Positions 1 to 64,000 of a stretch of DNA of 64,000 nucleotides are shown here, one piece after another. The stretch comes from Jiella avicenniae. GTDB taxonomy: Bacteria; Pseudomonadota; Alphaproteobacteria; Rhizobiales; Rhizobiaceae. The notes below the pieces were generated by a model. It was not told the origin of the DNA. It saw nothing but the letters and a program-made list of their open reading frames with translations, and made no database searches. Each line of letters starts with the position of its first letter. The first letter of the stretch is position 1. The DNA lies in contig NZ_JAJUWU010000004.1 in NCBI RefSeq assembly GCF_021390325.1, positions 124,001-188,000 on the forward strand, written 5' to 3'. Made by a program: the position numbers and the translations under genes.

Positions 1-1305
1 GGCCGAACGGGAAGGGGCAGGCGGCGGCGCCGCACTCTCCGGCGCGCCGTTGCCCCCGTCCTGCGGCGCAGCGCCAGGGGTGGCCGCCGCCGGGAGCTTG
101 CCGGAGCCGCCTTCGCGCAGCATCCGCAACAGATCGTCGGGGGAAGGAAGATCCGCCGCATGGGCGATGCGGATCAGCGCCATCTCGGCCGCCTGGCGCG
201 GCGTCGTCGTGTTGCGCAACTCTTCGCTGGCCTTCAGCAGCATCTGCCAGATCTGGCCGAGCGTGCGGATCGACAGCTTCTGGGAAAGCTCCAGCCCGCG
301 CTCGGCCTCGATCGGCGAAACGGCGGCGTCGTTGGTCGCTTCCGGCACGTAGCGCAGCGTCGTGACGAGATGGGTGAAGTCGGCGAGTTCGGAGATCACC
401 ACGGCCGGATCGGCGCCGGAGGCATATTGCTCGCGCAGCTCCTTCAGCGCGCCAGCCGCATCGCCCGCCATCAGCGTTTCGAACAGGTCGATGATCCGCA
501 CCCGGTCGGCGAGCCCCAGCATGTCCCGGACGGCGAGGGCCGTGACGGTGCCGGCGCCATGGGCGATCGCCTGGTCGGTCAGGGACAGCGCATCGCGCAC
601 CGAGCCCTCGGCGGCTCGGGCGACGAGCCGGAGCGCGTCGTCCTCGACCGAGACGTTTTCGGCCGCGGCGATCTTCTGGAGGTGGTGGATCAGCGTCGCC
701 GACTCGACGCGGCGAAGGTCGAAGCGCTGGCAGCGGGACAGGACGGTGATCGGAACCTTTCGGATCTCCGTCGTCGCGAAGACGAATTTCACGTGCTCCG
801 GCGGCTCTTCCAGCGTCTTCAAGAGGCCGTTGAAGGCCTGGTTCGACAGCATGTGGACTTCGTCGATGATGTAGACCTTGTAGCGCGCCGAGACCGGGCG
901 GTAGCGCACCTGGGCGATGATCTCGCGCACGTCGTCGATGCCGGTGTGGGAGGCGGCGTCCATCTCGACGACGTCGACGTGCCGGCCTTCCATGATCGCC
1001 TGGCAGTGGACGCCGGGACCGCTCATGTGGATCGTCGGCTGGTGTATGTCGTCGGTCTCGTAGTTCAGCGCCCGGGCCAGGATGCGCGCCGTCGTCGTCT
1101 TGCCGACCCCCCGGACGCCCGTCAGCATCCAGGCCTGGGCGATCCGGCCGGTCTCGAAGGCGTTGGTGAGGGTGCGCACCATCGGCTCCTGGCCGATGAG
1201 ATCGTCGAAGGAGAGCGGCCGATATTTGCGCGCGAGCACGCGGTAGGGCTCGGGTCTGCCGGCCTCGGCCGGGTTTTTCGTCTCGGTGCCCTCGGTTTCG
1301 CTCAT
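1..1305 (-). CDS. dnaX: DNA polymerase III subunit gamma/tau, N-terminal 435 residues (runs off the left edge)
   Basis: This is the clamp-loader ATPase of the replicative polymerase, which organises the holoenzyme and loads the beta clamp. The frame is open from the ATG at 1305 to the window edge with no stop, so the C-terminal part is missing. Visible motifs are Walker A (GVRGVGKT, about residues 63-70), Walker B with sensor region (IIDEVHML, about 146-153) and SRCQRF (about 190-195). The stretch where DnaX normally has a four-cysteine zinc module keeps only one Cys (HCQAI, about 100-104). A Pro/Ala-rich linker begins near the edge. The identification is secure. In other rhizobia the neighbours are recR and a YbaB/EbfC protein, which would lie to the left of this window. 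Confidence 0.95.
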   Translation of the reverse strand, partial: MSETEGTETKNPAEAGRPEPYRVLARKYRPLSFDDLIGQEPMVRTLTNAFETGRIAQAWMLTGVRGVGKTTTARILARALNYETDDIHQPTIHMSGPGVHCQAIMEGRHVDVVEMDAASHTGIDDVREIIAQVRYRPVSARYKVYIIDEVHMLSNQAFNGLLKTLEEPPEHVKFVFATTEIRKVPITVLSRCQRFDLRRVESATLIHHLQKIAAAENVSVEDDALRLVARAAEGSVRDALSLTDQAIAHGAGTVTALAVRDMLGLADRVRIIDLFETLMAGDAAGALKELREQYASGADPAVVISELADFTHLVTTLRYVPEATNDAAVSPIEAERGLELSQKLSIRTLGQIWQMLLKASEELRNTTTPRQAAEMALIRIAHAADLPSPDDLLRMLREGGSGKLPAAATPGAAPQDGGNGAPESAAPPPAPSRSA

Positions 1306-1402
1306 GATGCCGCTTCAGCCGATCCTGATCTTCGCTGTGTGTCGTTCTGACGGGATCGGGGGGCGGGCGCAAGGGTGGTCGGATGCCGTCGAGTCTTGCC
1401 AG

Positions 1403-1726
1403 CTACTCGGGATCGAAGCGCCCCTTCTTGAACAGGACCTCGTAGTTTTGGCCGCGCGGGAAAATATTGGTGATCTCGACCACGTCGGTCACCCGATAGA
1501 GGATGAGCGCCTTATCCTCGAAAGGGACGCTTCGCAGGCCGACTTCAAGTTCGTCTCTTCGACGCCCGCCGCGTGGAGCATCGCCGATTTTTCGGCACCG
1601 AAGGACGATACGATCGACATATCGTTCTGCCACAAGAGAACTTTGGCTGAGCTGGGCAACGGCCTCGAGAATTTCATTCAGATCGGCAAGCGCTTCAGGT
1701 CGATAGATGACCTCAACGCGTTTCAT
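1403..1726 (-). CDS. RelE/ParE-family toxin of a type II toxin-antitoxin pair
   Basis: This 107-residue protein has the ParE/RelE layout: an N-terminal YRPEALADL helix start, a central helix pair, and the C-terminal strand pattern LILYRVTDVVEITNIFPRG typical of plasmid-stabilisation toxins. ParE members poison DNA gyrase and RelE members cleave mRNA; the sequence alone does not say which. The ATG at 1726 overlaps the 3' end of the upstream antitoxin gene by 14 bases, the usual translationally coupled arrangement. It lies between dnaX and a degenerate gene fragment, which suggests a small inserted module. Confidence 0.82.
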   Translation of the reverse strand: MKRVEVIYRPEALADLNEILEAVAQLSQSSLVAERYVDRIVLRCRKIGDAPRGGRRRDELEVGLRSVPFEDKALILYRVTDVVEITNIFPRGQNYEVLFKKGRFDPE

Positions 1727-2006
1727 CGGCGGCGGCTGCTTTTTCGCGCTCAGTCATGTATTCGCGCATCCGCGTGCGGAGTTCCGCTTCCGTGAGGCTC
1801 GGACGAGGGTCTTCAAGCGATCTGCGGATGCGGGCTCGAATGGCGTCGAGCTGCCGTTCATCCTCCTCCCGCTCTCGCTGCCACGCCCGAACCGCTTCCT
1901 GCAGCGCCTCGCTCTCCGAGCCGAACTCTCCCGCCTCGACGGTTTCGCGGATCGTCCGCAGCATCTCGGCGGGCAATTCGACGCTCAGCTTTTCTGCAAC
2001 GGCCAT
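1713..2006 (-). CDS. ParD-like antitoxin (ribbon-helix-helix)
   Basis: This 97-residue antitoxin is the partner of the downstream ParE-like toxin. The N-terminus (MAVAEKLSVELP, then a helix with EMLRTIRETVEAGEFGSESE) matches the ParD ribbon-helix-helix DNA-binding fold, in which a GEFGSESEAL-like segment joins the helices. The C-terminal half is highly charged and helical, as expected of the toxin-wrapping tail. The start is placed at the ATG at 2006, not an upstream in-frame start at 2030, because a GAGGAG ribosome-binding site sits 6-7 bases before it. Members of the family usually repress their own promoter. Confidence 0.82.
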   Translation of the reverse strand: MAVAEKLSVELPAEMLRTIRETVEAGEFGSESEALQEAVRAWQREREEDERQLDAIRARIRRSLEDPRPSLTEAELRTRMREYMTEREKAAAADETR

Positions 2007-2088
2007 GGCGCGCTCCTCAGGATCTTGCAAGCCAAGATAATCGAGACGCGCGCCTTTTGCACGGGACCCGGCGCCGGCCGGTCCGGCC

Positions 2089-2439
2089 TCAGATCCTCAA
2101 CAGCCGCCGCGCGTCCTCCTTCAGGATCAGCGGGCGCACCTCGTCCTTCATCTCCAGCTTCTCGAAGTCGGCGAGCCAGCGGTCCGGCTCGATCACCGGC
2201 CAGTCGGAGCCGAACAGCATCTTATGGCGGAGGATCGAGTCGGCGTCTTTGGCGAGGATCGGCGGGAAGTATTTCGGCGGCCAGCCGGACATGTCGATAT
2301 GAACGTTCGGCTTGTGCTGGGCGATCGCCGGGGCCTCCTCCTGCCAGGGGAAGGAGGGGTGGGCCATGATGATCAACATGTCGGCAAAGTCGACGGCGAC
2401 GTCGTCGAGATGGATGGGATCGGAACCGGCGGGACGAGC
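2089..2439 (-). pseudogene. C-terminal fragment of an amidohydrolase (TIM-barrel metal-dependent hydrolase)
   Basis: About 113 residues match the C-terminal third of the amidohydrolase-2 family: a SDPIHLDDVAVDF segment, then IIMAHPSFPW carrying the conserved metal-site His, then LFGSDWPVI with the catalytic Asp, ending in ARRLL. Full-length members are about 280-300 residues. The frame has no start codon upstream of an internal Met at 2379, and the N-terminal metal-binding HxH region is absent. The gene is therefore truncated, and the DNA upstream to about 2740 shows no recognisable continuation. A very short expressed protein starting at 2379 cannot be excluded but would lack the active site. 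Confidence 0.7.
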
Positions 2440-2831
2440 CCGGCGGATCCCGGGTTTTCGCCGATGGTGATCGGGGCGGAAAGCGAGCCCGGCTGCAGCC
2501 GCTCCTCGGCGAAGAGCGCGAAGAACTTCTCGAAGGCGGCGATCTGGACAGCTCGCTCAACCAGCGGGCCATGCCTGCCGATCGCCAGCCCTCCTCGCCG
2601 CCCTCCAGGACGACGCCGCTCCTCGCCTGATCCGCATTCGAAGCGGATCTGCTCACGACTTGCCGAACCAATGGCAAGATCGCGGCAGCATCGCGGCCAA
2701 AACCGATCCGGCTGCTGCAAAAAGAGCAGATTGCCTATCACGAAGGCGTATGACGAAAAATTATGCAGTTAAGCAGGAGGTTCTGCGGCTGGAACCGCCC
2801 TCTTTTAGGCAATTTCCCCAGCGGGGCGAGT
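2440..2831. other. Intergenic stretch with no recognisable gene
   Basis: Open frames exist on both strands, but their translations are Arg/Ser/Pro-rich shadow peptides. It may hold eroded remains of the amidohydrolase gene and a former neighbour. The last part is the upstream control region of the ammonium transporter. Confidence 0.5.
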
Positions 2832-2847
2832 TGGCACGACTTTTGAT
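2832..2847 (+). promoter_or_regulatory. Candidate sigma-54 (-24/-12) promoter of the ammonium transporter
   Basis: TGGCACG, four bases, then TTGAT matches the sigma-54 consensus TGGCACG-N4-TTGCW with one mismatch in the -12 element (A in place of C). It lies about 75 bases before the amt start codon on the same strand. Ammonium transporters are classic NtrC/sigma-54 targets, so position and gene function agree. No convincing NtrC site was found upstream by eye. Confidence 0.6.
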
Positions 2848-2921
2848 TAGGAGTGAGCGGGCCCGGAGTTTCAAAGGCGCCAGCCGCAAGGGTCGGTCAA
2901 CGATCGGAAGTACGAAAAAAG

Positions 2922-4322
2922 ATGATGAGACCATTCTTCAACGCACGAACGCTCGCCGCCACGGGCCTGGGGCTCGGCGCGCTCGCGCTCGCCTGTCACC
3001 CCGCCCTCGCTCAGGACGCCCAGGCGACTGCGAGCGCGGCCACCGACGCGGCTGCTCCGGCCGCGAGCACCGTCGACAAGGGTGACGTCGCCTGGATGAT
3101 GACGGCGACCCTTCTGGTCCTGTTCATGACGATGCCGGGCCTGGCACTGTTCTATGGCGGCCTCGTCCGGGCCAAGAACATGCTGTCCATCCTCATGCAG
3201 TGCACGATCATCACCGGCGTCGTGATGATCGTCTGGACCCTGTGGGGCTATTCCTTCGCCTTCGGCGGCGGCACCAGCTATTTCTGGGGCGGCTTCGGCA
3301 AGCTGTTCCTGGCGGGCGTGACCACCGATTCCAAGTCGGCGACCTTCACCGACGGCGTCGAGATCCCCGAATATCTCTTCATCGTCTTCCAGATGACCTT
3401 CGCGGTGATCACCCCGGCGCTGATCGTCGGCGCCTTCGCCGAGCGCATCAAGTTCTCGGCCGTCGTCGTGTTCACCATCCTGTGGGTGACCTTCGTCTAT
3501 TTCCCGGTCGCGCACATGGTCTGGGACGGCTCCGGCCTGATCTTCAACGGCGTCCTCTCCGGCGGCGTCGGCGCGCTCGACTTCGCCGGCGGCACGGTCG
3601 TCCACATCAATGCCGGCATCGCCGCCCTGATCGGCTGCATGTTCGTGGGCAAGCGGACCGGCCTCGGCAAGGACATCATGGCGCCGCACTCGATGACGCT
3701 GACCATGGTCGGCGCCTCGATCCTGTGGGTGGGCTGGTTCGGATTCAACGCCGGCTCCAACCTCGAATCCACCTCGGCGGCGGTCCTGGCGATGATCAAC
3801 ACCTTCACGGCCACGGCCGGCGCCCTCGTCGCCTGGTGCGTGATCGAGTCGATGATGCGCGGCAAGGCCTCGATGCTGGGCGCTGCCTCGGGCATCGTCG
3901 CCGGCCTCGTCGCCGTGACGCCGGCCTGCGGCACGATCGGCCCGGTCGGCGCCATCGTCCTCGGCGCCATCGCCAGCTGCATCTGCTACTTCTTCGTCTC
4001 CGTGGTGAAGAACGCGCTGAAATACGACGACAGCCTCGACGTCTTCGGCGTCCACGGCATCGGCGGCATCGTCGGCGCGATCGGCACCGGCATCTTCACC
4101 TCGACCTCGCTCGGCGGCATCGGCTATGCCGAGGGCGTGACCATGGCGGGCCAGGTCTGGGCGCAGATCGTCGCGGTCCTGATCACCGTCGTTTGGTGCG
4201 GCATCGGTTCGGCGATCTTCTTCGCCATCACCAAGGCGCTCGTCGGCCTGCGTCCGACGATGGAAGAAGAGCGCGAGGGTCTCGACCTCATCTATCACGG
4301 CGAGGCGGCCTACCACTCGTAA
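2922..4322 (+). CDS. amtB: Ammonium transporter (Amt/MEP/Rh family)
   Basis: This 466-residue inner-membrane channel takes up ammonium. It starts with a cleavable signal-like segment (LGLGALALA...PALAQ), followed by 11 predicted membrane helices beginning at DVAWMMTATLLVLF. The family's two pore histidines are visible, in the HSMTLTMVGASILWVGWFGFN region and in VFGVHGIGG, and the C-terminus (EREGLDLIYHGEAAY) is the conserved tail contacted by GlnK. The start is set at ATG 2922; 2925 is an equal alternative, and an in-frame start at 2853 would add 23 residues before the signal segment. No glnK gene precedes it, although glnK-amtB is the common order. A sigma-54-like promoter precedes it and a strong hairpin follows it. 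Confidence 0.95.
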   Translation: MMRPFFNARTLAATGLGLGALALACHPALAQDAQATASAATDAAAPAASTVDKGDVAWMMTATLLVLFMTMPGLALFYGGLVRAKNMLSILMQCTIITGVVMIVWTLWGYSFAFGGGTSYFWGGFGKLFLAGVTTDSKSATFTDGVEIPEYLFIVFQMTFAVITPALIVGAFAERIKFSAVVVFTILWVTFVYFPVAHMVWDGSGLIFNGVLSGGVGALDFAGGTVVHINAGIAALIGCMFVGKRTGLGKDIMAPHSMTLTMVGASILWVGWFGFNAGSNLESTSAAVLAMINTFTATAGALVAWCVIESMMRGKASMLGAASGIVAGLVAVTPACGTIGPVGAIVLGAIASCICYFFVSVVKNALKYDDSLDVFGVHGIGGIVGAIGTGIFTSTSLGGIGYAEGVTMAGQVWAQIVAVLITVVWCGIGSAIFFAITKALVGLRPTMEEEREGLDLIYHGEAAYHS

Positions 4323-4375
4323 GCCTCCGGTCCCTGCCGCCCTGTCTTCTCGGGGCGGCGGCAGACCAGACCTTC

Positions 4376-4414
4376 GGCCCGCGGATCGGCGACGATCCGC
4401 GGGCCTTGTCGTTT
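4376..4414 (+). terminator. Rho-independent terminator after amtB
   Basis: A perfect 12-bp stem (GGCCCGCGGATC with its complement), a six-base GGCGAC loop and a T-rich tail TTGTCGTTT follow the amtB stop codon by about 55 bases. Confidence 0.8.
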
Positions 4415-4532
4415 CGGCGGTGCGGACGCAGCGTTTCCTTGCCAAGCGCCGTCTGCCTCTAGCTCCTCTGCCGATACCGGCGGTTCCGGCCTCGTTTCGG
4501 ACCGCCCGAGACATGGAAGAGGACATGATCCG

Positions 4533-5540
4533 ATGAAGGCCATCAAACTGGCAAAGCCCGGCGGTCTCGACCGTCTTTCCCTCGTCGAGATGGAAGATCC
4601 CGGCGATCCGCGGCCGGGCGAGATCCGCGTCCGGCTGCGGGCGAGTTCGCTCAATTTCCACGATTACGGCGTCGTCTCCGGAAAGATGCCGACCGCGGAC
4701 GGCCGCATCCCGATGTCCGACGGGGCCGGCGAGGTCGAGGCGGTCGGCGAGGGGGTCGACGAATTCCGGCCCGGCGATCACGTCGTCTCGGGCTTTTTTC
4801 CGAAGTGGCAGGATGGCGAAGCGGCCGTCGCCGATTTCACCACGACGCCCGGTGACGGCGTCGACGGTTATGCCCGCGAGGCGGTGGTCCGGCCGGCGAC
4901 CTGGTTCACCCATGCGCCCAAGGGCTACGGCCATGCCGAGGCGGCGACCCTGACGACGGCGGGCCTGACGGCTTGGCGGGCGCTCGTCGTCGACGGCGGC
5001 CTGAAGGCGGGCGACACGGTGCTGACGCTCGGCACCGGCGGCGTTTCGATCTTCGCGCTGCAGATCGCCAAGGCGATGGGCGCGCGGGTGATCTCGACCT
5101 CTTCGTCGGACGCAAAGCTCGAACGGCTGACGAGCCTCGGCGCCGATCATGTGATCAACTACGAGACCACCGAGGACTGGGGGAAGGTGGTCCTCGACCT
5201 GACCGACGGCCGCGGCGCGGACGTCGTCGTGGAGGTCGGCGGACCGAAGACCCTCGGCCAGTCGATCACCGCCTGCCGCATCGCCGGCCACATCGCCCTG
5301 ATCGGCGTCCTGACCGGCCGCTCCGGCGAAGTGCCGACGGCGGCGCTGATGGCGAAGCAGCAGACGCTGAAGGGCCTCATCGTCGGCAGCCGCACCCATC
5401 AGCGGGATTTCGTCCGGGCGCTGGAGGCGACGGGCGTCAAGCCGGCGATCGATCGGAGCTTCGGCCTCCCCGAGATCGCCGATGCCTTCCGGCACGAGGA
5501 GTCCGGTGCGCATTTCGGCAAGATCGTGTTGGAAATTTGA
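4533..5540 (+). CDS. NAD(P)-dependent alcohol dehydrogenase, MDR superfamily (quinone-oxidoreductase-like)
   Basis: This 335-residue protein has the medium-chain dehydrogenase/reductase layout: an N-terminal GroES-like domain (SSLNFHDYGVVSGKMP; NFHD in place of a zinc-binding Cys) and a Rossmann domain with TLGTGGVS (about 165-172). The segment SLGADHVINY and the GRGADVVVEVGG strand are typical of the qor-like, zinc-independent branch. The substrate cannot be inferred. An AAGAGGA ribosome-binding site precedes the ATG. It stands alone, with a terminator before it and a short hairpin plus a repeat pair after it. Confidence 0.85.
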   Translation: MKAIKLAKPGGLDRLSLVEMEDPGDPRPGEIRVRLRASSLNFHDYGVVSGKMPTADGRIPMSDGAGEVEAVGEGVDEFRPGDHVVSGFFPKWQDGEAAVADFTTTPGDGVDGYAREAVVRPATWFTHAPKGYGHAEAATLTTAGLTAWRALVVDGGLKAGDTVLTLGTGGVSIFALQIAKAMGARVISTSSSDAKLERLTSLGADHVINYETTEDWGKVVLDLTDGRGADVVVEVGGPKTLGQSITACRIAGHIALIGVLTGRSGEVPTAALMAKQQTLKGLIVGSRTHQRDFVRALEATGVKPAIDRSFGLPEIADAFRHEESGAHFGKIVLEI

Positions 5541-5542
5541 GG

Positions 5543-5562
5543 AAGGGCTTCGAGCCCTTTTG
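5543..5562 (+). terminator. Short hairpin terminator after the MDR dehydrogenase
   Basis: AAGGGCT, loop TCG, AGCCCTT, then TT lies immediately after the stop codon. The stem is short and the T-run brief, so termination may be partial. Confidence 0.5.
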
Positions 5563-5582
5563 GGCGAGCGTTTCGGCAGCTC

Positions 5583-5629
5583 GCCCCCCTCTGCCCTGCC
5601 GGGCATCTCCCCCACAAGGGGTGAGATCG
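5583..5629 (+). repeat. RIME-like palindromic repeat, locus A copy 1
   Basis: A 47-base copy of the family whose ends read CCCCCCTCTGCCCTGCC and AAGGGG-GAGATCG. It contains the inner inverted repeat ATCTCCCCC / GGGG(T/G)GAGAT. An inverted second copy lies 102 bases downstream, between two convergent genes. Confidence 0.85.
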
Positions 5630-5731
5630 GCGGTTTTGGGGGCGGCCGATCCCTGTCGGCGTCGATGCTGTTATCGACGACCATGCCAGAGCATCAACGC
5701 ATCAAAGGATCGAGAGGCAGTCGCGCAAGGT

Positions 5732-5777
5732 CGATCTCCCCCCTTGTGGGGGAGATGCCCGGCAGGGCAGAGGGGGG
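5732..5777 (-). repeat. RIME-like palindromic repeat, locus A copy 2 (inverted)
   Basis: Reverse-complement copy of the unit at 5583, nearly identical over 46 bases. Together the two copies could fold into a long hairpin between the MDR gene and the DUF4396 gene. Confidence 0.85.
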
Positions 5778-5853
5778 TGCCTCGGCGCATACTTGAGACA
5801 AGGATCTGCGGGACGATCGCAGCCGGCCCCAGCGAACGCGCGACCTATCCCCC

Positions 5854-6591
5854 CTACATCGCCTCCTTGATGCCCTTGTCGATCAGCCAGATGTTGACCG
5901 GATAGGCGGTGAGGAAGCCGCAGAGCATGGCGATCTGCATCATGAACCAGAACTCGACGCTGTCGACCTCGAGCTTGACGCCGATGAGGCTGCCGAAGAT
6001 CCAGAAATGGGCGATCGCCATGAAGCCGTACATGCCGACCTGCCAGGACGTCAGCGACAAGGTGTCGGCCTTCAGCGCCGCGACGATGCCCTGGCCGGGG
6101 GACATGTCCTCGTTCATCGGCTTGATGGCGAAATACTGGAAAACGATGCCGAAGCCGAAGGCGAGGATATAGTCGAGGATCCAGACGGCGAAAATCTTCT
6201 CGGAAAACAGGCTCTGCCAGCCGAACCAGACCGCGATGGCGGGGATGAGGAAGGCCAGCCATTCGGCGCAGATGTCGCCGAGGGTGCAGCCGGCACCACA
6301 ATGGGCGGCACCCTTGCCGACGCTGGCGTAATGGGGCGTCTCGGTCTTCGAGGGCATCGGCTCGTCCGCCTCCATCGCCGGCATCGCGCGGCTATGGGCG
6401 GCGAGCTTGCCCCATTTGCGATAGGCCCAGACGGCGAGCGGCCCGGCATAAAGGCCGGTGATCGGCCAGACGACGTTCATGATCGCCATGTGCTGGGGAT
6501 CGCGCCGCGTATCGATCAGAATGTAGAGGGCGGAGAGGGCGCCGACGACGAGCGCGACGATCGCCAGAACGTGCAGCCAGGTGGGGATCAA
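5854..6591 (-). CDS. DUF4396 domain membrane protein
   Basis: This 245-residue integral membrane protein has an N-terminal helix (WLHVLAIVALVVGALSALYIL), a second (IMNVVWPITGLYAGPLAVW) and further helices after residue 109. The middle loop carries HCGAGCTLGD (about 98-106) and the C-terminal half FQYFAIKPMNEDMSPGQGI, both characteristic of DUF4396. The start is taken as TTG 6591 because a GGAGG site lies six bases upstream; starting further upstream would add 63 low-complexity Arg/Pro-rich residues. Its function is unknown. It follows the rpsU terminator and is probably its own unit. Confidence 0.8.
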   Translation of the reverse strand: MIPTWLHVLAIVALVVGALSALYILIDTRRDPQHMAIMNVVWPITGLYAGPLAVWAYRKWGKLAAHSRAMPAMEADEPMPSKTETPHYASVGKGAAHCGAGCTLGDICAEWLAFLIPAIAVWFGWQSLFSEKIFAVWILDYILAFGFGIVFQYFAIKPMNEDMSPGQGIVAALKADTLSLTSWQVGMYGFMAIAHFWIFGSLIGVKLEVDSVEFWFMMQIAMLCGFLTAYPVNIWLIDKGIKEAM

Positions 6592-6637
6592 AATGGGCCT
6601 CCAGATCGCGTTGCGAGCGAAGGCGGGCGCGATCTGC

Positions 6638-6698
6638 CCAAAAACGCCGCGCCCCGCGCGGTCCGGCGATCGGTTTCGATCACGGGGCCGCGCGGGGC
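6638..6698 (-). terminator. Rho-independent terminator after rpsU
   Basis: On the minus strand an 11-bp GC stem (GCCCCGCGCGG / CCGCGCGGGGC), with an inner GATCG-CGATC hairpin, is followed by GGCGTTTTTGGG. It lies about 200 bases beyond the rpsU stop and just before the DUF4396 ribosome-binding site. The rest of 6592-6896 shows nothing recognisable. Confidence 0.65.
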
Positions 6699-6896
6699 GG
6701 GCGGAAATGCTCCCGGTCTCCTGCGTCGGACCGGCCGGCCCGGCGCCTTGCGGAGATGTCTGCCGGTCGGCCCGCCTCACGCCCTGATGGCTTGCGGCGC
6801 GGCCCTCGGTCGTTCAGATGCCGTCTGCCGCGCTGCTTCGAGGGGCGAATGATCCCGTCGGCTGATCGTTCCGGCGGAGATGCTTAGCCGTATGGC

Positions 6897-7130
6897 TCAG
6901 CCGGCGGCGCGGCGCTTCGGCCCGGGCAGCAGACCTTCGCGCTGCGCCTGCTTGCGGGCAAGCTTGCGCGAACGGCGGATCGCCTGCTGCTTCTCGCGGG
7001 CGCGGCGCTCGGAAGGCTTCTCATAGGCGCGGCGCGCCTTCATCTCGCGGAAAACGCCCTCGCGCTGCAGCTTCTTCTTCAGCGCGCGCAGGGCCTGATC
7101 AACATTGTTGTCTCGAACGTCGACTTTCAA
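6897..7130 (-). CDS. rpsU: 30S ribosomal protein S21
   Basis: This is a 77-residue basic protein of the small ribosomal subunit. [36 protein letters not shown] and [13 protein letters not shown] are signature stretches of alphaproteobacterial S21, and the length is normal. The only suitable start in frame is TTG 7130, with GGGAG five bases upstream; no ATG or GTG is available at the family's N-terminus, so this is a genuine rare start. A 540-base leader region with no other gene separates it from the P450 gene. Confidence 0.93.
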
Positions 7131-7593
7131 AGCGACTCCCTTCTCTTCCTCAACGACGGGAGCCGACGGCGGTCGGCCGACGGCTCCGGCTACGGTTTGA
7201 AACGCGGGAGACGACGCCCTGCGGCATCGCGGAGCTTCCGCGCCTTGCTCATTCTTCTTCGCGGCAACGCCGAACGACCGGCTGACCGGCCACTTCCTGC
7301 CCACCGCGCGGTCGGCCTTGCGACCGTCCATGCCTCGGCTCGCTCTGCCTTTGCAGGGGAGCATCGACGTCTTGCCATCACTGGCGGATCGAACGCACCG
7401 GCGGCCCGCAAGTCGCTCCTGGAAGGCCAGCGCCTTCCGCGACCGATTCGGACCGAGGCATCCCCAAGAGCGTTTCGTCCCGAACGATCGGCGAAACCGG
7501 GATGACCGGTGTGTCAAAGCGTCTGACGTGCCCGCTTCAGGACCTGAAGGCAAAGCGGAATGCGCATCAAAGCAAGACCACGGTCGGTCATAT
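7131..7593. other. Long intergenic region upstream of rpsU
   Basis: No plausible gene on either strand. It should contain the rpsU promoter and leader. A 7-bp inverted repeat (GGAGCCG...CGGCTCC) lies about 20 bases before the rpsU ribosome-binding site and could be a leader hairpin. Confidence 0.4.
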
Positions 7594-7631
7594 AGGACAA
7601 AACCGCCACGATCGCAAATGACGATCGCGGC
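7594..7631 (-). terminator. Rho-independent terminator after the P450 gene
   Basis: On the minus strand GCCGCGATCG, loop TCATTTG and CGATCGTGGC form a 10-bp stem with one G-T pair, followed by GGTTTTG. It lies just beyond the P450 stop codon. Confidence 0.7.
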
Positions 7632-7668
7632 ACGATCGGCCAGCCCCCGCCGCGCTACAGGCCCACGA

Positions 7669-9081
7669 TCACCGCCGACGAGACAGGCGCATCGGCAGGC
7701 CGCCGTCCGGCTGGACGGTGATCCGCTGGACGACCTCCGGCGGCTTTCGCCCGTCATAGTCGAAACGCAGATGTTTCAGGAGCAGCGCCAGGGCGATGAC
7801 CCCCTCCTGGATGGCGAAACTCGCGCCGATGCAGACCCGCGGGCCGACACCGAAGGGCAGATACTGGTAGCGGTCGATCCTGTCGCGGTTCTCCGGCAGG
7901 AATCGACTCGGCATGAAATGGTCCGGCCGGTCCCACAGCATTTCGTGGCGATGGACGAGCCAGGGCATGACGAGGAGGGTCGAGCCGGCGGGAATGTCGA
8001 CGTCGCCGACCCGGTCGGGTTTGAGCGCCGTGCGGTTGAGCGAGGGGGCGGGCGGATAGAGCCGCATCGCCTCTTCGAAGGCGGCCTTGGTGTGGACGAG
8101 GGCGTCCGACCACTGGCTCGGATGGGTCAGCGTCGGCAGCACCTCGTCGATCTCCTTCTCGACCAGTGCCCGTTCGTCCGGCGCCTGGCTGAGAAGATAC
8201 AGCGTCCAGGCGAGCGAGCGGGCGGTCGTCTCGTGGCCGGCGCCGATGAAGGTGATGATGTTGTCCTCGATCTCCTCGTTCGACAGCCCTTCGGCCTTGA
8301 TGAGGAGTGTCAGGAGATCGTTGGGCGTGCCGTCCGGATCGCGCGCCAGCCTGTCGCGGCGCTTTTCGATCGTCTCGGCGATGAGGGAGCGGAAGAAGTT
8401 CATCGACTTGCGGCCGCGCAGCCGGCGCAGGCGGGGGAGAAAGGCCGGTGCGTTCAGAAGGTCGAGCGGATCGACCCGGCCCATCGAGCCGAGGAAGTCG
8501 CGGGTCGAGCGGGCAAAGCCCTCCGGCTCCGAGGCGATGTCGCCGGAAAACAGTGTTTCCTGGAGAATGTCGAAGGTGAGAAGCGTCATCTCGTGCGAGG
8601 CGTCGACGGTGCGCCCCTCGCTACGGGCCGCGAGATTTTCGGCGAAGAGTAACGAGCGGGCTTCCATCTGCTCGGTGAATCCGGCGATATGGCGCGGCGT
8701 GAACACCGGCGCGATCGCCTTGCGGGTGCGCCGCCAGAGTTCGCCCTCGGCGGTGAGGAGCCCGTCGCGCAGGAGCGGACGCAGGATGCGCTGGCGCAGC
8801 GGCTGCATCACGTAGTTTTTGGCGTTTTCGACCAGGCAGTAGCGGATGCCGGCGGGATCGTTGACGACGACGTTCGGCACGCCGAGCCAGGCGCCGCGGA
8901 TATAAGGCTCCTTGAAGGCGCGCGTGCCCCAGATCTCGATCGGATTGCGCGTGGCGGTGCGGATGAAGCTCGCAAAGCCGAGCGGCTGGGAATGCGGCAC
9001 CGGCGCCGGCGCGCGGAACGGGCGGCCCGCGGGCGTCTCGGCGGGCCGGGGCGCCGCAGGCGCCGTGGCTGTGTTGGACAT
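7669..9081 (-). CDS. Cytochrome P450 monooxygenase
   Basis: This 470-residue haem-thiolate enzyme needs an external electron donor. Motifs: I-helix oxygen-activation GAGHETT (about 280-286), K-helix EAMR (about 337-340), a PSRFLPE meander and the haem loop [11 protein letters not shown] with the Cys ligand near residue 417. No ferredoxin or reductase gene is adjacent. The ATG at 9081 was chosen over 9096 because a GAGCAG sequence lies in the right position. The N-terminus is Ala/Pro-rich with no membrane anchor, so it is a soluble bacterial-type P450. The substrate is unknown. A terminator follows it. Confidence 0.92.
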
Positions 9082-9256
9082 GATCGCTGCTCGCATGTGT
9101 TGACGGCGGCCGCCCGGCCCGTCGCATGTCGGATCACGGTGGGCGGCACTCTTCCGGTCATATGGGTGGGCCCGGGCAACGCGTCGAGCGCAGCGATCGT
9201 CGCGGAGGGGCGAGAAGCGGTCGGGCGCCCGTGGTCCCGGCCCGTGGCCTCAACGA

Positions 9257-9694
9257 TCAGCCGCCGGCCTCGCCCGCCGTTCCGATCGCCAGCGCCGACA
9301 GCCGTTCGCGCGTCTCCTGCGGCAGCGGGGTGGACTTGCGCGTCGCCTCGTCCATCAGCACGATCACCGTCTCGGCGCTCGCACAGAGGCGTTCGTTCTG
9401 GAACAGCGCCTGCCGCAGCCGGATCGAACTCGTGCCGATCCGTTCGACCCCGGTGCCGATCACGACCTCGCCCGGCCAGTTCACTTCGCGGCGAAAGTCG
9501 ATGGTGATGCGCGCCAGAACGAAGGCCGTGCCGGGGGGCGGCGGTGCTTCGCCGACATGCAGGAGTTCGACCCGGCCGGTCTCGAAGAAAGTCGAGAAAA
9601 CGGCGTTGTTGACGTGACCGAGCCGGTCGGTGTCGCCGTAGCGCAGCTTGTCGCGGGTCTTGAAGGCGAAATCGTCGAGCGTCGGTTCGGTCAC
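9257..9694 (-). CDS. Acyl-CoA thioesterase, hotdog fold (4HBT family)
   Basis: This 145-residue single-domain hotdog protein probably hydrolyses acyl-CoA thioesters. RYGDTDRLGHVNNAVF (about 18-33) carries the family's catalytic Asp and the GHVNN turn, and VLARITIDFRREV is the following strand. It starts with GTG 9694, with AAAGGA about ten bases before it. It is transcribed in the same direction as the P450 gene 175 bases further on, so they may or may not share a transcript. It is divergent from gyrB. Confidence 0.85.
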   Translation of the reverse strand: MTEPTLDDFAFKTRDKLRYGDTDRLGHVNNAVFSTFFETGRVELLHVGEAPPPPGTAFVLARITIDFRREVNWPGEVVIGTGVERIGTSSIRLRQALFQNERLCASAETVIVLMDEATRKSTPLPQETRERLSALAIGTAGEAGG

Positions 9695-9850
9695 GGATTC
9701 GGCGTCCTTTCATGGGATCTGAGAGCTCGTGCGGGCGGCGCATCAGCGGCGCCCGCGGCGGCCGGCTGCGGCGCAATGCCTGCCCGGGCGGTGAGGGGGG
9801 CGACGGCGCGATGGAGGCGCTTTCGCCAACGGGGATGAATCCCTATATAA

Positions 9851-12349
<2,499 letters not shown>

Positions 12350-12405
12350 GTGAGGGCACCATCGGGCTCGCCTCGCTTCGCATGGGAGCCCCGAGAGTAT
12401 CTGCC

Positions 12406-13020
12406 TCAGCGCGTCGCAGCATCTGTGGTGTGATCCGCCATGCGTAGTTCCGGCCTCTGTTTCGGAGTGAGCGTGTCGTAGATCTCGGAAAGGGGCAGAT
12501 GGGTGCCTATCTCCGGCAGATCGATCGTGTCGGCCAGTTCGTCGTATTTCTCGATGGACCAGATGCCGTTCGGATCGCGGCGATAGACCCTCACCGACAC
12601 GACGTCCGGCTCGACGAGCGCGATCACCCGGATGTCGTCGCGTCCCCGGTATTCTTCCAACTTGTCTGCCAGATCCGTCGTGAGCGTTCCGGGAGACGAG
12701 ACTTCGACGACGATTGTCGGGCGTGATGCCTCCTTCGCATTGGCGTCCGGAGCGCCGCAATCGACGACGACGTCAGGAAATCGGATGCCCGAGGGACCGG
12801 TCCTGACGGCGGTGTCGCTCGATGTCGTTCGGCAACCATGACGTTTCGCATGGGGTGCCAGCGAGACGACGATGTTCGTCGTGACGACGTTGTGGCTTTC
12901 CTTGGCCCCAGCCATCATCCGAACCACGAGGCCGTCCGCGAGTTCGTAACGCTCTTCCTGGATTTGGATCCAGGCGAGAAAGCGATCCGCCGACATCGGC
13001 TCGTGCTTGGCTACGGCCAT
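12406..13020 (-). CDS. Uma2-family (DUF820) endonuclease-like protein
   Basis: This 204-residue protein has the PD-(D/E)XK-like Uma2 fold: YELADGLVVRMM, then FPDVVVDCG and PTIVVEVSSPGT supply the acidic and Glu residues of the putative metal site, and KLEEYRGRDDIRVIALVEP is the conserved helix-strand. The family is abundant in cyanobacteria and scattered elsewhere; its biological role is unsettled. The start is ATG 13020 with AAAGGA upstream; in-frame sequence further upstream is not protein-like. It overlaps no neighbour, and 57 bases separate it from the convergent gyrB stop. Confidence 0.82.
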   Translation of the reverse strand: MAVAKHEPMSADRFLAWIQIQEERYELADGLVVRMMAGAKESHNVVTTNIVVSLAPHAKRHGCRTTSSDTAVRTGPSGIRFPDVVVDCGAPDANAKEASRPTIVVEVSSPGTLTTDLADKLEEYRGRDDIRVIALVEPDVVSVRVYRRDPNGIWSIEKYDELADTIDLPEIGTHLPLSEIYDTLTPKQRPELRMADHTTDAATR

Positions 13021-13177
13021 CTCGAAACGTCCTTTCCGGTCCGCCTTCGACTGCACGCCGTCCACCGGAACGGCGCGAACGATAGCAACTTGCCAAGGCG
13101 TGGAAAAGAACCTGCGATCTTGGCCACGACGAAAGGCAACCAAAATCGGTCGGACCGGATCGGACAGCACACATCAT

Positions 13178-13211
13178 GAAGCCGCCTGCGCAAGGTGGCG
13201 CCGGCGGCTTC
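13178..13211 (-). terminator. Hairpin between the phytase-like gene and the Uma2 gene
   Basis: A perfect 9-bp inverted repeat (GAAGCCGCC / GGCGGCTTC) with a 16-base loop, just past the phytase-like stop codon. It lacks a T-run, so it is a weak terminator or a processing hairpin. Confidence 0.35.
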
Positions 13212-13230
13212 TATCCGTGGATTTCGCTCC

Positions 13231-15411
13231 TTACATCGACGAGCCGAGATCGACCTCGAAGAACAGCGTCTCGCCCGAGGAGTCGTCGACGCCGTCATTG
13301 TCCGTCACCGCATAGGCGGTGCCGTCCTTGGCGAAGGTGAAGCCTTCGATCTTGTCGACGACATACCCGCCGGTGGCCTCGAGGTCGGGCAGGAAGTCGT
13401 GGATCTCTTCCTTCGCCACCGTCGGCAGGTCCGAGCCGATCGCGCCCGGCGTCACGCCGTCGAGCGACACCTTGAAGAGCTTCTTCTCCCTGGCGGCCGC
13501 GCCGATCTGGTTGTCGCGTTCGAGGATGTAGAGCGCACCGTCATGGGCGGTGATTTCCGACAGACCGACCCAGCCCGTTTCCGCCTCGTCGAGCGGATAT
13601 CGCACGGCGTTCCAGGTCTTCGAGCCCGGCTCGTAGGTAAGGAGCTTGACGGTGCCTTTCGGATCGTCCTTCCACTCGCGCTGGATGGCGATCCAGAGGC
13701 GGTCGCCGTCCATGGTGATGCCCTCGGCGCCGAAGCGGGTCGACTGGTCGGTCAGCTCCTTGGGCATCGGCACGGCTTCGATGATGGCGCCCTTGCCGTC
13801 GACATGCAGGATCTGGTGGGGGATTTCCTTTTCGGGATTGCCCTCGCTCGCCAGCCAGAAGCCGCCCTTGCCGTCGGCGGTGATGCCTTCGAGGTCGAGC
13901 TTCTTCGCCGGCTCGCCGTCCTTGGTCACGGTCATCGCGCCGGTGATCTTTGCCGGTTTGGAGGAGACGTCGATCGTGAAGATGCGGGGCTGGTTCTTGT
14001 AGAAGGAATCCGACACCGCGTGGAGCTTCGCGGCGTCGTCCGGATCGCCGGCGAGGCCGGAGAGCGCGCCCCAGCCGAGCGGCAGGCCGTCCTGATCCTC
14101 GGAAACGATCATCGGATAGGCGGGCGTGCCCTCGGCAAGCTCGTAGAGCATGACGTGGGAGCGCGCGCCGCCGTCCTCGACGAGGTCGGACTCGTTGGCG
14201 GTGACGAGGAGATTGCGGGCCGGGATGGCGACGGCGCCCTCCGGCGCGATACCCGACGGCAGTAGCTGGACGAACTTCGGATCGCCCTCGGTCACGTCGT
14301 AGACGCCGACGGTCGAGCCGCGCTCGGAGAGGACGAAGGCATAGGTCTCGTCGCCGAATTTCGCGACTTCGAGGCCCTCCGGCTCGATGCCCTTGGCGTC
14401 GGAGCGCTTGTCCGGATAGTGGCCGGCGCGGACGAGCTCGTATTCATAGGCCGGGCCGCTTTCGTAGACGATCGTGCCGTCCTTGTTCCAGACCGTGAAG
14501 GAGCGCGAGCCGCCCTCGTAGTCGCCCTCGTTGGCGGTGATCAGCCGGTCGTCGTCGATCCACTGCACCGCGTCCGGCTCGCGCCGGCGGCCCTCCTGCG
14601 AGTCCGTCAGCGCGATCTCGCCATTGTCCTCGGCGTCGACGTTCTTGAGGTCGACGGTGCCGGCGGAGAAGTGGTTCGTCACCGTGCCGGTGGCCGCATC
14701 GACGATGACGACGGCGTTGTTCTCCTGCAGGGTGACGGCGATTTCGTTCTTCGCATTGAAGTCGACGAATTCCGGCTCCGGATCGTCGCCGCCGATGTCG
14801 GAAAGACCGGTCATCTCGACCTTTTTCATCGTGCCGCAGTCCGGCGCGCCGTCCTTGAGGTCGAAGATGGTGACGTAGCCGGCCGGCATCTGCGGCAGCG
14901 CGCCGTCGTTCAGATCCTCGTCGCGCTCGTTCTCGATGGCGACGGCGGCGAACTTGCCGTCCTTCGACACCGCGACGGAGTCCGGCTGGCCGCCGAGGTC
15001 ACAGGAGGCGATCTCCTTCTTGTCCGAGACGCTGACGACCGCGAGGCGGCCCGACGGCTCGGTGAAGCTCTCGGAGGTGTTGACGCCGACGAGGACGTCC
15101 GGTCCGGCGACGGCGACCGAGGTCGGCTCGCCCTGCATCGGGATGAAGCCGGCGGGCTTCGGCGCCTTCTCGTCGGTGATGTCGACCATGCCGATGCCGC
15201 CGGCCGGGCTGTCGGAATAGATCAGCGTGTTGCCGTCCCGGCTCACGGTGATGATCTCGGCGGAGGTCTCCTGCTTCGGATCGGCATCGGCCGGCAGGTT
15301 GCTCGCGACCGGAAAGGATGCGATGCGATTGAAAACCTGATCGGCCTTGGCGACGCCTGCGGCGGAAAGAACCGTGGTCGTCAGAAGAGCGGCGATGATA
15401 TGGCGCGGCAT
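13231..15411 (-). CDS. Exported protein with esterase-like activity of phytase domain
   Basis: This 726-residue protein has an N-terminal signal peptide (HIIAALLTTTVLSAAGVAKA). The N-terminal half has repeated propeller-type blades (TITDEKAPKP-like, VAVSKDGKFAAVA, DAVQWIDDDRLITANEG). The C-terminal half (LDLEGITADGKGGFWLASEG, FGAEGITMDGDRLW, EGFTFAKDGTAYAVTDNDG) matches the phytase-like domain. It probably acts in the periplasm on phosphate esters, but this is a family inference. The start is ATG 15411 because GGGAGG lies seven bases before it; ATG 15417 is only one base from that site. It is a single gene, divergent from ybgC. Confidence 0.8.
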   Translation of the reverse strand: MPRHIIAALLTTTVLSAAGVAKADQVFNRIASFPVASNLPADADPKQETSAEIITVSRDGNTLIYSDSPAGGIGMVDITDEKAPKPAGFIPMQGEPTSVAVAGPDVLVGVNTSESFTEPSGRLAVVSVSDKKEIASCDLGGQPDSVAVSKDGKFAAVAIENERDEDLNDGALPQMPAGYVTIFDLKDGAPDCGTMKKVEMTGLSDIGGDDPEPEFVDFNAKNEIAVTLQENNAVVIVDAATGTVTNHFSAGTVDLKNVDAEDNGEIALTDSQEGRRREPDAVQWIDDDRLITANEGDYEGGSRSFTVWNKDGTIVYESGPAYEYELVRAGHYPDKRSDAKGIEPEGLEVAKFGDETYAFVLSERGSTVGVYDVTEGDPKFVQLLPSGIAPEGAVAIPARNLLVTANESDLVEDGGARSHVMLYELAEGTPAYPMIVSEDQDGLPLGWGALSGLAGDPDDAAKLHAVSDSFYKNQPRIFTIDVSSKPAKITGAMTVTKDGEPAKKLDLEGITADGKGGFWLASEGNPEKEIPHQILHVDGKGAIIEAVPMPKELTDQSTRFGAEGITMDGDRLWIAIQREWKDDPKGTVKLLTYEPGSKTWNAVRYPLDEAETGWVGLSEITAHDGALYILERDNQIGAAAREKKLFKVSLDGVTPGAIGSDLPTVAKEEIHDFLPDLEATGGYVVDKIEGFTFAKDGTAYAVTDNDGVDDSSGETLFFEVDLGSSM

Positions 15412-15561
15412 GGGCATGCCTCCCGGCAATGAAGGGTTCGTGAACGCGCCGTTCTTCCTGACCTTGCGTGACAGGCCGATGACATCAGGCCGGGCCAAAT
15501 TTCGAGAAAAACCCGGACTCCCTGCCAAGGCCATGATGGCAAAGACGAAAAATCGTTCGAG

Positions 15562-16035
15562 ATGAAAACCAATCACGACATCGCCGGCTGGCTGGAGGAC
15601 GGGGGACACCGCCTCGACGTCCGGGTCTATTTCGAGGACACGGATTTTTCCGGCGTCGTCTACCACGCCCGCTATCTGCATTTTCTGGAGCGGGGGCGGT
15701 CGGACTTCCTGCGGCTGAAGGGGATCGGCCACCGCGAACTCGCCGCGGGCGCGTTCGGCGCTCCGATGGCTTTCGCCGTCCGGCGCATGGAGATCGACTT
15801 CCTGCGGCCGGCGCGGATCGACGACGTCCTCACCGTGACGACGAGGACCCGCCAGCTCGGCGGGGCGCGCATTCTCCTCGACCAGGCGATCCGGCGCGGC
15901 GAGGAGCTTCTCGTCGAGGCCGACGTCAAGGTCGCGGTTATCTCGCCGGAGGGAAAGCCGATGCGGATGCCGGCGCCGGTGCTGGAGGTGCTGGCGCGGG
16001 ATCTCGACGATGCGGGCTCGCCTGCCCGGCAGTGA
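15562..16035 (+). CDS. ybgC: Tol-Pal-associated acyl-CoA thioesterase YbgC
   Basis: This 157-residue hotdog thioesterase is encoded at the head of Tol-Pal clusters. VYFEDTDFSGVVYHARYLHFLERGR (in two parts: VYFEDTDFSG and VYHARYLHFLERGR) is the YbgC signature, with the catalytic Asp in the first part. The length is normal. It may link fatty-acyl metabolism to envelope constriction. A 357-base gap with a putative regulatory box separates it from tolQ, so tolQ probably has its own promoter. Confidence 0.92.
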   Translation: MKTNHDIAGWLEDGGHRLDVRVYFEDTDFSGVVYHARYLHFLERGRSDFLRLKGIGHRELAAGAFGAPMAFAVRRMEIDFLRPARIDDVLTVTTRTRQLGGARILLDQAIRRGEELLVEADVKVAVISPEGKPMRMPAPVLEVLARDLDDAGSPARQ

Positions 16036-16392
16036 TCGGCCGGCACCGCGCGGCGAGATGCAGATTGACGGCGCGGCGTAACCGCTTGTTAACCATAGCT
16101 GGTCCAGAAGTAGAAGCGGCGGATTTGAGTCGATTTCGCCATGCTTTCACCGGAATCCATTGTGAAAGCGGGTGGGGGAGACGGTTCGCGCCGCCCGGAC
16201 GGCTGGCGCGTGAGGAGGCCGTCTGCGGATCGGGCGTCCGAGACGCGGCATTCGCATGGCGCCGGCTCGCGATCGCGGCAGGTGGCGAACGGCCGACCGC
16301 TCCGGCAAGGGAGGCGGTGAAACGGGAAGCATCGGGCGGAGCGGCGTTTCCGCGACCGATGGTCGATTGGTTTTGAGGGGCTTGATCAGAAA
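16036..16392 (+). other. Intergenic region between ybgC and tolQ
   Basis: No gene. It contains the CtrA-like box listed separately, followed by GC-rich sequence without a recognisable ORF. It probably carries the tolQRAB promoter. Confidence 0.5.
16078..16096 (+). promoter_or_regulatory. CtrA-like box upstream of tolQ
   Basis: GTAA-CCGCTTG-TTAA followed by CCAT fits the CtrA recognition pattern TTAA-N7-TTAA (one mismatch in the first half) and contains the TTAACCAT half-site form. The spacer CCGCTTG differs by one base from that of the box before pal. CtrA is the alphaproteobacterial cell-cycle regulator. Confidence 0.45.
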
Positions 16393-17109
16393 ATGGATGG
16401 GCAAATCGCTCAGGAAGCGCTGTCGGCCGCCGGATCCGTGTCCCTCTGGGATCTGTTCTGGCAGGCGGGCTTCATCGTCAAGCTGGTGATGATCGGACTG
16501 GTCGTCGCCTCGGTATGGTCCTGGGCGATCATCATCGACAAGTCGATGCGCTACGGCTCGTTCCGGCGCCAGCTGAACAAGTTCGAGAGCCACTTCTGGT
16601 CCGGCCAGTCGCTCGAAGAGCTTTATCACACCCTGTCGGAACGGCGCACCAGCGGCATGGGCGCGCTGTTCGTCGCGGCGATGCGCGAGTGGAAGAAGTC
16701 CTTCGAGAAGGGCGCGCGCTCGCCGATCGGGCTGCAGCAGCGCATCGAAAAGGCCATGGACGTGACGCTCGCCCGCGAGATGGACGGCCTCGAATCGCGG
16801 CTCGGCTTTCTCGCCACGGTGGGTTCTGCGGCACCGTTCATCGGCCTGTTCGGTACGGTGATCGGCATCATGACCTCCTTCCAGGCGATCGCCGGCTCGC
16901 AGCAGACGAGCCTTGCCGTCGTCGCGCCCGGCATCGCCGAAGCGCTTCTGGCGACGGCCATCGGCCTCGTCGCGGCGATTCCGGCGGTCATCGCCTACAA
17001 CAAGCTGTCGGCCGACGCCGGCAAACTCGGCATGCGGCTCGAAGCCTTCGCCGACGAGTTCTCCGCCATCCTGTCGCGGCAGATCGACGAAAAGCTGACG
17101 CCGCGCTGA
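16393..17109 (+). CDS. tolQ: Tol-Pal system proton channel subunit TolQ
   Basis: This 238-residue inner-membrane protein forms the TolQ-TolR motor that uses the proton gradient to pull on TolA. There are three membrane helices: one near the N-terminus (FIVKLVMIGLVVASVWSWAII), and a closely spaced pair (LATVGSAAPFIGLFGTVIGIM; VAPGIAEALLATAIGLVAAI), with the conserved GTV and pore-lining Thr/Ser positions. It is followed by tolR after 106 bases. The length and the order tolQ-tolR-tolA-tolB-pal-ybgF are standard. Confidence 0.96.
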   Translation: MDGQIAQEALSAAGSVSLWDLFWQAGFIVKLVMIGLVVASVWSWAIIIDKSMRYGSFRRQLNKFESHFWSGQSLEELYHTLSERRTSGMGALFVAAMREWKKSFEKGARSPIGLQQRIEKAMDVTLAREMDGLESRLGFLATVGSAAPFIGLFGTVIGIMTSFQAIAGSQQTSLAVVAPGIAEALLATAIGLVAAIPAVIAYNKLSADAGKLGMRLEAFADEFSAILSRQIDEKLTPR

Positions 17110-17215
17110 GGCCGGATCGGGCGCCCCGCGTCGCCGCGGGGCTTCGCCGAAACCATACCGGATCGATACCTGGCCGGTGCAGGGGTTGCGCCGGACGTGT
17201 TTGAGGGGATGAACC

Positions 17216-17665
17216 ATGGGAATGTCGACGGGCAGTGGCGGCGCCAGGCGGTCGCGACGCGGCCGTTCGCGCCGGGCCCCGATGAGCGAGATCAACGTCA
17301 CCCCGATGGTCGACGTGATGCTCGTTCTGTTGATCATCTTCATGGTCGCCGCGCCGATGCTGACGGTCGGCGTGCCGATCGAACTCCCCAAGACCCAGGC
17401 CAAGGCGCTGAATTCCGAGCAGCAGCCGATCACCATTTCCGTCAACGCGCAGGGGCAGGTCTACATCAACGAGACCGAGATCGCCGTCGAGGAGGTGGTG
17501 CCCAAGCTCGAGCAGATCGCCAAGACCGGCTACCAGGAACGCATCTTCGTCAAGGGCGACCGCACGGCGGACTACGGCACGGTGATGCAGGTCATGGGCC
17601 GCATCAACGCGGCGGGTTTCAAGAACATCGGCCTCGTCACCGATCAGGACACCAAGGCGCTATGA
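17216..17665 (+). CDS. tolR: Tol-Pal system protein TolR (ExbD family)
   Basis: This 149-residue protein has one N-terminal membrane helix. MSEINVTPMVDVMLVLL contains the essential membrane Asp that carries protons in the TolQ-TolR motor. The C-terminal periplasmic domain (LPKTQAKALNSEQQPITISV, VFVKGDRTADYGTVMQVM-like) is typical of ExbD/TolR. It begins with ATG 17216, preceded by GAGGGG. It lies 25 bases before tolA. Confidence 0.95.
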   Translation: MGMSTGSGGARRSRRGRSRRAPMSEINVTPMVDVMLVLLIIFMVAAPMLTVGVPIELPKTQAKALNSEQQPITISVNAQGQVYINETEIAVEEVVPKLEQIAKTGYQERIFVKGDRTADYGTVMQVMGRINAAGFKNIGLVTDQDTKAL

Positions 17666-17690
17666 GCGGAGTTCGGAGACCGAGCCTCAG

Positions 17691-18812
17691 ATGAAAGCCG
17701 GCGTCGTCGTCTCGACTGTCCTGCATGCCGTGGTCCTCACCTGGGGGCTGTGGGCCTTGAGCGCGCCCGAGCCGTTCGAGGTCGCCAACGTCGAGTCGCT
17801 GCCGGTCGAACTCGTCCCGGTCGAGGAATATTCCCAGTCGCTGATCGGCAAGAAGGACGCCCCCGTCACCGAGACGCCGGCTCCGGAGCCGACCGAGAAG
17901 CCGGCCACCGACGACGCGGCGCAGAATGTCGGCGAGAATTCCGTCGATCTCGATTCCCCGCCGACGCCGACCGAGCGGGAGCGGGCCGTCGAGCAGACCG
18001 CCGCACCCGTCGCCGCCGCCCCGCCGCCGCAGCCCGAGCCGAGCCCAGAGCCGGTTCCGCAGGCCGTGCCGACGCCGCGGCCCGAGCCGCAGCCGCAGCC
18101 GGCGGAGAGCGCCCAGCCTGAGGAGCCGGCGCCGGCCGAGCCGACGCCGGCCGAGGCCGATCCGATCGAAGAGGCGATCGCCACCGCCGAGGCCCAGCCG
18201 GAAGAAAAGCCCGAGCCGCAGCCCGAGCCCGAGCAGAAACCGACCCCGGCGCCCGAGGCGCCGCAGGTCGCCTCGCTGCCCGACCGCGGCCCCGTGCCGC
18301 AGGTTCGGCCGAGCCCGCCGCGGCCGGCGCAGACCGAGACGAAGAAGCCGGAAAAGCCGGTCGAAAAGCCGGTCCAGGCGGCCGACAACGACAGCGATTT
18401 CGATCCGGACAAGATCGCCGCGCTTCTCAACAAGGAGAAGTCGGCCGGCGGCGGGGCGAAACGCTCGCAGCAGCAGGCCTCGCTCGGCGGCGACCGGCGC
18501 ACCGGTGCCAAGCTGTCGATGAGCGAACTCGACGCCCTGCGCGGTCAGGTCAGCCAATGCTGGTCGCCGCCGGCGGGCGTTTCCGAGGCCGGATCGCTGC
18601 GGGTGACGATCCGCATGCGCCTCGATCCCTCCGGCGGACTGGAAGGACGGCCGGAACTCGTCGACGGCGGCAGCGGTTCGACCATCGAGCGGGCGGCGGG
18701 CGAGGCGGCGCTCAGGGCGGTGATCCGCTGCGCGCCCTATAAGCTGCCGCCGGAGAAATACGACACCTGGTCGGAAGTCTTGCTGAATTTCGACCCCAGC
18801 CAGATGCTCTGA
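17691..18812 (+). CDS. tolA: TolA-like energy-transducing protein
   Basis: This 373-residue protein is in the tolA position. An N-terminal signal anchor (VVVSTVLHAVVLTWGLWAL) is followed by about 200 residues rich in Pro, Glu and Ala (repeated PEP, QPEPE units), an extended periplasm-spanning arm in place of the long Ala/Lys helix of enteric TolA. A short C-terminal domain (LRGQVSQCWSPPAG, about 280 onward) matches the alphaproteobacterial TolA/TonB-like domain with two Cys residues (QCW and IRCAPY). It transmits TolQR energy to Pal and TolB. Confidence 0.9.
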   Translation: MKAGVVVSTVLHAVVLTWGLWALSAPEPFEVANVESLPVELVPVEEYSQSLIGKKDAPVTETPAPEPTEKPATDDAAQNVGENSVDLDSPPTPTERERAVEQTAAPVAAAPPPQPEPSPEPVPQAVPTPRPEPQPQPAESAQPEEPAPAEPTPAEADPIEEAIATAEAQPEEKPEPQPEPEQKPTPAPEAPQVASLPDRGPVPQVRPSPPRPAQTETKKPEKPVEKPVQAADNDSDFDPDKIAALLNKEKSAGGGAKRSQQQASLGGDRRTGAKLSMSELDALRGQVSQCWSPPAGVSEAGSLRVTIRMRLDPSGGLEGRPELVDGGSGSTIERAAGEAALRAVIRCAPYKLPPEKYDTWSEVLLNFDPSQML

Positions 18813-18993
18813 CCGAAAGAAGCCTCGGCCGTCGCCATCAAAATTCCCGAAAGGGACCTAGTAAGGGCGACGGCACATCGACATGCCGGTTCCGGGGGAA
18901 GGCGGCCTTCGCCGCTGCGGAAGGCCGGATCGACACATTTCTGCGTGGCAGCCGACGGCGCGACGCGGCCGCTCAAGAGGGGTAGTTCCGCTC

Positions 18994-20304
18994 ATGCATG
19001 AGATCTTCAAGGGCCTTTGCGTGGCCATCCTGATCATCGTCGCCGGTTTCGCCGCGACGACGCCGGCGCGAGCCGTCGTCGAACTCGACATCACCCAGGG
19101 CAACGTCCAGCCGCTGCCGATCGCCATTTCCGACTTCCAGTCGCAGGACGGCCTCGGCAAAAAGATTTCCGACGTCGTCTCGGCGGATCTGAAGCGCTCC
19201 GGCCTGTTCGCGCCGATCGACCCCTCGGCCTTCATCCAGAAGGGCCTCGGCCCGGACGTCAGCCCGAATTTCCAGGACTGGACGGTGATCAACGCCCAGG
19301 CCCTCGTCGTCGGCCGGGTGTCGCCGGAGGCGGACGGCCGGCTGCGCGTCGAGTTCCGGCTCTGGGACGTCTTCGCCGGCCAGCAGCTCGACGGCCAGCA
19401 ATTCTACACCAACCCGGACAACTGGCGCCGGGTCGGCCACATCATCGCCGACGCGATCTACGAGCGCGTCACCGGCGAGAAGGGCTATTTCGACAGCCGC
19501 GTGGTCTTCGTCTCCGAAAGCGGCGACAAGGCCAACCGCGTCAAGCGGCTCGCCATCATGGATCAGGACGGCGCGAATGTTCGCTACCTGACCGACGGTC
19601 GCGATCTCGTCCTGACGCCGCGCTTTTCGCCGAACCGCCAGGAGGTCACCTACATGTCCTTCGGCAACGGCGAGCCGCGGGTCTATTTGCTGCAGCTCGA
19701 GACCGGCCAGCGGGAGATCGTCGGCAACTTCCCCGGCATGACCTTCGCTCCCCGGTTCTCGCCGGACGGCCAGAAGGTCATCATGAGCCTGCAGCAGAAC
19801 GGCAACGCCAACATCTACGCGATGGATCTGCGCTCGCGGGCGACGACGCGGCTGACCTCGACCAGCGCCATCGACACCTCGCCCTCCTATTCGCCGGACG
19901 GCACGCGGATCGTCTTCGAATCCGACCGCGGCGGGCGCCAGCAGCTCTATACGATGGGCGCCGACGGCTCGAACCAGCAGCGCATCTCCTTCGGCGACGG
20001 CTCCTATTCGACGCCGGTCTGGTCGCCGCGCGGCGATCTGATCGCCTTCACCAAGCAGTCGGGCGGCCAGTTCCAGATCGGCATCATGCGGCCGGACGGC
20101 TCGGGCGAGCGCATCCTGACGTCGGGCTTCCACAACGAGGGGCCGACCTGGGCGCCGAACGGCCGCGTGCTCATGTTCTTCCGCGACCAGAAGGGCGGCG
20201 GCGGTCCGCAGCTCTATTCGATCGACCTCACCGGCTACAACGAACAGAAGGTGCCGACGTCGGGCTACGCCTCCGATCCAGCCTGGTCGCCGCTTCTCGA
20301 CTGA
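18994..20304 (+). CDS. tolB: Tol-Pal system beta-propeller protein TolB
   Basis: This 436-residue periplasmic protein has a signal peptide ([21 protein letters not shown]). The N-terminal alpha/beta domain ([23 protein letters not shown]) is followed by six propeller blades with recurring [46 protein letters not shown] repeats. It binds Pal and competes with peptidoglycan. The start is ATG 18994; the 181 bases after tolA contain no gene. Frame upstream of 18994 is not protein-like. Confidence 0.96.
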
Positions 20305-20320
20305 CGGGCGCGAAGAGGCC

Positions 20321-20353
20321 GGCTTGCGCCGGCCAAGCCCGGCGCAAGCCTTC
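20321..20353 (+). terminator. Hairpin terminator after tolB
   Basis: A perfect 12-bp stem GGCTTGCGCCGG / CCGGCGCAAGCC with loop CCAAGC, followed by TTCTCCCC, just after the tolB stop. It would separate tolQRAB from pal, which has its own upstream box. Confidence 0.6.
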
Positions 20354-20480
20354 TCCCCTAAAGGTCTCGGCTGTGGCACGCATGCACCAGCCAGCGGGTA
20401 AACGGCGGTCGGCAAGAGAAAACGCCGCCCGCGTCTCGGTCTTGCCCAACGGCTGCCGCGGGGTGGGAAGACCATTCGAT

Positions 20481-20495
20481 TTTACCGCTCGTTAA
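20481..20495 (+). promoter_or_regulatory. CtrA-like box upstream of pal
   Basis: TTTA-CCGCTCG-TTAA fits TTAA-N7-TTAA with one mismatch. It lies about 58 bases before the pal start, after the tolB hairpin. Its spacer is one base different from that before tolQ. Confidence 0.45.
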
Positions 20496-20552
20496 GCTTG
20501 GCCGTGGTAAGCCGTCGATAACGAAAATTCCTTGGAATTGAAGGAGTTCGCC

Positions 20553-21083
20553 ATGCTGAGCATGGTCTCTCAGGGCAAGACCCGCATCGCCCTCGCGCTC
20601 TTCGCCGGCCTCCTCGTCGCCGGTTGTGCCAGCAAGAAGGACGGCCTGCCCGACAATGCGGCCGGCCTCGGCCTCGGCGGCGCCAACGGTCTCGGCGGCG
20701 CCGGCAACGTCACGCCCGGCTCGCCCCAGGACTTCACCGTCAATGTCGGCGACCGGATCTTCTTCGAGACGGATTCCACCGAGATCACCGCGACCGGCCA
20801 GCAGACGCTGCAGCGCCAGGCGCAGTGGCTGCGGCAGAACTCGCAGTATCCGATCACCATCGAGGGCCATGCCGACGAGCGCGGCACCCGCGAGTACAAC
20901 CTCGCCCTCGGCGCCCGCCGGGCCTCTGCGACCCGCGACTATCTCGCCCAGCTCGGTGTTCCGGCGAACCGGATGCGCACCATCTCCTACGGCAAGGAGC
21001 GGCCGGTCGCCGTCTGCGACGACATCTCCTGCTGGTCGCAGAACCGCCGCGCCGTCACCGTCCTCGGCGGCCCGTCGAGCTGA
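20553..21083 (+). CDS. pal: Peptidoglycan-associated lipoprotein Pal
   Basis: This 176-residue outer-membrane lipoprotein tethers the envelope to peptidoglycan during division. The lipobox is LVAGC with the lipid-accepting Cys at residue 25. A Gly/Asn-rich linker precedes the OmpA-like domain (FFETDSTEI, IEGHADERGTREYNLALGARRA) with the Asp and Arg residues that bind diaminopimelate. The start is ATG 20553 because AAGGAG lies six bases upstream; the in-frame TTG at 20532 would spoil the signal peptide. It is flanked by hairpins on both sides. Confidence 0.96.
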   Translation: MLSMVSQGKTRIALALFAGLLVAGCASKKDGLPDNAAGLGLGGANGLGGAGNVTPGSPQDFTVNVGDRIFFETDSTEITATGQQTLQRQAQWLRQNSQYPITIEGHADERGTREYNLALGARRASATRDYLAQLGVPANRMRTISYGKERPVAVCDDISCWSQNRRAVTVLGGPSS

Positions 21084-21097
21084 TCGCCACTGGCTTG

Positions 21098-21126
21098 CGG
21101 CGAAGGCGGGACGGCCCGCCTCGCCG
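21098..21126 (+). terminator. GC-rich hairpin after pal
   Basis: CGGCGAAGGCGGG, loop ACGG, CCCGCCTCGCCG: a 12-bp stem with one bulged A, 15 bases after the pal stop. No T-run. Confidence 0.45.
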
Positions 21127-21347
21127 AGGCAGATATTCCATCGCCGACTTTGGCCTCGACGCCTGCTCGTCTTTCCGCTCTGGCGGATTGATGGGCGGGC
21201 CGTCAAACTTTGGCCGAACTCCCTCGTTCCATGCTTTTCTGGTGAATTCGTGCCGCGGCAGGATCGCGACGCAAGCGACCACGCGCGTGCGGACGTTGCC
21301 GGCGCGAGGTCCTCGTGGATTGCCGGCGGCCCGGGTGAGGGGAACGA

Positions 21348-22343
21348 ATGGTGACGAAATTGAACGTGCTTCGCCGCAGCCTGGCTGCCGCGGGACTGCT
21401 TGCATTCGCGCTGCCGACGGCGGCGTCGGCCTTCGATCTGCCGGGGGTCTTCGTCGCGACGCAAGAGCCGGTGGCAGCCGTCGGGCTTCCGGCTCCGGCG
21501 GCGGCCGCGCCGGTTCCGCAAGGTTCGGCGGCGGCTGTCTCGAATGACGACCAACGGCCGGTGCGGCTCGCCCAGGCCGGCGATCTCGTCGTGCGGATCA
21601 ATCAGCTCGAGGAGGAGGTTCGCCGGCTCAACGGCCGGGTCGAGGAGCTGAGCTTCCAGCTCCTGCAGGCCCAGGAGGACATGCGTAAATATCGCGAGGA
21701 TTCCGAATTCCGCTTCCAGCAGATCGAGGGCGGCGGGGGCGCCGCACCGGCTTCCTCCCAGCCGGGCGAACGACGCGGCGAGGCGCCGTCGGCGCCCGCC
21801 TCGGGGTCTACCTCGACGGCAGCGGCCGAGGGCGGCGACGACATCGGCAAGCTGTTGTCCGGCGGTCTCGACACGGGTTCGCTCGGCGCCTCCTCGGGAT
21901 CGGAAGGAGATTCGCCAGCGGCAAAGCCGGACGAATCGACGGTCGCCAGCATCGATGCCAGCGGCCCGCGCGACATGTACGATCTCGCCTACAACTATCT
22001 CCTGGCCGGCGACTATCAGCGGGCCGAGCAGTCCTTCCGGCAGTACTCCCAGACCTATCCGAGCGCCAGCGACGCGCCCGACGCGGAATACTGGCTCGGC
22101 GAGAGCCTCTACCAGCAGAAGAAATACGCCGATGCGGCGGAGGTCTTTCTGGACGCCCAGAAGTCCCACCCGAAAAGCGGCAAGGCGCCGGACATGATGC
22201 TGAAGCTCGGCATGTCGCTCGCCAAGCTCAACAATCGCGAGACCGCCTGCGTGACCTTCAAGGAGGTCTCCCGCCGCTACCCGCAGATGAGCGACAACGT
22301 CCGGCGCAAGCTGCAGGACGAGCAGAAGGCGGCCAGCTGCTGA
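21348..22343 (+). CDS. ybgF: Tol-Pal system protein YbgF/CpoB
   Basis: This 331-residue periplasmic protein coordinates peptidoglycan synthesis with outer-membrane constriction. It has a signal peptide (SLAAAGLLAFALPTAASAFD), a coiled-coil trimerisation segment (INQLEEEVRRLNGRVEELSFQ, about 85-105), a Ser/Ala/Pro-rich linker and C-terminal TPR repeats (YDLAYNYLLAGDYQRAEQSF, AEYWLGESLYQQKKYADAAEVF). GAGGGGAACGA precedes the ATG. tilS follows after 20 bases, so the two are probably co-transcribed. Confidence 0.93.
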   Translation: MVTKLNVLRRSLAAAGLLAFALPTAASAFDLPGVFVATQEPVAAVGLPAPAAAAPVPQGSAAAVSNDDQRPVRLAQAGDLVVRINQLEEEVRRLNGRVEELSFQLLQAQEDMRKYREDSEFRFQQIEGGGGAAPASSQPGERRGEAPSAPASGSTSTAAAEGGDDIGKLLSGGLDTGSLGASSGSEGDSPAAKPDESTVASIDASGPRDMYDLAYNYLLAGDYQRAEQSFRQYSQTYPSASDAPDAEYWLGESLYQQKKYADAAEVFLDAQKSHPKSGKAPDMMLKLGMSLAKLNNRETACVTFKEVSRRYPQMSDNVRRKLQDEQKAASC

Positions 22344-22363
22344 CCAGTCGGGAGGCCGTACCG

Positions 22364-23755
22364 GTGCCGGAACCGGTCGCAATCCCACCCGCGCAGCCTG
22401 CCGTCTTTCCCGCCGTCGACCGGGCGCTCCTCGACGCCCTGGACTGCCTCGTCGCGGCAGCGCGCCGGCGCCGCGGTCCGATCCGCGGCATTCTCCTCGC
22501 CGTCTCCGGCGGCCCCGATTCCCTCGCCCTTCTCCTCACGGCTTCCGCCTGGCATCGCCTGCAGGGCGCTTGGGCGCCGGCGCTTCGCATCGCAACCGTC
22601 GATCATCGTCTGAGACCGGAATCGGCGGACGAAGCGGCCTTCGTGGCCGGCCTTGCCGCAAGCTGCGGCCTTCCACACGAGACGCTGAGCTGGACCGCCG
22701 AGCCCGGCCCCGGCAACCTTTCCGCCAGAGCGCGCGAGGCGCGCTACGCCCTGCTCGTCTCCCATGCGCGGCGCCATGGCCTCGACCTCGTCCTCACCGC
22801 GCATCATCTCGACGACGACGTCGAGACCCACGTCATCCGCCAGCGGAATGGCGGCGACCTCGCCGCCTCGGCCGGGATGCGGCCGTTGCGCTGGCTTGCT
22901 CCGGACGTGTTTCTCGGCCGGCCCTTCCTCGATCTCCCGCGGCAGAGACTGGCCGGCGTGGTCGCCGCGGCGGGCATCCTCGCCGTCGACGATCCGACCA
23001 ATCGCGACGCGCATTACGACCGGGCTCGCATCCGGCTCGAACTTGCGGCCGACCCGGCCCTGAGCGCGCGGCGACGGGCGACCCTGCGCCGCTGCAAAAC
23101 GGCCCGCGACAGTGCCGAGCGGGCTCTCGCACGAGCGCTTGACGATCTCGAGGCCGCCGGGCGCCTGCGCTTTGCCGAGGATGGTGCGATCATCCTCGAT
23201 CGCTCCGCCTTGGCCCAGGCCCCGCCGCGCTGCGCCGCCAGCCTTCTGTCGCGGGCCATCGTCGCAGCTTCCGGTACGACGAGGCCGCCCTCGGGGCCGG
23301 CGGTCGGCGGCGTATTGCAGTGGCTCGGCAAGGAAGCGCCGCGGGAAAACGCCAGAACCCTCGGCGGCGCGATCATCTGCCGCAGAGGCAGCGACGCCGT
23401 CTTCATGCGCGAGTTCGGCCGGAGCGGGATCGCCGCCCTGCCGCTCGATACGGCCGAGGCGCTCGGCGGCGGGTTTGCCGCCCGCATGGAATGGCCGGTC
23501 GTCTTCGACGGCCGCCTCGTCATCGACGTCGGTCCGTGGCGCGACCTGCCGGGCGCCCGGCTCCTCCCGCTGGGCTTTCTCGGCAAAGGCGGCAGTCGCC
23601 TGCGCTCCTGCCCGGTCGTCGTCGACGCGGATGGCCGGGCCCGGGCCGCCCTCGCCCCGGTGGCCGGGCGGTTGCAGCCCGGGATCGGCAATCTCGCATT
23701 CGAGGTGCTGGCCCCCCATCTCCTGCGACGGGACCTCGCTCTACCGGAAGGCTAA
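22364..23755 (+). CDS. tilS: tRNA(Ile)-lysidine synthetase TilS
   Basis: This 463-residue enzyme modifies C34 of the isoleucine CAU anticodon to lysidine with ATP and lysine. The N-terminal PP-loop is [15 protein letters not shown] (SGGPDS about 48-53), followed by DHRLRPES and [13 protein letters not shown], all TilS signatures. The C-terminal part is poorly conserved, as usual. It begins with GTG 22364 with GGGAGG about nine bases upstream. The order ybgF-tilS-ftsH is typical of rhizobia. Confidence 0.94.
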
Positions 23756-23891
23756 CCGCGTCCACACCATGTTTGGAGTCCCGCTCGGCTTTTTGCCGCA
23801 AATGCCGGGCAATGTGTTGGCAAGGGGCGCCACAACACTTATCTTCCAAGGGTTCGCGCCGCGGCCCTTTACGCCGACTCAGGAAGAGTTG

Positions 23892-25811
<1,920 letters not shown>

Positions 25812-25837
25812 TCGTCGAATCTTCCGACGAACCAACG

Positions 25838-25867
25838 GGCGACCCGCGATCGGGTCGCCTTTTCTTT
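25838..25867 (+). terminator. Rho-independent terminator after ftsH
   Basis: Stem GGCGACCC / GGGTCGCC, loop GCGATC, then TTTTCTTT. A textbook terminator 26 bases after the ftsH stop. Confidence 0.88.
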
Positions 25868-26031
25868 GCCCGCCGGCTTAACCTTTTCGCCGAAAGGCTT
25901 CCCGCCGAAGTTGATCCGTTCGACGCGTCTCGGCAAAGATGCGGCAAGCGTCACGGCGGCCCGCCCGCGGGGAGGGGAGAGGATCCGTCCGGGGGTGGCG
26001 AACTCCGCCCGGCACAGTCAATGGGGACCAG

Positions 26032-27378
<1,347 letters not shown>

Positions 27379-27716
27379 CGCGGCGCCGGCCGGCCGCGCG
27401 TCGCGATCCATGACGGGAGGAGGCCCGGGAAGCCGCACTCCCACGTCGTAGGACGCGGCCTGCGCAGAGCTCGTCCCTCGAAGGTCCGATGTCGGACGCG
27501 ACGCCGTTTCCGGGAGGGTTGGTTCACGCAAGCCTTCGGTCACGCCGATGCCGCGTCCACCAAGTCTCGCTCCAGGAAAGACATGAGTTGCCTAAAGGTT
27601 ATGGTAAACGAACCCTCGTTCTAAACCATCTGTTAACCACTTCCGTTTACGGTCTTCGTCGAGGTCACCCTGTCCGGTGACGCCATCCGCACCGATCTCA
27701 ACGGAGACGTTTGACA
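27379..27716 (+). other. Intergenic region upstream of the outer-membrane protein
   Basis: No gene. The region becomes markedly AT-richer after about 27590 and contains the CtrA-like box listed separately, consistent with a strong promoter and leader for the abundant outer-membrane protein downstream. Confidence 0.5.
27622..27636 (+). promoter_or_regulatory. CtrA-like box upstream of the outer-membrane protein gene
   Basis: TAAA-CCATCTG-TTAA fits TTAA-N7-TTAA with one mismatch, about 80 bases before the start codon. A second TTAACCAC-type half-site overlaps its right half. Confidence 0.4.
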
Positions 27717-28658
27717 ATGAAGACGCTGCTTTTGACGACCGTCACCGCCCTCGGTGCCTGGTCGCTGCTCGTGACGGGGGCCAATGCCGCCGACATCATC
27801 GAAGAGCCGGTTTACGTTGCGCCGCCGGCCCCGGCGCCGGTTCAGACGTCCGGCTGGTATCTGCGCGGCGACATCGGCTATAACTTCAAGTCGAAGTCCG
27901 ACGGCCATTACGACTTCTACAATGTCGGCTTCGGCAACAACGGCATCGACAACACCGAGCACTACGACTCGATCACCTGGAAGAATTCGGCGAATTTCGG
28001 CGTCGGTGTCGGTTATCGCGTCAACGACTACTTCCGCACCGATCTGACCGTCGACTACTTCCGCACCGGCGTCGAAGGCTCCAGCAGATGCGGCTATCTG
28101 GTCGAGATCGGCTACGGTCTCGATCCGGTCAACAACAACTGCCGCTACGACGACTCTGCGCATGCCTCCGTCTGGACGGCGATGGCCAACGCCTATGTCG
28201 ACATCGGCACCTATGGTCGCATCACGCCCTATATCGGCGCGGGCCTCGGCTTCGCCCATGTCAAATACGACGACATGGACAACGAGATCTCCTGCGGCGG
28301 CGGATCCTGCAACGGCTTCCCCGTCTACAACGCCAGCCATCCGGGCGAATCGTCCTGGCGCTTCGCTTCCGCGCTCATGGCGGGTGCCAGCGTCGACATC
28401 ACCGATCAGCTGAAGTTCGACGCGGGTTACAAGTACACCCGCATCTCCGAAGGCGACGCCTACGGCTACGATGACTTCGATCGGGATAACGGCGCCTCCG
28501 GCGTGCAGGGCAAGGACCACGGCTTCGACATCCACACCGTCCGGGCCGGCCTGCGCTACGAGTTCGGCGGTTCGGGCTTCGGCAAGGGCAAGGAGCCCGC
28601 GCCGCTCTACACCGCCCAGGACACGGTCTATGCCGAGCCGGCGCCGGTCTACAAATAA
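27717..28658 (+). CDS. Outer-membrane beta-barrel protein (Omp25/Omp31-like)
   Basis: This 313-residue protein has a signal peptide (LLLTTVTALGAWSLLVTGANAAD). Mature repeats of amphipathic strands separated by turns (GWYLRGDIGYNFK, NFGVGVGYRVNDYFRTDLTVDYF, ITPYIGAGLGFAHVKY, LKFDAGYKYTRISEGD, HTVRAGLRYEFG) define an eight-stranded porin-family barrel like rhizobial/Brucella Omp25-Omp31. Four Cys residues occur in extracellular-type loops, possibly forming disulfides. The start is ATG 27717 with GGAGA upstream. The C-terminal tail (YTAQDTVYAEPAPVYK) repeats the N-terminal EPVYVAPPAP pattern. Confidence 0.88.
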   Translation: MKTLLLTTVTALGAWSLLVTGANAADIIEEPVYVAPPAPAPVQTSGWYLRGDIGYNFKSKSDGHYDFYNVGFGNNGIDNTEHYDSITWKNSANFGVGVGYRVNDYFRTDLTVDYFRTGVEGSSRCGYLVEIGYGLDPVNNNCRYDDSAHASVWTAMANAYVDIGTYGRITPYIGAGLGFAHVKYDDMDNEISCGGGSCNGFPVYNASHPGESSWRFASALMAGASVDITDQLKFDAGYKYTRISEGDAYGYDDFDRDNGASGVQGKDHGFDIHTVRAGLRYEFGGSGFGKGKEPAPLYTAQDTVYAEPAPVYK

Positions 28659-28695
28659 GACCGGAAACCGGCCGACCGGCCACCGATGACGAGAC

Positions 28696-28724
28696 GCCCG
28701 CCCGACCGGAAGGTCGCGGCGGGC
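28696..28724. terminator. Hairpin between convergent omp and antiporter genes
   Basis: GCCCGCCCGACC, loop GGAA, GGTCGCGGCGGGC: a 12-bp stem with one bulge in the convergent 105-base spacer. It could serve both strands. Confidence 0.55.
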
Positions 28725-28763
28725 GCTTCCGCGTCTGGACCGGCCGGTGCCGGCCGTCCCGCG

Positions 28764-30656
28764 CTACCGCGAGGCGACGCGATCGGGCCGTCGTCGGCGG
28801 CCGGCGAAGAGCCGTCCCCGGCGGCGGCGCTTCGGTGCGGCGTCGTCGATGATCGCGCCGTGATCCTCGCCGTCCGGCATCTTCTCGACGGCGTGCAGGC
28901 CCGGCCGCGGCTTGACCAGCGGTTCGGGCGTGACGACGTGGGTCGTCATCATGTCGCTGCCGGCATAGATGCCTTCCGCCTCCTGCAGTTTCAGCCGCGC
29001 CGTGTCGCGATTCCGGACGTCCTCGACGATGCGTGTGGCGAGCTCTTCCTCGACCCCGAGGGCGGCGATCGTCGCGCCTCCGAAGGACAGCGCCGATTCC
29101 ACCGTCTCGCGGATCTCGTAGTCGACGCCGCGGGCCCTCAGCGACAGAGCGTGGCTGCGGTCGTAGGAGCGCACGAACAGCCGGACGTTGGGAAATTCCG
29201 AGCGGATCATGTCGACCACCCGGTCGGTGGTCTCGCGTTTGTTGGTGCAGACGGCGACGAGCCCGGCCTTGCGGATGCCGGCGGCCTCCAGGACGTCCTT
29301 GCGCACGCCGGAGCCGAAATAGATGCGGAAGCCGAAGCGCTCGGCGGTGCGGATCCGGTCGACGGAGGAATCGAGGATGGTGACGTCGATGCCGCTCGAC
29401 AGCAGCACCTGGGCGACGATCTGGCCGAAGCGGGAAAAGCCGACCAGAAGCACTTCCGACCCCGCGCCGTCGAAATCCTCCTCCAGCTGTTCTTCGGCAT
29501 CGGCCGGATCGAGGCGGCGGCCGAGCCAGGTCGAGAGCGGCGTCAGCACCATCGAGAGCGAGACGATGGCGACGAGGATGGACGAGGTCTCCGCCGAGAG
29601 AATGCGCCCCGCCGCAGCCGCGGAAAACAGGACGAAGCCGAATTCGCCGGCCTGGGACAGGAGGCCCGCGACGCGCAGCGAAAGCCCGCGCGTCTCGCCG
29701 AACAGCTTGCAGGAGCCGAAGATCAGGCCGGCCTTCACGATCATCAGGGCCGGCGCCACCGTGACGATGATCGGCCAGGCGCTCTCGAGGACGTCGAGAT
29801 CGATCGACAGGCCGACGCCGATGAAGAACAGGCCGAGCAGCAAGCCGCGGAACGGCTCGATATTGGCTTCGAGTTCGTGGCGGTAGGACGAGTCGGCGAG
29901 GAAGATGCCGGCGATGAAGGCGCCCATCGCCATGGAGAAGCCGGCCGCCTGCATCAGCATCGCCGAACCGAGCACCACGAACAGCGCGGCGCCCAGCATC
30001 ACCTCCCGCGCGCCGGCGGTCGCCATCAGACGGAACAGCGGATTGAGCAGAAACCGTCCGGCGAGGATCAGCGCCGCCACCGCGCCGAGCGAAGTCACGA
30101 CCTGCATCGGCTCGATCGCCGTATTCTCGCCGCCGGGCTCCAGAAACGGCACGATGGCGAGAAGCGGCACCACCGCGAGATCCTGGAACAAAAGGACCGA
30201 GAAGGCCGCCTGGCCGTGCCGCGTGTTCGTCTCGCCGGCTTCGTCGAGGAGCTGCATGCCGAAGGCCGTCGACGACAGGGCGAGACCGAAGCCGACGACG
30301 ATCGCCGCGGCGGCGCCGAGACCGGCGAGGAACCATCCGGCGACGGCGAGAACGATGCCGCTGACCATCACCTGGACGAGGCCGAGGCCGAAGATCTGGC
30401 GGCGCAGCGCCCAGAGCCGGTCGATCTTCAGTTCGAGGCCGATGATGAACAGCAGGAAGACGACGCCGAGCTCGCCGATCGACAGGATCTGCTCGCCTTC
30501 GCCGATCAGGCGAAGCACCGGTCCCATCAGGATGCCGGCGGCGAGATAGCCGAGTACGGTGCCGAGTCCGATGCGCTTGAACAGCGTCCCGGCGACGACA
30601 CCGACGCCGAGCAGCAGGATCACTTCGAGAAATATGGCGCTTGATCCGTGTTCCAC
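28764..30656 (-). CDS. CPA2-family cation/proton antiporter (KefB/KefC-like)
   Basis: This 630-residue protein has 12-13 membrane helices (residues about 8-385) beginning FLEVILLLGVGVVAGTLFKRIG, with the CPA2 signatures GELGVVFLLFIIGLEL and LSSTAFGMQLL. A cytosolic RCK/TrkA-N domain follows (VLLVGFSRFGQIVAQVLLSSG, here in parts; ADAGxR-like FGSGVRKDVLEAAG), then a basic C-terminal tail. It resembles glutathione-gated K+ efflux systems; no kefF/kefG partner is adjacent. It starts with GTG 30656. It is divergent from pmbA. Confidence 0.88.
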   Translation of the reverse strand: MEHGSSAIFLEVILLLGVGVVAGTLFKRIGLGTVLGYLAAGILMGPVLRLIGEGEQILSIGELGVVFLLFIIGLELKIDRLWALRRQIFGLGLVQVMVSGIVLAVAGWFLAGLGAAAAIVVGFGLALSSTAFGMQLLDEAGETNTRHGQAAFSVLLFQDLAVVPLLAIVPFLEPGGENTAIEPMQVVTSLGAVAALILAGRFLLNPLFRLMATAGAREVMLGAALFVVLGSAMLMQAAGFSMAMGAFIAGIFLADSSYRHELEANIEPFRGLLLGLFFIGVGLSIDLDVLESAWPIIVTVAPALMIVKAGLIFGSCKLFGETRGLSLRVAGLLSQAGEFGFVLFSAAAAGRILSAETSSILVAIVSLSMVLTPLSTWLGRRLDPADAEEQLEEDFDGAGSEVLLVGFSRFGQIVAQVLLSSGIDVTILDSSVDRIRTAERFGFRIYFGSGVRKDVLEAAGIRKAGLVAVCTNKRETTDRVVDMIRSEFPNVRLFVRSYDRSHALSLRARGVDYEIRETVESALSFGGATIAALGVEEELATRIVEDVRNRDTARLKLQEAEGIYAGSDMMTTHVVTPEPLVKPRPGLHAVEKMPDGEDHGAIIDDAAPKRRRRGRLFAGRRRRPDRVASR

Positions 30657-30805
30657 AGCCGGGCACTCGTTCCTATTTCTGGCCTATCTCTGGCGACAAG
30701 GGACCTGCGTCGACCGTCGGGCGGACGAGAATCGACGGCGCGCACGGAACAGCTTGCGTTGCTTGCGCCGCACAATAAATAGTCCGACGGAAAAGATCAG
30801 TAGGC

Positions 30806-32152
30806 ATGGCGATGGATGACGATACGAGGCGGCTGACAGAGACCGCCGAACGGCTGATTTCGGCGGCGAAAAAGGCCGGTGCGGATGCGGCCGACGCGGC
30901 CGTGGTCCGCTCGATCGGGCGGTCGGTCGAGGTCAGGCTCGGCAAGGTCGAGGACACCGAGAGCTCCGAGAGCGAGGATCTGGCGCTGCGCGTCTTCGTC
31001 GGTCAGAGGGTCGCGACCGTCTCCGCCGACGTTCACGCCGACATCGACAGGCTGGCCGAGCGGGCGGTGGCGATGGCGAAGGTCTCGCCGGAAGATCGCT
31101 TCGCCTCGCTGGCGCCGAGGGACCGGCTGGCTCCGAACGACGGGCTCGACCTCGACCTCTACGATCCGACGGAGCTTGCCGGCGACAGGATGGTCGAACA
31201 GGCGCTGGCTTTGGAGGAGGCCGCGCGGGCGGTCTCCGGCGTGACCAATTCCGGCGGCGCCTCGGTCTCGGCCGGCGCCAGCGGCCTCGTCCTCGTCACC
31301 TCGGAAGGCTTCGTCGGCGAAAAGATGCGCTCGGGCTTTTCCCGGTCGGTCAGCGTCATCGCCGGCGAGGGAACGGCGATGGAGCGCGACTACGACTTCG
31401 ATTCGCGCATTCACTACGCCGATCTCGATGCCCCCGAGGAGATCGGTCGGCGGGCCGGCGAGCGGACCGTGCGCCGGCTGGGCGCCGGCAAGGTTCCGAC
31501 CGGCAGCTATCCGATCGTCTTCGATCCGCGGGTGGCGCGCGGCCTGATCGCCAGCCTCGTCGGCGCGATCAACGGCGCGGCGATCGCCAGAAAGACCAGC
31601 TTTCTCATGGACAGGATGGGCGAGCGGGTGCTGCCGGCCTCCGTCTCGATCGTCGACGAACCGCTCCTGCCGCGGCGGCCGGGTTCGCGCCCCTTCGACG
31701 GCGAGGGGGTGCGCGGCGAAACGATGTTCCTGGTCGAGGACGGCGTCCTGAGGAACTGGCTTCTCGACACCGCGACGGCGAAGGAACTCGGCCTGTCCTC
31801 AAACGGCCGCGGCGCGCGCTCCTCCGGCGGCGTTTCGCCGTCGTCGAGCAACGTTTCGGTGACGCCGGGCGCAATGTCGCCCGCCGAACTGATCGCCGAG
31901 ACCCAGAACGGCATCTACGTCCACGAGCTGATCGGCCAGGGCACCAATCTCGTCACCGGCGACTACAGCCGCGGCGCCACCGGCTATCTCATCGAGAACG
32001 GCGAACTCACCCGGCCGATCTCCGAGTTCACCGTCGCCGGCAATCTCAAGGACATGCTGCTCGCGCTCACGCTCGCCGACGATCTCGACACCCGCTTTTC
32101 CCTCGTCGCGCCGACGATGCGCGTCGAGCGCATGATGGTGGCGGGGCACTGA
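30806..32152 (+). CDS. pmbA: TldE/PmbA-family protein (inactive partner of the TldD/TldE protease)
   Basis: This 448-residue protein belongs to the TldD/PmbA family, whose heterodimer processes peptides and antitoxins. SVEVRLGKVEDTESSES, DRMGERVLPASVSIVDEP and NVSVTPGAMSPAELIAET are family stretches, and the C-terminal GNLKDMLLALTLADD is typical of PmbA. TldD's HExxxH zinc motif is absent, as expected for the E subunit. tldD is not in the window. cysQ follows after four bases, so it heads the pmbA-cysQ-DUF4170-acyltransferase-waaA-lpxK unit. Confidence 0.92.
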   Translation: MAMDDDTRRLTETAERLISAAKKAGADAADAAVVRSIGRSVEVRLGKVEDTESSESEDLALRVFVGQRVATVSADVHADIDRLAERAVAMAKVSPEDRFASLAPRDRLAPNDGLDLDLYDPTELAGDRMVEQALALEEAARAVSGVTNSGGASVSAGASGLVLVTSEGFVGEKMRSGFSRSVSVIAGEGTAMERDYDFDSRIHYADLDAPEEIGRRAGERTVRRLGAGKVPTGSYPIVFDPRVARGLIASLVGAINGAAIARKTSFLMDRMGERVLPASVSIVDEPLLPRRPGSRPFDGEGVRGETMFLVEDGVLRNWLLDTATAKELGLSSNGRGARSSGGVSPSSSNVSVTPGAMSPAELIAETQNGIYVHELIGQGTNLVTGDYSRGATGYLIENGELTRPISEFTVAGNLKDMLLALTLADDLDTRFSLVAPTMRVERMMVAGH

Positions 32153-32156
32153 CGTC

Positions 32157-32960
32157 GTGGACGGCTTCTCCGCCAGCCTTGCCGACGATCTGAATCTCCT
32201 GCGCGAAGCGGCCTTTCGTGCGGGCGAGATCGCCATGGGCTATTTCCGCCGCGATCCGCAGGTCTGGTACAAGCACGGCAACTCGCCGGTGAGCGAGGCC
32301 GACTACGCCGCGGATCGCTGCCTGGAAGAACGGCTCGGAGGGGCGCGGCCCGATTACGGCTGGGTCTCGGAAGAGATGTCGGCGCCGGAGCGCGCCGGCG
32401 AGGCCCGCCACCGGGTCTTCGTCGTCGATCCGATCGACGGGACGAGGGCCTTCCTGCGCGGCGAGGACGTCTGGTGCGTCTCCGTCGCCGTCCTCGAAGC
32501 GGGCGTGCCGGTCGCCGGCGTCATTCACGTCCCGGCGCGAGGCGAGACCTTCGAGGCGACGGCGGACGGTCCGGCGCTTCTCAACGGCGCGCCCTGTGCG
32601 GTCGGCGATGCCACGCCGGCGAGCCGGATGCGGCTGTCGCTGCCCGATTCGATGCGAAAGAAAGTCGCCGACGCCGAAGGCCGCACCGTGGATGCGCTTC
32701 CGGCGATCCCCTCGCTCGCCTACCGCCTCGCTTTGGTCGCCTGCGGCCGGCTGGACGGCACGATCGTCCGCCCGCGCGCCAACGACTGGGACGTCGCGGC
32801 CGCCGATCTCATCCTCGACCGGGCCGGCGGGCGGTTCGAAGACGTCGAGGGGCGGCGCTGGCGCTACGGCGAGGATACCGCCGCCCATGCCGTCATGATC
32901 GCCGGCCCCCTTGGCTTGGCGCCCCGTTTGCGCGATATCGCCCGCAGTCTCGCCGCCTGA
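32157..32960 (+). CDS. cysQ: 3'(2'),5'-bisphosphate nucleotidase / inositol monophosphatase-family phosphatase
   Basis: This 267-residue Mg-dependent phosphatase probably clears PAP (3'-phosphoadenosine 5'-phosphate). The metal and catalytic motifs are WVSEEM, VDPIDGTRAFL (consensus DPIDGT) and NDWDVAAADLIL (consensus WDxAAxxLI). Substrate assignment between CysQ and inositol-1-phosphatase rests on the SPVSEADYAAD segment and the neighbourhood, so it is probable, not certain. It starts with GTG four bases after the pmbA stop. Confidence 0.87.
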   Translation: MDGFSASLADDLNLLREAAFRAGEIAMGYFRRDPQVWYKHGNSPVSEADYAADRCLEERLGGARPDYGWVSEEMSAPERAGEARHRVFVVDPIDGTRAFLRGEDVWCVSVAVLEAGVPVAGVIHVPARGETFEATADGPALLNGAPCAVGDATPASRMRLSLPDSMRKKVADAEGRTVDALPAIPSLAYRLALVACGRLDGTIVRPRANDWDVAAADLILDRAGGRFEDVEGRRWRYGEDTAAHAVMIAGPLGLAPRLRDIARSLAA

Positions 32961-33003
32961 GGGCACTTAACCCTTGCTCTGCCGAACCACAGGGAGCCCC
33001 GCC

Positions 33004-33234
33004 ATGCAGGAAGAAAAGCCCAAGCAGCTGCTGCACCTCGTCTTTGGGGGAGAGCTCAGCGATCTCTCCGCCGTCGAGTTCAAGGATCTGGAGAGCCTTG
33101 ATATCGTCGGAATTTTCCCCGACTACGCCTCTGCGCTGGCCGCCTGGCGCGGCAAGGCGCAACAGACCGTCGACAACGCCGCGATGCGATATTTCATCGT
33201 CCACATGCACAGGTTGCTCGACCCGCAGAACTGA
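33004..33234 (+). CDS. DUF4170 family protein
   Basis: This 76-residue soluble protein is found between cysQ and the acyltransferase gene across rhizobia. LLHLVFGGELSDL, LESLDIVGIFPDYASALAAWR and YFIVHMHRLLDP are the family's conserved blocks. The function is unknown; the fold looks like a small alpha/beta dimer. The start is ATG 33004 with AGGGAG upstream, in preference to an upstream in-frame start at 32974. GC and codon use match the neighbours. Confidence 0.85.
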   Translation: MQEEKPKQLLHLVFGGELSDLSAVEFKDLESLDIVGIFPDYASALAAWRGKAQQTVDNAAMRYFIVHMHRLLDPQN

Positions 33235-33259
33235 GCGCAACGAAGCCGAAAGGGTCGAC

Positions 33260-34090
33260 GTGTCGCGTACCATGTCGGATGACGAATCCATCGTGCCCGG
33301 TGCGCGCCCACGTCCCGTGCCGCACTCCGACATGCCCGACCGTGCCCGCAGCAAGCCGAAGCCTCGCCGGACGGTGCGTGGGGCGCTTCGCCGGCTGGGC
33401 CGATCGAACGCCGCCATCGCCGTGGCCGGGGCTGCCGTCGGCGGTCTTCTGCGCCTCGTCAACGCCACCCAGCGGCGCACTGCCGGCTCCTCCGACTTCC
33501 GCCGCATCCTCGCCGAGGAGCATCCGGCCATCGTCGGGTTGTGGCATGGCCAGCACCTCCTGGCGCCGTTCTTCCGGCCGCGCGAACTGCCCTATGTCGC
33601 GCTCTTGTCGCGCAGCGCCGACGCCGAGATCAACGCCCGGGTGGTCGAGAGCTTCGGCATTTCGACGGTGCGCGGATCGGGCGGCCGCGAGGGCGTCAAG
33701 GTCAACCGGATGAAACGCAAGGGCGGCGCCCGTGCGCTCGTCGCCCTCCGCCGCATGCTCGCCGGCGGAACCGGCGTCTGCATGATCGCCGACATTCCCA
33801 AGGGGAGGCCACGCGAGGCCGGGCTCGGCATCGTTACGCTCGCCAAGATCTCCGGCCGTCCGATCGTTCCGGCCGGGGCGGTGACCAGCCGCCACCACGT
33901 CGTCGCGCGGGCCTGGGACAAGACCCGCATTCCCTTGCCGTTCGGCCGGATCGCGGTCGTCATGGGGGCGCCGATCACGGTGCCGGCCGATGCCGACGAG
34001 GCGCTGATGGAGGAGAAGCGCCGCGAGGTGACGGCCGCGATCGAGGCCGCCAACCGGGAAGCCGAACGGCTGGTCGGGACCGGCCGGTGA
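33260..34090 (+). CDS. Lysophospholipid acyltransferase-family protein (DUF374)
   Basis: This 276-residue membrane-associated acyltransferase lies immediately before waaA. The conserved core has AIVGLWHGQHLLAPFF (the HxxxxD-like catalytic His region replaced by WHGQH), SRSADAEI and GGVxxMKRKGGA-like stretches, ICMIADIPKGRPREA and FGRIAVVMGAPI. It probably adds an acyl chain to a lipid A precursor or phospholipid; the substrate is inferred from context. The start is GTG 33260 (AAAGGG five bases upstream); ATG 33272 is possible. The 3' end overlaps waaA by four bases (GTGA). Confidence 0.83.
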   Translation: MSRTMSDDESIVPGARPRPVPHSDMPDRARSKPKPRRTVRGALRRLGRSNAAIAVAGAAVGGLLRLVNATQRRTAGSSDFRRILAEEHPAIVGLWHGQHLLAPFFRPRELPYVALLSRSADAEINARVVESFGISTVRGSGGREGVKVNRMKRKGGARALVALRRMLAGGTGVCMIADIPKGRPREAGLGIVTLAKISGRPIVPAGAVTSRHHVVARAWDKTRIPLPFGRIAVVMGAPITVPADADEALMEEKRREVTAAIEAANREAERLVGTGR

Positions 34091-35418
34091 GCGATCCGAT
34101 GACCCGCGCCGCCTTTGCCGCCTATCGCCTGGCCGGCGTCTTCGGCTACCCGTTCCTGAAGCCCTATGTCGGCTGGCGGGTGGCCCGCGGCAAGGAGGAC
34201 CGGCGCCGCCTGAAGGAGCGCTACGGCATCGCCGGCACGACGCGGCCGGAGCCCGGACCGCTGGTCTGGATCCACGCCGCCAGCGTCGGCGAGAGCGCCG
34301 CGGTCGCGCCGATGGTTCGCGCGATCGCCGCAGACGGTCTCGCGGTGGTGATGACCACCGGCACGACGACCTCTGCGCAGTTCGTCGAGGATCGCCTCGC
34401 CGATAGCGTCATCCATCAATACGTGCCGCTGGACGTCAGGCCGGCGGTGCGGCGGTTTCTCGATCACTGGCGGCCCGACCTCGCCATCGTCGCCGAGAGC
34501 GAGATCTGGCCGCTGACGATCCACGAACTTTCGGCCCGGCGCATTCCCCAGATCCTCGTCAACGCCCGGCTTTCCGACCGCTCCTTTCAGCGCTGGAAGG
34601 GCAGGCCGCGCCTCGCCGAGGCGCTGTTCGAGAAGTTCGCCCAGGTGATCGCGCAGTCCGACATCGATGCCGAGCGCTTCCGCCTGCTCGGCGCGCCGGC
34701 GGTGACGCTTGCCGGCAACCTCAAGGCCGATGCCGAGCCGCTGCCGGCCGATCCGAAGGCGCTGGCCGAGCTCGACGCGGCGATCGGCCTGCGCCCGCGC
34801 TTTGCCGCGATCTCCACCCATCCGGGCGAGGAGGAGATCGTCGCCGAGGTACACGAGCGGCTGAAAGGGCGGCACCGGGGGCTCCTGACCCTCATCGTGC
34901 CGCGCCATGTCGAGCGCGGCGCGGTCCTCGCCAAGACGCTCTCCGCCCGGGGGCTCGTGGTCAGGCGGCGCAGCCTCGGCGAGTTGCCGGACGCAGACAC
35001 TGACGTCTATCTCGGCGATACGATGGGCGAACTCGGCGTCTATCTCAGGCTGTGCGAGATCGCCTTCATCGGCAAGTCGATCACCGGCCAGGGCGGCCAG
35101 AACCCGATCGAGGCGGCGATGCTGTCGACCGGCATCCTGAGCGGCCGCTACGTCCAGAACTTTCGGGACAGCTACCAGCGGCTGCTTCGCAACGGCGGCG
35201 CGCGGCTCGTCCGCGATACCGACACGCTGGCCGCCCAACTCGACGGGCTGCTGCTCGATCCGATGCAGCGCATGGCCATGGCCGGCGCGGCGATGCGCTC
35301 CGTCGGCGAGATGCGCGGCGCGCTCGAACGGACGCTTCTCGCCCTCGACCCGTTCCTGCATCCGCTTCGTCTCTCCGTCAGCCTGGAGCGACGTGGCCAC
35401 GTCGTCGCCGGCCGTTGA
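34087..35418 (+). CDS. waaA: 3-deoxy-D-manno-octulosonic acid (Kdo) transferase
   Basis: This 443-residue GT-B enzyme, anchored by its N-terminal segment, transfers Kdo from CMP-Kdo to lipid A precursor. WIHAASVGESAAVAPM (catalytic Glu), ESEIWPLTIHE, ISTHPGEEEIV, YLGDTMGELGVYL and KSITGQGGQNPIEAA are the family's diagnostic motifs. It begins with GTG at the GTGA overlap; ATG 34099 is an alternative four residues in. Its stop codon overlaps the TTG start of lpxK. Confidence 0.96.
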   Translation: MSDPMTRAAFAAYRLAGVFGYPFLKPYVGWRVARGKEDRRRLKERYGIAGTTRPEPGPLVWIHAASVGESAAVAPMVRAIAADGLAVVMTTGTTTSAQFVEDRLADSVIHQYVPLDVRPAVRRFLDHWRPDLAIVAESEIWPLTIHELSARRIPQILVNARLSDRSFQRWKGRPRLAEALFEKFAQVIAQSDIDAERFRLLGAPAVTLAGNLKADAEPLPADPKALAELDAAIGLRPRFAAISTHPGEEEIVAEVHERLKGRHRGLLTLIVPRHVERGAVLAKTLSARGLVVRRRSLGELPDADTDVYLGDTMGELGVYLRLCEIAFIGKSITGQGGQNPIEAAMLSTGILSGRYVQNFRDSYQRLLRNGGARLVRDTDTLAAQLDGLLLDPMQRMAMAGAAMRSVGEMRGALERTLLALDPFLHPLRLSVSLERRGHVVAGR

Positions 35419-36461
35419 ACGGCGGTCGGGCGCCGTCCTTCTGGTGGCGGGATGCCTCGCTCGCCTCCGATCTGCTCCTGCCGGCGGCCGCCCTCTACGG
35501 TTCGCTGGCGCGGCGCAACCTTGCCGATGGACGGCGGGCGGCCGTCGACGTGCCGGTCCTGTGTGTCGGAAACTTCACCGCCGGCGGCGGCGGCAAGACG
35601 CCGAGCGCACTGGCGCTGGCCGGCGCGGCCGCGGCGCTCGGCCGTAGGCCGGGCTTCGTCTCGCGCGGGCACGGCCGCCGGCGCCGCGGGGCGGTGGTGG
35701 TCGAGCCGGACCGGCACGGCGTCGCCGATGTCGGGGACGAGCCGCTGCTTCTCGCCGCCGCCGCACCGACGGCGGTCGGCGCGGATCGCGCGGCGGCACT
35801 GTCGCGGCTGTTGCAGGACACGGATGTCGACTTCGTCATCATGGACGACGGTTTCCAGAGCCAGCGGCTTGCGATCGACTATGCGTTGATCGCCCTCGAC
35901 GCCCGGCGCGGCATCGGCAACGGCCGGGTCATTCCGGCGGGGCCGCTCAGGGCGCCGCTGCTCGACCAGGTGCGCCGGGCCGACGCGCTCCTCGTCATCG
36001 GCGAAGGGGAGGGGCGGGCAAAGCCGCTCCGGGCGATGGCCCGCGCCGGCCGCGCGATCTTCGAGGCGCGGCTCGTCTCCAGATCGCGGCACATCCTCAT
36101 CGGCGAGCGGCTGCTCGCCTTCGCCGGCATCGCCGATCCCCAGAAGTTCTACGCCTCACTCGGCGAACTCGGGGCGGAGATCGTCCAGACGCGGGACTTT
36201 CCCGACCACCATGCCTTCACCGACGCCGAACTCGACGCCCTGACCGAGACGGCGGCGAAGGAGAAGCTGATCCTCACCACCACCCGCAAGGACGCGGTGC
36301 GGCTCGCCACCGGAAGCGAGACGGCACGGGCGTTTCTGCGGGACTGCGCGGTACTCGACGTCGCGCTGGAATTTGCCGGAGACGGCGACGGCAGGCGGAT
36401 CGTCGAGGCGACGCTCGCCGCCTTCGACAGGCGTCGCTGGCGCATCGTCCCGGCGTCCTGA
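35415..36461 (+). CDS. lpxK: Tetraacyldisaccharide 4'-kinase
   Basis: This 348-residue inner-membrane kinase phosphorylates the 4' position of the lipid A disaccharide. APSFWW at the N-terminus, then the P-loop NFTAGGGGKTPSALAL, SRGHGRRRRG, GDEPLLLA, VDFVIMDDGFQ and FPDHHAFTDAEL match LpxK throughout. The only start matching the family N-terminus is TTG 35415, which overlaps the waaA stop as TTGA; translational coupling is likely. Convergent with the DUF2093 gene. Confidence 0.94.
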   Translation: MNGGRAPSFWWRDASLASDLLLPAAALYGSLARRNLADGRRAAVDVPVLCVGNFTAGGGGKTPSALALAGAAAALGRRPGFVSRGHGRRRRGAVVVEPDRHGVADVGDEPLLLAAAAPTAVGADRAAALSRLLQDTDVDFVIMDDGFQSQRLAIDYALIALDARRGIGNGRVIPAGPLRAPLLDQVRRADALLVIGEGEGRAKPLRAMARAGRAIFEARLVSRSRHILIGERLLAFAGIADPQKFYASLGELGAEIVQTRDFPDHHAFTDAELDALTETAAKEKLILTTTRKDAVRLATGSETARAFLRDCAVLDVALEFAGDGDGRRIVEATLAAFDRRRWRIVPAS

Positions 36462-36492
36462 CGGCGGAAAGGCGCCCCGGGCGCTCGAAAGC

Positions 36493-36711
36493 TCAGGCCG
36501 CTCCGGTGCCGCGTCGTTCGCGATCGCGTTTGAACGAGGCCGCCGCGTCGACATAGGCCTCCTGGCGCTCGACGCTCCAGTAGCGCAGGAGATCGAGTGG
36601 AATCGCCTCGCCGGTCACCGCGCAGCGCACATAGGAGCCGGCCCTGATCACCTGGAAGTCCGGGGTGCCGTAGCGCAGCTTCGCCTCGCCGGAATTCTCG
36701 AAACGGTTCAT
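36493..36711 (-). CDS. DUF2093 family protein
   Basis: This 72-residue soluble protein: MNRFENSGEAKLRYGTPDF, then VIRAGSYVRCAVTGEAIPL and LRYWSVERQEAYV match DUF2093, a small family restricted to alphaproteobacteria and often found beside lpxK and mutL. The single Cys is in the conserved CAVTG motif. Function unknown. It is convergent with lpxK (31-base gap) and separated from mutL by a repeat pair. Confidence 0.88.
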   Translation of the reverse strand: MNRFENSGEAKLRYGTPDFQVIRAGSYVRCAVTGEAIPLDLLRYWSVERQEAYVDAAASFKRDRERRGTGAA

Positions 36712-36868
36712 GGGGCCCCTCGGGATCGAACATGCCGGGCCAGACGCCCGGCAGGGCTGGCCGCTCTTTCAAATCGCCAGCCGCACTACGCCCTTTGCCG
36801 GGCAAAATCAAACCGTGCCGGTCTGGCCCAGGGCGATCACTTGAAGGCGAGTGCCATCGGTGACGCTT

Positions 36869-36915
36869 CGATCTCCGCCCTTGCGGGGGAGATGGGTGGC
36901 AACCCAGAAGGGGGG
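36869..36915 (-). repeat. RIME-like repeat, locus B copy 1 (degenerate)
   Basis: The GATCTCC...GGGGGAGATG hairpin half is intact, but the other half (GGTGGCAACCCAGAAGGGGGG) has diverged from the consensus. The order is reversed relative to loci A and C: the inverted copy comes first. Confidence 0.75.
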
Positions 36916-36950
36916 TCTCGCGCCACTCTCCAGCAGTCCGGAGCGAGGTC

Positions 36951-36992
36951 ACCCCCCTCTGCCTGCCGGCATCTCCCCCGCAAGGGGGGAGA
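36951..36992 (+). repeat. RIME-like repeat, locus B copy 2
   Basis: ACCCCCCTCTGCCTGCCGG to the GGGGGGAGAA end, in direct orientation, 35 bases after copy 1. It lacks the terminal TCG. The rest of 36712-37049 contains no gene. Confidence 0.8.
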
Positions 36993-37049
36993 ACAGGCCA
37001 ACCGCCAGCCCGGGCTCGGCTTCAAGCGATTGCCCTGCGGTCTGGCCGG

Positions 37050-38939
37050 CTATCTTCGGCCGAACAGCTTCTCGATGTCGTCGAGGCCGAGTTCGATGAA
37101 GGTCGGGCGGCCGTGATTGCACTGGCTGGCCGAGGGCGTGCGCTCCATGCCGCGCAGAAGCGCGTTCATCTCGTCGAGTTTCAGCGTCCGCCCCGAGCGC
37201 ACCGAGCCGTGGCAGGCGACCGTCGCGGCGACGTGATCGATCCGGCTCGTCACCGTGTCCCGCGTCCCGAATTCGGCGAGTTCGTCGGAAAGATCGCGCA
37301 GGAGCCGAGCGACGTCGATCTGGCCGAGGATCGCCGGCGTCTCCCGCACCGCGACCGCCGCCGGGCCGAAGCGCTCGATGCCGAGGCCGAGGCGGGCGAG
37401 ATCGCCCGCATGTTCGCAGAGCCGGTCGGCATCGTCGGCGGCAAGGTCGACGATCTCCGGGATGAGCAGCATCTGGGAGGGCAGCGCCCGGCCGTGGATC
37501 GCTTGCTTCAGCGCCTCGTAGACCAGCCGCTCGTGGGCCGCGTGCTGGTCGACGATGACGAGGCCGCGCTCGGTCTCGGCGACGATGTAGTTGCCGTGAA
37601 GCTGCGCCCGCGCGGCGCCGAGCGGGTAGGTCTCGGGCTCCGTCGACGCCTCGGGAGCGGCGGATGCGTCCGTCGCCATGTCGCCATCGGGCATGCCGGC
37701 CATCGCCATGCCGGCCGACGGCGGGGCTTCGGCCGTGACATTCCGCGGGCGCTCGATCGTCGCGGCGCCGGCCGTATCCAGCGGGCGGAACGGCGAGGCG
37801 CCGGGATCGTAGGGCGCCTGTTTCGGCGCGGCGAAGCCCTCTGCGAAATAGCCGCCGGGGGCGAAACCGTCGAAGCGGCGCGGCGCCGGCGTCACGACGT
37901 CGGCTTTCGCGCGCATGCGCGCCAGAACGCCCGCCGCGCCTTCCGAGGACGACCGCAGCCCGCTCTCGGCGAAGGCCTGGCGCAACGCGCCGACGATCAG
38001 GCCGCGGACGAGGCCGGGGTCGCGGAAGCGCACGTCCGCCTTGGCCGGATGGACGTTGACGTCGACGAGGGCCGGGTCGAGCGTCAGGAACAGGACGGCG
38101 ACGGGATGGCGATCCTTCGCCATGACGTCGGCATAGCCGCCCCTCAGCGCCGAGACGAGCATCTTGTCGCGCACCGGCCGGCCGTTGACGAAGAGGAACT
38201 GCTGCAGCGAATTGCCGCGCGAAAAGGTCGGCAGCCCGGCGAGGCCGGTGAGCCTGACGTCTTCGCGCTCGGCGTTTATCGAAACGGAATTGGCGGCGAA
38301 ATCCTCGCCGACCACCTGGCCGATCCGCTCGCCCATGTCGCGGGCGGCGGGAAACACCGTCGTCGTGCGGTCCGGCCCCGCAATCTCGAAGCGGATCTCC
38401 GGCTCGGCGAGGGCGAGACGCCGGACGACGTCGGTGATCGCCGCCGATTCCGCCCGCTCGCTCTTCAGGAATTTCAGCCGGGCCGGCACCTTCTGGAAGA
38501 GATCGCGCACCTCGACGACGGTGCCGCGCGACAGCGCCGTCGGCCGCGGCCCCTCGCAGCGGCCGTGGTCGACGAGGATCTCGAAGGCTTCGTCGTGGCC
38601 TTCGGCCCGCGAGCGCACGGACAGGCGGGCGATCGAGCCGACCGAGGGCAGCGCCTCGCCGCGAAAGCCGAGGGTGGCGATCTTCTCGAGCCCGCCGGAC
38701 AGCTTCGAGGTGCAGTGGCGGCGGACGGCGAGCGAGAGTTCGCCCTCGGGAATGCCGCAGCCGTCGTCCGTCACCCGCAGGAGCGTCTTGCCGCCGCCGG
38801 CGGTGGCGATCTCGATGCGCGAGGCGCCGGCATCGACGGCGTTCTCGACCAGCTCCTTGACGACGCTCGCCGGCCGCTCGACCACCTCGCCGGCGGCGAT
38901 CTGGTCGATCAGATGGTTGTCGAGCTTGACGATGGCCAA
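37050..38939 (-). CDS. mutL: DNA mismatch repair protein MutL
   Basis: This 629-residue protein couples mismatch recognition to excision. GHKL ATPase motifs: [31 protein letters not shown]. The C-terminal domain has the endonuclease motif [12 protein letters not shown] (DQHA-x2-E-x4-E), ACHGSVRSG and [11 protein letters not shown], so it nicks DNA itself, as in organisms without MutH. The start is TTG 38939 with GGAG seven bases upstream; the alternative ATG 38966 has a poor ribosome-binding site. A Pro/Ala-rich linker lies at about 320-420. Confidence 0.95.
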
Positions 38940-39175
38940 GGGTCCGCTCCGCGCCGGTCTCACCATCGCCGTTCTAGTCGCGCCGGGCCCGACCGGCAAA
39001 CCCCGCGCGGGCCGTCCTGCGGCGTGAACTCCGGTTTTCCACCAGCGACTTGCGGCCGGCAAGGGCTCCGGGCGGCGCCGGGGGAGCGAGTTCCTGACGG
39101 TCTCAGGATTGATTTACGAAATAATGCAACCTTAAGATAGACGATGGGCGAGATCGCGTGGAGGCTGCGACGACG

Positions 39176-39979
39176 ATGCCGAGCCGGGAACCATCCCGCA
39201 TTCATCTTGCCAGGGGGCTGTTCGGCTGTCTTGCCCTTGCGGGAATGGGGGAGGATGCCCGCGCGGGCGCCTGGACGCTCGCCGAGGGAAGCGGCGAGGT
39301 CATCGCGACCGGCCTGTCGTCCACCGCGGAGGAGACGTTCGGTTCCGGCGGCAGAGAGCCGGCGCCGGCGGCCTTCACCAAGGGGAGCGCCAGCCTCTTC
39401 GTCCAGCACGGCTGGACCGACCGGTTGACGGTGTTCGCCAAGGTCGAGGCCGGGCGCGAAGCGGACGACATGTCCGGCTATGCCCGCTCGGGCCTGTCGG
39501 AATTCACGGCGGGAGCGCGCTACCAGTTCCATGCGAGCGGCGGCTTCGTCGCCTCGGCCGGTCTTTCTGGCCGTGTCGCCGCCGAGGGGGAAGAGGGCAT
39601 CGAACGCGGCGCGACGCGGATCGAGCCCCGGCTTGCCGCCGGTTACGGATTCGAGCTCTTCGGCCTGCCCGCCTTCGCCGAGGCGGAGGCCGGCTATGGC
39701 TGGCGGATCGCCGGCGAAGGCTTCGACGAGGCCAAACTCGACCTCGCCGTCGGATTGCGCCCCTGGGAGCGATGGCTCGTCCTCGCCCAGGCCTTTTCGA
39801 CGATCGCCGTCGCCGGACCCGACGGCGCCGACGGCTACGCCCATCACAAGCTTCAGGGCTCGGTGGTCTACGACATCGCCGAGCACTGGTCCCTGCAGGC
39901 CGGGATCTTCGCGACGGTCGCGGGAAAAAACGCCCCGCAAGAGCGCGGCGTCGTTTCGGCGATCTGGTATCGCTACTAG
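39176..39979 (+). CDS. Exported beta-barrel-like protein of unknown function
   Basis: This 267-residue protein has a short signal-like N-terminus ([18 protein letters not shown]). The mature part has alternating strands ending in aromatic residues ([98 protein letters not shown]) and finishes with SAIWYRY, a C-terminal aromatic typical of outer-membrane barrels. ATG 39176 was chosen (GGAGG about 11 bases before); GTG 39158 is possible. It lies between mutL and xylA, 160 bases before xylA. Function unknown. Confidence 0.65.
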
Positions 39980-40139
39980 AGCCGAGGCTCCCCCCGGGGC
40001 CCGCGAGGGCGCGATCGGGCGGCGGCGCGAAGCATCGCGCGCATCGAACCATATCCCCCGCTTGCCTTTGACGAAGCGCTCGCCTAGGCCAGACCGCGAC
40101 AGCGTATACCTTGCTTCAGCCGATCCGGGAGGCCGACCG

Positions 40140-41453
40140 ATGACGTCGCAGAGCTTTTTCACCCGCACCACACCCGTCGAATTCGCGGGAGCCGACAGCC
40201 GCGATCCGCTGGCCTTCCGCTTCTACGACAAGGACCGCAAGGTGATGGGAAAGCGCATGGAGGACCATCTGCGGTTCTCCGTCGCCTATTGGCATTCCTT
40301 CACCTGGCCGGGCGGCGATCCGTTCGGCGGCGAGACCTTCAACCGGCCTTGGATGCATGGCGGCGAGGCCCTGGACCTCGCCAAACAGAAGGCCGAGGTC
40401 GCCTTCGAGACGTTCCGCCTCCTCGACGTGCCGTTCTTTGCCTTCCACGACGTCGACGTTGCGCCGGAAGGCGCCTCGCTCGAGGAATCGAACGACAATC
40501 TGAAGGTCATCACCGACATCTTCGCCGGGAAGATGGAAAGCGCCAAGGTGCGGCTCCTGTGGGGCACGGCGAACCTCTTTTCCAACCGCCGCTACATGGC
40601 GGGCGCCGCGACCAATCCGGATCCGGACGTGTTCGCCTATGCGGTGGGCCAGGTGAAGGCGGCGATCGACGCGACGCATCGGCTCGGTGGGGCGAACTAC
40701 GTCTGCTGGGGCGGCCGCGAGGGCTACGAGACCCTGCTCAACACCGACATGAAGCGGGAATACGACCAGCTCGGCCGGTTCATGTCGATGCTCGTCGACT
40801 ACAAGCACAAGATCGGCTTTGCCGGCCCGATCCTGATCGAGCCGAAGCCGAAGGAGCCGACCAAGCACCAGTACGACTACGACGTCGCGACGGTCTACGC
40901 CTTCCTGCAGAAATACGACCTGACGAAGGACGTGAAGCTCAACATCGAGCAGAACCACGCGATCCTCGCCGGCCATTCCTTCGACCACGAGGTCAAGCTC
41001 GCCTTCGCCAACGGCATCTTCGGCTCGCTCGACATCAATCGCGGCGACGACCTGCTCGGCTGGGATACCGACCAGTTCGCGATGGACGTCAAGGAAATGG
41101 CGCTGGTCTTCCACGAGATGCTGAAGCATGGCGGCTTCACCACCGGCGGGCTGAACTTCGACGCCAAGATCCGTCGCCAGTCGATCGACCCGGACGACCT
41201 CCTGATCGCCCATGTCGCCTCGATGGACGCCTGCGCGAGAGGCCTTCTCGCCGCCGAGGCGATGCTGAAGGACGAGGCGCTGGCCGGGCCGCTCGCCGCG
41301 CGCTACGCCGGCTGGGACGGCGCCGAGGCGAAGGCGATGCTGGCGGGGAAGATGACTTTCGAGCAGATCGCCGAGAAGGCGCTTTCCCTCAACCCGCAGC
41401 CGAAGTCGGGCAAACAGGAAATGCTGGAAGGGATCGTCAACCGCTACGTCTGA
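40140..41453 (+). CDS. xylA: Xylose isomerase
   Basis: This 437-residue TIM-barrel enzyme converts D-xylose to D-xylulose. Active-site stretches: [22 protein letters not shown] (catalytic His/Asp), [28 protein letters not shown] (metal-binding Glu) and SLDINRGD. The length fits the class II isomerases. A GGGAGG site precedes ATG 40140. It is followed by xylB after 227 bases. No xylose transporter or xylR regulator is adjacent. Confidence 0.97.
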
Positions 41454-41680
41454 CGGCGGCTAATCGGCCCGGTCGGCATGGCTTCGGCCGGGGTTCCGGC
41501 GAGGCCCGTCGCCAGGCCGACCGTTCCCGATCGGGCTGGCGCGAATGCGACGGCGACGGCGTCGTTTTGTGCGGCGTCGGGCTCTTCGACCGGGGCGGCT
41601 GGTGGTATATCGGTACGCCTTCGGCAATCCGGCGCCCGCACTGCGGCCTATGCACGGCTCTGAAAGGAACCGAACACGAC

Positions 41681-43138
41681 ATGTCTACCTATCTCGGCCT
41701 CGACCTCGGCACCTCCTCCCTCAAGGCCCTCCTGATCGACGAGGATCAGGCGGTGATCGGTTCCGTTTCGGTGCCGCTCACCGTCGAGCGGCCGCATTTC
41801 GGCTGGTCGGAGCAGAACCCCCAGGGCTGGATCGTCGCCTGCGAGGCGGCGATGCAGGAACTGCATGCCAAGCATGGACGGGCTTTCGCCGAAATTGCCG
41901 GGATCGGCCTGTCCGGCCACATGCACGGCGCGACCGTGCTCGGCGCCGACGGCACCCCCTTGCGGCCCTGCATCCTGTGGAACGACACCCGCAGCCACGA
42001 GGAGGCCAAGGCGCTCGACGACGCCGAGGCCCGCGCGATCACCGGCAACATCGTGTTTCCCGGCTTCACCGCGCCGAAGCTCGCCTGGATGCGCAAGCAC
42101 GAGCCCCGGCTGTTCGATCTGGCGCGCTGCGTACTGTTGCCGAAGGACTATCTGCGGCTGTGGCTGACCGGAGAGGCGGTGTCCGAAATGTCGGATGCGG
42201 CCGGCACCTCCTGGCTCGACACCGGCAAGCGCGACTGGTCGGAGCGGATGCTGGAGCGCACCGGGCTGACCCGCGGGCACATGCCGAAGCTCGTCGAGGG
42301 AACCGAGGCCTCCGGCGAGGTCCGCCCCATCCTGGCCGACAAGTTCGGCCTGAAGCCCGGCGTGATCGTCGCCGGCGGCGGGGGCGACAATGCCGCTTCG
42401 GCCTGCGGCGTCGGCGTCGCGGCGCCCGGCACGGGCTTCCTCTCGCTCGGCACCTCGGGCGTCCTGTTCACCGCGACGGCCGGCTACGATCCGGTTCCCG
42501 AGACGGCGCTCCACACCTTCTGTCATGCCATCCCGGGGCTCTGGCACCAGATGGGCGTGACCCTGTCCGCCGCCGGCTGCATGGACTGGCTGTCGAAGCT
42601 CCTGAAGGAGGAGCCGGCGGCCCTCACCGGCGCCCTCGGCGAGACGATCGCCGCGCCCGGCCGGCCGATGTTCCTGCCCTATCTCTCCGGCGAGCGCACG
42701 CCCCACAACGACGCCGACATCCGCGGCGTTCTCACCGGGATCGAGAGCGACACGAGCCGCGAGGCGATGACCCGGGCGGTGCTCGAAGGCGTCGCCTATT
42801 CGATGCGCGACTGCCTCGACGCCGCCGGCGAAAAGCCCAAGCCGCAGCGGCTGATCGCGGTCGGCGCGGGGTCCCGCTCGGCCTACTGGCTGCAACTCAT
42901 GGCGACGGTGCTCGAAACCGAGATCGCGCTGCCGGCGGCCGGCGACTTCGGCGCGGCCTTCGGCGCCGCCCGGCTCGGCATCACCGCGGCGACGGGGGCC
43001 GATCCGAAGAGCATCATCAAGGAGCCGCCGGTCGCCCGGACCTTCGAGCCGGTGGCCGACGAGATCGACGTCTTCCGGGAGGCGCACAGGCGCTACAAGG
43101 CGCTCTATCCGGCGATCAAGCAGGCGATGGCGGTGTAG
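41681..43138 (+). CDS. xylB: Xylulokinase
   Basis: This 485-residue FGGY-family sugar kinase phosphorylates D-xylulose for the pentose-phosphate pathway. The N-terminal phosphate loop LGLDLGTSSLKALLID, GLSGHMHGATVL, ILWNDTR, LLPKDYLRLWLTGE, GGGGDNAASACGVG and SLGTSGVLF, plus the C-terminal VGAGSRSAYWLQLMA, match XylB. The start is ATG 41681 with AAAGGA about 12 bases upstream. It probably shares a transcript with xylA despite the 227-base spacer, in which no gene or terminator was seen. Confidence 0.96.
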   Translation: MSTYLGLDLGTSSLKALLIDEDQAVIGSVSVPLTVERPHFGWSEQNPQGWIVACEAAMQELHAKHGRAFAEIAGIGLSGHMHGATVLGADGTPLRPCILWNDTRSHEEAKALDDAEARAITGNIVFPGFTAPKLAWMRKHEPRLFDLARCVLLPKDYLRLWLTGEAVSEMSDAAGTSWLDTGKRDWSERMLERTGLTRGHMPKLVEGTEASGEVRPILADKFGLKPGVIVAGGGGDNAASACGVGVAAPGTGFLSLGTSGVLFTATAGYDPVPETALHTFCHAIPGLWHQMGVTLSAAGCMDWLSKLLKEEPAALTGALGETIAAPGRPMFLPYLSGERTPHNDADIRGVLTGIESDTSREAMTRAVLEGVAYSMRDCLDAAGEKPKPQRLIAVGAGSRSAYWLQLMATVLETEIALPAAGDFGAAFGAARLGITAATGADPKSIIKEPPVARTFEPVADEIDVFREAHRRYKALYPAIKQAMAV

Positions 43139-43156
43139 GGCCGAACGTCGGTCCGG

Positions 43157-43181
43157 CGCCGACCGCAAGCGATGGTCGGCG
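43157..43181. terminator. Hairpin between convergent xylB and thiD
   Basis: CGCCGACC / GGTCGGCG, an 8-bp inverted repeat with a nine-base loop in the convergent spacer. No T-run, so only a possible terminator. Confidence 0.4.
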
Positions 43182-43244
43182 AAGCGGGGCGCGTTCGATC
43201 GGGCTGGACGATGGCAGCCGCCGTTTTCCATGCGGTCTCCCGCG

Positions 43245-44057
43245 TCACCCGTCTTCGGCCGCCAGCAGCCCGCGCACGTGATCCTTTCCCGCTCCGCAGG
43301 CCTCTTCCAGCGCGTCGCCGGCTGCCAGACGACAGGCGATGGCCGTCGCCAGCATGCAGCCGGTGCCGCGCAGCGAGGCGTCGAGGCGCGGCGTGCCGTA
43401 GCGGCGGGGAGGGGCGCCGTCCTTGCGGTAGAGGACGTCCGTCGCTTCGCCGCCCGTGTCGTGGCCGCCCTTGACTAGAACGGCGCCTGCGCCGGCTTCG
43501 AGAAGGGTCCGGGCCGCCGAGGCGCTCGGCGACGCTCCCGCCGGAAGGTCGCGGGCGGCGATGTCGTCGGTCGCGGCGTCGCCGGCGTGACGGGGTTCGT
43601 CCATCCGGCTCGCCAGAAGCGAAAGCTCCGGGAGGTTGGGAGTGAGAAGCGTCGTCCTCGGCAGCAGCCGCCCGACGAGTTCGGCGATGCCGGCCTCGCT
43701 CAGGAGCAGCCCGCCGGAGCTCGCCGCGATCACCGGATCGAGGACGACCGCCCCGTCGAAGCCGGCGAGCGCCTCGGCCACGGCGGCGACGATCGCCGCA
43801 TCGGCGAGCATGCCGAGCTTGACGGTGGAAACCCGGCCGTCCTCGAGCGCGCAGGCGATCTGTTCGGCGACGAGAGCGGGCGGCATCGGTGCCACCGTGC
43901 CGACCCTCCCGTTCGTCTGCGCGGTGACCGCCGTCACTGCGAGCCGGGTTTCGACGCCATGGGCCGCAGCCGCGCGGATGTCGGCCGCGAGGCCGGCCCC
44001 GCCGGAGGAGTCCGTGCCGCCGACGAGGAGGATGGCGGGGCGCAAGGGCCGGTTCAT
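43245..44057 (-). CDS. thiD: Hydroxymethylpyrimidine/phosphomethylpyrimidine kinase
   Basis: This 270-residue ribokinase-fold kinase makes HMP-pyrophosphate for thiamine synthesis. VGGTDSSGGAGLAADI at the N-terminus, LDPVIAASSGGLLL, LVKGGHDTGGEATDVLY and the anion-hole motif GTGCMLATAIA are diagnostic. The start is ATG 44057 with GAAGG eight bases upstream. It is the last gene of the thi cluster, separated from thiE by 137 bases that include one copy of a repeat, so its expression may be affected by the hairpins. Confidence 0.93.
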   Translation of the reverse strand: MNRPLRPAILLVGGTDSSGGAGLAADIRAAAAHGVETRLAVTAVTAQTNGRVGTVAPMPPALVAEQIACALEDGRVSTVKLGMLADAAIVAAVAEALAGFDGAVVLDPVIAASSGGLLLSEAGIAELVGRLLPRTTLLTPNLPELSLLASRMDEPRHAGDAATDDIAARDLPAGASPSASAARTLLEAGAGAVLVKGGHDTGGEATDVLYRKDGAPPRRYGTPRLDASLRGTGCMLATAIACRLAAGDALEEACGAGKDHVRGLLAAEDG

Positions 44058-44111
44058 CGGGGCGCCTTCGCGTGACGGGCCAGGACAGTCTCGCGTGGTC
44101 TGGCGCCGCTT

Positions 44112-44160
44112 ACCCCCCTCTGCCCTGCCGGGCATCTCCCCCGCAAGGGGGGAGATCGAT
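44112..44160 (+). repeat. RIME-like repeat, locus C copy 1
   Basis: A full-length copy (ACCCCCCTCTGCCCTGCC to GGGGGGAGATCGAT) between thiE and thiD, the best match to the family consensus in this window. Confidence 0.87.
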
Positions 44161-44194
44161 CTCGCGCGGGCGCTTGCGGGGCGCTTTCCACAGA

Positions 44195-44941
44195 TCAATC
44201 CTGCACAAACGGCGAAGAAGAGGGCGACGTCGCCGCCTCCTCCGATCTCCCCCCTTGTGTGGGAGATGCCGGCAGGCAGAGGGGGGTATCGCGGGTGCCA
44301 TCCGCGGAAACGGCGGGTTCGCTCTTCCTCCGGTGGGCATACCCCCGCGTCGCCGCGATCCACTCCCGCGTCCGTCCTTCCGGGTCGGCGTTCCGGGTCA
44401 CGTCGGTGACGACGGCCGCGACGTCGGCGCCGTTCGCGAACACCTCCGGCAGACGCTCGACCGTCACGCCGCCGATGGCGACCAGCGGCAGGTCGCCGAT
44501 CGCCTGTTTCCACGCCGCAAGGCGGGCCGGCGTCTGGGGCGCCCAAGGCATTGTCTTCAGGGTCGTCGGCCAGACCGGGCCGAGCGCGACATAGTCCGGC
44601 TTGGCGGCAATGGCCGTTTCGAGCTCCGCCTCGTCATGGGTGGAGACGCCCAGCGACAATCCGGCGCGGCGGATCGCGCCGACATCGGCCTCGGCGAGAT
44701 CCTCCTGGCCGAGATGGACGAAGTCGCAGCCCTCCTCGATCGCCAGCCGCCAGTGGTCGTTGACGATCAGCCGGCAGCGATGGCGATGGCAGGTGTTGCG
44801 GGCGCGGCGGATTTGGGCCCGCAGCGACGGCTCGGGTGTCTCCTTGACGCGAAGCTGCACCAGCTTCACGCCGAGCGGCACCAGCCGGTCGATCCAGTCG
44901 GCGCTGTCGACGATCAGATAGAACGGATCGAGCGGCGTCAT
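44195..44941 (-). CDS. thiE: Thiamine phosphate synthase with a repeat-derived C-terminal tail
   Basis: This 248-residue enzyme joins HMP-PP and thiazole phosphate to thiamine monophosphate. [47 protein letters not shown] and [13 protein letters not shown] are the TIM-barrel motifs; the enzyme proper ends about EWIAATR (near residue 198). The remaining 50 or so residues (from about position 44345 downward) read through a RIME-like repeat at 44243-44288. The start overlaps the thiG stop as ATGA. Confidence 0.93.
44243..44288 (-). repeat. RIME-like repeat, locus C copy 2, inside the thiE 3' end
   Basis: Inverted copy of the unit at 44112, 82 bases away. It is read in frame as [16 protein letters not shown], part of the thiE C-terminal tail. 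Confidence 0.87.
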
Positions 44942-45723
44942 GCGAACACCGCGCCGCCGAGCAGGGCTTGGCCGAGGACCGGCGTCGAGGCCTCCGCCAT
45001 GTCGCGCGGCTGCAGAGGATCGGCTTCGAAGGCAAGGCGCCCGGCTTCGACCGCCAGCCGGAAGCCCCGCGCCATCGTCACCGGATTGCCGGCGAGCGCC
45101 ACGGCCGAGGAGAGCAGCACGCCGTCATAGCCGAGTTCCATCGCCTGGGCGGCATGGGAGGGAACGCCGATCCCCGCATCGACGAGGAGGGTCAGATCGG
45201 GAAAGCGGGCTCGCATGGCTCTCAGCCCATAGACGTTGTTGAGTCCGCGGGCCGAGCCGATCGGCGAGCCCCAGGGCATCAGAACCCGGCAGCCGGCCTC
45301 GACCAGCCGGTCGGCGGCGACGAGATCCTCGGTCGTATAGGCGAGCACCTGGAAGCCGTCCTCGGTCAGGATGCGCGTCGCCTCGACGAGGCCGAAGAGA
45401 TCGGGCTGCAGCGTGTCGGCGTCGCCGATGACCTCGAGCTTGACGAGGTTCGTGCGGAAGACCTCGCGGGCCATCTGAGCCGTCGTCACCGCCTCGCGGA
45501 CGGAATGGCAGCCGGCGGTGTTGGGCAGGACCTTCACGCCGGTCTCGCGGATGAGGTCCCAGAATTTCTGCCCGGCCCGCTCGCCGGCCGCTTCCCGACG
45601 CAGGGACACGGTGACGATCTCGGCACCGGAGGCAAGGATCGCCTGCTTCAGGATCTGCGGCGAGGGATAGCGCGCCGTGCCGAGCATCAGCCGGCTCTTC
45701 AGGGTTTCGTCATAGATGCGCAT
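44938..45723 (-). CDS. thiG: Thiazole synthase
   Basis: This 261-residue TIM-barrel enzyme forms the thiazole ring from deoxyxylulose-5-P, ThiS thiocarboxylate and dehydroglycine. [25 protein letters not shown] (Schiff-base Lys), [15 protein letters not shown] and [20 protein letters not shown] are signature motifs. The short N-terminus ([20 protein letters not shown]) is normal. It lies four bases after thiS and overlaps thiE. Confidence 0.97.
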
Positions 45724-45727
45724 CGGG

Positions 45728-45925
45728 TCAGCCTCCCTGCATCGGCGCGATGATCTCGATCGCGTCGCCTTCGGCCAGTTGCCTTTCGCGCCGCTCGCCG
45801 GCCGGAACGAAGTCGTGGTTCAGCGCGGTGGCGAAGGGGCCTTCGCCATAGCCGAGTTCGTCGAGCGCTGCGGCGAGCGTCGCGGCGCTTACCTCGGCGG
45901 GTTCGCCGTTCAGGATGATCCTCAT
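45728..45925 (-). CDS. thiS: Sulfur carrier protein ThiS
   Basis: This 65-residue ubiquitin-fold protein carries the thiazole sulfur as a C-terminal thiocarboxylate. It ends in the required Gly-Gly (IIAPMQGG) and has the GEPAEV and [10 protein letters not shown] segments of the family. ATG 45925 follows a GAGGAG site by eight bases. It overlaps the thiO stop by four bases. Confidence 0.95.
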
Positions 45926-46899
45926 GCGGCAATCTCCTCTCGGGATGAGCTGCCGAGAGCGAGGTCGGCCGCCTTCGCCGCGCAATCCGGCGACAGCAGG
46001 AAGCCGTGGCGGTAGAGGCCGTTGACGGAGACGATCCGGCCTCGTCGCGTCACCCTCGGCAGATTGTCGGGGAAGGCCGGCCGGCGCCCGGCCTTCATCT
46101 CGGTCACCTCCGCCTCGGCGAAAGCCGGGTGGAGGGCGTAGGCGGCGTTCATCAACTCGACCGCCGAGCGAAGGGTCGGGCCGCCCGACGCCTCGCTTTC
46201 GATCATCGTCGCGCCGACCATGAAGCGCCCCTCCGCCCGGGGCACGACATAGACCGGCATGCGCGGATGGAGGAGGCGGATCGGCCGCGACAGGCGGATG
46301 TCGCGGGTCTTCAGGACCATCATCTCGCCGCGGACGCTGCGAAGCTGCGGCGCGTCGGCTGCGATGCCCCGGCAGTCGAGGACGACGTCGCCCGTTGCCG
46401 CCTCCGGCATGATGTCGGAGCCGAAGTGGATCGTGCCGCCGAGGGCGCGAAGACGCTCGGCGAGGGCGACCAGCGCCCGCCGCGGGTCGAGATGGGCTTC
46501 GGTGGCAAAGTGAAGGCCGCCGGAAAAGCGCCCGGCCAGATCCGGCTCCAGGGCCTCTACTCCCTCGGCGTCCAGCATAAGCCCCTCCCGGGTCCTGCGG
46601 GCGTAGCGCTGCACCTCGCCGGCGTCGCGGCGGGGCGCGAGTACCAGCGTGCCCTGGCGCATTACCTCCGGCACGCGCGCCGCCCACCAGTCGATGGCGG
46701 CACGTCCCGGCGCCACGATCGACGGATCGGCGCTCTCGGCCTCGCAGAAAGGCGCGAGCATGCCGCCGGCGAGCCAGGACGCGGCGTTTTCGCCGAGACG
46801 GTCCGAGCGCTCGTGCAGCGTCACCGCCGCGCCCCGTTCGGCGAGGGTCACGGCTGCGACGAGGCCGGCGACGCCGGCCCCGATCACGGTGATCGTCAT
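45922..46899 (-). CDS. thiO: Glycine oxidase / FAD-dependent amine oxidase ThiO
   Basis: This 325-residue flavoenzyme oxidises glycine to the imine used by ThiG in aerobic thiamine synthesis. The N-terminal dinucleotide fold VIGAGVAGLVAAVTLAERG and the C-terminal GFLLSPDCAAKAADL are family signatures, and the order ThiC-ThiO-ThiS-ThiG is common in rhizobia. ATG 46899 lies five bases after the thiC stop with GGAG upstream. Confidence 0.93.
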   Translation of the reverse strand: MTITVIGAGVAGLVAAVTLAERGAAVTLHERSDRLGENAASWLAGGMLAPFCEAESADPSIVAPGRAAIDWWAARVPEVMRQGTLVLAPRRDAGEVQRYARRTREGLMLDAEGVEALEPDLAGRFSGGLHFATEAHLDPRRALVALAERLRALGGTIHFGSDIMPEAATGDVVLDCRGIAADAPQLRSVRGEMMVLKTRDIRLSRPIRLLHPRMPVYVVPRAEGRFMVGATMIESEASGGPTLRSAVELMNAAYALHPAFAEAEVTEMKAGRRPAFPDNLPRVTRRGRIVSVNGLYRHGFLLSPDCAAKAADLALGSSSREEIAA

Positions 46900-46904
46900 C
46901 GCAG

Positions 46905-48920
<2,016 letters not shown>

Positions 48921-48929
48921 TCACGGCCT

Positions 48930-49020
48930 TCTTCCATCCCTACGCCAGTATGAACTGGATCAGGTTCGACGGGTCGCCGCGCGCTAGCGGCCTCTCAGTT
49001 CCTTGGCGGAACTCCCCGTG
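48930..49020 (-). promoter_or_regulatory. TPP (THI-element) riboswitch upstream of thiC
   Basis: On the minus strand, GGGGAGTTCC...GGAACTGAGAGG is followed by ACCTGATCCAGTTCATACTGG and CGTAGGGATGG, which are the conserved cores of the thiamine-pyrophosphate aptamer (CUGAGA and ACCUGAUC). It should repress the thiCOSGED operon when TPP is abundant. The 190 bases to the thiC start contain no gene and probably form the expression platform. Confidence 0.95.
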
Positions 49021-49103
49021 GACGGTTCGAAGGGTAGCAGAGGGGAGAGTGGCGTCAAGCAGCCTACGAGCGTTCGGGACGCTGGCCGTTCTCTCCCTTT
49101 GTG

Positions 49104-49406
49104 TCACTCCGGTTTGGGGAACAGAATGCTCTCGTAGTCTTGGGCGCCATTGAGGACATGCAGCACGACGACGGTCTTTTCCTCAGCCCGATAGAAGATC
49201 AGGTAGTTGCCATAGGGTCGACGCCTGATGGAGTGTTCCTCGTAGCCGGGGACCAGCGCGTAGGCCGAAGGCATGTCCGCGAGCCGGCGGCACGCTTCCT
49301 TCAGTTCGACGAGAAAGGTTTCGGCCCGGGCCGGATTGTCCCTCCGAATGTAGCGGCCGATGCTCACCAAGTCGGCGATGGCCGTGTCAGTCAGAACGAC
49401 CTTCAC
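49104..49406 (-). CDS. RelE/ParE-family toxin (second toxin-antitoxin pair)
   Basis: This 100-residue protein has the ParE pattern: LTDTAIADLVSIGRYIRRDNPARAE, then ACRRLADMPSAYALVPG, HSIRRRPYGNYLIFYRAEE and VVVLHVLNGAQDYESIL. These are typical of ParE toxins that act on gyrase. It starts with GTG 49406, overlapping the antitoxin stop as GTGA. It is unlike the toxin at 1403 in sequence. Confidence 0.88.
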   Translation of the reverse strand: MKVVLTDTAIADLVSIGRYIRRDNPARAETFLVELKEACRRLADMPSAYALVPGYEEHSIRRRPYGNYLIFYRAEEKTVVVLHVLNGAQDYESILFPKPE

Positions 49407-49669
49407 ACGGCGGAGCTTTCACCATCATCGGCTTCGATGCCCGTGCGGATCTTGTCGAAGGCTTCGTCGAGCGCAGTGACGCGCCCCTCATTCACGTCTG
49501 CCAGACCCGCAGCCAGTGCGAGATCCAGAGCAGCCAGACGCTTCTCGCGCTCTTCAACGAGGCGCACGCCTTCCCGCAAGACTTCGCTGCGGGAGTGATA
49601 ACGCCCGGACTTCACGAGGTCGGTGACGTAGTTTTCGAGATGCTGTCCGAGATTTGCGCTGCTGGCCAT
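49403..49669 (-). CDS. ParD-family antitoxin (second pair)
   Basis: This 88-residue protein begins ASSANLGQHLENYVTDLVKSGRYHSRSEVLREGVRLVEERE, the ribbon-helix-helix DNA-binding domain of ParD/CC2985-type antitoxins (SGRYxSxSEVLREGLR is the hallmark), followed by an acidic tail. The start is ATG 49669 with GGAG upstream. It is the first gene of the pair, the normal order. Confidence 0.9.
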   Translation of the reverse strand: MASSANLGQHLENYVTDLVKSGRYHSRSEVLREGVRLVEEREKRLAALDLALAAGLADVNEGRVTALDEAFDKIRTGIEADDGESSAV

Positions 49670-49794
49670 GGTCGCTTCTCCTTCATCCATTATGCCGGGA
49701 AGCAATAACTGTTGGCAACGGCTAGGACGGTGTTTCGCCACCCCGCGACGTGCGGGAGGGCGAGTTTCGCGCAACGCAGCATCACATCGACGAT

Positions 49795-50166
49795 CTAATT
49801 GTCGCTATCTCGCGTGCCGTCTGAACGGAGCTTTCGAAGCCAGCGCGAAACCGAAGCTCCGACAAAGCCCAGCAGGACGAACGGTAGGATATAGAGCGGC
49901 AACGCCATCAAAATCTCTGAAAAGCTCCCTAACAGAAGCGGAGACACGAGAATAAATCCGTACAAGGCTGCCATCCTGAAAAACTGGACGACGGACGAAC
50001 AAGCGAATGAATCAAAACCCTGGTTCGCAATCGTATCGACGTCGCCATAAACGTGAACGTCAGCGCTCAGACAGAAGCGTGTGGCTGGCCAGAACTGATT
50101 GATGGAAAAGCCGATGAGGCTGACAAGAAGCACAAAGCTACAAGAGGCGATGCTCCATCGCAGCAT
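49795..50166 (-). CDS. Small membrane protein of unknown function
   Basis: This 123-residue protein has three hydrophobic segments (IASCSFVLLVSLIGFSI; AALYGFILVSPLLLG; ILPFVLLGFVGASV), with a loop of about 45 residues between the first two that contains two Cys. GC content and codon choice are visibly lower than in the neighbours, which suggests acquired DNA. No family is recognised. It lies 40 bases upstream of the maeB stop-side boundary, between the ParDE pair and maeB. Confidence 0.6.
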   Translation of the reverse strand: MLRWSIASCSFVLLVSLIGFSINQFWPATRFCLSADVHVYGDVDTIANQGFDSFACSSVVQFFRMAALYGFILVSPLLLGSFSEILMALPLYILPFVLLGFVGASVSRWLRKLRSDGTRDSDN

Positions 50167-50205
50167 GCTTTTGATGAAGGGGGAGAAAGTGATCGGATTA
50201 TCTCC

Positions 50206-52512
50206 TCACCCCTCCAGCCCGATCGCCTGAGCCGTCGCGATCGCCGCCATGTTGACCACCCCGCGCGAAGTGACCGACGGCGTCAGCACGTGGGCCGGGG
50301 AGGCGGCGCCGAGGAGGATCGGGCCGACATGGAGGGCGTCGGTCATCTGCTTGACGACGTTGAGGGTGATGTTCGCGGCGTCCAGCGTCGGGAAGATCAA
50401 AAGGTTGGCTTCGCCCGAAAGCGTCGAATCCGGCATGTTGCGCATGCGGATGGTTTCGGACAGCGCCGAGTCGCCATGCATCTCGCCGTCGATCTCGAGA
50501 TCCGGCATTTCGGCCTTCACCAGCTTCAGAGCCTTGCGCAGCTTGACCGTGTCCTCGGTGTCGTCGGTGCCGAAATTGGAATGGGAGACGAAGGCGGCCT
50601 TGGGGTCGATGCCGAAGCGGCGGAGTTCTGCAGCCGCGAGGCGGGTCATTTCGGCGAGTTCCTCGGCGTTGGGGTCCCGCTGGACGTAGGTGTCGAGGAA
50701 GAACTTCGTCGACCCTTGCGTGATCAGAAGGCTCATCGCCGCGAGCTTCCGGACGTCCCGGCGCATGCCGATGACCTGCGAAATGTCGCGGACGTGATGG
50801 GGGAAGCGGCCTTCCAGCCCGCAGATCAGGCTGTCGGCCTCGCCCCGCGAGACGGCGACCGCGCCGATGACGGTCGTGTTGGTGCGCACCACGGTGCGGG
50901 CGGTGTCGGGGCTGACGCCCTTGCGCCCGACCCGCTGGAAATAGTGGTCGACATAGTCGCGATAGCGCGGATCGTCCTCGGGGTTGATCACCTCGAAGTC
51001 GGCGCCGGGGCGGATCTTGAGGCCGTAGCGTTCGAGCCGGGTTTCGATGACGGCCGGCCGGCCGATCAGGATCGGCACGCAGACCTCGTCCTCCATCAGC
51101 ACCTGGGCGGCCCTCAGCACCCGCTCGTCCTCGCCGTCGGAGAAGATCACCCGCTTGCCGGCCTTGCGGGCGATCTGGAAGATCGGCTTCATGATCATGC
51201 CGGAGCGGAAGACGAAGCGGTTCAGCCTTTCGACATAGGCGTCCATGTCGGCGATCGGCCGCGAGGCGACGCCGTCCCGCTCGGCCGCTTTCGCGACGGC
51301 CGGGGCGATCTTCAGGATCAGCCGGGGATCGAAGGGGGAGGGGATCAGATAATCCGGCCCGAAGACCGGCGTTTCCGACCCATAAGCCTTGGCCGCGACT
51401 TCCGAGACCTCCTCGCGGGCGAGCTCGGCGATGGCGTCGGTCGCCGCCTGCTTCATGCCTTCCGTAATGCCGGTGGCGCCGCAGTCGAGCGCGCCGCGGA
51501 AGATGAAGGGAAAGCACAGGACGTTGTTGACCTGATTGGGGAAATCCGAACGGCCGGTGCAGATCATCGCGTCCGGCCGCACCTCGCGCGCCAGATCCGG
51601 CATGATCTCGGGGACGGGATTGGCGAGCGCCAGGATCAGCGGCTTGGCGGCCATCTTCTTCAGATAGTCGGGCTTCAACACGCCGGCCGCCGAGAGGCCG
51701 AGGAAGACGTCGGCGCCGTCCAGCGCCTCTTCGAGCGTCCGCATCCCGGTGTCGCGGGCATAGACCTCCTTCCAGCGGTCCATGGCGACGGTGCGGCCCC
51801 TGTAGACCAGGCCGTCCTTGTCGGTGACGAGGATGTTTTCGAGCTTCGCCCCGAGCGAGACGAGGAGATTGAGGCAGGCGAGCGCCGCGGCGCCCGCGCC
51901 CGACGCGACGATCTTCACCTCTTCGAGCTTCTTGTTGCCGAGGCGGAGCGCGTTGCGCACCGCGGCGGCGGCGATGATCGCGGTGCCGTGCTGGTCGTCG
52001 TGGAAGACCGGGATCGCCATTTCCTTGCGCAGGCGGGCCTCGATCTCGAAGCATTCCGGCGACTTGATGTCTTCGAGGTTGATGCCGCCGAAGGTCGGTT
52101 CCAGCGCCGCGACCACCTTGCAGAAGTGGTCGATGTCGAGAGCGTCGACCTCGATGTCGAAGACGTCGATGTCGGCGAATTTCTTGAACAGGACCGCCTT
52201 GCCCTCCATCACCGGCTTGGAGGCCAGCGGCCCGATGTTGCCGAGGCCGAGGACGGCCGTGCCGTTGGAGATCACCGCGACGAGATTGGCGCGGCTGGTA
52301 TAGTCAGCCGCGAGCGCCGGATCCCGCGCGATCTCGAGGCAGGGGGCGGCGACGCCGGGTGAATAGGCCAGCGCGAGGTCGCGCTGGTTGCCGAGCGGCT
52401 TGGTGGACTGGATGGCGAGCTTGCCGGGCTTGGGATGGCGATGGAAGAACAGCGCCTGCTCGTCGAGGTCGCTCTTCTTGGTTCCGCCTTCCGGGGACTG
52501 GTTGGTGCTCAT
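50206..52512 (-). CDS. maeB: NADP-dependent malic enzyme with phosphotransacetylase-like C-terminal domain
   Basis: This 768-residue protein oxidatively decarboxylates malate to pyruvate, giving NADPH. The N-terminal malic domain has [56 protein letters not shown] and the NAD(P)-binding [16 protein letters not shown]. The C-terminal third (from about residue 440) resembles phosphate acetyltransferase but is thought to be regulatory in this family. The length matches MaeB/Tme of rhizobia. It is divergent from the LpxH-like gene. Confidence 0.96.
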
Positions 52513-52700
52513 CTCGGCCTCGATGGTCTGTCGCGCGATCGGCCCGCGCCTCTCCGTGCCGCCCTCTTACCCCCACCTTCGACCCGGCGGCAAACCGCAA
52601 TTGCCGGCGGGCCCGGTCGAATCGCAGGGATTTCCGCGCCGCCTCGTCATATGCCTGCAATGCGAATCGGCCATTGCTGCCCCAGCGGAGAGGCGGACAG

Positions 52701-53558
52701 ATGTTGCGCGAGGCGGCGATCATGACGGACGAGGCGGCAGCGCGGCATTTCCGGACGTTGTTCATTTCCGACATTCATCTCGGCGCCAAGTCGGCCCAGG
52801 CGGAAATGCTGATCGATTTCCTGCGCTTTCACGATGCGGAGAAGATCTATCTCGTCGGCGACATCGTCGACGGCTGGCGGCTGAAGCGATCCTGGAACTG
52901 GCCGCAGAGCCACAACGACGTCGTCCAGAAGCTCCTGCGCAAGGCCCGCAAGGGCGCGACGGTGATCTACATTCCCGGCAATCACGACGAATTCCTGCGC
53001 GACTTCACCGGCCGGCATTTCGGCGGCGTCGAGGTGAAGCTGAGCGACGTCCACGTCACCGCCGACGGCCGGCGGTTCCTCGTCATGCATGGCGACGAGT
53101 TCGACGTCGTGGTACGCAATGCGCGGATCATCGCCTATCTCGGCGACTGGGCCTATGACGCGGCGATCGCCATCAATCTCGTCTTCAACAAGATCCGCCG
53201 GCGGCTGGGCTTCCCCTACTGGTCGTTCTCGTCCTGGGCCAAGCTGAAGGTCAAGAACGCCGTCAACTTCATCGGTGCCTTTGAGGAGGCGCTCGCCGAG
53301 GAAGCCCGCCGGATGGGCTGTGACGGCGTCATCTGCGGCCACATCCACCATGCGCAACTGGCCGACCACGCGGACGTCGGCTATATCAACACGGGCGACT
53401 GGGTCGAAAGCTGCACGGCCGTCGCCGAGCGCCACGACGGCTCCTTCGAGCTCATCCGCTGGAGCGAAGTCGTCAGGGCGCGCGCCCACGCGAAGGCGGC
53501 CCAGCCGCGCATCGTCTCGGAGCAGCGCCCGGTGGTCCGCCCGACGGAGGCAGCCTGA
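52701..53558 (+). CDS. UDP-2,3-diacylglucosamine diphosphatase-like metallophosphoesterase (LpxH-like)
   Basis: This 285-residue calcineurin-like phosphoesterase has all five metal-site blocks: ISDIHLG, GDIVDGW, GNHDEF, MHGDEFD and GHIHHA. LpxH hydrolyses UDP-diacylglucosamine in lipid A synthesis; most alphaproteobacteria use LpxI for that step, so the true substrate is uncertain. The start is ATG 52701 (GGAGAGG upstream) or 52722. Its stop abuts the next gene's ATG with no gap, so the two form a unit. Confidence 0.85.
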   Translation: MLREAAIMTDEAAARHFRTLFISDIHLGAKSAQAEMLIDFLRFHDAEKIYLVGDIVDGWRLKRSWNWPQSHNDVVQKLLRKARKGATVIYIPGNHDEFLRDFTGRHFGGVEVKLSDVHVTADGRRFLVMHGDEFDVVVRNARIIAYLGDWAYDAAIAINLVFNKIRRRLGFPYWSFSSWAKLKVKNAVNFIGAFEEALAEEARRMGCDGVICGHIHHAQLADHADVGYINTGDWVESCTAVAERHDGSFELIRWSEVVRARAHAKAAQPRIVSEQRPVVRPTEAA

Positions 53559-54593
53559 ATGCAGCGAATCCTGATCGTCACCGACGCCTGGCATCCACAG
53601 GTGAACGGCGTGGTGCGGACGCTGGCGAGCCTCGTCTCCGAACTTGCGGACCGCGGTTTCGACGTCAGGGTCGTCACGCCCCGGGACTTCCGCACGATTC
53701 CCTGCCCGACCTATCCGGAAATCCGTCTGGCGCTGACCGGCACCGACGGGATGGCGCGCCTGATGGACGCCTTCCTGCCGGATTCGGTCCACATCGCCAC
53801 GGAGGGGCCGCTCGGCTTTGCCGCGAGACGGGTCTGTCTGAAGCGCGGCATCCGCTTCACCACCAGCCTGCACACCCGCTTTCCGGAATATCTGCGCAAG
53901 CGCGCGCCGATCCCCGAGCGTTGGACCTACAACGTGCTGCGCTGGTTCCACAACGCCGCCAGCCATTGCCTGGTGCCGACGGAATCGATGCGCCGACAAC
54001 TGGAGCCGCTCGGCTTCCGCAACCTCGTCACCTGGACCCGCGGCATCGACCGGCACATTTTCCGGCCGAGCGAACCGATCCCCCTCGACCTGCCGCGGCC
54101 GATCTTCCTGACCGTGTCGCGGCTGGCGCCCGAGAAGAACATCGAGGGCTTCCTCGACCTCGACCTGCCGGGATCGAAGCTCGTGGTCGGCCACGGCCCG
54201 TCGATGGCCGGGCTGGTCGCGCGCTACCCGAAAGCCCACTTCGCCGGGCTGCAGACGGGCAATGCCCTGGCGAGCTACTATTCCTCGGCCGACGTCTTCG
54301 TCTTTCCTTCCAGGACCGACACCTTCGGCAACGTCATCATCGAAGCGCTCGCCTGCGGCGTGCCTATCGCGGCCTTTCCCGAGCCCGGCCCGAACGACGT
54401 GATCGCCGATTCCGGCGCCGGCGTGATTTCCGAGGATCTGCGCGAGGCCTGCCTTGCGGCCCTGTCGATCGACCGGGACACAGCGTTCCGCCGATCCTTC
54501 GCCTACAACTGGGAAGCCTGCGCGGAGATCTTCCTCGATCACGCCTTCGGCGCGGGCCGGACGCAAGGGCGGAGCGACCCGCTCGCCGCCTGA
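53559..54593 (+). CDS. GT4-family glycosyltransferase
   Basis: This 344-residue GT-B enzyme: N-terminal acceptor domain with DAWHPQVNGVVRTLASL and TEGPLGFAARR (nucleotide-sugar family features), C-terminal donor domain with LTVSRLAPEKNIEGFL and PSRTDTFGNVIIEALACG, the EX7E-type motif with Asp replacing the first Glu. It resembles rhizobial enzymes that glycosylate diacylglycerol, such as the Agrobacterium glycolipid synthase, but this is only a resemblance. It directly follows the LpxH-like gene (ATG immediately after its TGA). Confidence 0.85.
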   Translation: MQRILIVTDAWHPQVNGVVRTLASLVSELADRGFDVRVVTPRDFRTIPCPTYPEIRLALTGTDGMARLMDAFLPDSVHIATEGPLGFAARRVCLKRGIRFTTSLHTRFPEYLRKRAPIPERWTYNVLRWFHNAASHCLVPTESMRRQLEPLGFRNLVTWTRGIDRHIFRPSEPIPLDLPRPIFLTVSRLAPEKNIEGFLDLDLPGSKLVVGHGPSMAGLVARYPKAHFAGLQTGNALASYYSSADVFVFPSRTDTFGNVIIEALACGVPIAAFPEPGPNDVIADSGAGVISEDLREACLAALSIDRDTAFRRSFAYNWEACAEIFLDHAFGAGRTQGRSDPLAA

Positions 54594-54644
54594 GCCATGG
54601 GCGTCCGTGCGAGGCGCTCACTCGCCCGATGCACGCGGGCGGGA

Positions 54645-55985
54645 TCAGGCCTCCAGCATCGCCCGCAGCAGCGCGTGGTCGGCGATGACCCGCCTCGAAT
54701 AGGCTCGGGCGGTCTCGATCAGGACGTCCCCGGAATCTTCGATCCGCGCGGCGATCGCCGTCTCGAAGGCGTTGGAGCGATGATCCGTGCGGCCGTGGGC
54801 GAGGGCGAGGGACTGCCCGCAGGCCTCGACATATTGCCGGAGCGGCTTGCCCGGATCCTCGGCGAGGCAGACTTCCTCGGGATCGAGGCTGTAACGGGCA
54901 TGGTGGCGCGAGCGGACCAGCCATTGCGAGCCGTTCCAGGCGACCTCGTCGAGCAAAAGGTCCGGCTCGCGCTGCATCAGCCGCTGCAGGTCGACGGTGA
55001 GATGGGCGGGCGACAGGCGGTTGCGCGGATCGATGTCGGCGAAGTGTCTGAGCGGTGCGGCATGACGCTGCTGCTTGACCTCGACCACGTGGCACATCGG
55101 CAGCTCCGCATGGGTCGAGGCGTCCGCCGGGCCGACCAGCAGATAGTAGCGCTCGACATTGACCGAGCCGGTCCCGGCGCCGAGCCGCTCGACGACGTCG
55201 AGAATCTCGTCGTCGACATAGGGGCGGAACTCCGAGCGGATGCTCGCGGCGCTGGATGCGTCGAGGCGGCGGTAGCGGCCCGGACGAGCGCGGAACCGCA
55301 GGCCCTCCTCCGTCATCGCGACGGCCTTGCCGAGGGTGCTCTTGGTGTGGAATTTCTTGCCGCCGATCGACCGCTTGCGGGCTTTCTTCAACCCCTCGTG
55401 AAGGAGGTGATGCCTGGGAAAGCCGGATTTCACGGTGCGCCGCTGCGACGGATCCGCCGCGATCGCCTCGGCCATTTTGCGATAGGCCTTCAGGAAGGCG
55501 CGGGCGGCCTTCTCCTGCTGCTTTTCTGACGGGGCCTTCAGGCCGGACAGGTCGTCGAAGTCGCTGGTTTCGTAGCGGCCGTCGAGAATGCCGTGGGCGA
55601 AGTCCGAGGCCAGGAAGATGCTGGCGAGAAAGCGCGTCAGATCCCAGGCGGCGTGGCCGATGCAGGCATCGTCGAAATCGTTCGGCACGAAGACGACGAG
55701 ATTGCCGTGCGAGCCCTTTTCCGTGACGAAACCGAAATTTGCCATGTGACAGTCGCCGATGACGGCGGTCGGTTTGACCCATTCGGTGATGCCGGCCGGC
55801 AGCAGCAGAACGCCTTCCTTCAGGTCTGTGTAGAAGATCTGGGCGGAACCGCGATAGAAGTGGAACGGGCTCGACGCCATCTTGCGATGTTTGCGCCCGG
55901 GCTCGTCCCGACCGGGGCGAACGCCATCCACCCGCTCCAGTTCGTCGGCGATCAGCTGCGCGCGTCGTTCGTCGCGGTGTTCCAT
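54645..55985 (-). CDS. DUF2252 family protein with a kinase-like catalytic loop
   Basis: This 446-residue soluble protein belongs to DUF2252. Near the N-terminus, GDCHMANFG (about 77-85), NDFDDA (102-107) and AAWDLTRFL (112-120) resemble the catalytic loop, metal-binding Asp and following helix of aminoglycoside-phosphotransferase-type kinases. KRSIGGKKFHTK and FRARPGRYRRL provide basic patches further on. Function is unknown. It is convergent with the GT4 gene (51-base gap) and starts at ATG 55985. Confidence 0.83.
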   Translation of the reverse strand: MEHRDERRAQLIADELERVDGVRPGRDEPGRKHRKMASSPFHFYRGSAQIFYTDLKEGVLLLPAGITEWVKPTAVIGDCHMANFGFVTEKGSHGNLVVFVPNDFDDACIGHAAWDLTRFLASIFLASDFAHGILDGRYETSDFDDLSGLKAPSEKQQEKAARAFLKAYRKMAEAIAADPSQRRTVKSGFPRHHLLHEGLKKARKRSIGGKKFHTKSTLGKAVAMTEEGLRFRARPGRYRRLDASSAASIRSEFRPYVDDEILDVVERLGAGTGSVNVERYYLLVGPADASTHAELPMCHVVEVKQQRHAAPLRHFADIDPRNRLSPAHLTVDLQRLMQREPDLLLDEVAWNGSQWLVRSRHHARYSLDPEEVCLAEDPGKPLRQYVEACGQSLALAHGRTDHRSNAFETAIAARIEDSGDVLIETARAYSRRVIADHALLRAMLEA

Positions 55986-56239
55986 GGCCGGGAGTTAGGC
56001 CGCGTCTGCCCTCGAGGCAAGCAAGAGGGGACGCCGCCCTGCCCCCGCTGGGAAGGCATGGTCAGCCCCTCTCAAGCGAGAGTTTCCATAGTGCGGCATC
56101 GCGGGCACATCGCCGGCCGGGCGAGACGAGCCGGCGACGCCGCGTCGTGGGCTGCGCATGACGAGCGAGGGCGACATGCGGCAGCAAGGTGCCGACGCCT
56201 GGAACGCCCGGCCGCGCGGCGAAAGACGGGAGGAGATCG

Positions 56240-56851
56240 ATGACGGGCGCGTTCAAACGCATCGTGCTGGGCGTCCTGGTGGCCGTGCTGGCCGTTGCCG
56301 CCGGCATCGCCGCCGCCGGCGCCGAGGGCGGGGCGCCGCGTGGCTGGGCGGCCGGGCCGGAGGAAGACGCGGTGATGGAGATCGGCCAGCGCTTCGACTG
56401 CACCGGCCCCGGCTGCCCGACGGATCTTTCCTGCCTCTACGCGCTGGCGCCGACGCGGCCGCCCGGTTCCTGGCCGATCGACACCGCCTTCATGCTCGAC
56501 GAGCAACGCATGCCCTGGTCGGACGTCGAGGCCTGGCTGTTCGCGAAGGCCAAGGCCCTGCGGCCGGACCTCGCCTACGATCCGCTGGTCCGCCCCGGCA
56601 ACTTCACGGCCCGCACCAAGCCCGAAGCGTTCGACCTGCCGGGCGGCGAATACGTGGTTCGGGACTATCGCCTCGCGGCCAAGCGGGGGAGCCAGGATCT
56701 CACCACCTATATGTGGAGCGTCAAGGGGCGTCTTCGGATCACCTTCTGCCTTCGCCCCGCGTCAGAGCCCTCGCTGCGCCCGGCCGTGCCGCCGGTCGAA
56801 GCGCTGCTCGCCGATCTGCGCCGCAGGGATGGCCAGGAGGACGGCCGGTAG
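56240..56851 (+). CDS. Exported protein of unknown function
   Basis: This 203-residue protein has an N-terminal signal or anchor helix (IVLGVLVAVLAVAAGIAAAGA) and a globular part with four Cys, two of them in FDCTGPGCPTDLSC (a CX4CX4C-like cluster). Repeated aromatic and charged segments (YDPLVRPGNFTARTKPEAF, EYVVRDYRLAAKRGSQDL, TTYMWSVKGRLRITFCL) suggest a compact beta domain in the periplasm. The ATG follows a GGAGGAG site. No family recognised. Confidence 0.65.
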   Translation: MTGAFKRIVLGVLVAVLAVAAGIAAAGAEGGAPRGWAAGPEEDAVMEIGQRFDCTGPGCPTDLSCLYALAPTRPPGSWPIDTAFMLDEQRMPWSDVEAWLFAKAKALRPDLAYDPLVRPGNFTARTKPEAFDLPGGEYVVRDYRLAAKRGSQDLTTYMWSVKGRLRITFCLRPASEPSLRPAVPPVEALLADLRRRDGQEDGR

Positions 56852-57121
56852 GCATCGCCGGCTGGCTGCCTGGCGAGCCTTGCGCCTCGCCCGGCGAGCG
56901 GCATGGCCATCGCGACCTTTCCGCCCCGGATCCCGCCCGCGACGCCCTCGTCGGGCCGGCCGGCCGAATCGCGGCCTGTCGAAAATTCTCAGGGTCCGGC
57001 CCGCGGGCCCGAACCGCGAGAGTGGAGCGGCCTTGCGGCCCGGCAGCCGATCACGTCTTTCTGTAGCAACTCCCGGACGCTTCTTTCGTTGGCGATGAGT
57101 GCCAGATGCGAAAGGGACGTG

Positions 57122-57289
57122 ATGCAGAAGCCGTGGTCGAAGCTCAAAATCGTGATCGTAGCGGCCGGATGCGCTTCCATCCTCGGCGGATGCGTCGCCA
57201 GCGACGGGACGGCGACACGCAACCGGGCTTCCCTGGCCGATCGCGATACGCCGTCGGGCGGCATCGTACCCGGCCAACTGCCGGATTGA
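57122..57289 (+). CDS. Small predicted lipoprotein
   Basis: This 55-residue protein has a lipoprotein signal sequence (KIVIVAAGCASILGGC, lipid-accepting Cys at residue 24) and a short mature part ending PSGGIVPGQLPD. AAGGGACGTG lies just before the ATG. The end resembles the C-terminus of the next gene. The 270 bases upstream (56852-57121) show no other gene. Function unknown. Confidence 0.6.
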   Translation: MQKPWSKLKIVIVAAGCASILGGCVASDGTATRNRASLADRDTPSGGIVPGQLPD

Positions 57290-57366
57290 GGCGCGTGTTT
57301 GCCGATATTGCCGCCGCGCTCGTCTCGATCGGCGCGAAACGCAGGGTAAATCGAAGGAATGACGAC

Positions 57367-57693
57367 ATGATCTGGAAGATTGCAGGACTGGCGGCCGCCA
57401 TGGGCGCGTCGCTGTTGCCGCAGACCAATGCCGTCCTGGCTCAGGAGTACGGAGCTCGCGTGGACAGGCCGGCCGTCGTCCTGTCGAACCGGGAGCGACG
57501 CGTCGCCTATTCCGTGCGGCTGCCCGACGGTCGGGTGGTCCGGCGAGCCGGCGGCGGCGGCATTCCCTGGTTGTACGGCCTCGGAGACGTTTATGGCAAG
57601 GCATCGGCAGTGCCGCTGGTCGACGGCTCGACGCCGTCCGTTCTCGCCTCGACCCCGTCTGGGGGGGTCGTGCCGGGACAAGAACCGCGCTGA
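57367..57693 (+). CDS. Small exported protein of unknown function
   Basis: This 108-residue protein has a signal peptide (IWKIAGLAAAMGASLLPQTNAVLAQ), a mature stretch with VAYSVRLPDGRVVRRAGGGGIPWL, and a C-terminus TPSGGVVPGQEPR that closely repeats that of the preceding lipoprotein. The start is ATG 57367 with AAGGA eight bases upstream. No family is recognised. The two genes are 77 bases apart. Confidence 0.6.
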   Translation: MIWKIAGLAAAMGASLLPQTNAVLAQEYGARVDRPAVVLSNRERRVAYSVRLPDGRVVRRAGGGGIPWLYGLGDVYGKASAVPLVDGSTPSVLASTPSGGVVPGQEPR

Positions 57694-58035
57694 CGGGTGT
57701 GGCCCAGCCGCGGCGTCGCTCTGCTTGAAGCATTTGGCAGGAGCGCCAGCCCCCGGATGCTCGGCACTGACCCATGGTCGCTTGCCCATGCGGTGATGCG
57801 ACGTTGAGGAGACCGCCAAAGACTCGGCATGCTGCCGGTCATTTCGTGCGGCTTCCGTGCTCGGTGCCCGGTGCCCGAAGATCGGTGAGGTCACTGTCTG
57901 TTCGCGCGATCCTCCGACCTTTTCGAGTCGCGGCAAGCGGTTGCGGCCACCGTTCCGCCGGAGTTGGATGGTGGGGATGCCCGGCGCTCTCCGCCGGGAG
58001 GCGCTGCCTCCCCTCCAGCCTGGGAATCTGCCGCC
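57694..58035. other. Intergenic stretch without a convincing gene
   Basis: Short open frames here have no ribosome-binding site or protein-like composition. The base composition is somewhat lower in GC than in the flanking genes. Confidence 0.45.
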
Positions 58036-58173
58036 TTGACCCGCTGCCTTCCACTCGCCGCCGCCTGTGCGCTTCTCGTCCTCGCCTCCGCCTGCGCCTC
58101 CAAGCCGGTCGACGATCCCGGCGGCAAATGGGCGAAACAGGCCGAGACGGTCGACAATTCGCTTTTTCGGTGA
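58036..58173 (+). CDS. Possible very small lipoprotein
   Basis: A 45-residue frame from TTG 58036 gives a hydrophobic N-terminus with a lipobox (LVLASAC, Cys near residue 20) and a charged tail (ASKPVDDPGGKWAKQAE). The start is a rare codon and the ribosome-binding site is weak, so expression is uncertain. No family is recognised. Confidence 0.4.
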   Translation: MTRCLPLAAACALLVLASACASKPVDDPGGKWAKQAETVDNSLFR

Positions 58174-58266
58174 CGCCGCGCGGCCGGGCGGTTGATGACC
58201 GTCGCCCGGCCATGCGAGACAGGGCGACCATAAGGCCTTTTGCCGCAGCCTCATGGGAAATCCGCT

Positions 58267-58725
58267 TTGTCCGACCTTTCGATTCGCCCCAACGTTCCCT
58301 TCGATCTCAGCCCGCTCGCACGGCTTCTCGCCGACGAGGCCGATCTCGCGCTCGTCAATCCGAGCGCCAAGCATCCGTTCGATCCCCTGGAATGGCAGGA
58401 GAAATGGCTGAACGAGCCGGACGACCAGTCCTTCTATCTGGTCGACGCGGCCGGTCGCGACGTCGGCTTCTTCGCGCTTCGGATCGGCATCGGCCCGGAG
58501 GTGCGCCATCTCGTCTACGTCTTCGTCGAGGAAGCGGCCCGCGGTGGCGCGGGCAAGCAGTTGGCGGCCCATGCGGAAGAGGCGGCGAAGGAGCTCGGCG
58601 CGATGTCGGTCACCCTCAAGGTCGAACTCGACAACGAGCCGGCCCTCGCCGTCTATCAGGCGGCCGGATATGAGGAACTCGGCCGCTCCAACGGCATGGC
58701 GACCATGCGCCGGGACCTCGTCTGA
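58267..58725 (+). CDS. GNAT-family N-acetyltransferase
   Basis: This 152-residue acetyltransferase has the GNAT fold: N-terminal LSIRPNVPFDL, then VGFFALRIG and VRHLVYVFVEEAARGGAGKQLAAHAE, where the acetyl-CoA loop is R-G-G-A-G-K, and ALAVYQAAGYEELGRSNG as motif B. The substrate is unknown. The start is uncertain: TTG 58267 gives the usual SDLSIRP N-terminus, while TTG 58240 is also in frame with AAGG before it. Confidence 0.8.
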   Translation: MSDLSIRPNVPFDLSPLARLLADEADLALVNPSAKHPFDPLEWQEKWLNEPDDQSFYLVDAAGRDVGFFALRIGIGPEVRHLVYVFVEEAARGGAGKQLAAHAEEAAKELGAMSVTLKVELDNEPALAVYQAAGYEELGRSNGMATMRRDLV

Positions 58726-58849
58726 CGCGGGCGCCCGCGATCCCCAGTTCGGCGCCGAACCATCGACGCGGCTTGCCATGGGGGCGTAGACCTGGCCGGC
58801 GCAGTCAAATGCAACGTCGGCAATGCTCTTCGATCCCCCTCGCGAGTGT

Positions 58850-58870
58850 CGCCGGGCCTGCGGCCCGGCG
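58850..58870. terminator. Hairpin between convergent GNAT and comM genes
   Basis: CGCCGGGCC, loop TGC, GGCCCGGCG: a perfect 9-bp stem in the convergent 205-base spacer. No strong T-run on either side. Confidence 0.5.
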
Positions 58871-58930
58871 CCGACCATTGCGTTCCATTCGGCATTCGGA
58901 TGCGTCGGCACTTCCGTCCCTCCGGCCGGT

Positions 58931-60463
58931 TCAGGCGGCCGCGGCGAGCCGTTCGCCCGCGACCCGGTATGAGATCGCCTCGGCGAGATGGACGCGCTGG
59001 ACGCTGCCCGCCTGATCGAGATCGGCAAGGGTGCGCGCGACCTTGAGAATGCGGTGATAGGCTCTTGCGGAGAACTTCATCTGCTCGGCCGCGTCGTGCA
59101 GGAGTTGTGTGCCGGGCCGGTCGACCGAGGCGACGTCCTCGATCATGCTGGCCGAACAGTGTGCGTTGAGCGTTTCGGCCGGCAGGCCGAGGGCGGAAAA
59201 CCGCTCCGTCTGACGAAGGCGGGCCGCGACGACGCGGGCGAGCACCGCCGATGACGGCTCGGCCGGAGCCGGCCTGATCAGATCGGACGCCGTTACCGCC
59301 GGAACTTCCACCCTCAGATCGATCCGGTCGAGCAGCGGACCAGAAATGCGCGACTGGTATTCGCCGGCGCAGCGCGCGCCGCGGGGACAACGGTAGCCCG
59401 GCTCCCCCGCCATGCCGCAGCGGCAGGGATTCATCGCCGCGATCAGCTGGAATTTCGCGGGATAGGTGACACGGTGATTGGCGCGGGCGATGACGCTTTC
59501 GCCGCCTTCCAGCGGCTGGCGCAGGGAATCGAGCACGATCGGCGAGAATTCGGGCAGTTCATCGAGAAACAGAACGCCGCGATGGGCGAGCGAGACCTCG
59601 CCGGGCCTTGCCCGCAAGCCGCCGCCCACCATCGCCGCCATCGAGGCCGAGTGGTGCGGACTGCGGAACGGCCGCCGGTCGGAGAGCTTGCCGCCGCTGA
59701 GTTCGCCGGCGATCGAGGCGATCATCGACACTTCCAGGAGTTCGCGCGGCGCGAGCGGCGGCAGGATCGAGGGCAGCCGCTGGGCGAGCATCGACTTGCC
59801 CGACCCTGGAGGGCCTACCATCAGGAGGTTGTGGCCGCCGGCCGCGGCGATCTCCAGCGCCCGCTTGGCGACGATCTGCCCCTTGATCTCGGCCAAGTCC
59901 GGCAGATTCGCCGGCCCCGAGCGGATCGCCGGCTCGGGACGGGCGATCACCTGGGTTCCGCGGAAGTGGTTGGCGATCTGGATCAGGCTGCGGGCCGCGA
60001 CGATCGGCATGTCGGCGCTCGCCCAGGCCGCCTCGGGCCCGCATTCGGACGGGCAGATCAGCCCCATTTCGAGAGCATTGGCGCGCATCGCCGCCGGCAG
60101 CACGCCGGCGACCGGCGTGATCATTCCATCGAGCGAGAGTTCGCCGAGAACGCAGTAGCCGGCCAGCGTGTCGGAAGGCACCGCACCGAGCGCCACCATC
60201 AGGCCGAGGGCGATCGGCAGGTCGTAGTGGCTTCCCTCCTTCGGAAGGTCGGCCGGCGCGAGATTGACCGTCACCTTCTTGGGCGGCATCGACAGGCCGG
60301 AGGCGTGCAGGGCCGCCTGCACCCGCTCGCGGCTTTCGGCCACGGCCTTGTCCGGCAGGCCGACGATCTGGATCCCGACCTTGCCCGGCGCCACCATCAC
60401 CTGGACGTCGACCGGCACCGCCTCGATGCCGTGGAAGGCGACCGTCTTGACGCGCGATACCAT
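58931..60463 (-). CDS. comM: YifB/ComM-family Mg-chelatase-like AAA+ ATPase
   Basis: This 510-residue helicase-like ATPase promotes branch migration during natural transformation in some bacteria. The N-terminal Lon-like domain has VVGLPDKAVAESRERV-like VGLPDKAVAESRERV and VNLAPADLPKEGSHYDLPIAL. The ATPase core has Walker A MVGPPGSGKSML and FRSPHHSASMAAMVGGG, GVLFLDELPEF (Walker B), and the zinc-like CRCGMAG... C-rich segment. C-terminal domain: SARAYHRILKVARTLADL. The ATG is at 60463. Confidence 0.93.
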   Translation of the reverse strand: MVSRVKTVAFHGIEAVPVDVQVMVAPGKVGIQIVGLPDKAVAESRERVQAALHASGLSMPPKKVTVNLAPADLPKEGSHYDLPIALGLMVALGAVPSDTLAGYCVLGELSLDGMITPVAGVLPAAMRANALEMGLICPSECGPEAAWASADMPIVAARSLIQIANHFRGTQVIARPEPAIRSGPANLPDLAEIKGQIVAKRALEIAAAGGHNLLMVGPPGSGKSMLAQRLPSILPPLAPRELLEVSMIASIAGELSGGKLSDRRPFRSPHHSASMAAMVGGGLRARPGEVSLAHRGVLFLDELPEFSPIVLDSLRQPLEGGESVIARANHRVTYPAKFQLIAAMNPCRCGMAGEPGYRCPRGARCAGEYQSRISGPLLDRIDLRVEVPAVTASDLIRPAPAEPSSAVLARVVAARLRQTERFSALGLPAETLNAHCSASMIEDVASVDRPGTQLLHDAAEQMKFSARAYHRILKVARTLADLDQAGSVQRVHLAEAISYRVAGERLAAAA

Positions 60464-60791
60464 GGGCCTGCCTCCGTTCGCGATTGATCCATCGACGTCC
60501 AGCGGTTGTCATGAATGAAAATGCATCTCATCACAGCATTCAGGATAAAACAAGAACTTTCGAGGAACAAAATGTGCTTGCCGATTTCTTCCCGCCGTGC
60601 CAGGATCGACGGACCGATGCGGGTCTTGAAGGCTGAATGGAGGAGGGCAGGTACCGGAGCGCTGTGTTCGCCGGCTGAGAGTGTGCCCGGCCCGACCTCC
60701 GGCCGGTGTCGACGTGAGCCCGGCGGGCGTTTTCGGCGACGATTGCGACCGGGGCCGAAAGAGATGTTGCCATCGTGAAAGGGCCAGCGGC
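60464..60791. other. Divergent control region between comM and the MDR-led cluster
   Basis: No convincing gene; one 87-codon frame (60515-60778) lacks a ribosome-binding site and looks like a chance ORF. The first 100 bases after comM are clearly AT-richer (about 60505-60580) and probably hold the divergent promoters. Confidence 0.5.
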
Positions 60792-61778
60792 TTGGCGGAG
60801 GAGGAGAACGGCGTCGAGGCGAAGGCGCTTTGGATCGTTGGAGAAAACCGCGCCGACCGGCGCAGCGAGGCGTCTCTGCGGCCTGGGTCGAAAGAGGTGG
60901 CGGTTGCGTCCGCTTTCGGCGCGATCAGCCGGGGGACGGAGTCGCTCGTCGCCGCCGGCGCCGTGCCGGAGAGCGAATGGGAGCGGATGCGTGCGCCGTT
61001 CCAGGAGGGGGCGTTCCCCTTTCCGGTGAAATACGGCTACGCGACGGTGGGGCGGATCGTTGCCGGGGATGCGGCGCGGAACGGCGAGTGGGTGTTCTGC
61101 CTGCATCCGCATCAGGACCGGTTCGTCGTTCCGGGGGAGGCGGCGGTGCCGGTGCCCCAGAACGTGCCGGCCAGCCGCGCGGTGCTTGCCGCCAACATGG
61201 AAACCGCGCTCAACGTCGTCTGGGATGCCGGGATTATGCCGGGCGACAAGGTCGCGGTGATCGGCGCCGGCGTCGTCGGGCTTCTGGTGGCCTATCTCGC
61301 GGGGGCAATCCCCGGGACGCAGACGACGATCGTCGACGTCAATGCCGGGCGGGCGGACGTTGCCGAGCGCCTCGGCATAGGCTTTGCGACGCCCGGCGGC
61401 GCGCCGGCGGAATGCGACGTGGTCGTGCACGCCTCGGCGAGCGAGGCGGGGCTTGCCAGCGCCATCGAGGCGGCCGGCTTCGAGGCGCGGATCGTCGAGG
61501 CGAGCTGGTATGGCGAGAGCGCGCCGACGGTCCCGCTGGGCGGCGCCTTTCACAGCCGGCGCCTGTCGCTCGTCGCCTCGCAGGTCGGCAGCGTGCCGGC
61601 GAGCCGGGCCGGGCGCTGGAGCAACCGGCGGCGGCTCGAAACGGCGCTGCGCCTGCTCGCCGATCCGCGGCTCGACGCGTTGTTCTCGGGCGAGACGGCT
61701 TTCGTCGACTTGGCCGCGCGCTATGTCGCCATCCTTCAGGATCCGGCGACCCTCTGCCATCGGGTCCGCTACGACTGA
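60792..61778 (+). CDS. Zinc-less MDR-superfamily dehydrogenase (SRGTE type)
   Basis: This 328-residue medium-chain dehydrogenase has the motif ISRGTE (about 45-50) at the position of the catalytic zinc Cys, and no GHE motif; similar SRGTE sequences occur in BchC-like dehydrogenases. The Rossmann loop is VIGAGVVGLL (about 157-166). The start is TTG 60792 with AAAGGG eight bases upstream. It heads a cluster with a pterin-synthase homologue, a glycosyltransferase and a methyltransferase; substrate unknown. Confidence 0.83.
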   Translation: MAEEENGVEAKALWIVGENRADRRSEASLRPGSKEVAVASAFGAISRGTESLVAAGAVPESEWERMRAPFQEGAFPFPVKYGYATVGRIVAGDAARNGEWVFCLHPHQDRFVVPGEAAVPVPQNVPASRAVLAANMETALNVVWDAGIMPGDKVAVIGAGVVGLLVAYLAGAIPGTQTTIVDVNAGRADVAERLGIGFATPGGAPAECDVVVHASASEAGLASAIEAAGFEARIVEASWYGESAPTVPLGGAFHSRRLSLVASQVGSVPASRAGRWSNRRRLETALRLLADPRLDALFSGETAFVDLAARYVAILQDPATLCHRVRYD

Positions 61779-61806
61779 CGAAGAGCGACGTGAGAGGAAT
61801 GCGACG

Positions 61807-62205
61807 ATGTACGCCGTCGAGGTCCGCGACCACATGATGGTCGCCCACAGCCTGCCGCGGCCGGTCTTCGGCCCGGCGCAGAAGATCCACGGCGCGACCT
61901 TCGTCGTCGACGCGGCGTTCTTCGCCGAGGAACTCGACGAGGACGGCCTCGCGGTCGACATCGGTCTGGCGAGTTCGGTCCTGAAGGCGGTTCTCGAACC
62001 GTTGAACTACCAGAATCTCGACGAGCTCGAGGTGTTTCGCGGCAAGATCACCACGACGGAGTTCCTCGCCCGGTATCTGTTCGACCGGCTGGCCGAGCGC
62101 ATCGCGGCAGGCGCGCTGGGAAAAGGCGGCGGGCGCATCTGCCGCCTGAAGGTCAGCCTGGAGGAATCCCACGTCGCACGCGGCTGGTACGAGGGCGCAT
62201 TGTGA
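61807..62205 (+). CDS. 6-pyruvoyl/6-carboxy-tetrahydropterin synthase homologue with degenerate active site
   Basis: This 132-residue protein has the T-fold of the PTPS/QueD family: VEVRDHMMVAHS (His14), KIHGATFVV (His28), ITTTEFLARYLFDRLAERI and SLEESHVARGWYEG (active-site Glu). However, the catalytic Cys before the HGH motif is absent, HGH is HGA (second zinc ligand lost), and the LDH/DH motif is LNY. So at least four catalytic or metal residues are missing. AGAGGA precedes the ATG, which follows the MDR stop by 28 bases; the 3' end overlaps the glycosyltransferase start by four. Confidence 0.85.
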   Translation: MYAVEVRDHMMVAHSLPRPVFGPAQKIHGATFVVDAAFFAEELDEDGLAVDIGLASSVLKAVLEPLNYQNLDELEVFRGKITTTEFLARYLFDRLAERIAAGALGKGGGRICRLKVSLEESHVARGWYEGAL

Positions 62206-63269
62206 GCCTGCGCCGGCTGGTCTTCGCGATCCCCGGCGATCTTTCGACGCCGAGCGGCGGCTACGGCTACGACCGCCGCCTGATCGGCGAATTGCGGCGG
62301 CTCGGCTGGGAGGTCGAGCATCTTCGCCTGCCGGACGGGTTTCCCCGACCGAGCCGCGCCGAACGCGCGGACGCTGAGGCGGCGTTCGCCGCGCTGACGG
62401 ATGGGGACCTCGTCCTCGTCGACGGCCTCGCCTTCGGGGCCATGCCGGACATCGCCGACCGGCACGCATCACGACTCCGGCTCGCCGCGCTCGTCCACCA
62501 TCCGCTGTTCCTCGAAACCGGCCTCGACCGGTCGACGCGCGAGGCGCTGGATGCGAGCGAGCGACATGCGCTTCTCGCGGCCCGGGCGGTCGTCGTGACG
62601 AGCCCGGCGACGGCCGAGACCGTGAGCGCTTCCTTCGCCGTGCCGGCCGAGCGGCTGACGGTCGCCCTGCCGGGCACGGACAAGCCGTCGCCGCCCCTGC
62701 CGGCCGGTGGACGCGGCGAGGCGCCGCCGACGATCCTGTCGATCGGCACGCTCATTCCCCGCAAGGACCATGCGACGCTGGTCGCCGCCCTCGCCGGGAT
62801 CGCCGATCTTGCCTGGCGATGCCGGATCGTCGGCAGCATGAGCGCCGATCCGGACACCGCCGAGGCCTTGCGCCGGCAGATCGAAACCCTCGGCCTTTCG
62901 GGTCGGATCGAACTCGTCGGCGCCATGGCCGATGTCGCCGCCGAATATCCGAAGGCCGATCTCTTCGTTCTCGCCAGTCGCTACGAGGGCTACGGCATGG
63001 TCTTCGCCGAGGCCCTGGCCCATGGCCTGCCGGTGGTCTTCTGCGCGGCGGGCGCGCCGCAGGACTTCATTCCGGAGGCTGCCGGTCGGCGCTTCGAGCC
63101 GGGCGATGCCGAGGGCCTCGCCGCCGCGCTTCGCGCGCTGCTCGTCGACGGGAACGCGCGCGCCGGTGCCGCAGAGGCGGCGTACGCGGCGGGGCGGGCG
63201 CTGCCCGGCTGGGACGAGACGGCGCGGATCGTCGCTGCTGCGCTGTCGCGGCTGGACGATCGCCGATGA
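62202..63269 (+). CDS. GT4-family glycosyltransferase of the pterin-synthase-like cluster
   Basis: This 355-residue GT-B enzyme has an N-terminal PGDLSTPSGGYGYDRRL nucleotide-sugar-family start and a C-terminal donor site with ILSIGTLIPRKDHATL and SRYEGYGMVFAEALAHGLP, whose two Glu (262 and 270) form the EX7E motif. It starts with GTG at a GTGA overlap with the pterin-synthase homologue and ends in an ATGA overlap with the methyltransferase, so translation is coupled. Acceptor unknown. Confidence 0.87.
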   Translation: MSLRRLVFAIPGDLSTPSGGYGYDRRLIGELRRLGWEVEHLRLPDGFPRPSRAERADAEAAFAALTDGDLVLVDGLAFGAMPDIADRHASRLRLAALVHHPLFLETGLDRSTREALDASERHALLAARAVVVTSPATAETVSASFAVPAERLTVALPGTDKPSPPLPAGGRGEAPPTILSIGTLIPRKDHATLVAALAGIADLAWRCRIVGSMSADPDTAEALRRQIETLGLSGRIELVGAMADVAAEYPKADLFVLASRYEGYGMVFAEALAHGLPVVFCAAGAPQDFIPEAAGRRFEPGDAEGLAAALRALLVDGNARAGAAEAAYAAGRALPGWDETARIVAAALSRLDDRR

Positions 63270-64000
63270 GCGGCTTCGAGCCGTCCTGGCTCGCCTTGCG
63301 GGAGCCGGCCGATCTGCGCGCCCGCGATGCCGGACTGATGCGAAAGGCCGCCGAATGGCTCGCCAGGGCGGACATGGCGCCCGTCGTCGTCGATCTCGGC
63401 TGCGGCGCCGGCTCGACGCTCGCGGCGATGCGCCCCGTCCTGCGCGCCACGGGCTGCAACGCCCGCTGGCGCCTGGTCGACGACGATCCGGCGCTTCTCG
63501 ACCTTGCGGCAAAGCGGGCGGCGGAGTTCGGTGTCGATGCCGAAACCTGCCGCGTCGACCTGTCCGACGTTGCGGCGATCCCGATCGACGACGCCCGGCT
63601 GGTCACGGCGTCGGCCCTGTTCGACCTTGCCGCGCCGGACTTCGTCTCGGCGCTTGCGGGCGACGTCGCGAAGGCGCGGGCCGCGCTCTATGCCAGCCTC
63701 AGCTATGACGGCTCGACGACGTTCGAGCCGGCTCATCCGCTCGACGGCATCGTCGTTGCCGGGTTCAACCGCCATCAGCTGCGGCCGAAAGGGCTCGGCG
63801 ATGGCCCCGCGCTCGGCCCGGCCGCCGCGCGGATGCTGGCGAAGGTCATGCGGGCAGAGGGCTACGAGGTGGACCTTGCCGAGAGCCCCTGGCGGCTCGG
63901 ACCGGAGGACGGGGGCCTCGCGGTTCGGCATGTCGACGGCATGGCCGAGGCGGTCGGCGAACTCGGCGTCCTCGACCCGGCGGAACTCGCCGGCTGGCGG
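63266..64000 (+). CDS. Class I SAM-dependent methyltransferase, partial (runs off the right edge)
   Basis: This frame gives 245 residues with no stop before the window edge. VVDLGCGAGST (about 41-51) is the SAM-binding motif I, followed by RLVDDDPALLDLA (motif II acidic residue), and LVTASALFDLAAPDFV. The substrate is unknown. The ATG overlaps the glycosyltransferase stop. Being the fourth overlapping gene, it is probably not the last of the operon. Confidence 0.85.
   Translation, partial: MSGFEPSWLALREPADLRARDAGLMRKAAEWLARADMAPVVVDLGCGAGSTLAAMRPVLRATGCNARWRLVDDDPALLDLAAKRAAEFGVDAETCRVDLSDVAAIPIDDARLVTASALFDLAAPDFVSALAGDVAKARAALYASLSYDGSTTFEPAHPLDGIVVAGFNRHQLRPKGLGDGPALGPAAARMLAKVMRAEGYEVDLAESPWRLGPEDGGLAVRHVDGMAEAVGELGVLDPAELAGWR

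Follow-up and report, generated by a model that had tools for sequence, protein, structure and literature searches.

A conserved four-gene block encoding a PTPS-IV protein in Jiella avicenniae, probable core of an uncharacterised pathway

Four genes at the right end of the window (the whole 64,000-nucleotide stretch of Jiella avicenniae DNA analysed here) are probably the core of a pathway not yet characterised, one that would start from a GTP-derived building block and add a sugar and a methyl group. The core is shared by Alpha- and Gammaproteobacteria, haloarchaea and some actinomycetes, in part of the cases on plasmids, a distribution that points to a useful metabolite. Tentatively, and with a confidence just short of even, we favour a glycosylated, methylated pterin-like metabolite made from a GTP-derived diaminopyrimidine as the predicted product of this putative PTPS-IV operon.

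Gene organisation and conservation of the block

All four genes lie on the + strand. The first (nt 60792–61778, TTG start) codes for a 328 aa MDR-superfamily dehydrogenase of the BchC-like SxGTE type and the second (nt 61807–62205, ATG start) for a 132 aa PTPS homologue of subfamily PTPS-IV. The third (nt 62202–63269, GTG start), overlapping the PTPS gene by 4 bases, encodes a GT4-type glycosyltransferase of 355 aa, and the fourth (nt 63266–64000, ATG start) a class I SAM methyltransferase truncated by the window end, whose full frame of 273 aa terminates at a stop at window position 64087, 87 bases beyond the window. These coordinates, with intergenic gaps of 28, -4 and -4 bases, confirm a previous sequence-only reading, which had described four co-directional genes led by a TTG start and running off the window. 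The TTG start of the MDR gene is supported by an ATG, GTG or TTG codon at the equivalent position in six of eight Jiella, Aurantimonas and Fulvimarina loci; in the seventh (L056) an ATG lies one codon downstream, and the eighth (L048) has no start codon there.

The order MDR–PTPS–GT4–methyltransferase was kept in 80/80 relatives' loci (the best 80 of 204 confirmed matches), with no unrelated genes seen at the same positions, and all four genes are under purifying selection when compared with J. pacifica (dN/dS 0.09–0.29) and with J. mangrovi (dN/dS 0.10–0.36). The block is thus not a chance arrangement, and its earlier description as one conserved unit holds. Outside the family, 15 of the 24 loci have the four genes in this order and nine do not have all four in order. 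The same order was found in 4/8 haloarchaeal plasmid loci, three further ones being without GT4 only, while 5 of the 11 bacterial plasmid loci did not have the full set of four in order; GT4 was absent and MDR, PTPS and methyltransferase present in 2/11, and PTPS stood alone in 2/11. Actinomycete and archaeal loci were sampled via plasmid records only, and the similarity cut-off applied to the methyltransferase may overlook diverged methyltransferases in the loci scored incomplete. Among 151 sampled family genomes, a PTPS of the window type was detected in 32, counting matches with E under 1e-40; a further 12, weaker, are other PTPS as judged by their scores. The window-type PTPS was absent from G122, a genome of the same genus.

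The PTPS homologue belongs to PTPS-IV

The PTPS homologue matched PF01242 (76.7 bits) and carries at residues 21–25 the sequence FGPAQ, given in the available text of PMC5445326 as the signature of PTPS-IV within COG0720. FGPAQ was present in 87/92 aligned rows, the exceptions being L051, L052, L120 and two haloarchaeal rows. As the sequence-only reading had proposed, the protein is a degenerate PTPS: its motif reads AxxxHGA, with loss of the catalytic residues, and the third histidine of the PTPS motif is replaced by alanine in 90/92 rows, while the pterin-anchoring Glu120 is retained in all 92. The nearest solved structure is that of Streptomyces coelicolor SCO6650 (3d7j), homologous over its full length (E 2e-41), which in the printed alignment likewise shows HGA, a missing cysteine and the conserved glutamate. 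SCO6650 reportedly contains neither zinc nor the catalytic triad. A related Streptomyces fungicidicus plasmid carries the core together with a CDP-alcohol transferase, a creatininase and GTP cyclohydrolase II.

A PTPS-I identity and a role in queuosine synthesis were rejected on motif and cut-off. QueD (6-carboxytetrahydropterin synthase, PTPS-I) shares the PF01242 family with the window protein, but the CxxxHGH motif found in 4/4 rhizobial QueD controls is replaced by AxxxHGA, and the window protein reaches 37.1 bits against a QueD cut-off of 89.25. PTPS-II and PTPS-III identities were discarded as well, neither CxxxxxHGH nor ExxHGH, nor any HGH, being found in the protein. In many plasmid records the PTPS-IV homologue is called a 6-carboxytetrahydropterin synthase and given a GO term for queuosine, an annotation contradicted by the motifs.

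The dehydrogenase, glycosyltransferase and methyltransferase

No Pfam family was matched by the MDR protein at E 0.001, and its best NCBIfam match, bchC, scored 42.9 bits, under the cut-off of 291.25; the fold was assigned from a structure model and Foldseek. Invariant residues in 24 aligned rows include S46, G48–E50, P106–H107 and E137. Its structural neighbours are mixed, with threonine and simple alcohol dehydrogenases ranking level with polyol dehydrogenases, and the usual zinc-ligand cysteine is not evident in the sequence of the N-terminal domain. The GT4 protein matched PF13692 (92.7 bits) and PF00534 (90.8 bits) as well as GT4 structures in the PDB, and retains E262 in 127/129 rows and E270 in 126/129. 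The methyltransferase matched PF13649 (28.2 bits, cut-off 27), and a PDB sequence search returned one weak match. The structure model of its J. pacifica homologue (L040; pLDDT 93) has a methyltransferase fold and matched generic small-molecule methyltransferases. Going by family names, the putative modifications would be reduction, glycosylation and methylation.

Partner genes of the block

A GTP cyclohydrolase-type gene had been expected to the right of the block, but none was found in the ~12 kb examined past the window. The GTP-derived start proposed with it fared better. GTP cyclohydrolase II (RibA) lies to the left of the block in 50/80 relatives (best 80 of 204), and GTP cyclohydrolase III, non-homologous to II, directly precedes the MDR gene in 2/8 haloarchaeal loci (family assignment checked on L130); from these neighbours we infer a GTP-derived starting point. 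RibA also adjoins the block in 11/24 loci outside the family. A RibD-type reductase was found near the block in 53 of the best 80 of 204 relatives and in 21/24 loci outside the family, the cluster reductases examined consisting of RibD_C without a deaminase domain; a CDP-alcohol phosphatidyltransferase was near it in 53/80 (same best 80 of 204) and 11/24, respectively. Within the fetched stretch, 30/80 relatives are without RibA and 27/80 without RibD (best 80 of 204). At the J. avicenniae locus neither a PF00925 neighbour nor a cluster RibD is present, and a PF00925 search of its genome retrieved no intact GTP cyclohydrolase II, the sole match having lost the cysteine cluster.

Membership in the riboflavin pathway was not supported, GTP cyclohydrolase II and a RibD deaminase-reductase being absent at the J. 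avicenniae locus and the deaminase being missing from the relatives' reductases examined. The riboflavin-type character of RibA and RibD, together with the lost catalytic residues of the PTPS, does agree with a different proposal, unlikely in our estimation, namely that a ribityl-pyrimidine is kept, or a lumazine- or flavin-like product formed, with the MDR, GT4 and methyltransferase decorating its chain or ring and PTPS-IV only binding the heterocycle. The PTPS fold with its pterin-anchoring glutamate in every row argues against it, as do the examined reductases: since they have no deaminase domain, the pterin 2-amino group should be retained.

Cluster-type RibA was found in 14/151 family genomes, and in 13 of these 14 PTPS-IV lies within 2.5 kb (Fisher 2e-9, kinship ignored); genome G052 has a cluster-type RibA without the core genes. 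This last case, and the occurrence of the core without RibA in J. avicenniae and in the fetched stretch of the 30 relatives mentioned above (from the best 80 of 204), would suit a core acting on dihydroneopterin from the GTP cyclohydrolase I folate route, with RibA and RibD serving riboflavin or the supply of a shared precursor. We consider this quite unlikely, given the 13/14 association and the haloarchaeal loci, in which the GTP ring is likewise opened, though by an enzyme not homologous to RibA.

Other neighbours would suit an operon for surface glycans or glycolipids, the PTPS-like protein being structural or unrelated in role. Besides the GT4 of the block and the CDP-alcohol transferase, the best 80 of 204 relatives have near it an LPG-synthase-TM protein (49/80), a weak sulfatase-like protein (53/80), FkbM (37/80) and an MdoH-like protein (15/80, and 12/24 outside the family). 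Such an operon is improbable: GT4 is missing from 3/8 haloarchaeal and 2/11 bacterial plasmid loci that keep MDR, PTPS and methyltransferase, and RibD and GTP cyclohydrolase often partner the block.

A creatininase was detected in 6/24 loci outside the family, 2/6 actinomycete and 2/8 haloarchaeal loci, and in none of the 80 relatives (best 80 of 204). A rule pairing it with Met-type RibA, which we take to be the formylamino-releasing type, fails generally: two Met-type loci have creatininase, but so do four Tyr-type loci, 62 Tyr-type loci being without it.

Proposed pathway

For the pterin-like metabolite that we favour, we infer both the identity of the product and the order of the reactions. 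The substrate would be a diaminopyrimidine nucleotide derived from GTP via GTP cyclohydrolase II, or via III and a formamidase, whose ribosyl group a RibD-type enzyme would reduce to ribityl. The MDR enzyme may then oxidise the ribityl 2'-OH to a ketone, the most specific proposal and the least certain step, and condensation of this ketone with the 5-amino group, in the pocket of PTPS-IV, could yield a dihydropterin substituted at position 6 and resembling dihydroneopterin phosphate. Next, a sugar would be attached by GT4 and a methyl group by the methyltransferase; in loci that have the CDP-alcohol transferase, this enzyme might join the product to a lipid or polyol through a phosphodiester. 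In J. avicenniae, whose locus has neither cyclohydrolase nor reductase, the core would be supplied from a pool that also feeds riboflavin or folate synthesis.

Supporting this pterin-like product are the conserved order (80/80 of the best 80 of 204, 15/24 and 4/8), Glu120 and the polyol dehydrogenases among the MDR structural neighbours. The frequent RibA, RibD-type and CDP-alcohol transferase partners, the 13/14 association of cluster-type RibA with PTPS-IV, the GTP cyclohydrolase III of the two haloarchaeal loci and the deaminase-free reductases speak for it too. Against it stand the missing intact GTP cyclohydrolase II and cluster RibD in J. avicenniae, the relatives without RibA or RibD, the G052 RibA, the plasmid loci with PTPS alone, the equal rank of threonine and simple alcohol dehydrogenases and the zinc-ligand cysteine not evident in MDR.

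GTP cyclohydrolase I produces the C2' ketone by Amadori rearrangement. A bolder form of the proposal, rather unlikely as a whole, is that the block represents a second pterin route without this enzyme, in bacteria and haloarchaea: cyclohydrolase II (or III) and a RibD-type reductase would yield a ribitylamino-pyrimidine, MDR would re-oxidise C2' to the ketone, and a PTPS lacking the usual catalytic residues would close the ring, the resulting pterin then receiving a sugar, a methyl group and perhaps a lipid.

Relation to published systems

The combination of genes had not been recognised by the sequence-only reading. This stands for the four-gene cluster, which an open-access literature search, as far as the retrieved texts extend, found undescribed, but not for the PTPS-IV neighbourhood: the available text of PMC5445326 reports a 561-sequence node with PF00925 and PF01872 as neighbours of PTPS-IV, as in the relatives of the Jiella block and not at its own locus. 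That text makes no mention of the MDR–PTPS–GT4–methyltransferase core, the CDP-alcohol transferase or the form of the cluster in haloarchaea that includes GTP cyclohydrolase III, and the accessible portions of PMC13118837 and PMC8305020 hold nothing on the four-gene cluster. According to the available part of PMC9478397, the archaeal and rhizobial riboflavin/F420 pathway starts with GTP cyclohydrolase III, the formamidase ArfB/BrbF and a pyrimidine reductase. The GCH_III, Creatininase and RibD_C families are common to that start and to the relatives' partner enzymes; unlike it, the block adds MDR, PTPS, GT4 and methyltransferase, and a deaminase domain is absent from the cluster reductases examined.

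A remark on unpublished data in the accessible text of PMC5041015 ties PTPS-IV to cofactor F420, and haloarchaea carry a diverged PTPS-IV, the control Haloferax volcanii having F420 ligase. A function in F420 synthesis is nevertheless extremely improbable, and F420 was rejected as the product in these bacteria, where the genome counts contradict the link: F420 ligase (PF01996) is absent in 50 of the 53 carrier genomes, J. avicenniae included, and present in three, and CofH, which J. avicenniae also lacks, reached the cut-off in 2/53 carriers and is fragmentary in one more.

Conservation of the four-gene core

All four core genes were called on the forward strand, with the MDR dehydrogenase at 60792-61778, the PTPS homologue at 61807-62205, the GT4 glycosyltransferase at 62202-63269 and the SAM methyltransferase from 63266 to an end 87 bases past the window, thus confirming the positions and the intergenic gaps (28, -4 and -4 bases) of the sequence-only reading. 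The window covers bases 124001-188000 of a contig of 420 kb. The TTG start suggested there for MDR was also sustained: of 8 close loci compared, 6 begin with a start codon at this very position and a seventh has one a codon later. The PTPS shares 94% identity with that of J. pacifica, Jiella being the nearest named relatives among the matches listed, and all four core genes are under purifying selection when compared with J. pacifica (dN/dS 0.249, 0.088, 0.276 and 0.293) or J. mangrovi (0.251, 0.101, 0.36 and 0.346).

A contig scan confirmed 204 relatives and the best 80 were retained. Comparison of gene order, proposed earlier as a check on the coupling of these genes, retrieved MDR-PTPS-GT4-MT in all 80, a count that, as the others here, overstates the evidence since the relatives are not independent. 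PTPS of the window type occurred in 27 of 398 phylum genomes (183-216 bits; at most 73 bits in the remaining ones). With own, same-genus and same-family genomes set aside, 24 of those 27 were read, showing the full core in 15, MDR-PTPS-GT4 in six, and MDR-PTPS-MT, GT4 before MDR-PTPS and MDR-PTPS in one each. Within the family, the full core was present in 13/13 loci, i.e., the own locus and 12 further ones, two of them already among the 80 (L169 = L042, L225 = L044).

Actinomycetes and archaea were sampled via plasmid records only. Among the plasmid loci read, the 11 bacterial ones comprised six with the full core, two without GT4, one without a recognised methyltransferase and two with PTPS alone; the eight haloarchaeal ones, several closely related to each other, comprised four with the full core and three without GT4, the eighth (L237), with PTPS split into two tblastn pieces, being left out of the count. 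The 59-kb Microbacterium plasmid pSGAir0570_2 (L128), typed as mobilizable, carries the full core together with a CDP-alcohol transferase, an LPG-synthase-TM protein and RibD. In two Streptomyces plasmids (L120 and L127) PTPS-IV lacks the other core genes and adjoins cupin and MEKHLA-domain genes, which suggests a second context for this protein.

PTPS-IV residues and partner genes

Residue positions were set by four rhizobial QueD controls in an alignment of 92 PTPS rows (window, the 80 relatives and 11 plasmid loci, two of them haloarchaeal), with roles that we take from the PTPS family. Zinc-type histidines 1 and 2 and the pterin-anchor glutamate were kept in 92/92 rows; the third histidine was replaced by alanine in 90 rows, with only the two haloarchaeal ones keeping it, and the catalytic cysteine position held alanine in 90 and glutamate in two. 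SCO6650 is said to lack zinc. FGPAQ, given as the PTPS-IV signature in an excerpt of PMC5445326, was found in 87/92 rows. According to the same excerpt, PF00925 and PF01872 adjoin a node that holds 561 PTPS-IV sequences; the neighbourhood has thus been published in part. PF00925 is termed GTP cyclohydrolase I (FolE2) there; since its Pfam name is GTP cyclohydrolase II, that neighbour is probably RibA.

Partner genes were counted by BLAST, searching at most 20 kb per locus with queries taken from these same loci, and representatives were assigned to families. Among the best 80 of 204 relatives, RibA was found in 50, a stand-alone RibD-type reductase in 53, a CDP-alcohol phosphatidyltransferase in 53, an LPG-synthase-TM protein in 49, a sulfatase-like protein (family score under its Pfam cut-off) in 53, FkbM in 37, cytochrome b in 56, an MdoH-like protein in 15 and creatininase in none. 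The 24 loci outside the family gave RibD in 21, RibA in 11, CDP-alcohol transferase in 11, creatininase in six and MdoH-like in 12. Of the loci with the MdoH-like glucosyltransferase near the core, L070 and L211 being examples, many lack the CDP-alcohol transferase set; this glucosyltransferase may represent a second variant of the final step of the pathway.

Cluster-type RibA, defined by at least 49% identity (the RibA of a fifteenth genome, G029, at 39%, was left out), was present in 14 of 151 family genomes, with PTPS-IV at most 2.5 kb away in 13 (Fisher 2e-9, without kinship correction). The fourteenth, genome G052 (L251, G052:C20:168000-187999), has cluster-type RibA and no other queried cluster gene within 20 kb; this RibA may be what is left of a lost cluster, or it may serve riboflavin synthesis. 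The Met-type Streptomyces cyclohydrolase is presumably of the formylamino-releasing type. In two Haloarcula loci, GTP cyclohydrolase III lies immediately before MDR. As two unrelated GTP-ring-opening enzymes, cyclohydrolases II and III, thus keep the same gene company, this is the strongest single hint at a GTP-derived starting material.

The own genome

In the window's genome the core stands alone, so the link to GTP is inferred from the relatives. A YifB-type ATPase lies to its left and a cytochrome b561-like gene and molybdate-transport-like genes (the latter by manual reading of translations) to its right, all on the opposite strand; the GTP cyclohydrolase anticipated on the right was absent from the genes listed to about 12 kb past the window. 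Two small forward-strand ORFs of the window (56903-57289 and 57106-57693) end in almost the same C-terminal sequence, DTPSGGIVPGQLPD and STPSGGVVPGQEPR, which may be the duplicated tail of an exported protein. The genome holds one PTPS gene, two creatininase-family genes, three RibD_C matches, none at the core locus, and a single PF00925 match, a RibBA-like protein (L038, G000:C46:40960-44400) whose RibA half has lost the cysteine cluster. According to an excerpt of PMC9478397, the GTP-derived pyrimidine of S. meliloti is deformylated by BrbF, of the creatininase family, which acts after an unidentified cyclohydrolase; the situation in the own genome may be similar.

Candidate pathway

A role of PTPS-IV in F420 is asserted, on unpublished work, in an excerpt of PMC5041015. 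Of 53 genomes that carry PTPS-IV, namely the own one, 26 from which the 80 loci come and 26 more, three had F420 ligase, one copy with in-frame stops, and two had CofH over cut-off, with fragments in the third ligase genome; model search found neither in the own genome, and the ligase model matched in three archaeal genomes used as control. On these counts, the general role of PTPS-IV in these bacteria cannot lie in F420.

Starting from GTP, cyclohydrolase and RibD-type reductase would yield 2,5-diamino-6-ribitylamino-pyrimidinone phosphate; no deaminase domain was found in the cluster reductases examined, thus the 2-amino group should be retained. On chemical reasoning, oxidation of the ribityl 2'-OH would give the ketone otherwise made by GTP cyclohydrolase I through rearrangement, which could close on the 5-amino group to form a dihydropterin. 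MDR, whose structural neighbours include sorbitol, xylitol, galactitol-1-phosphate and idonate dehydrogenases and likewise threonine and simple alcohol dehydrogenases, would fit the ribityl-oxidising enzyme only loosely; its top NCBIfam match, BchC, is far under cut-off. Modelling of the methyltransferase, done on its homologue in J. pacifica, points broadly to small-molecule methyltransferases.
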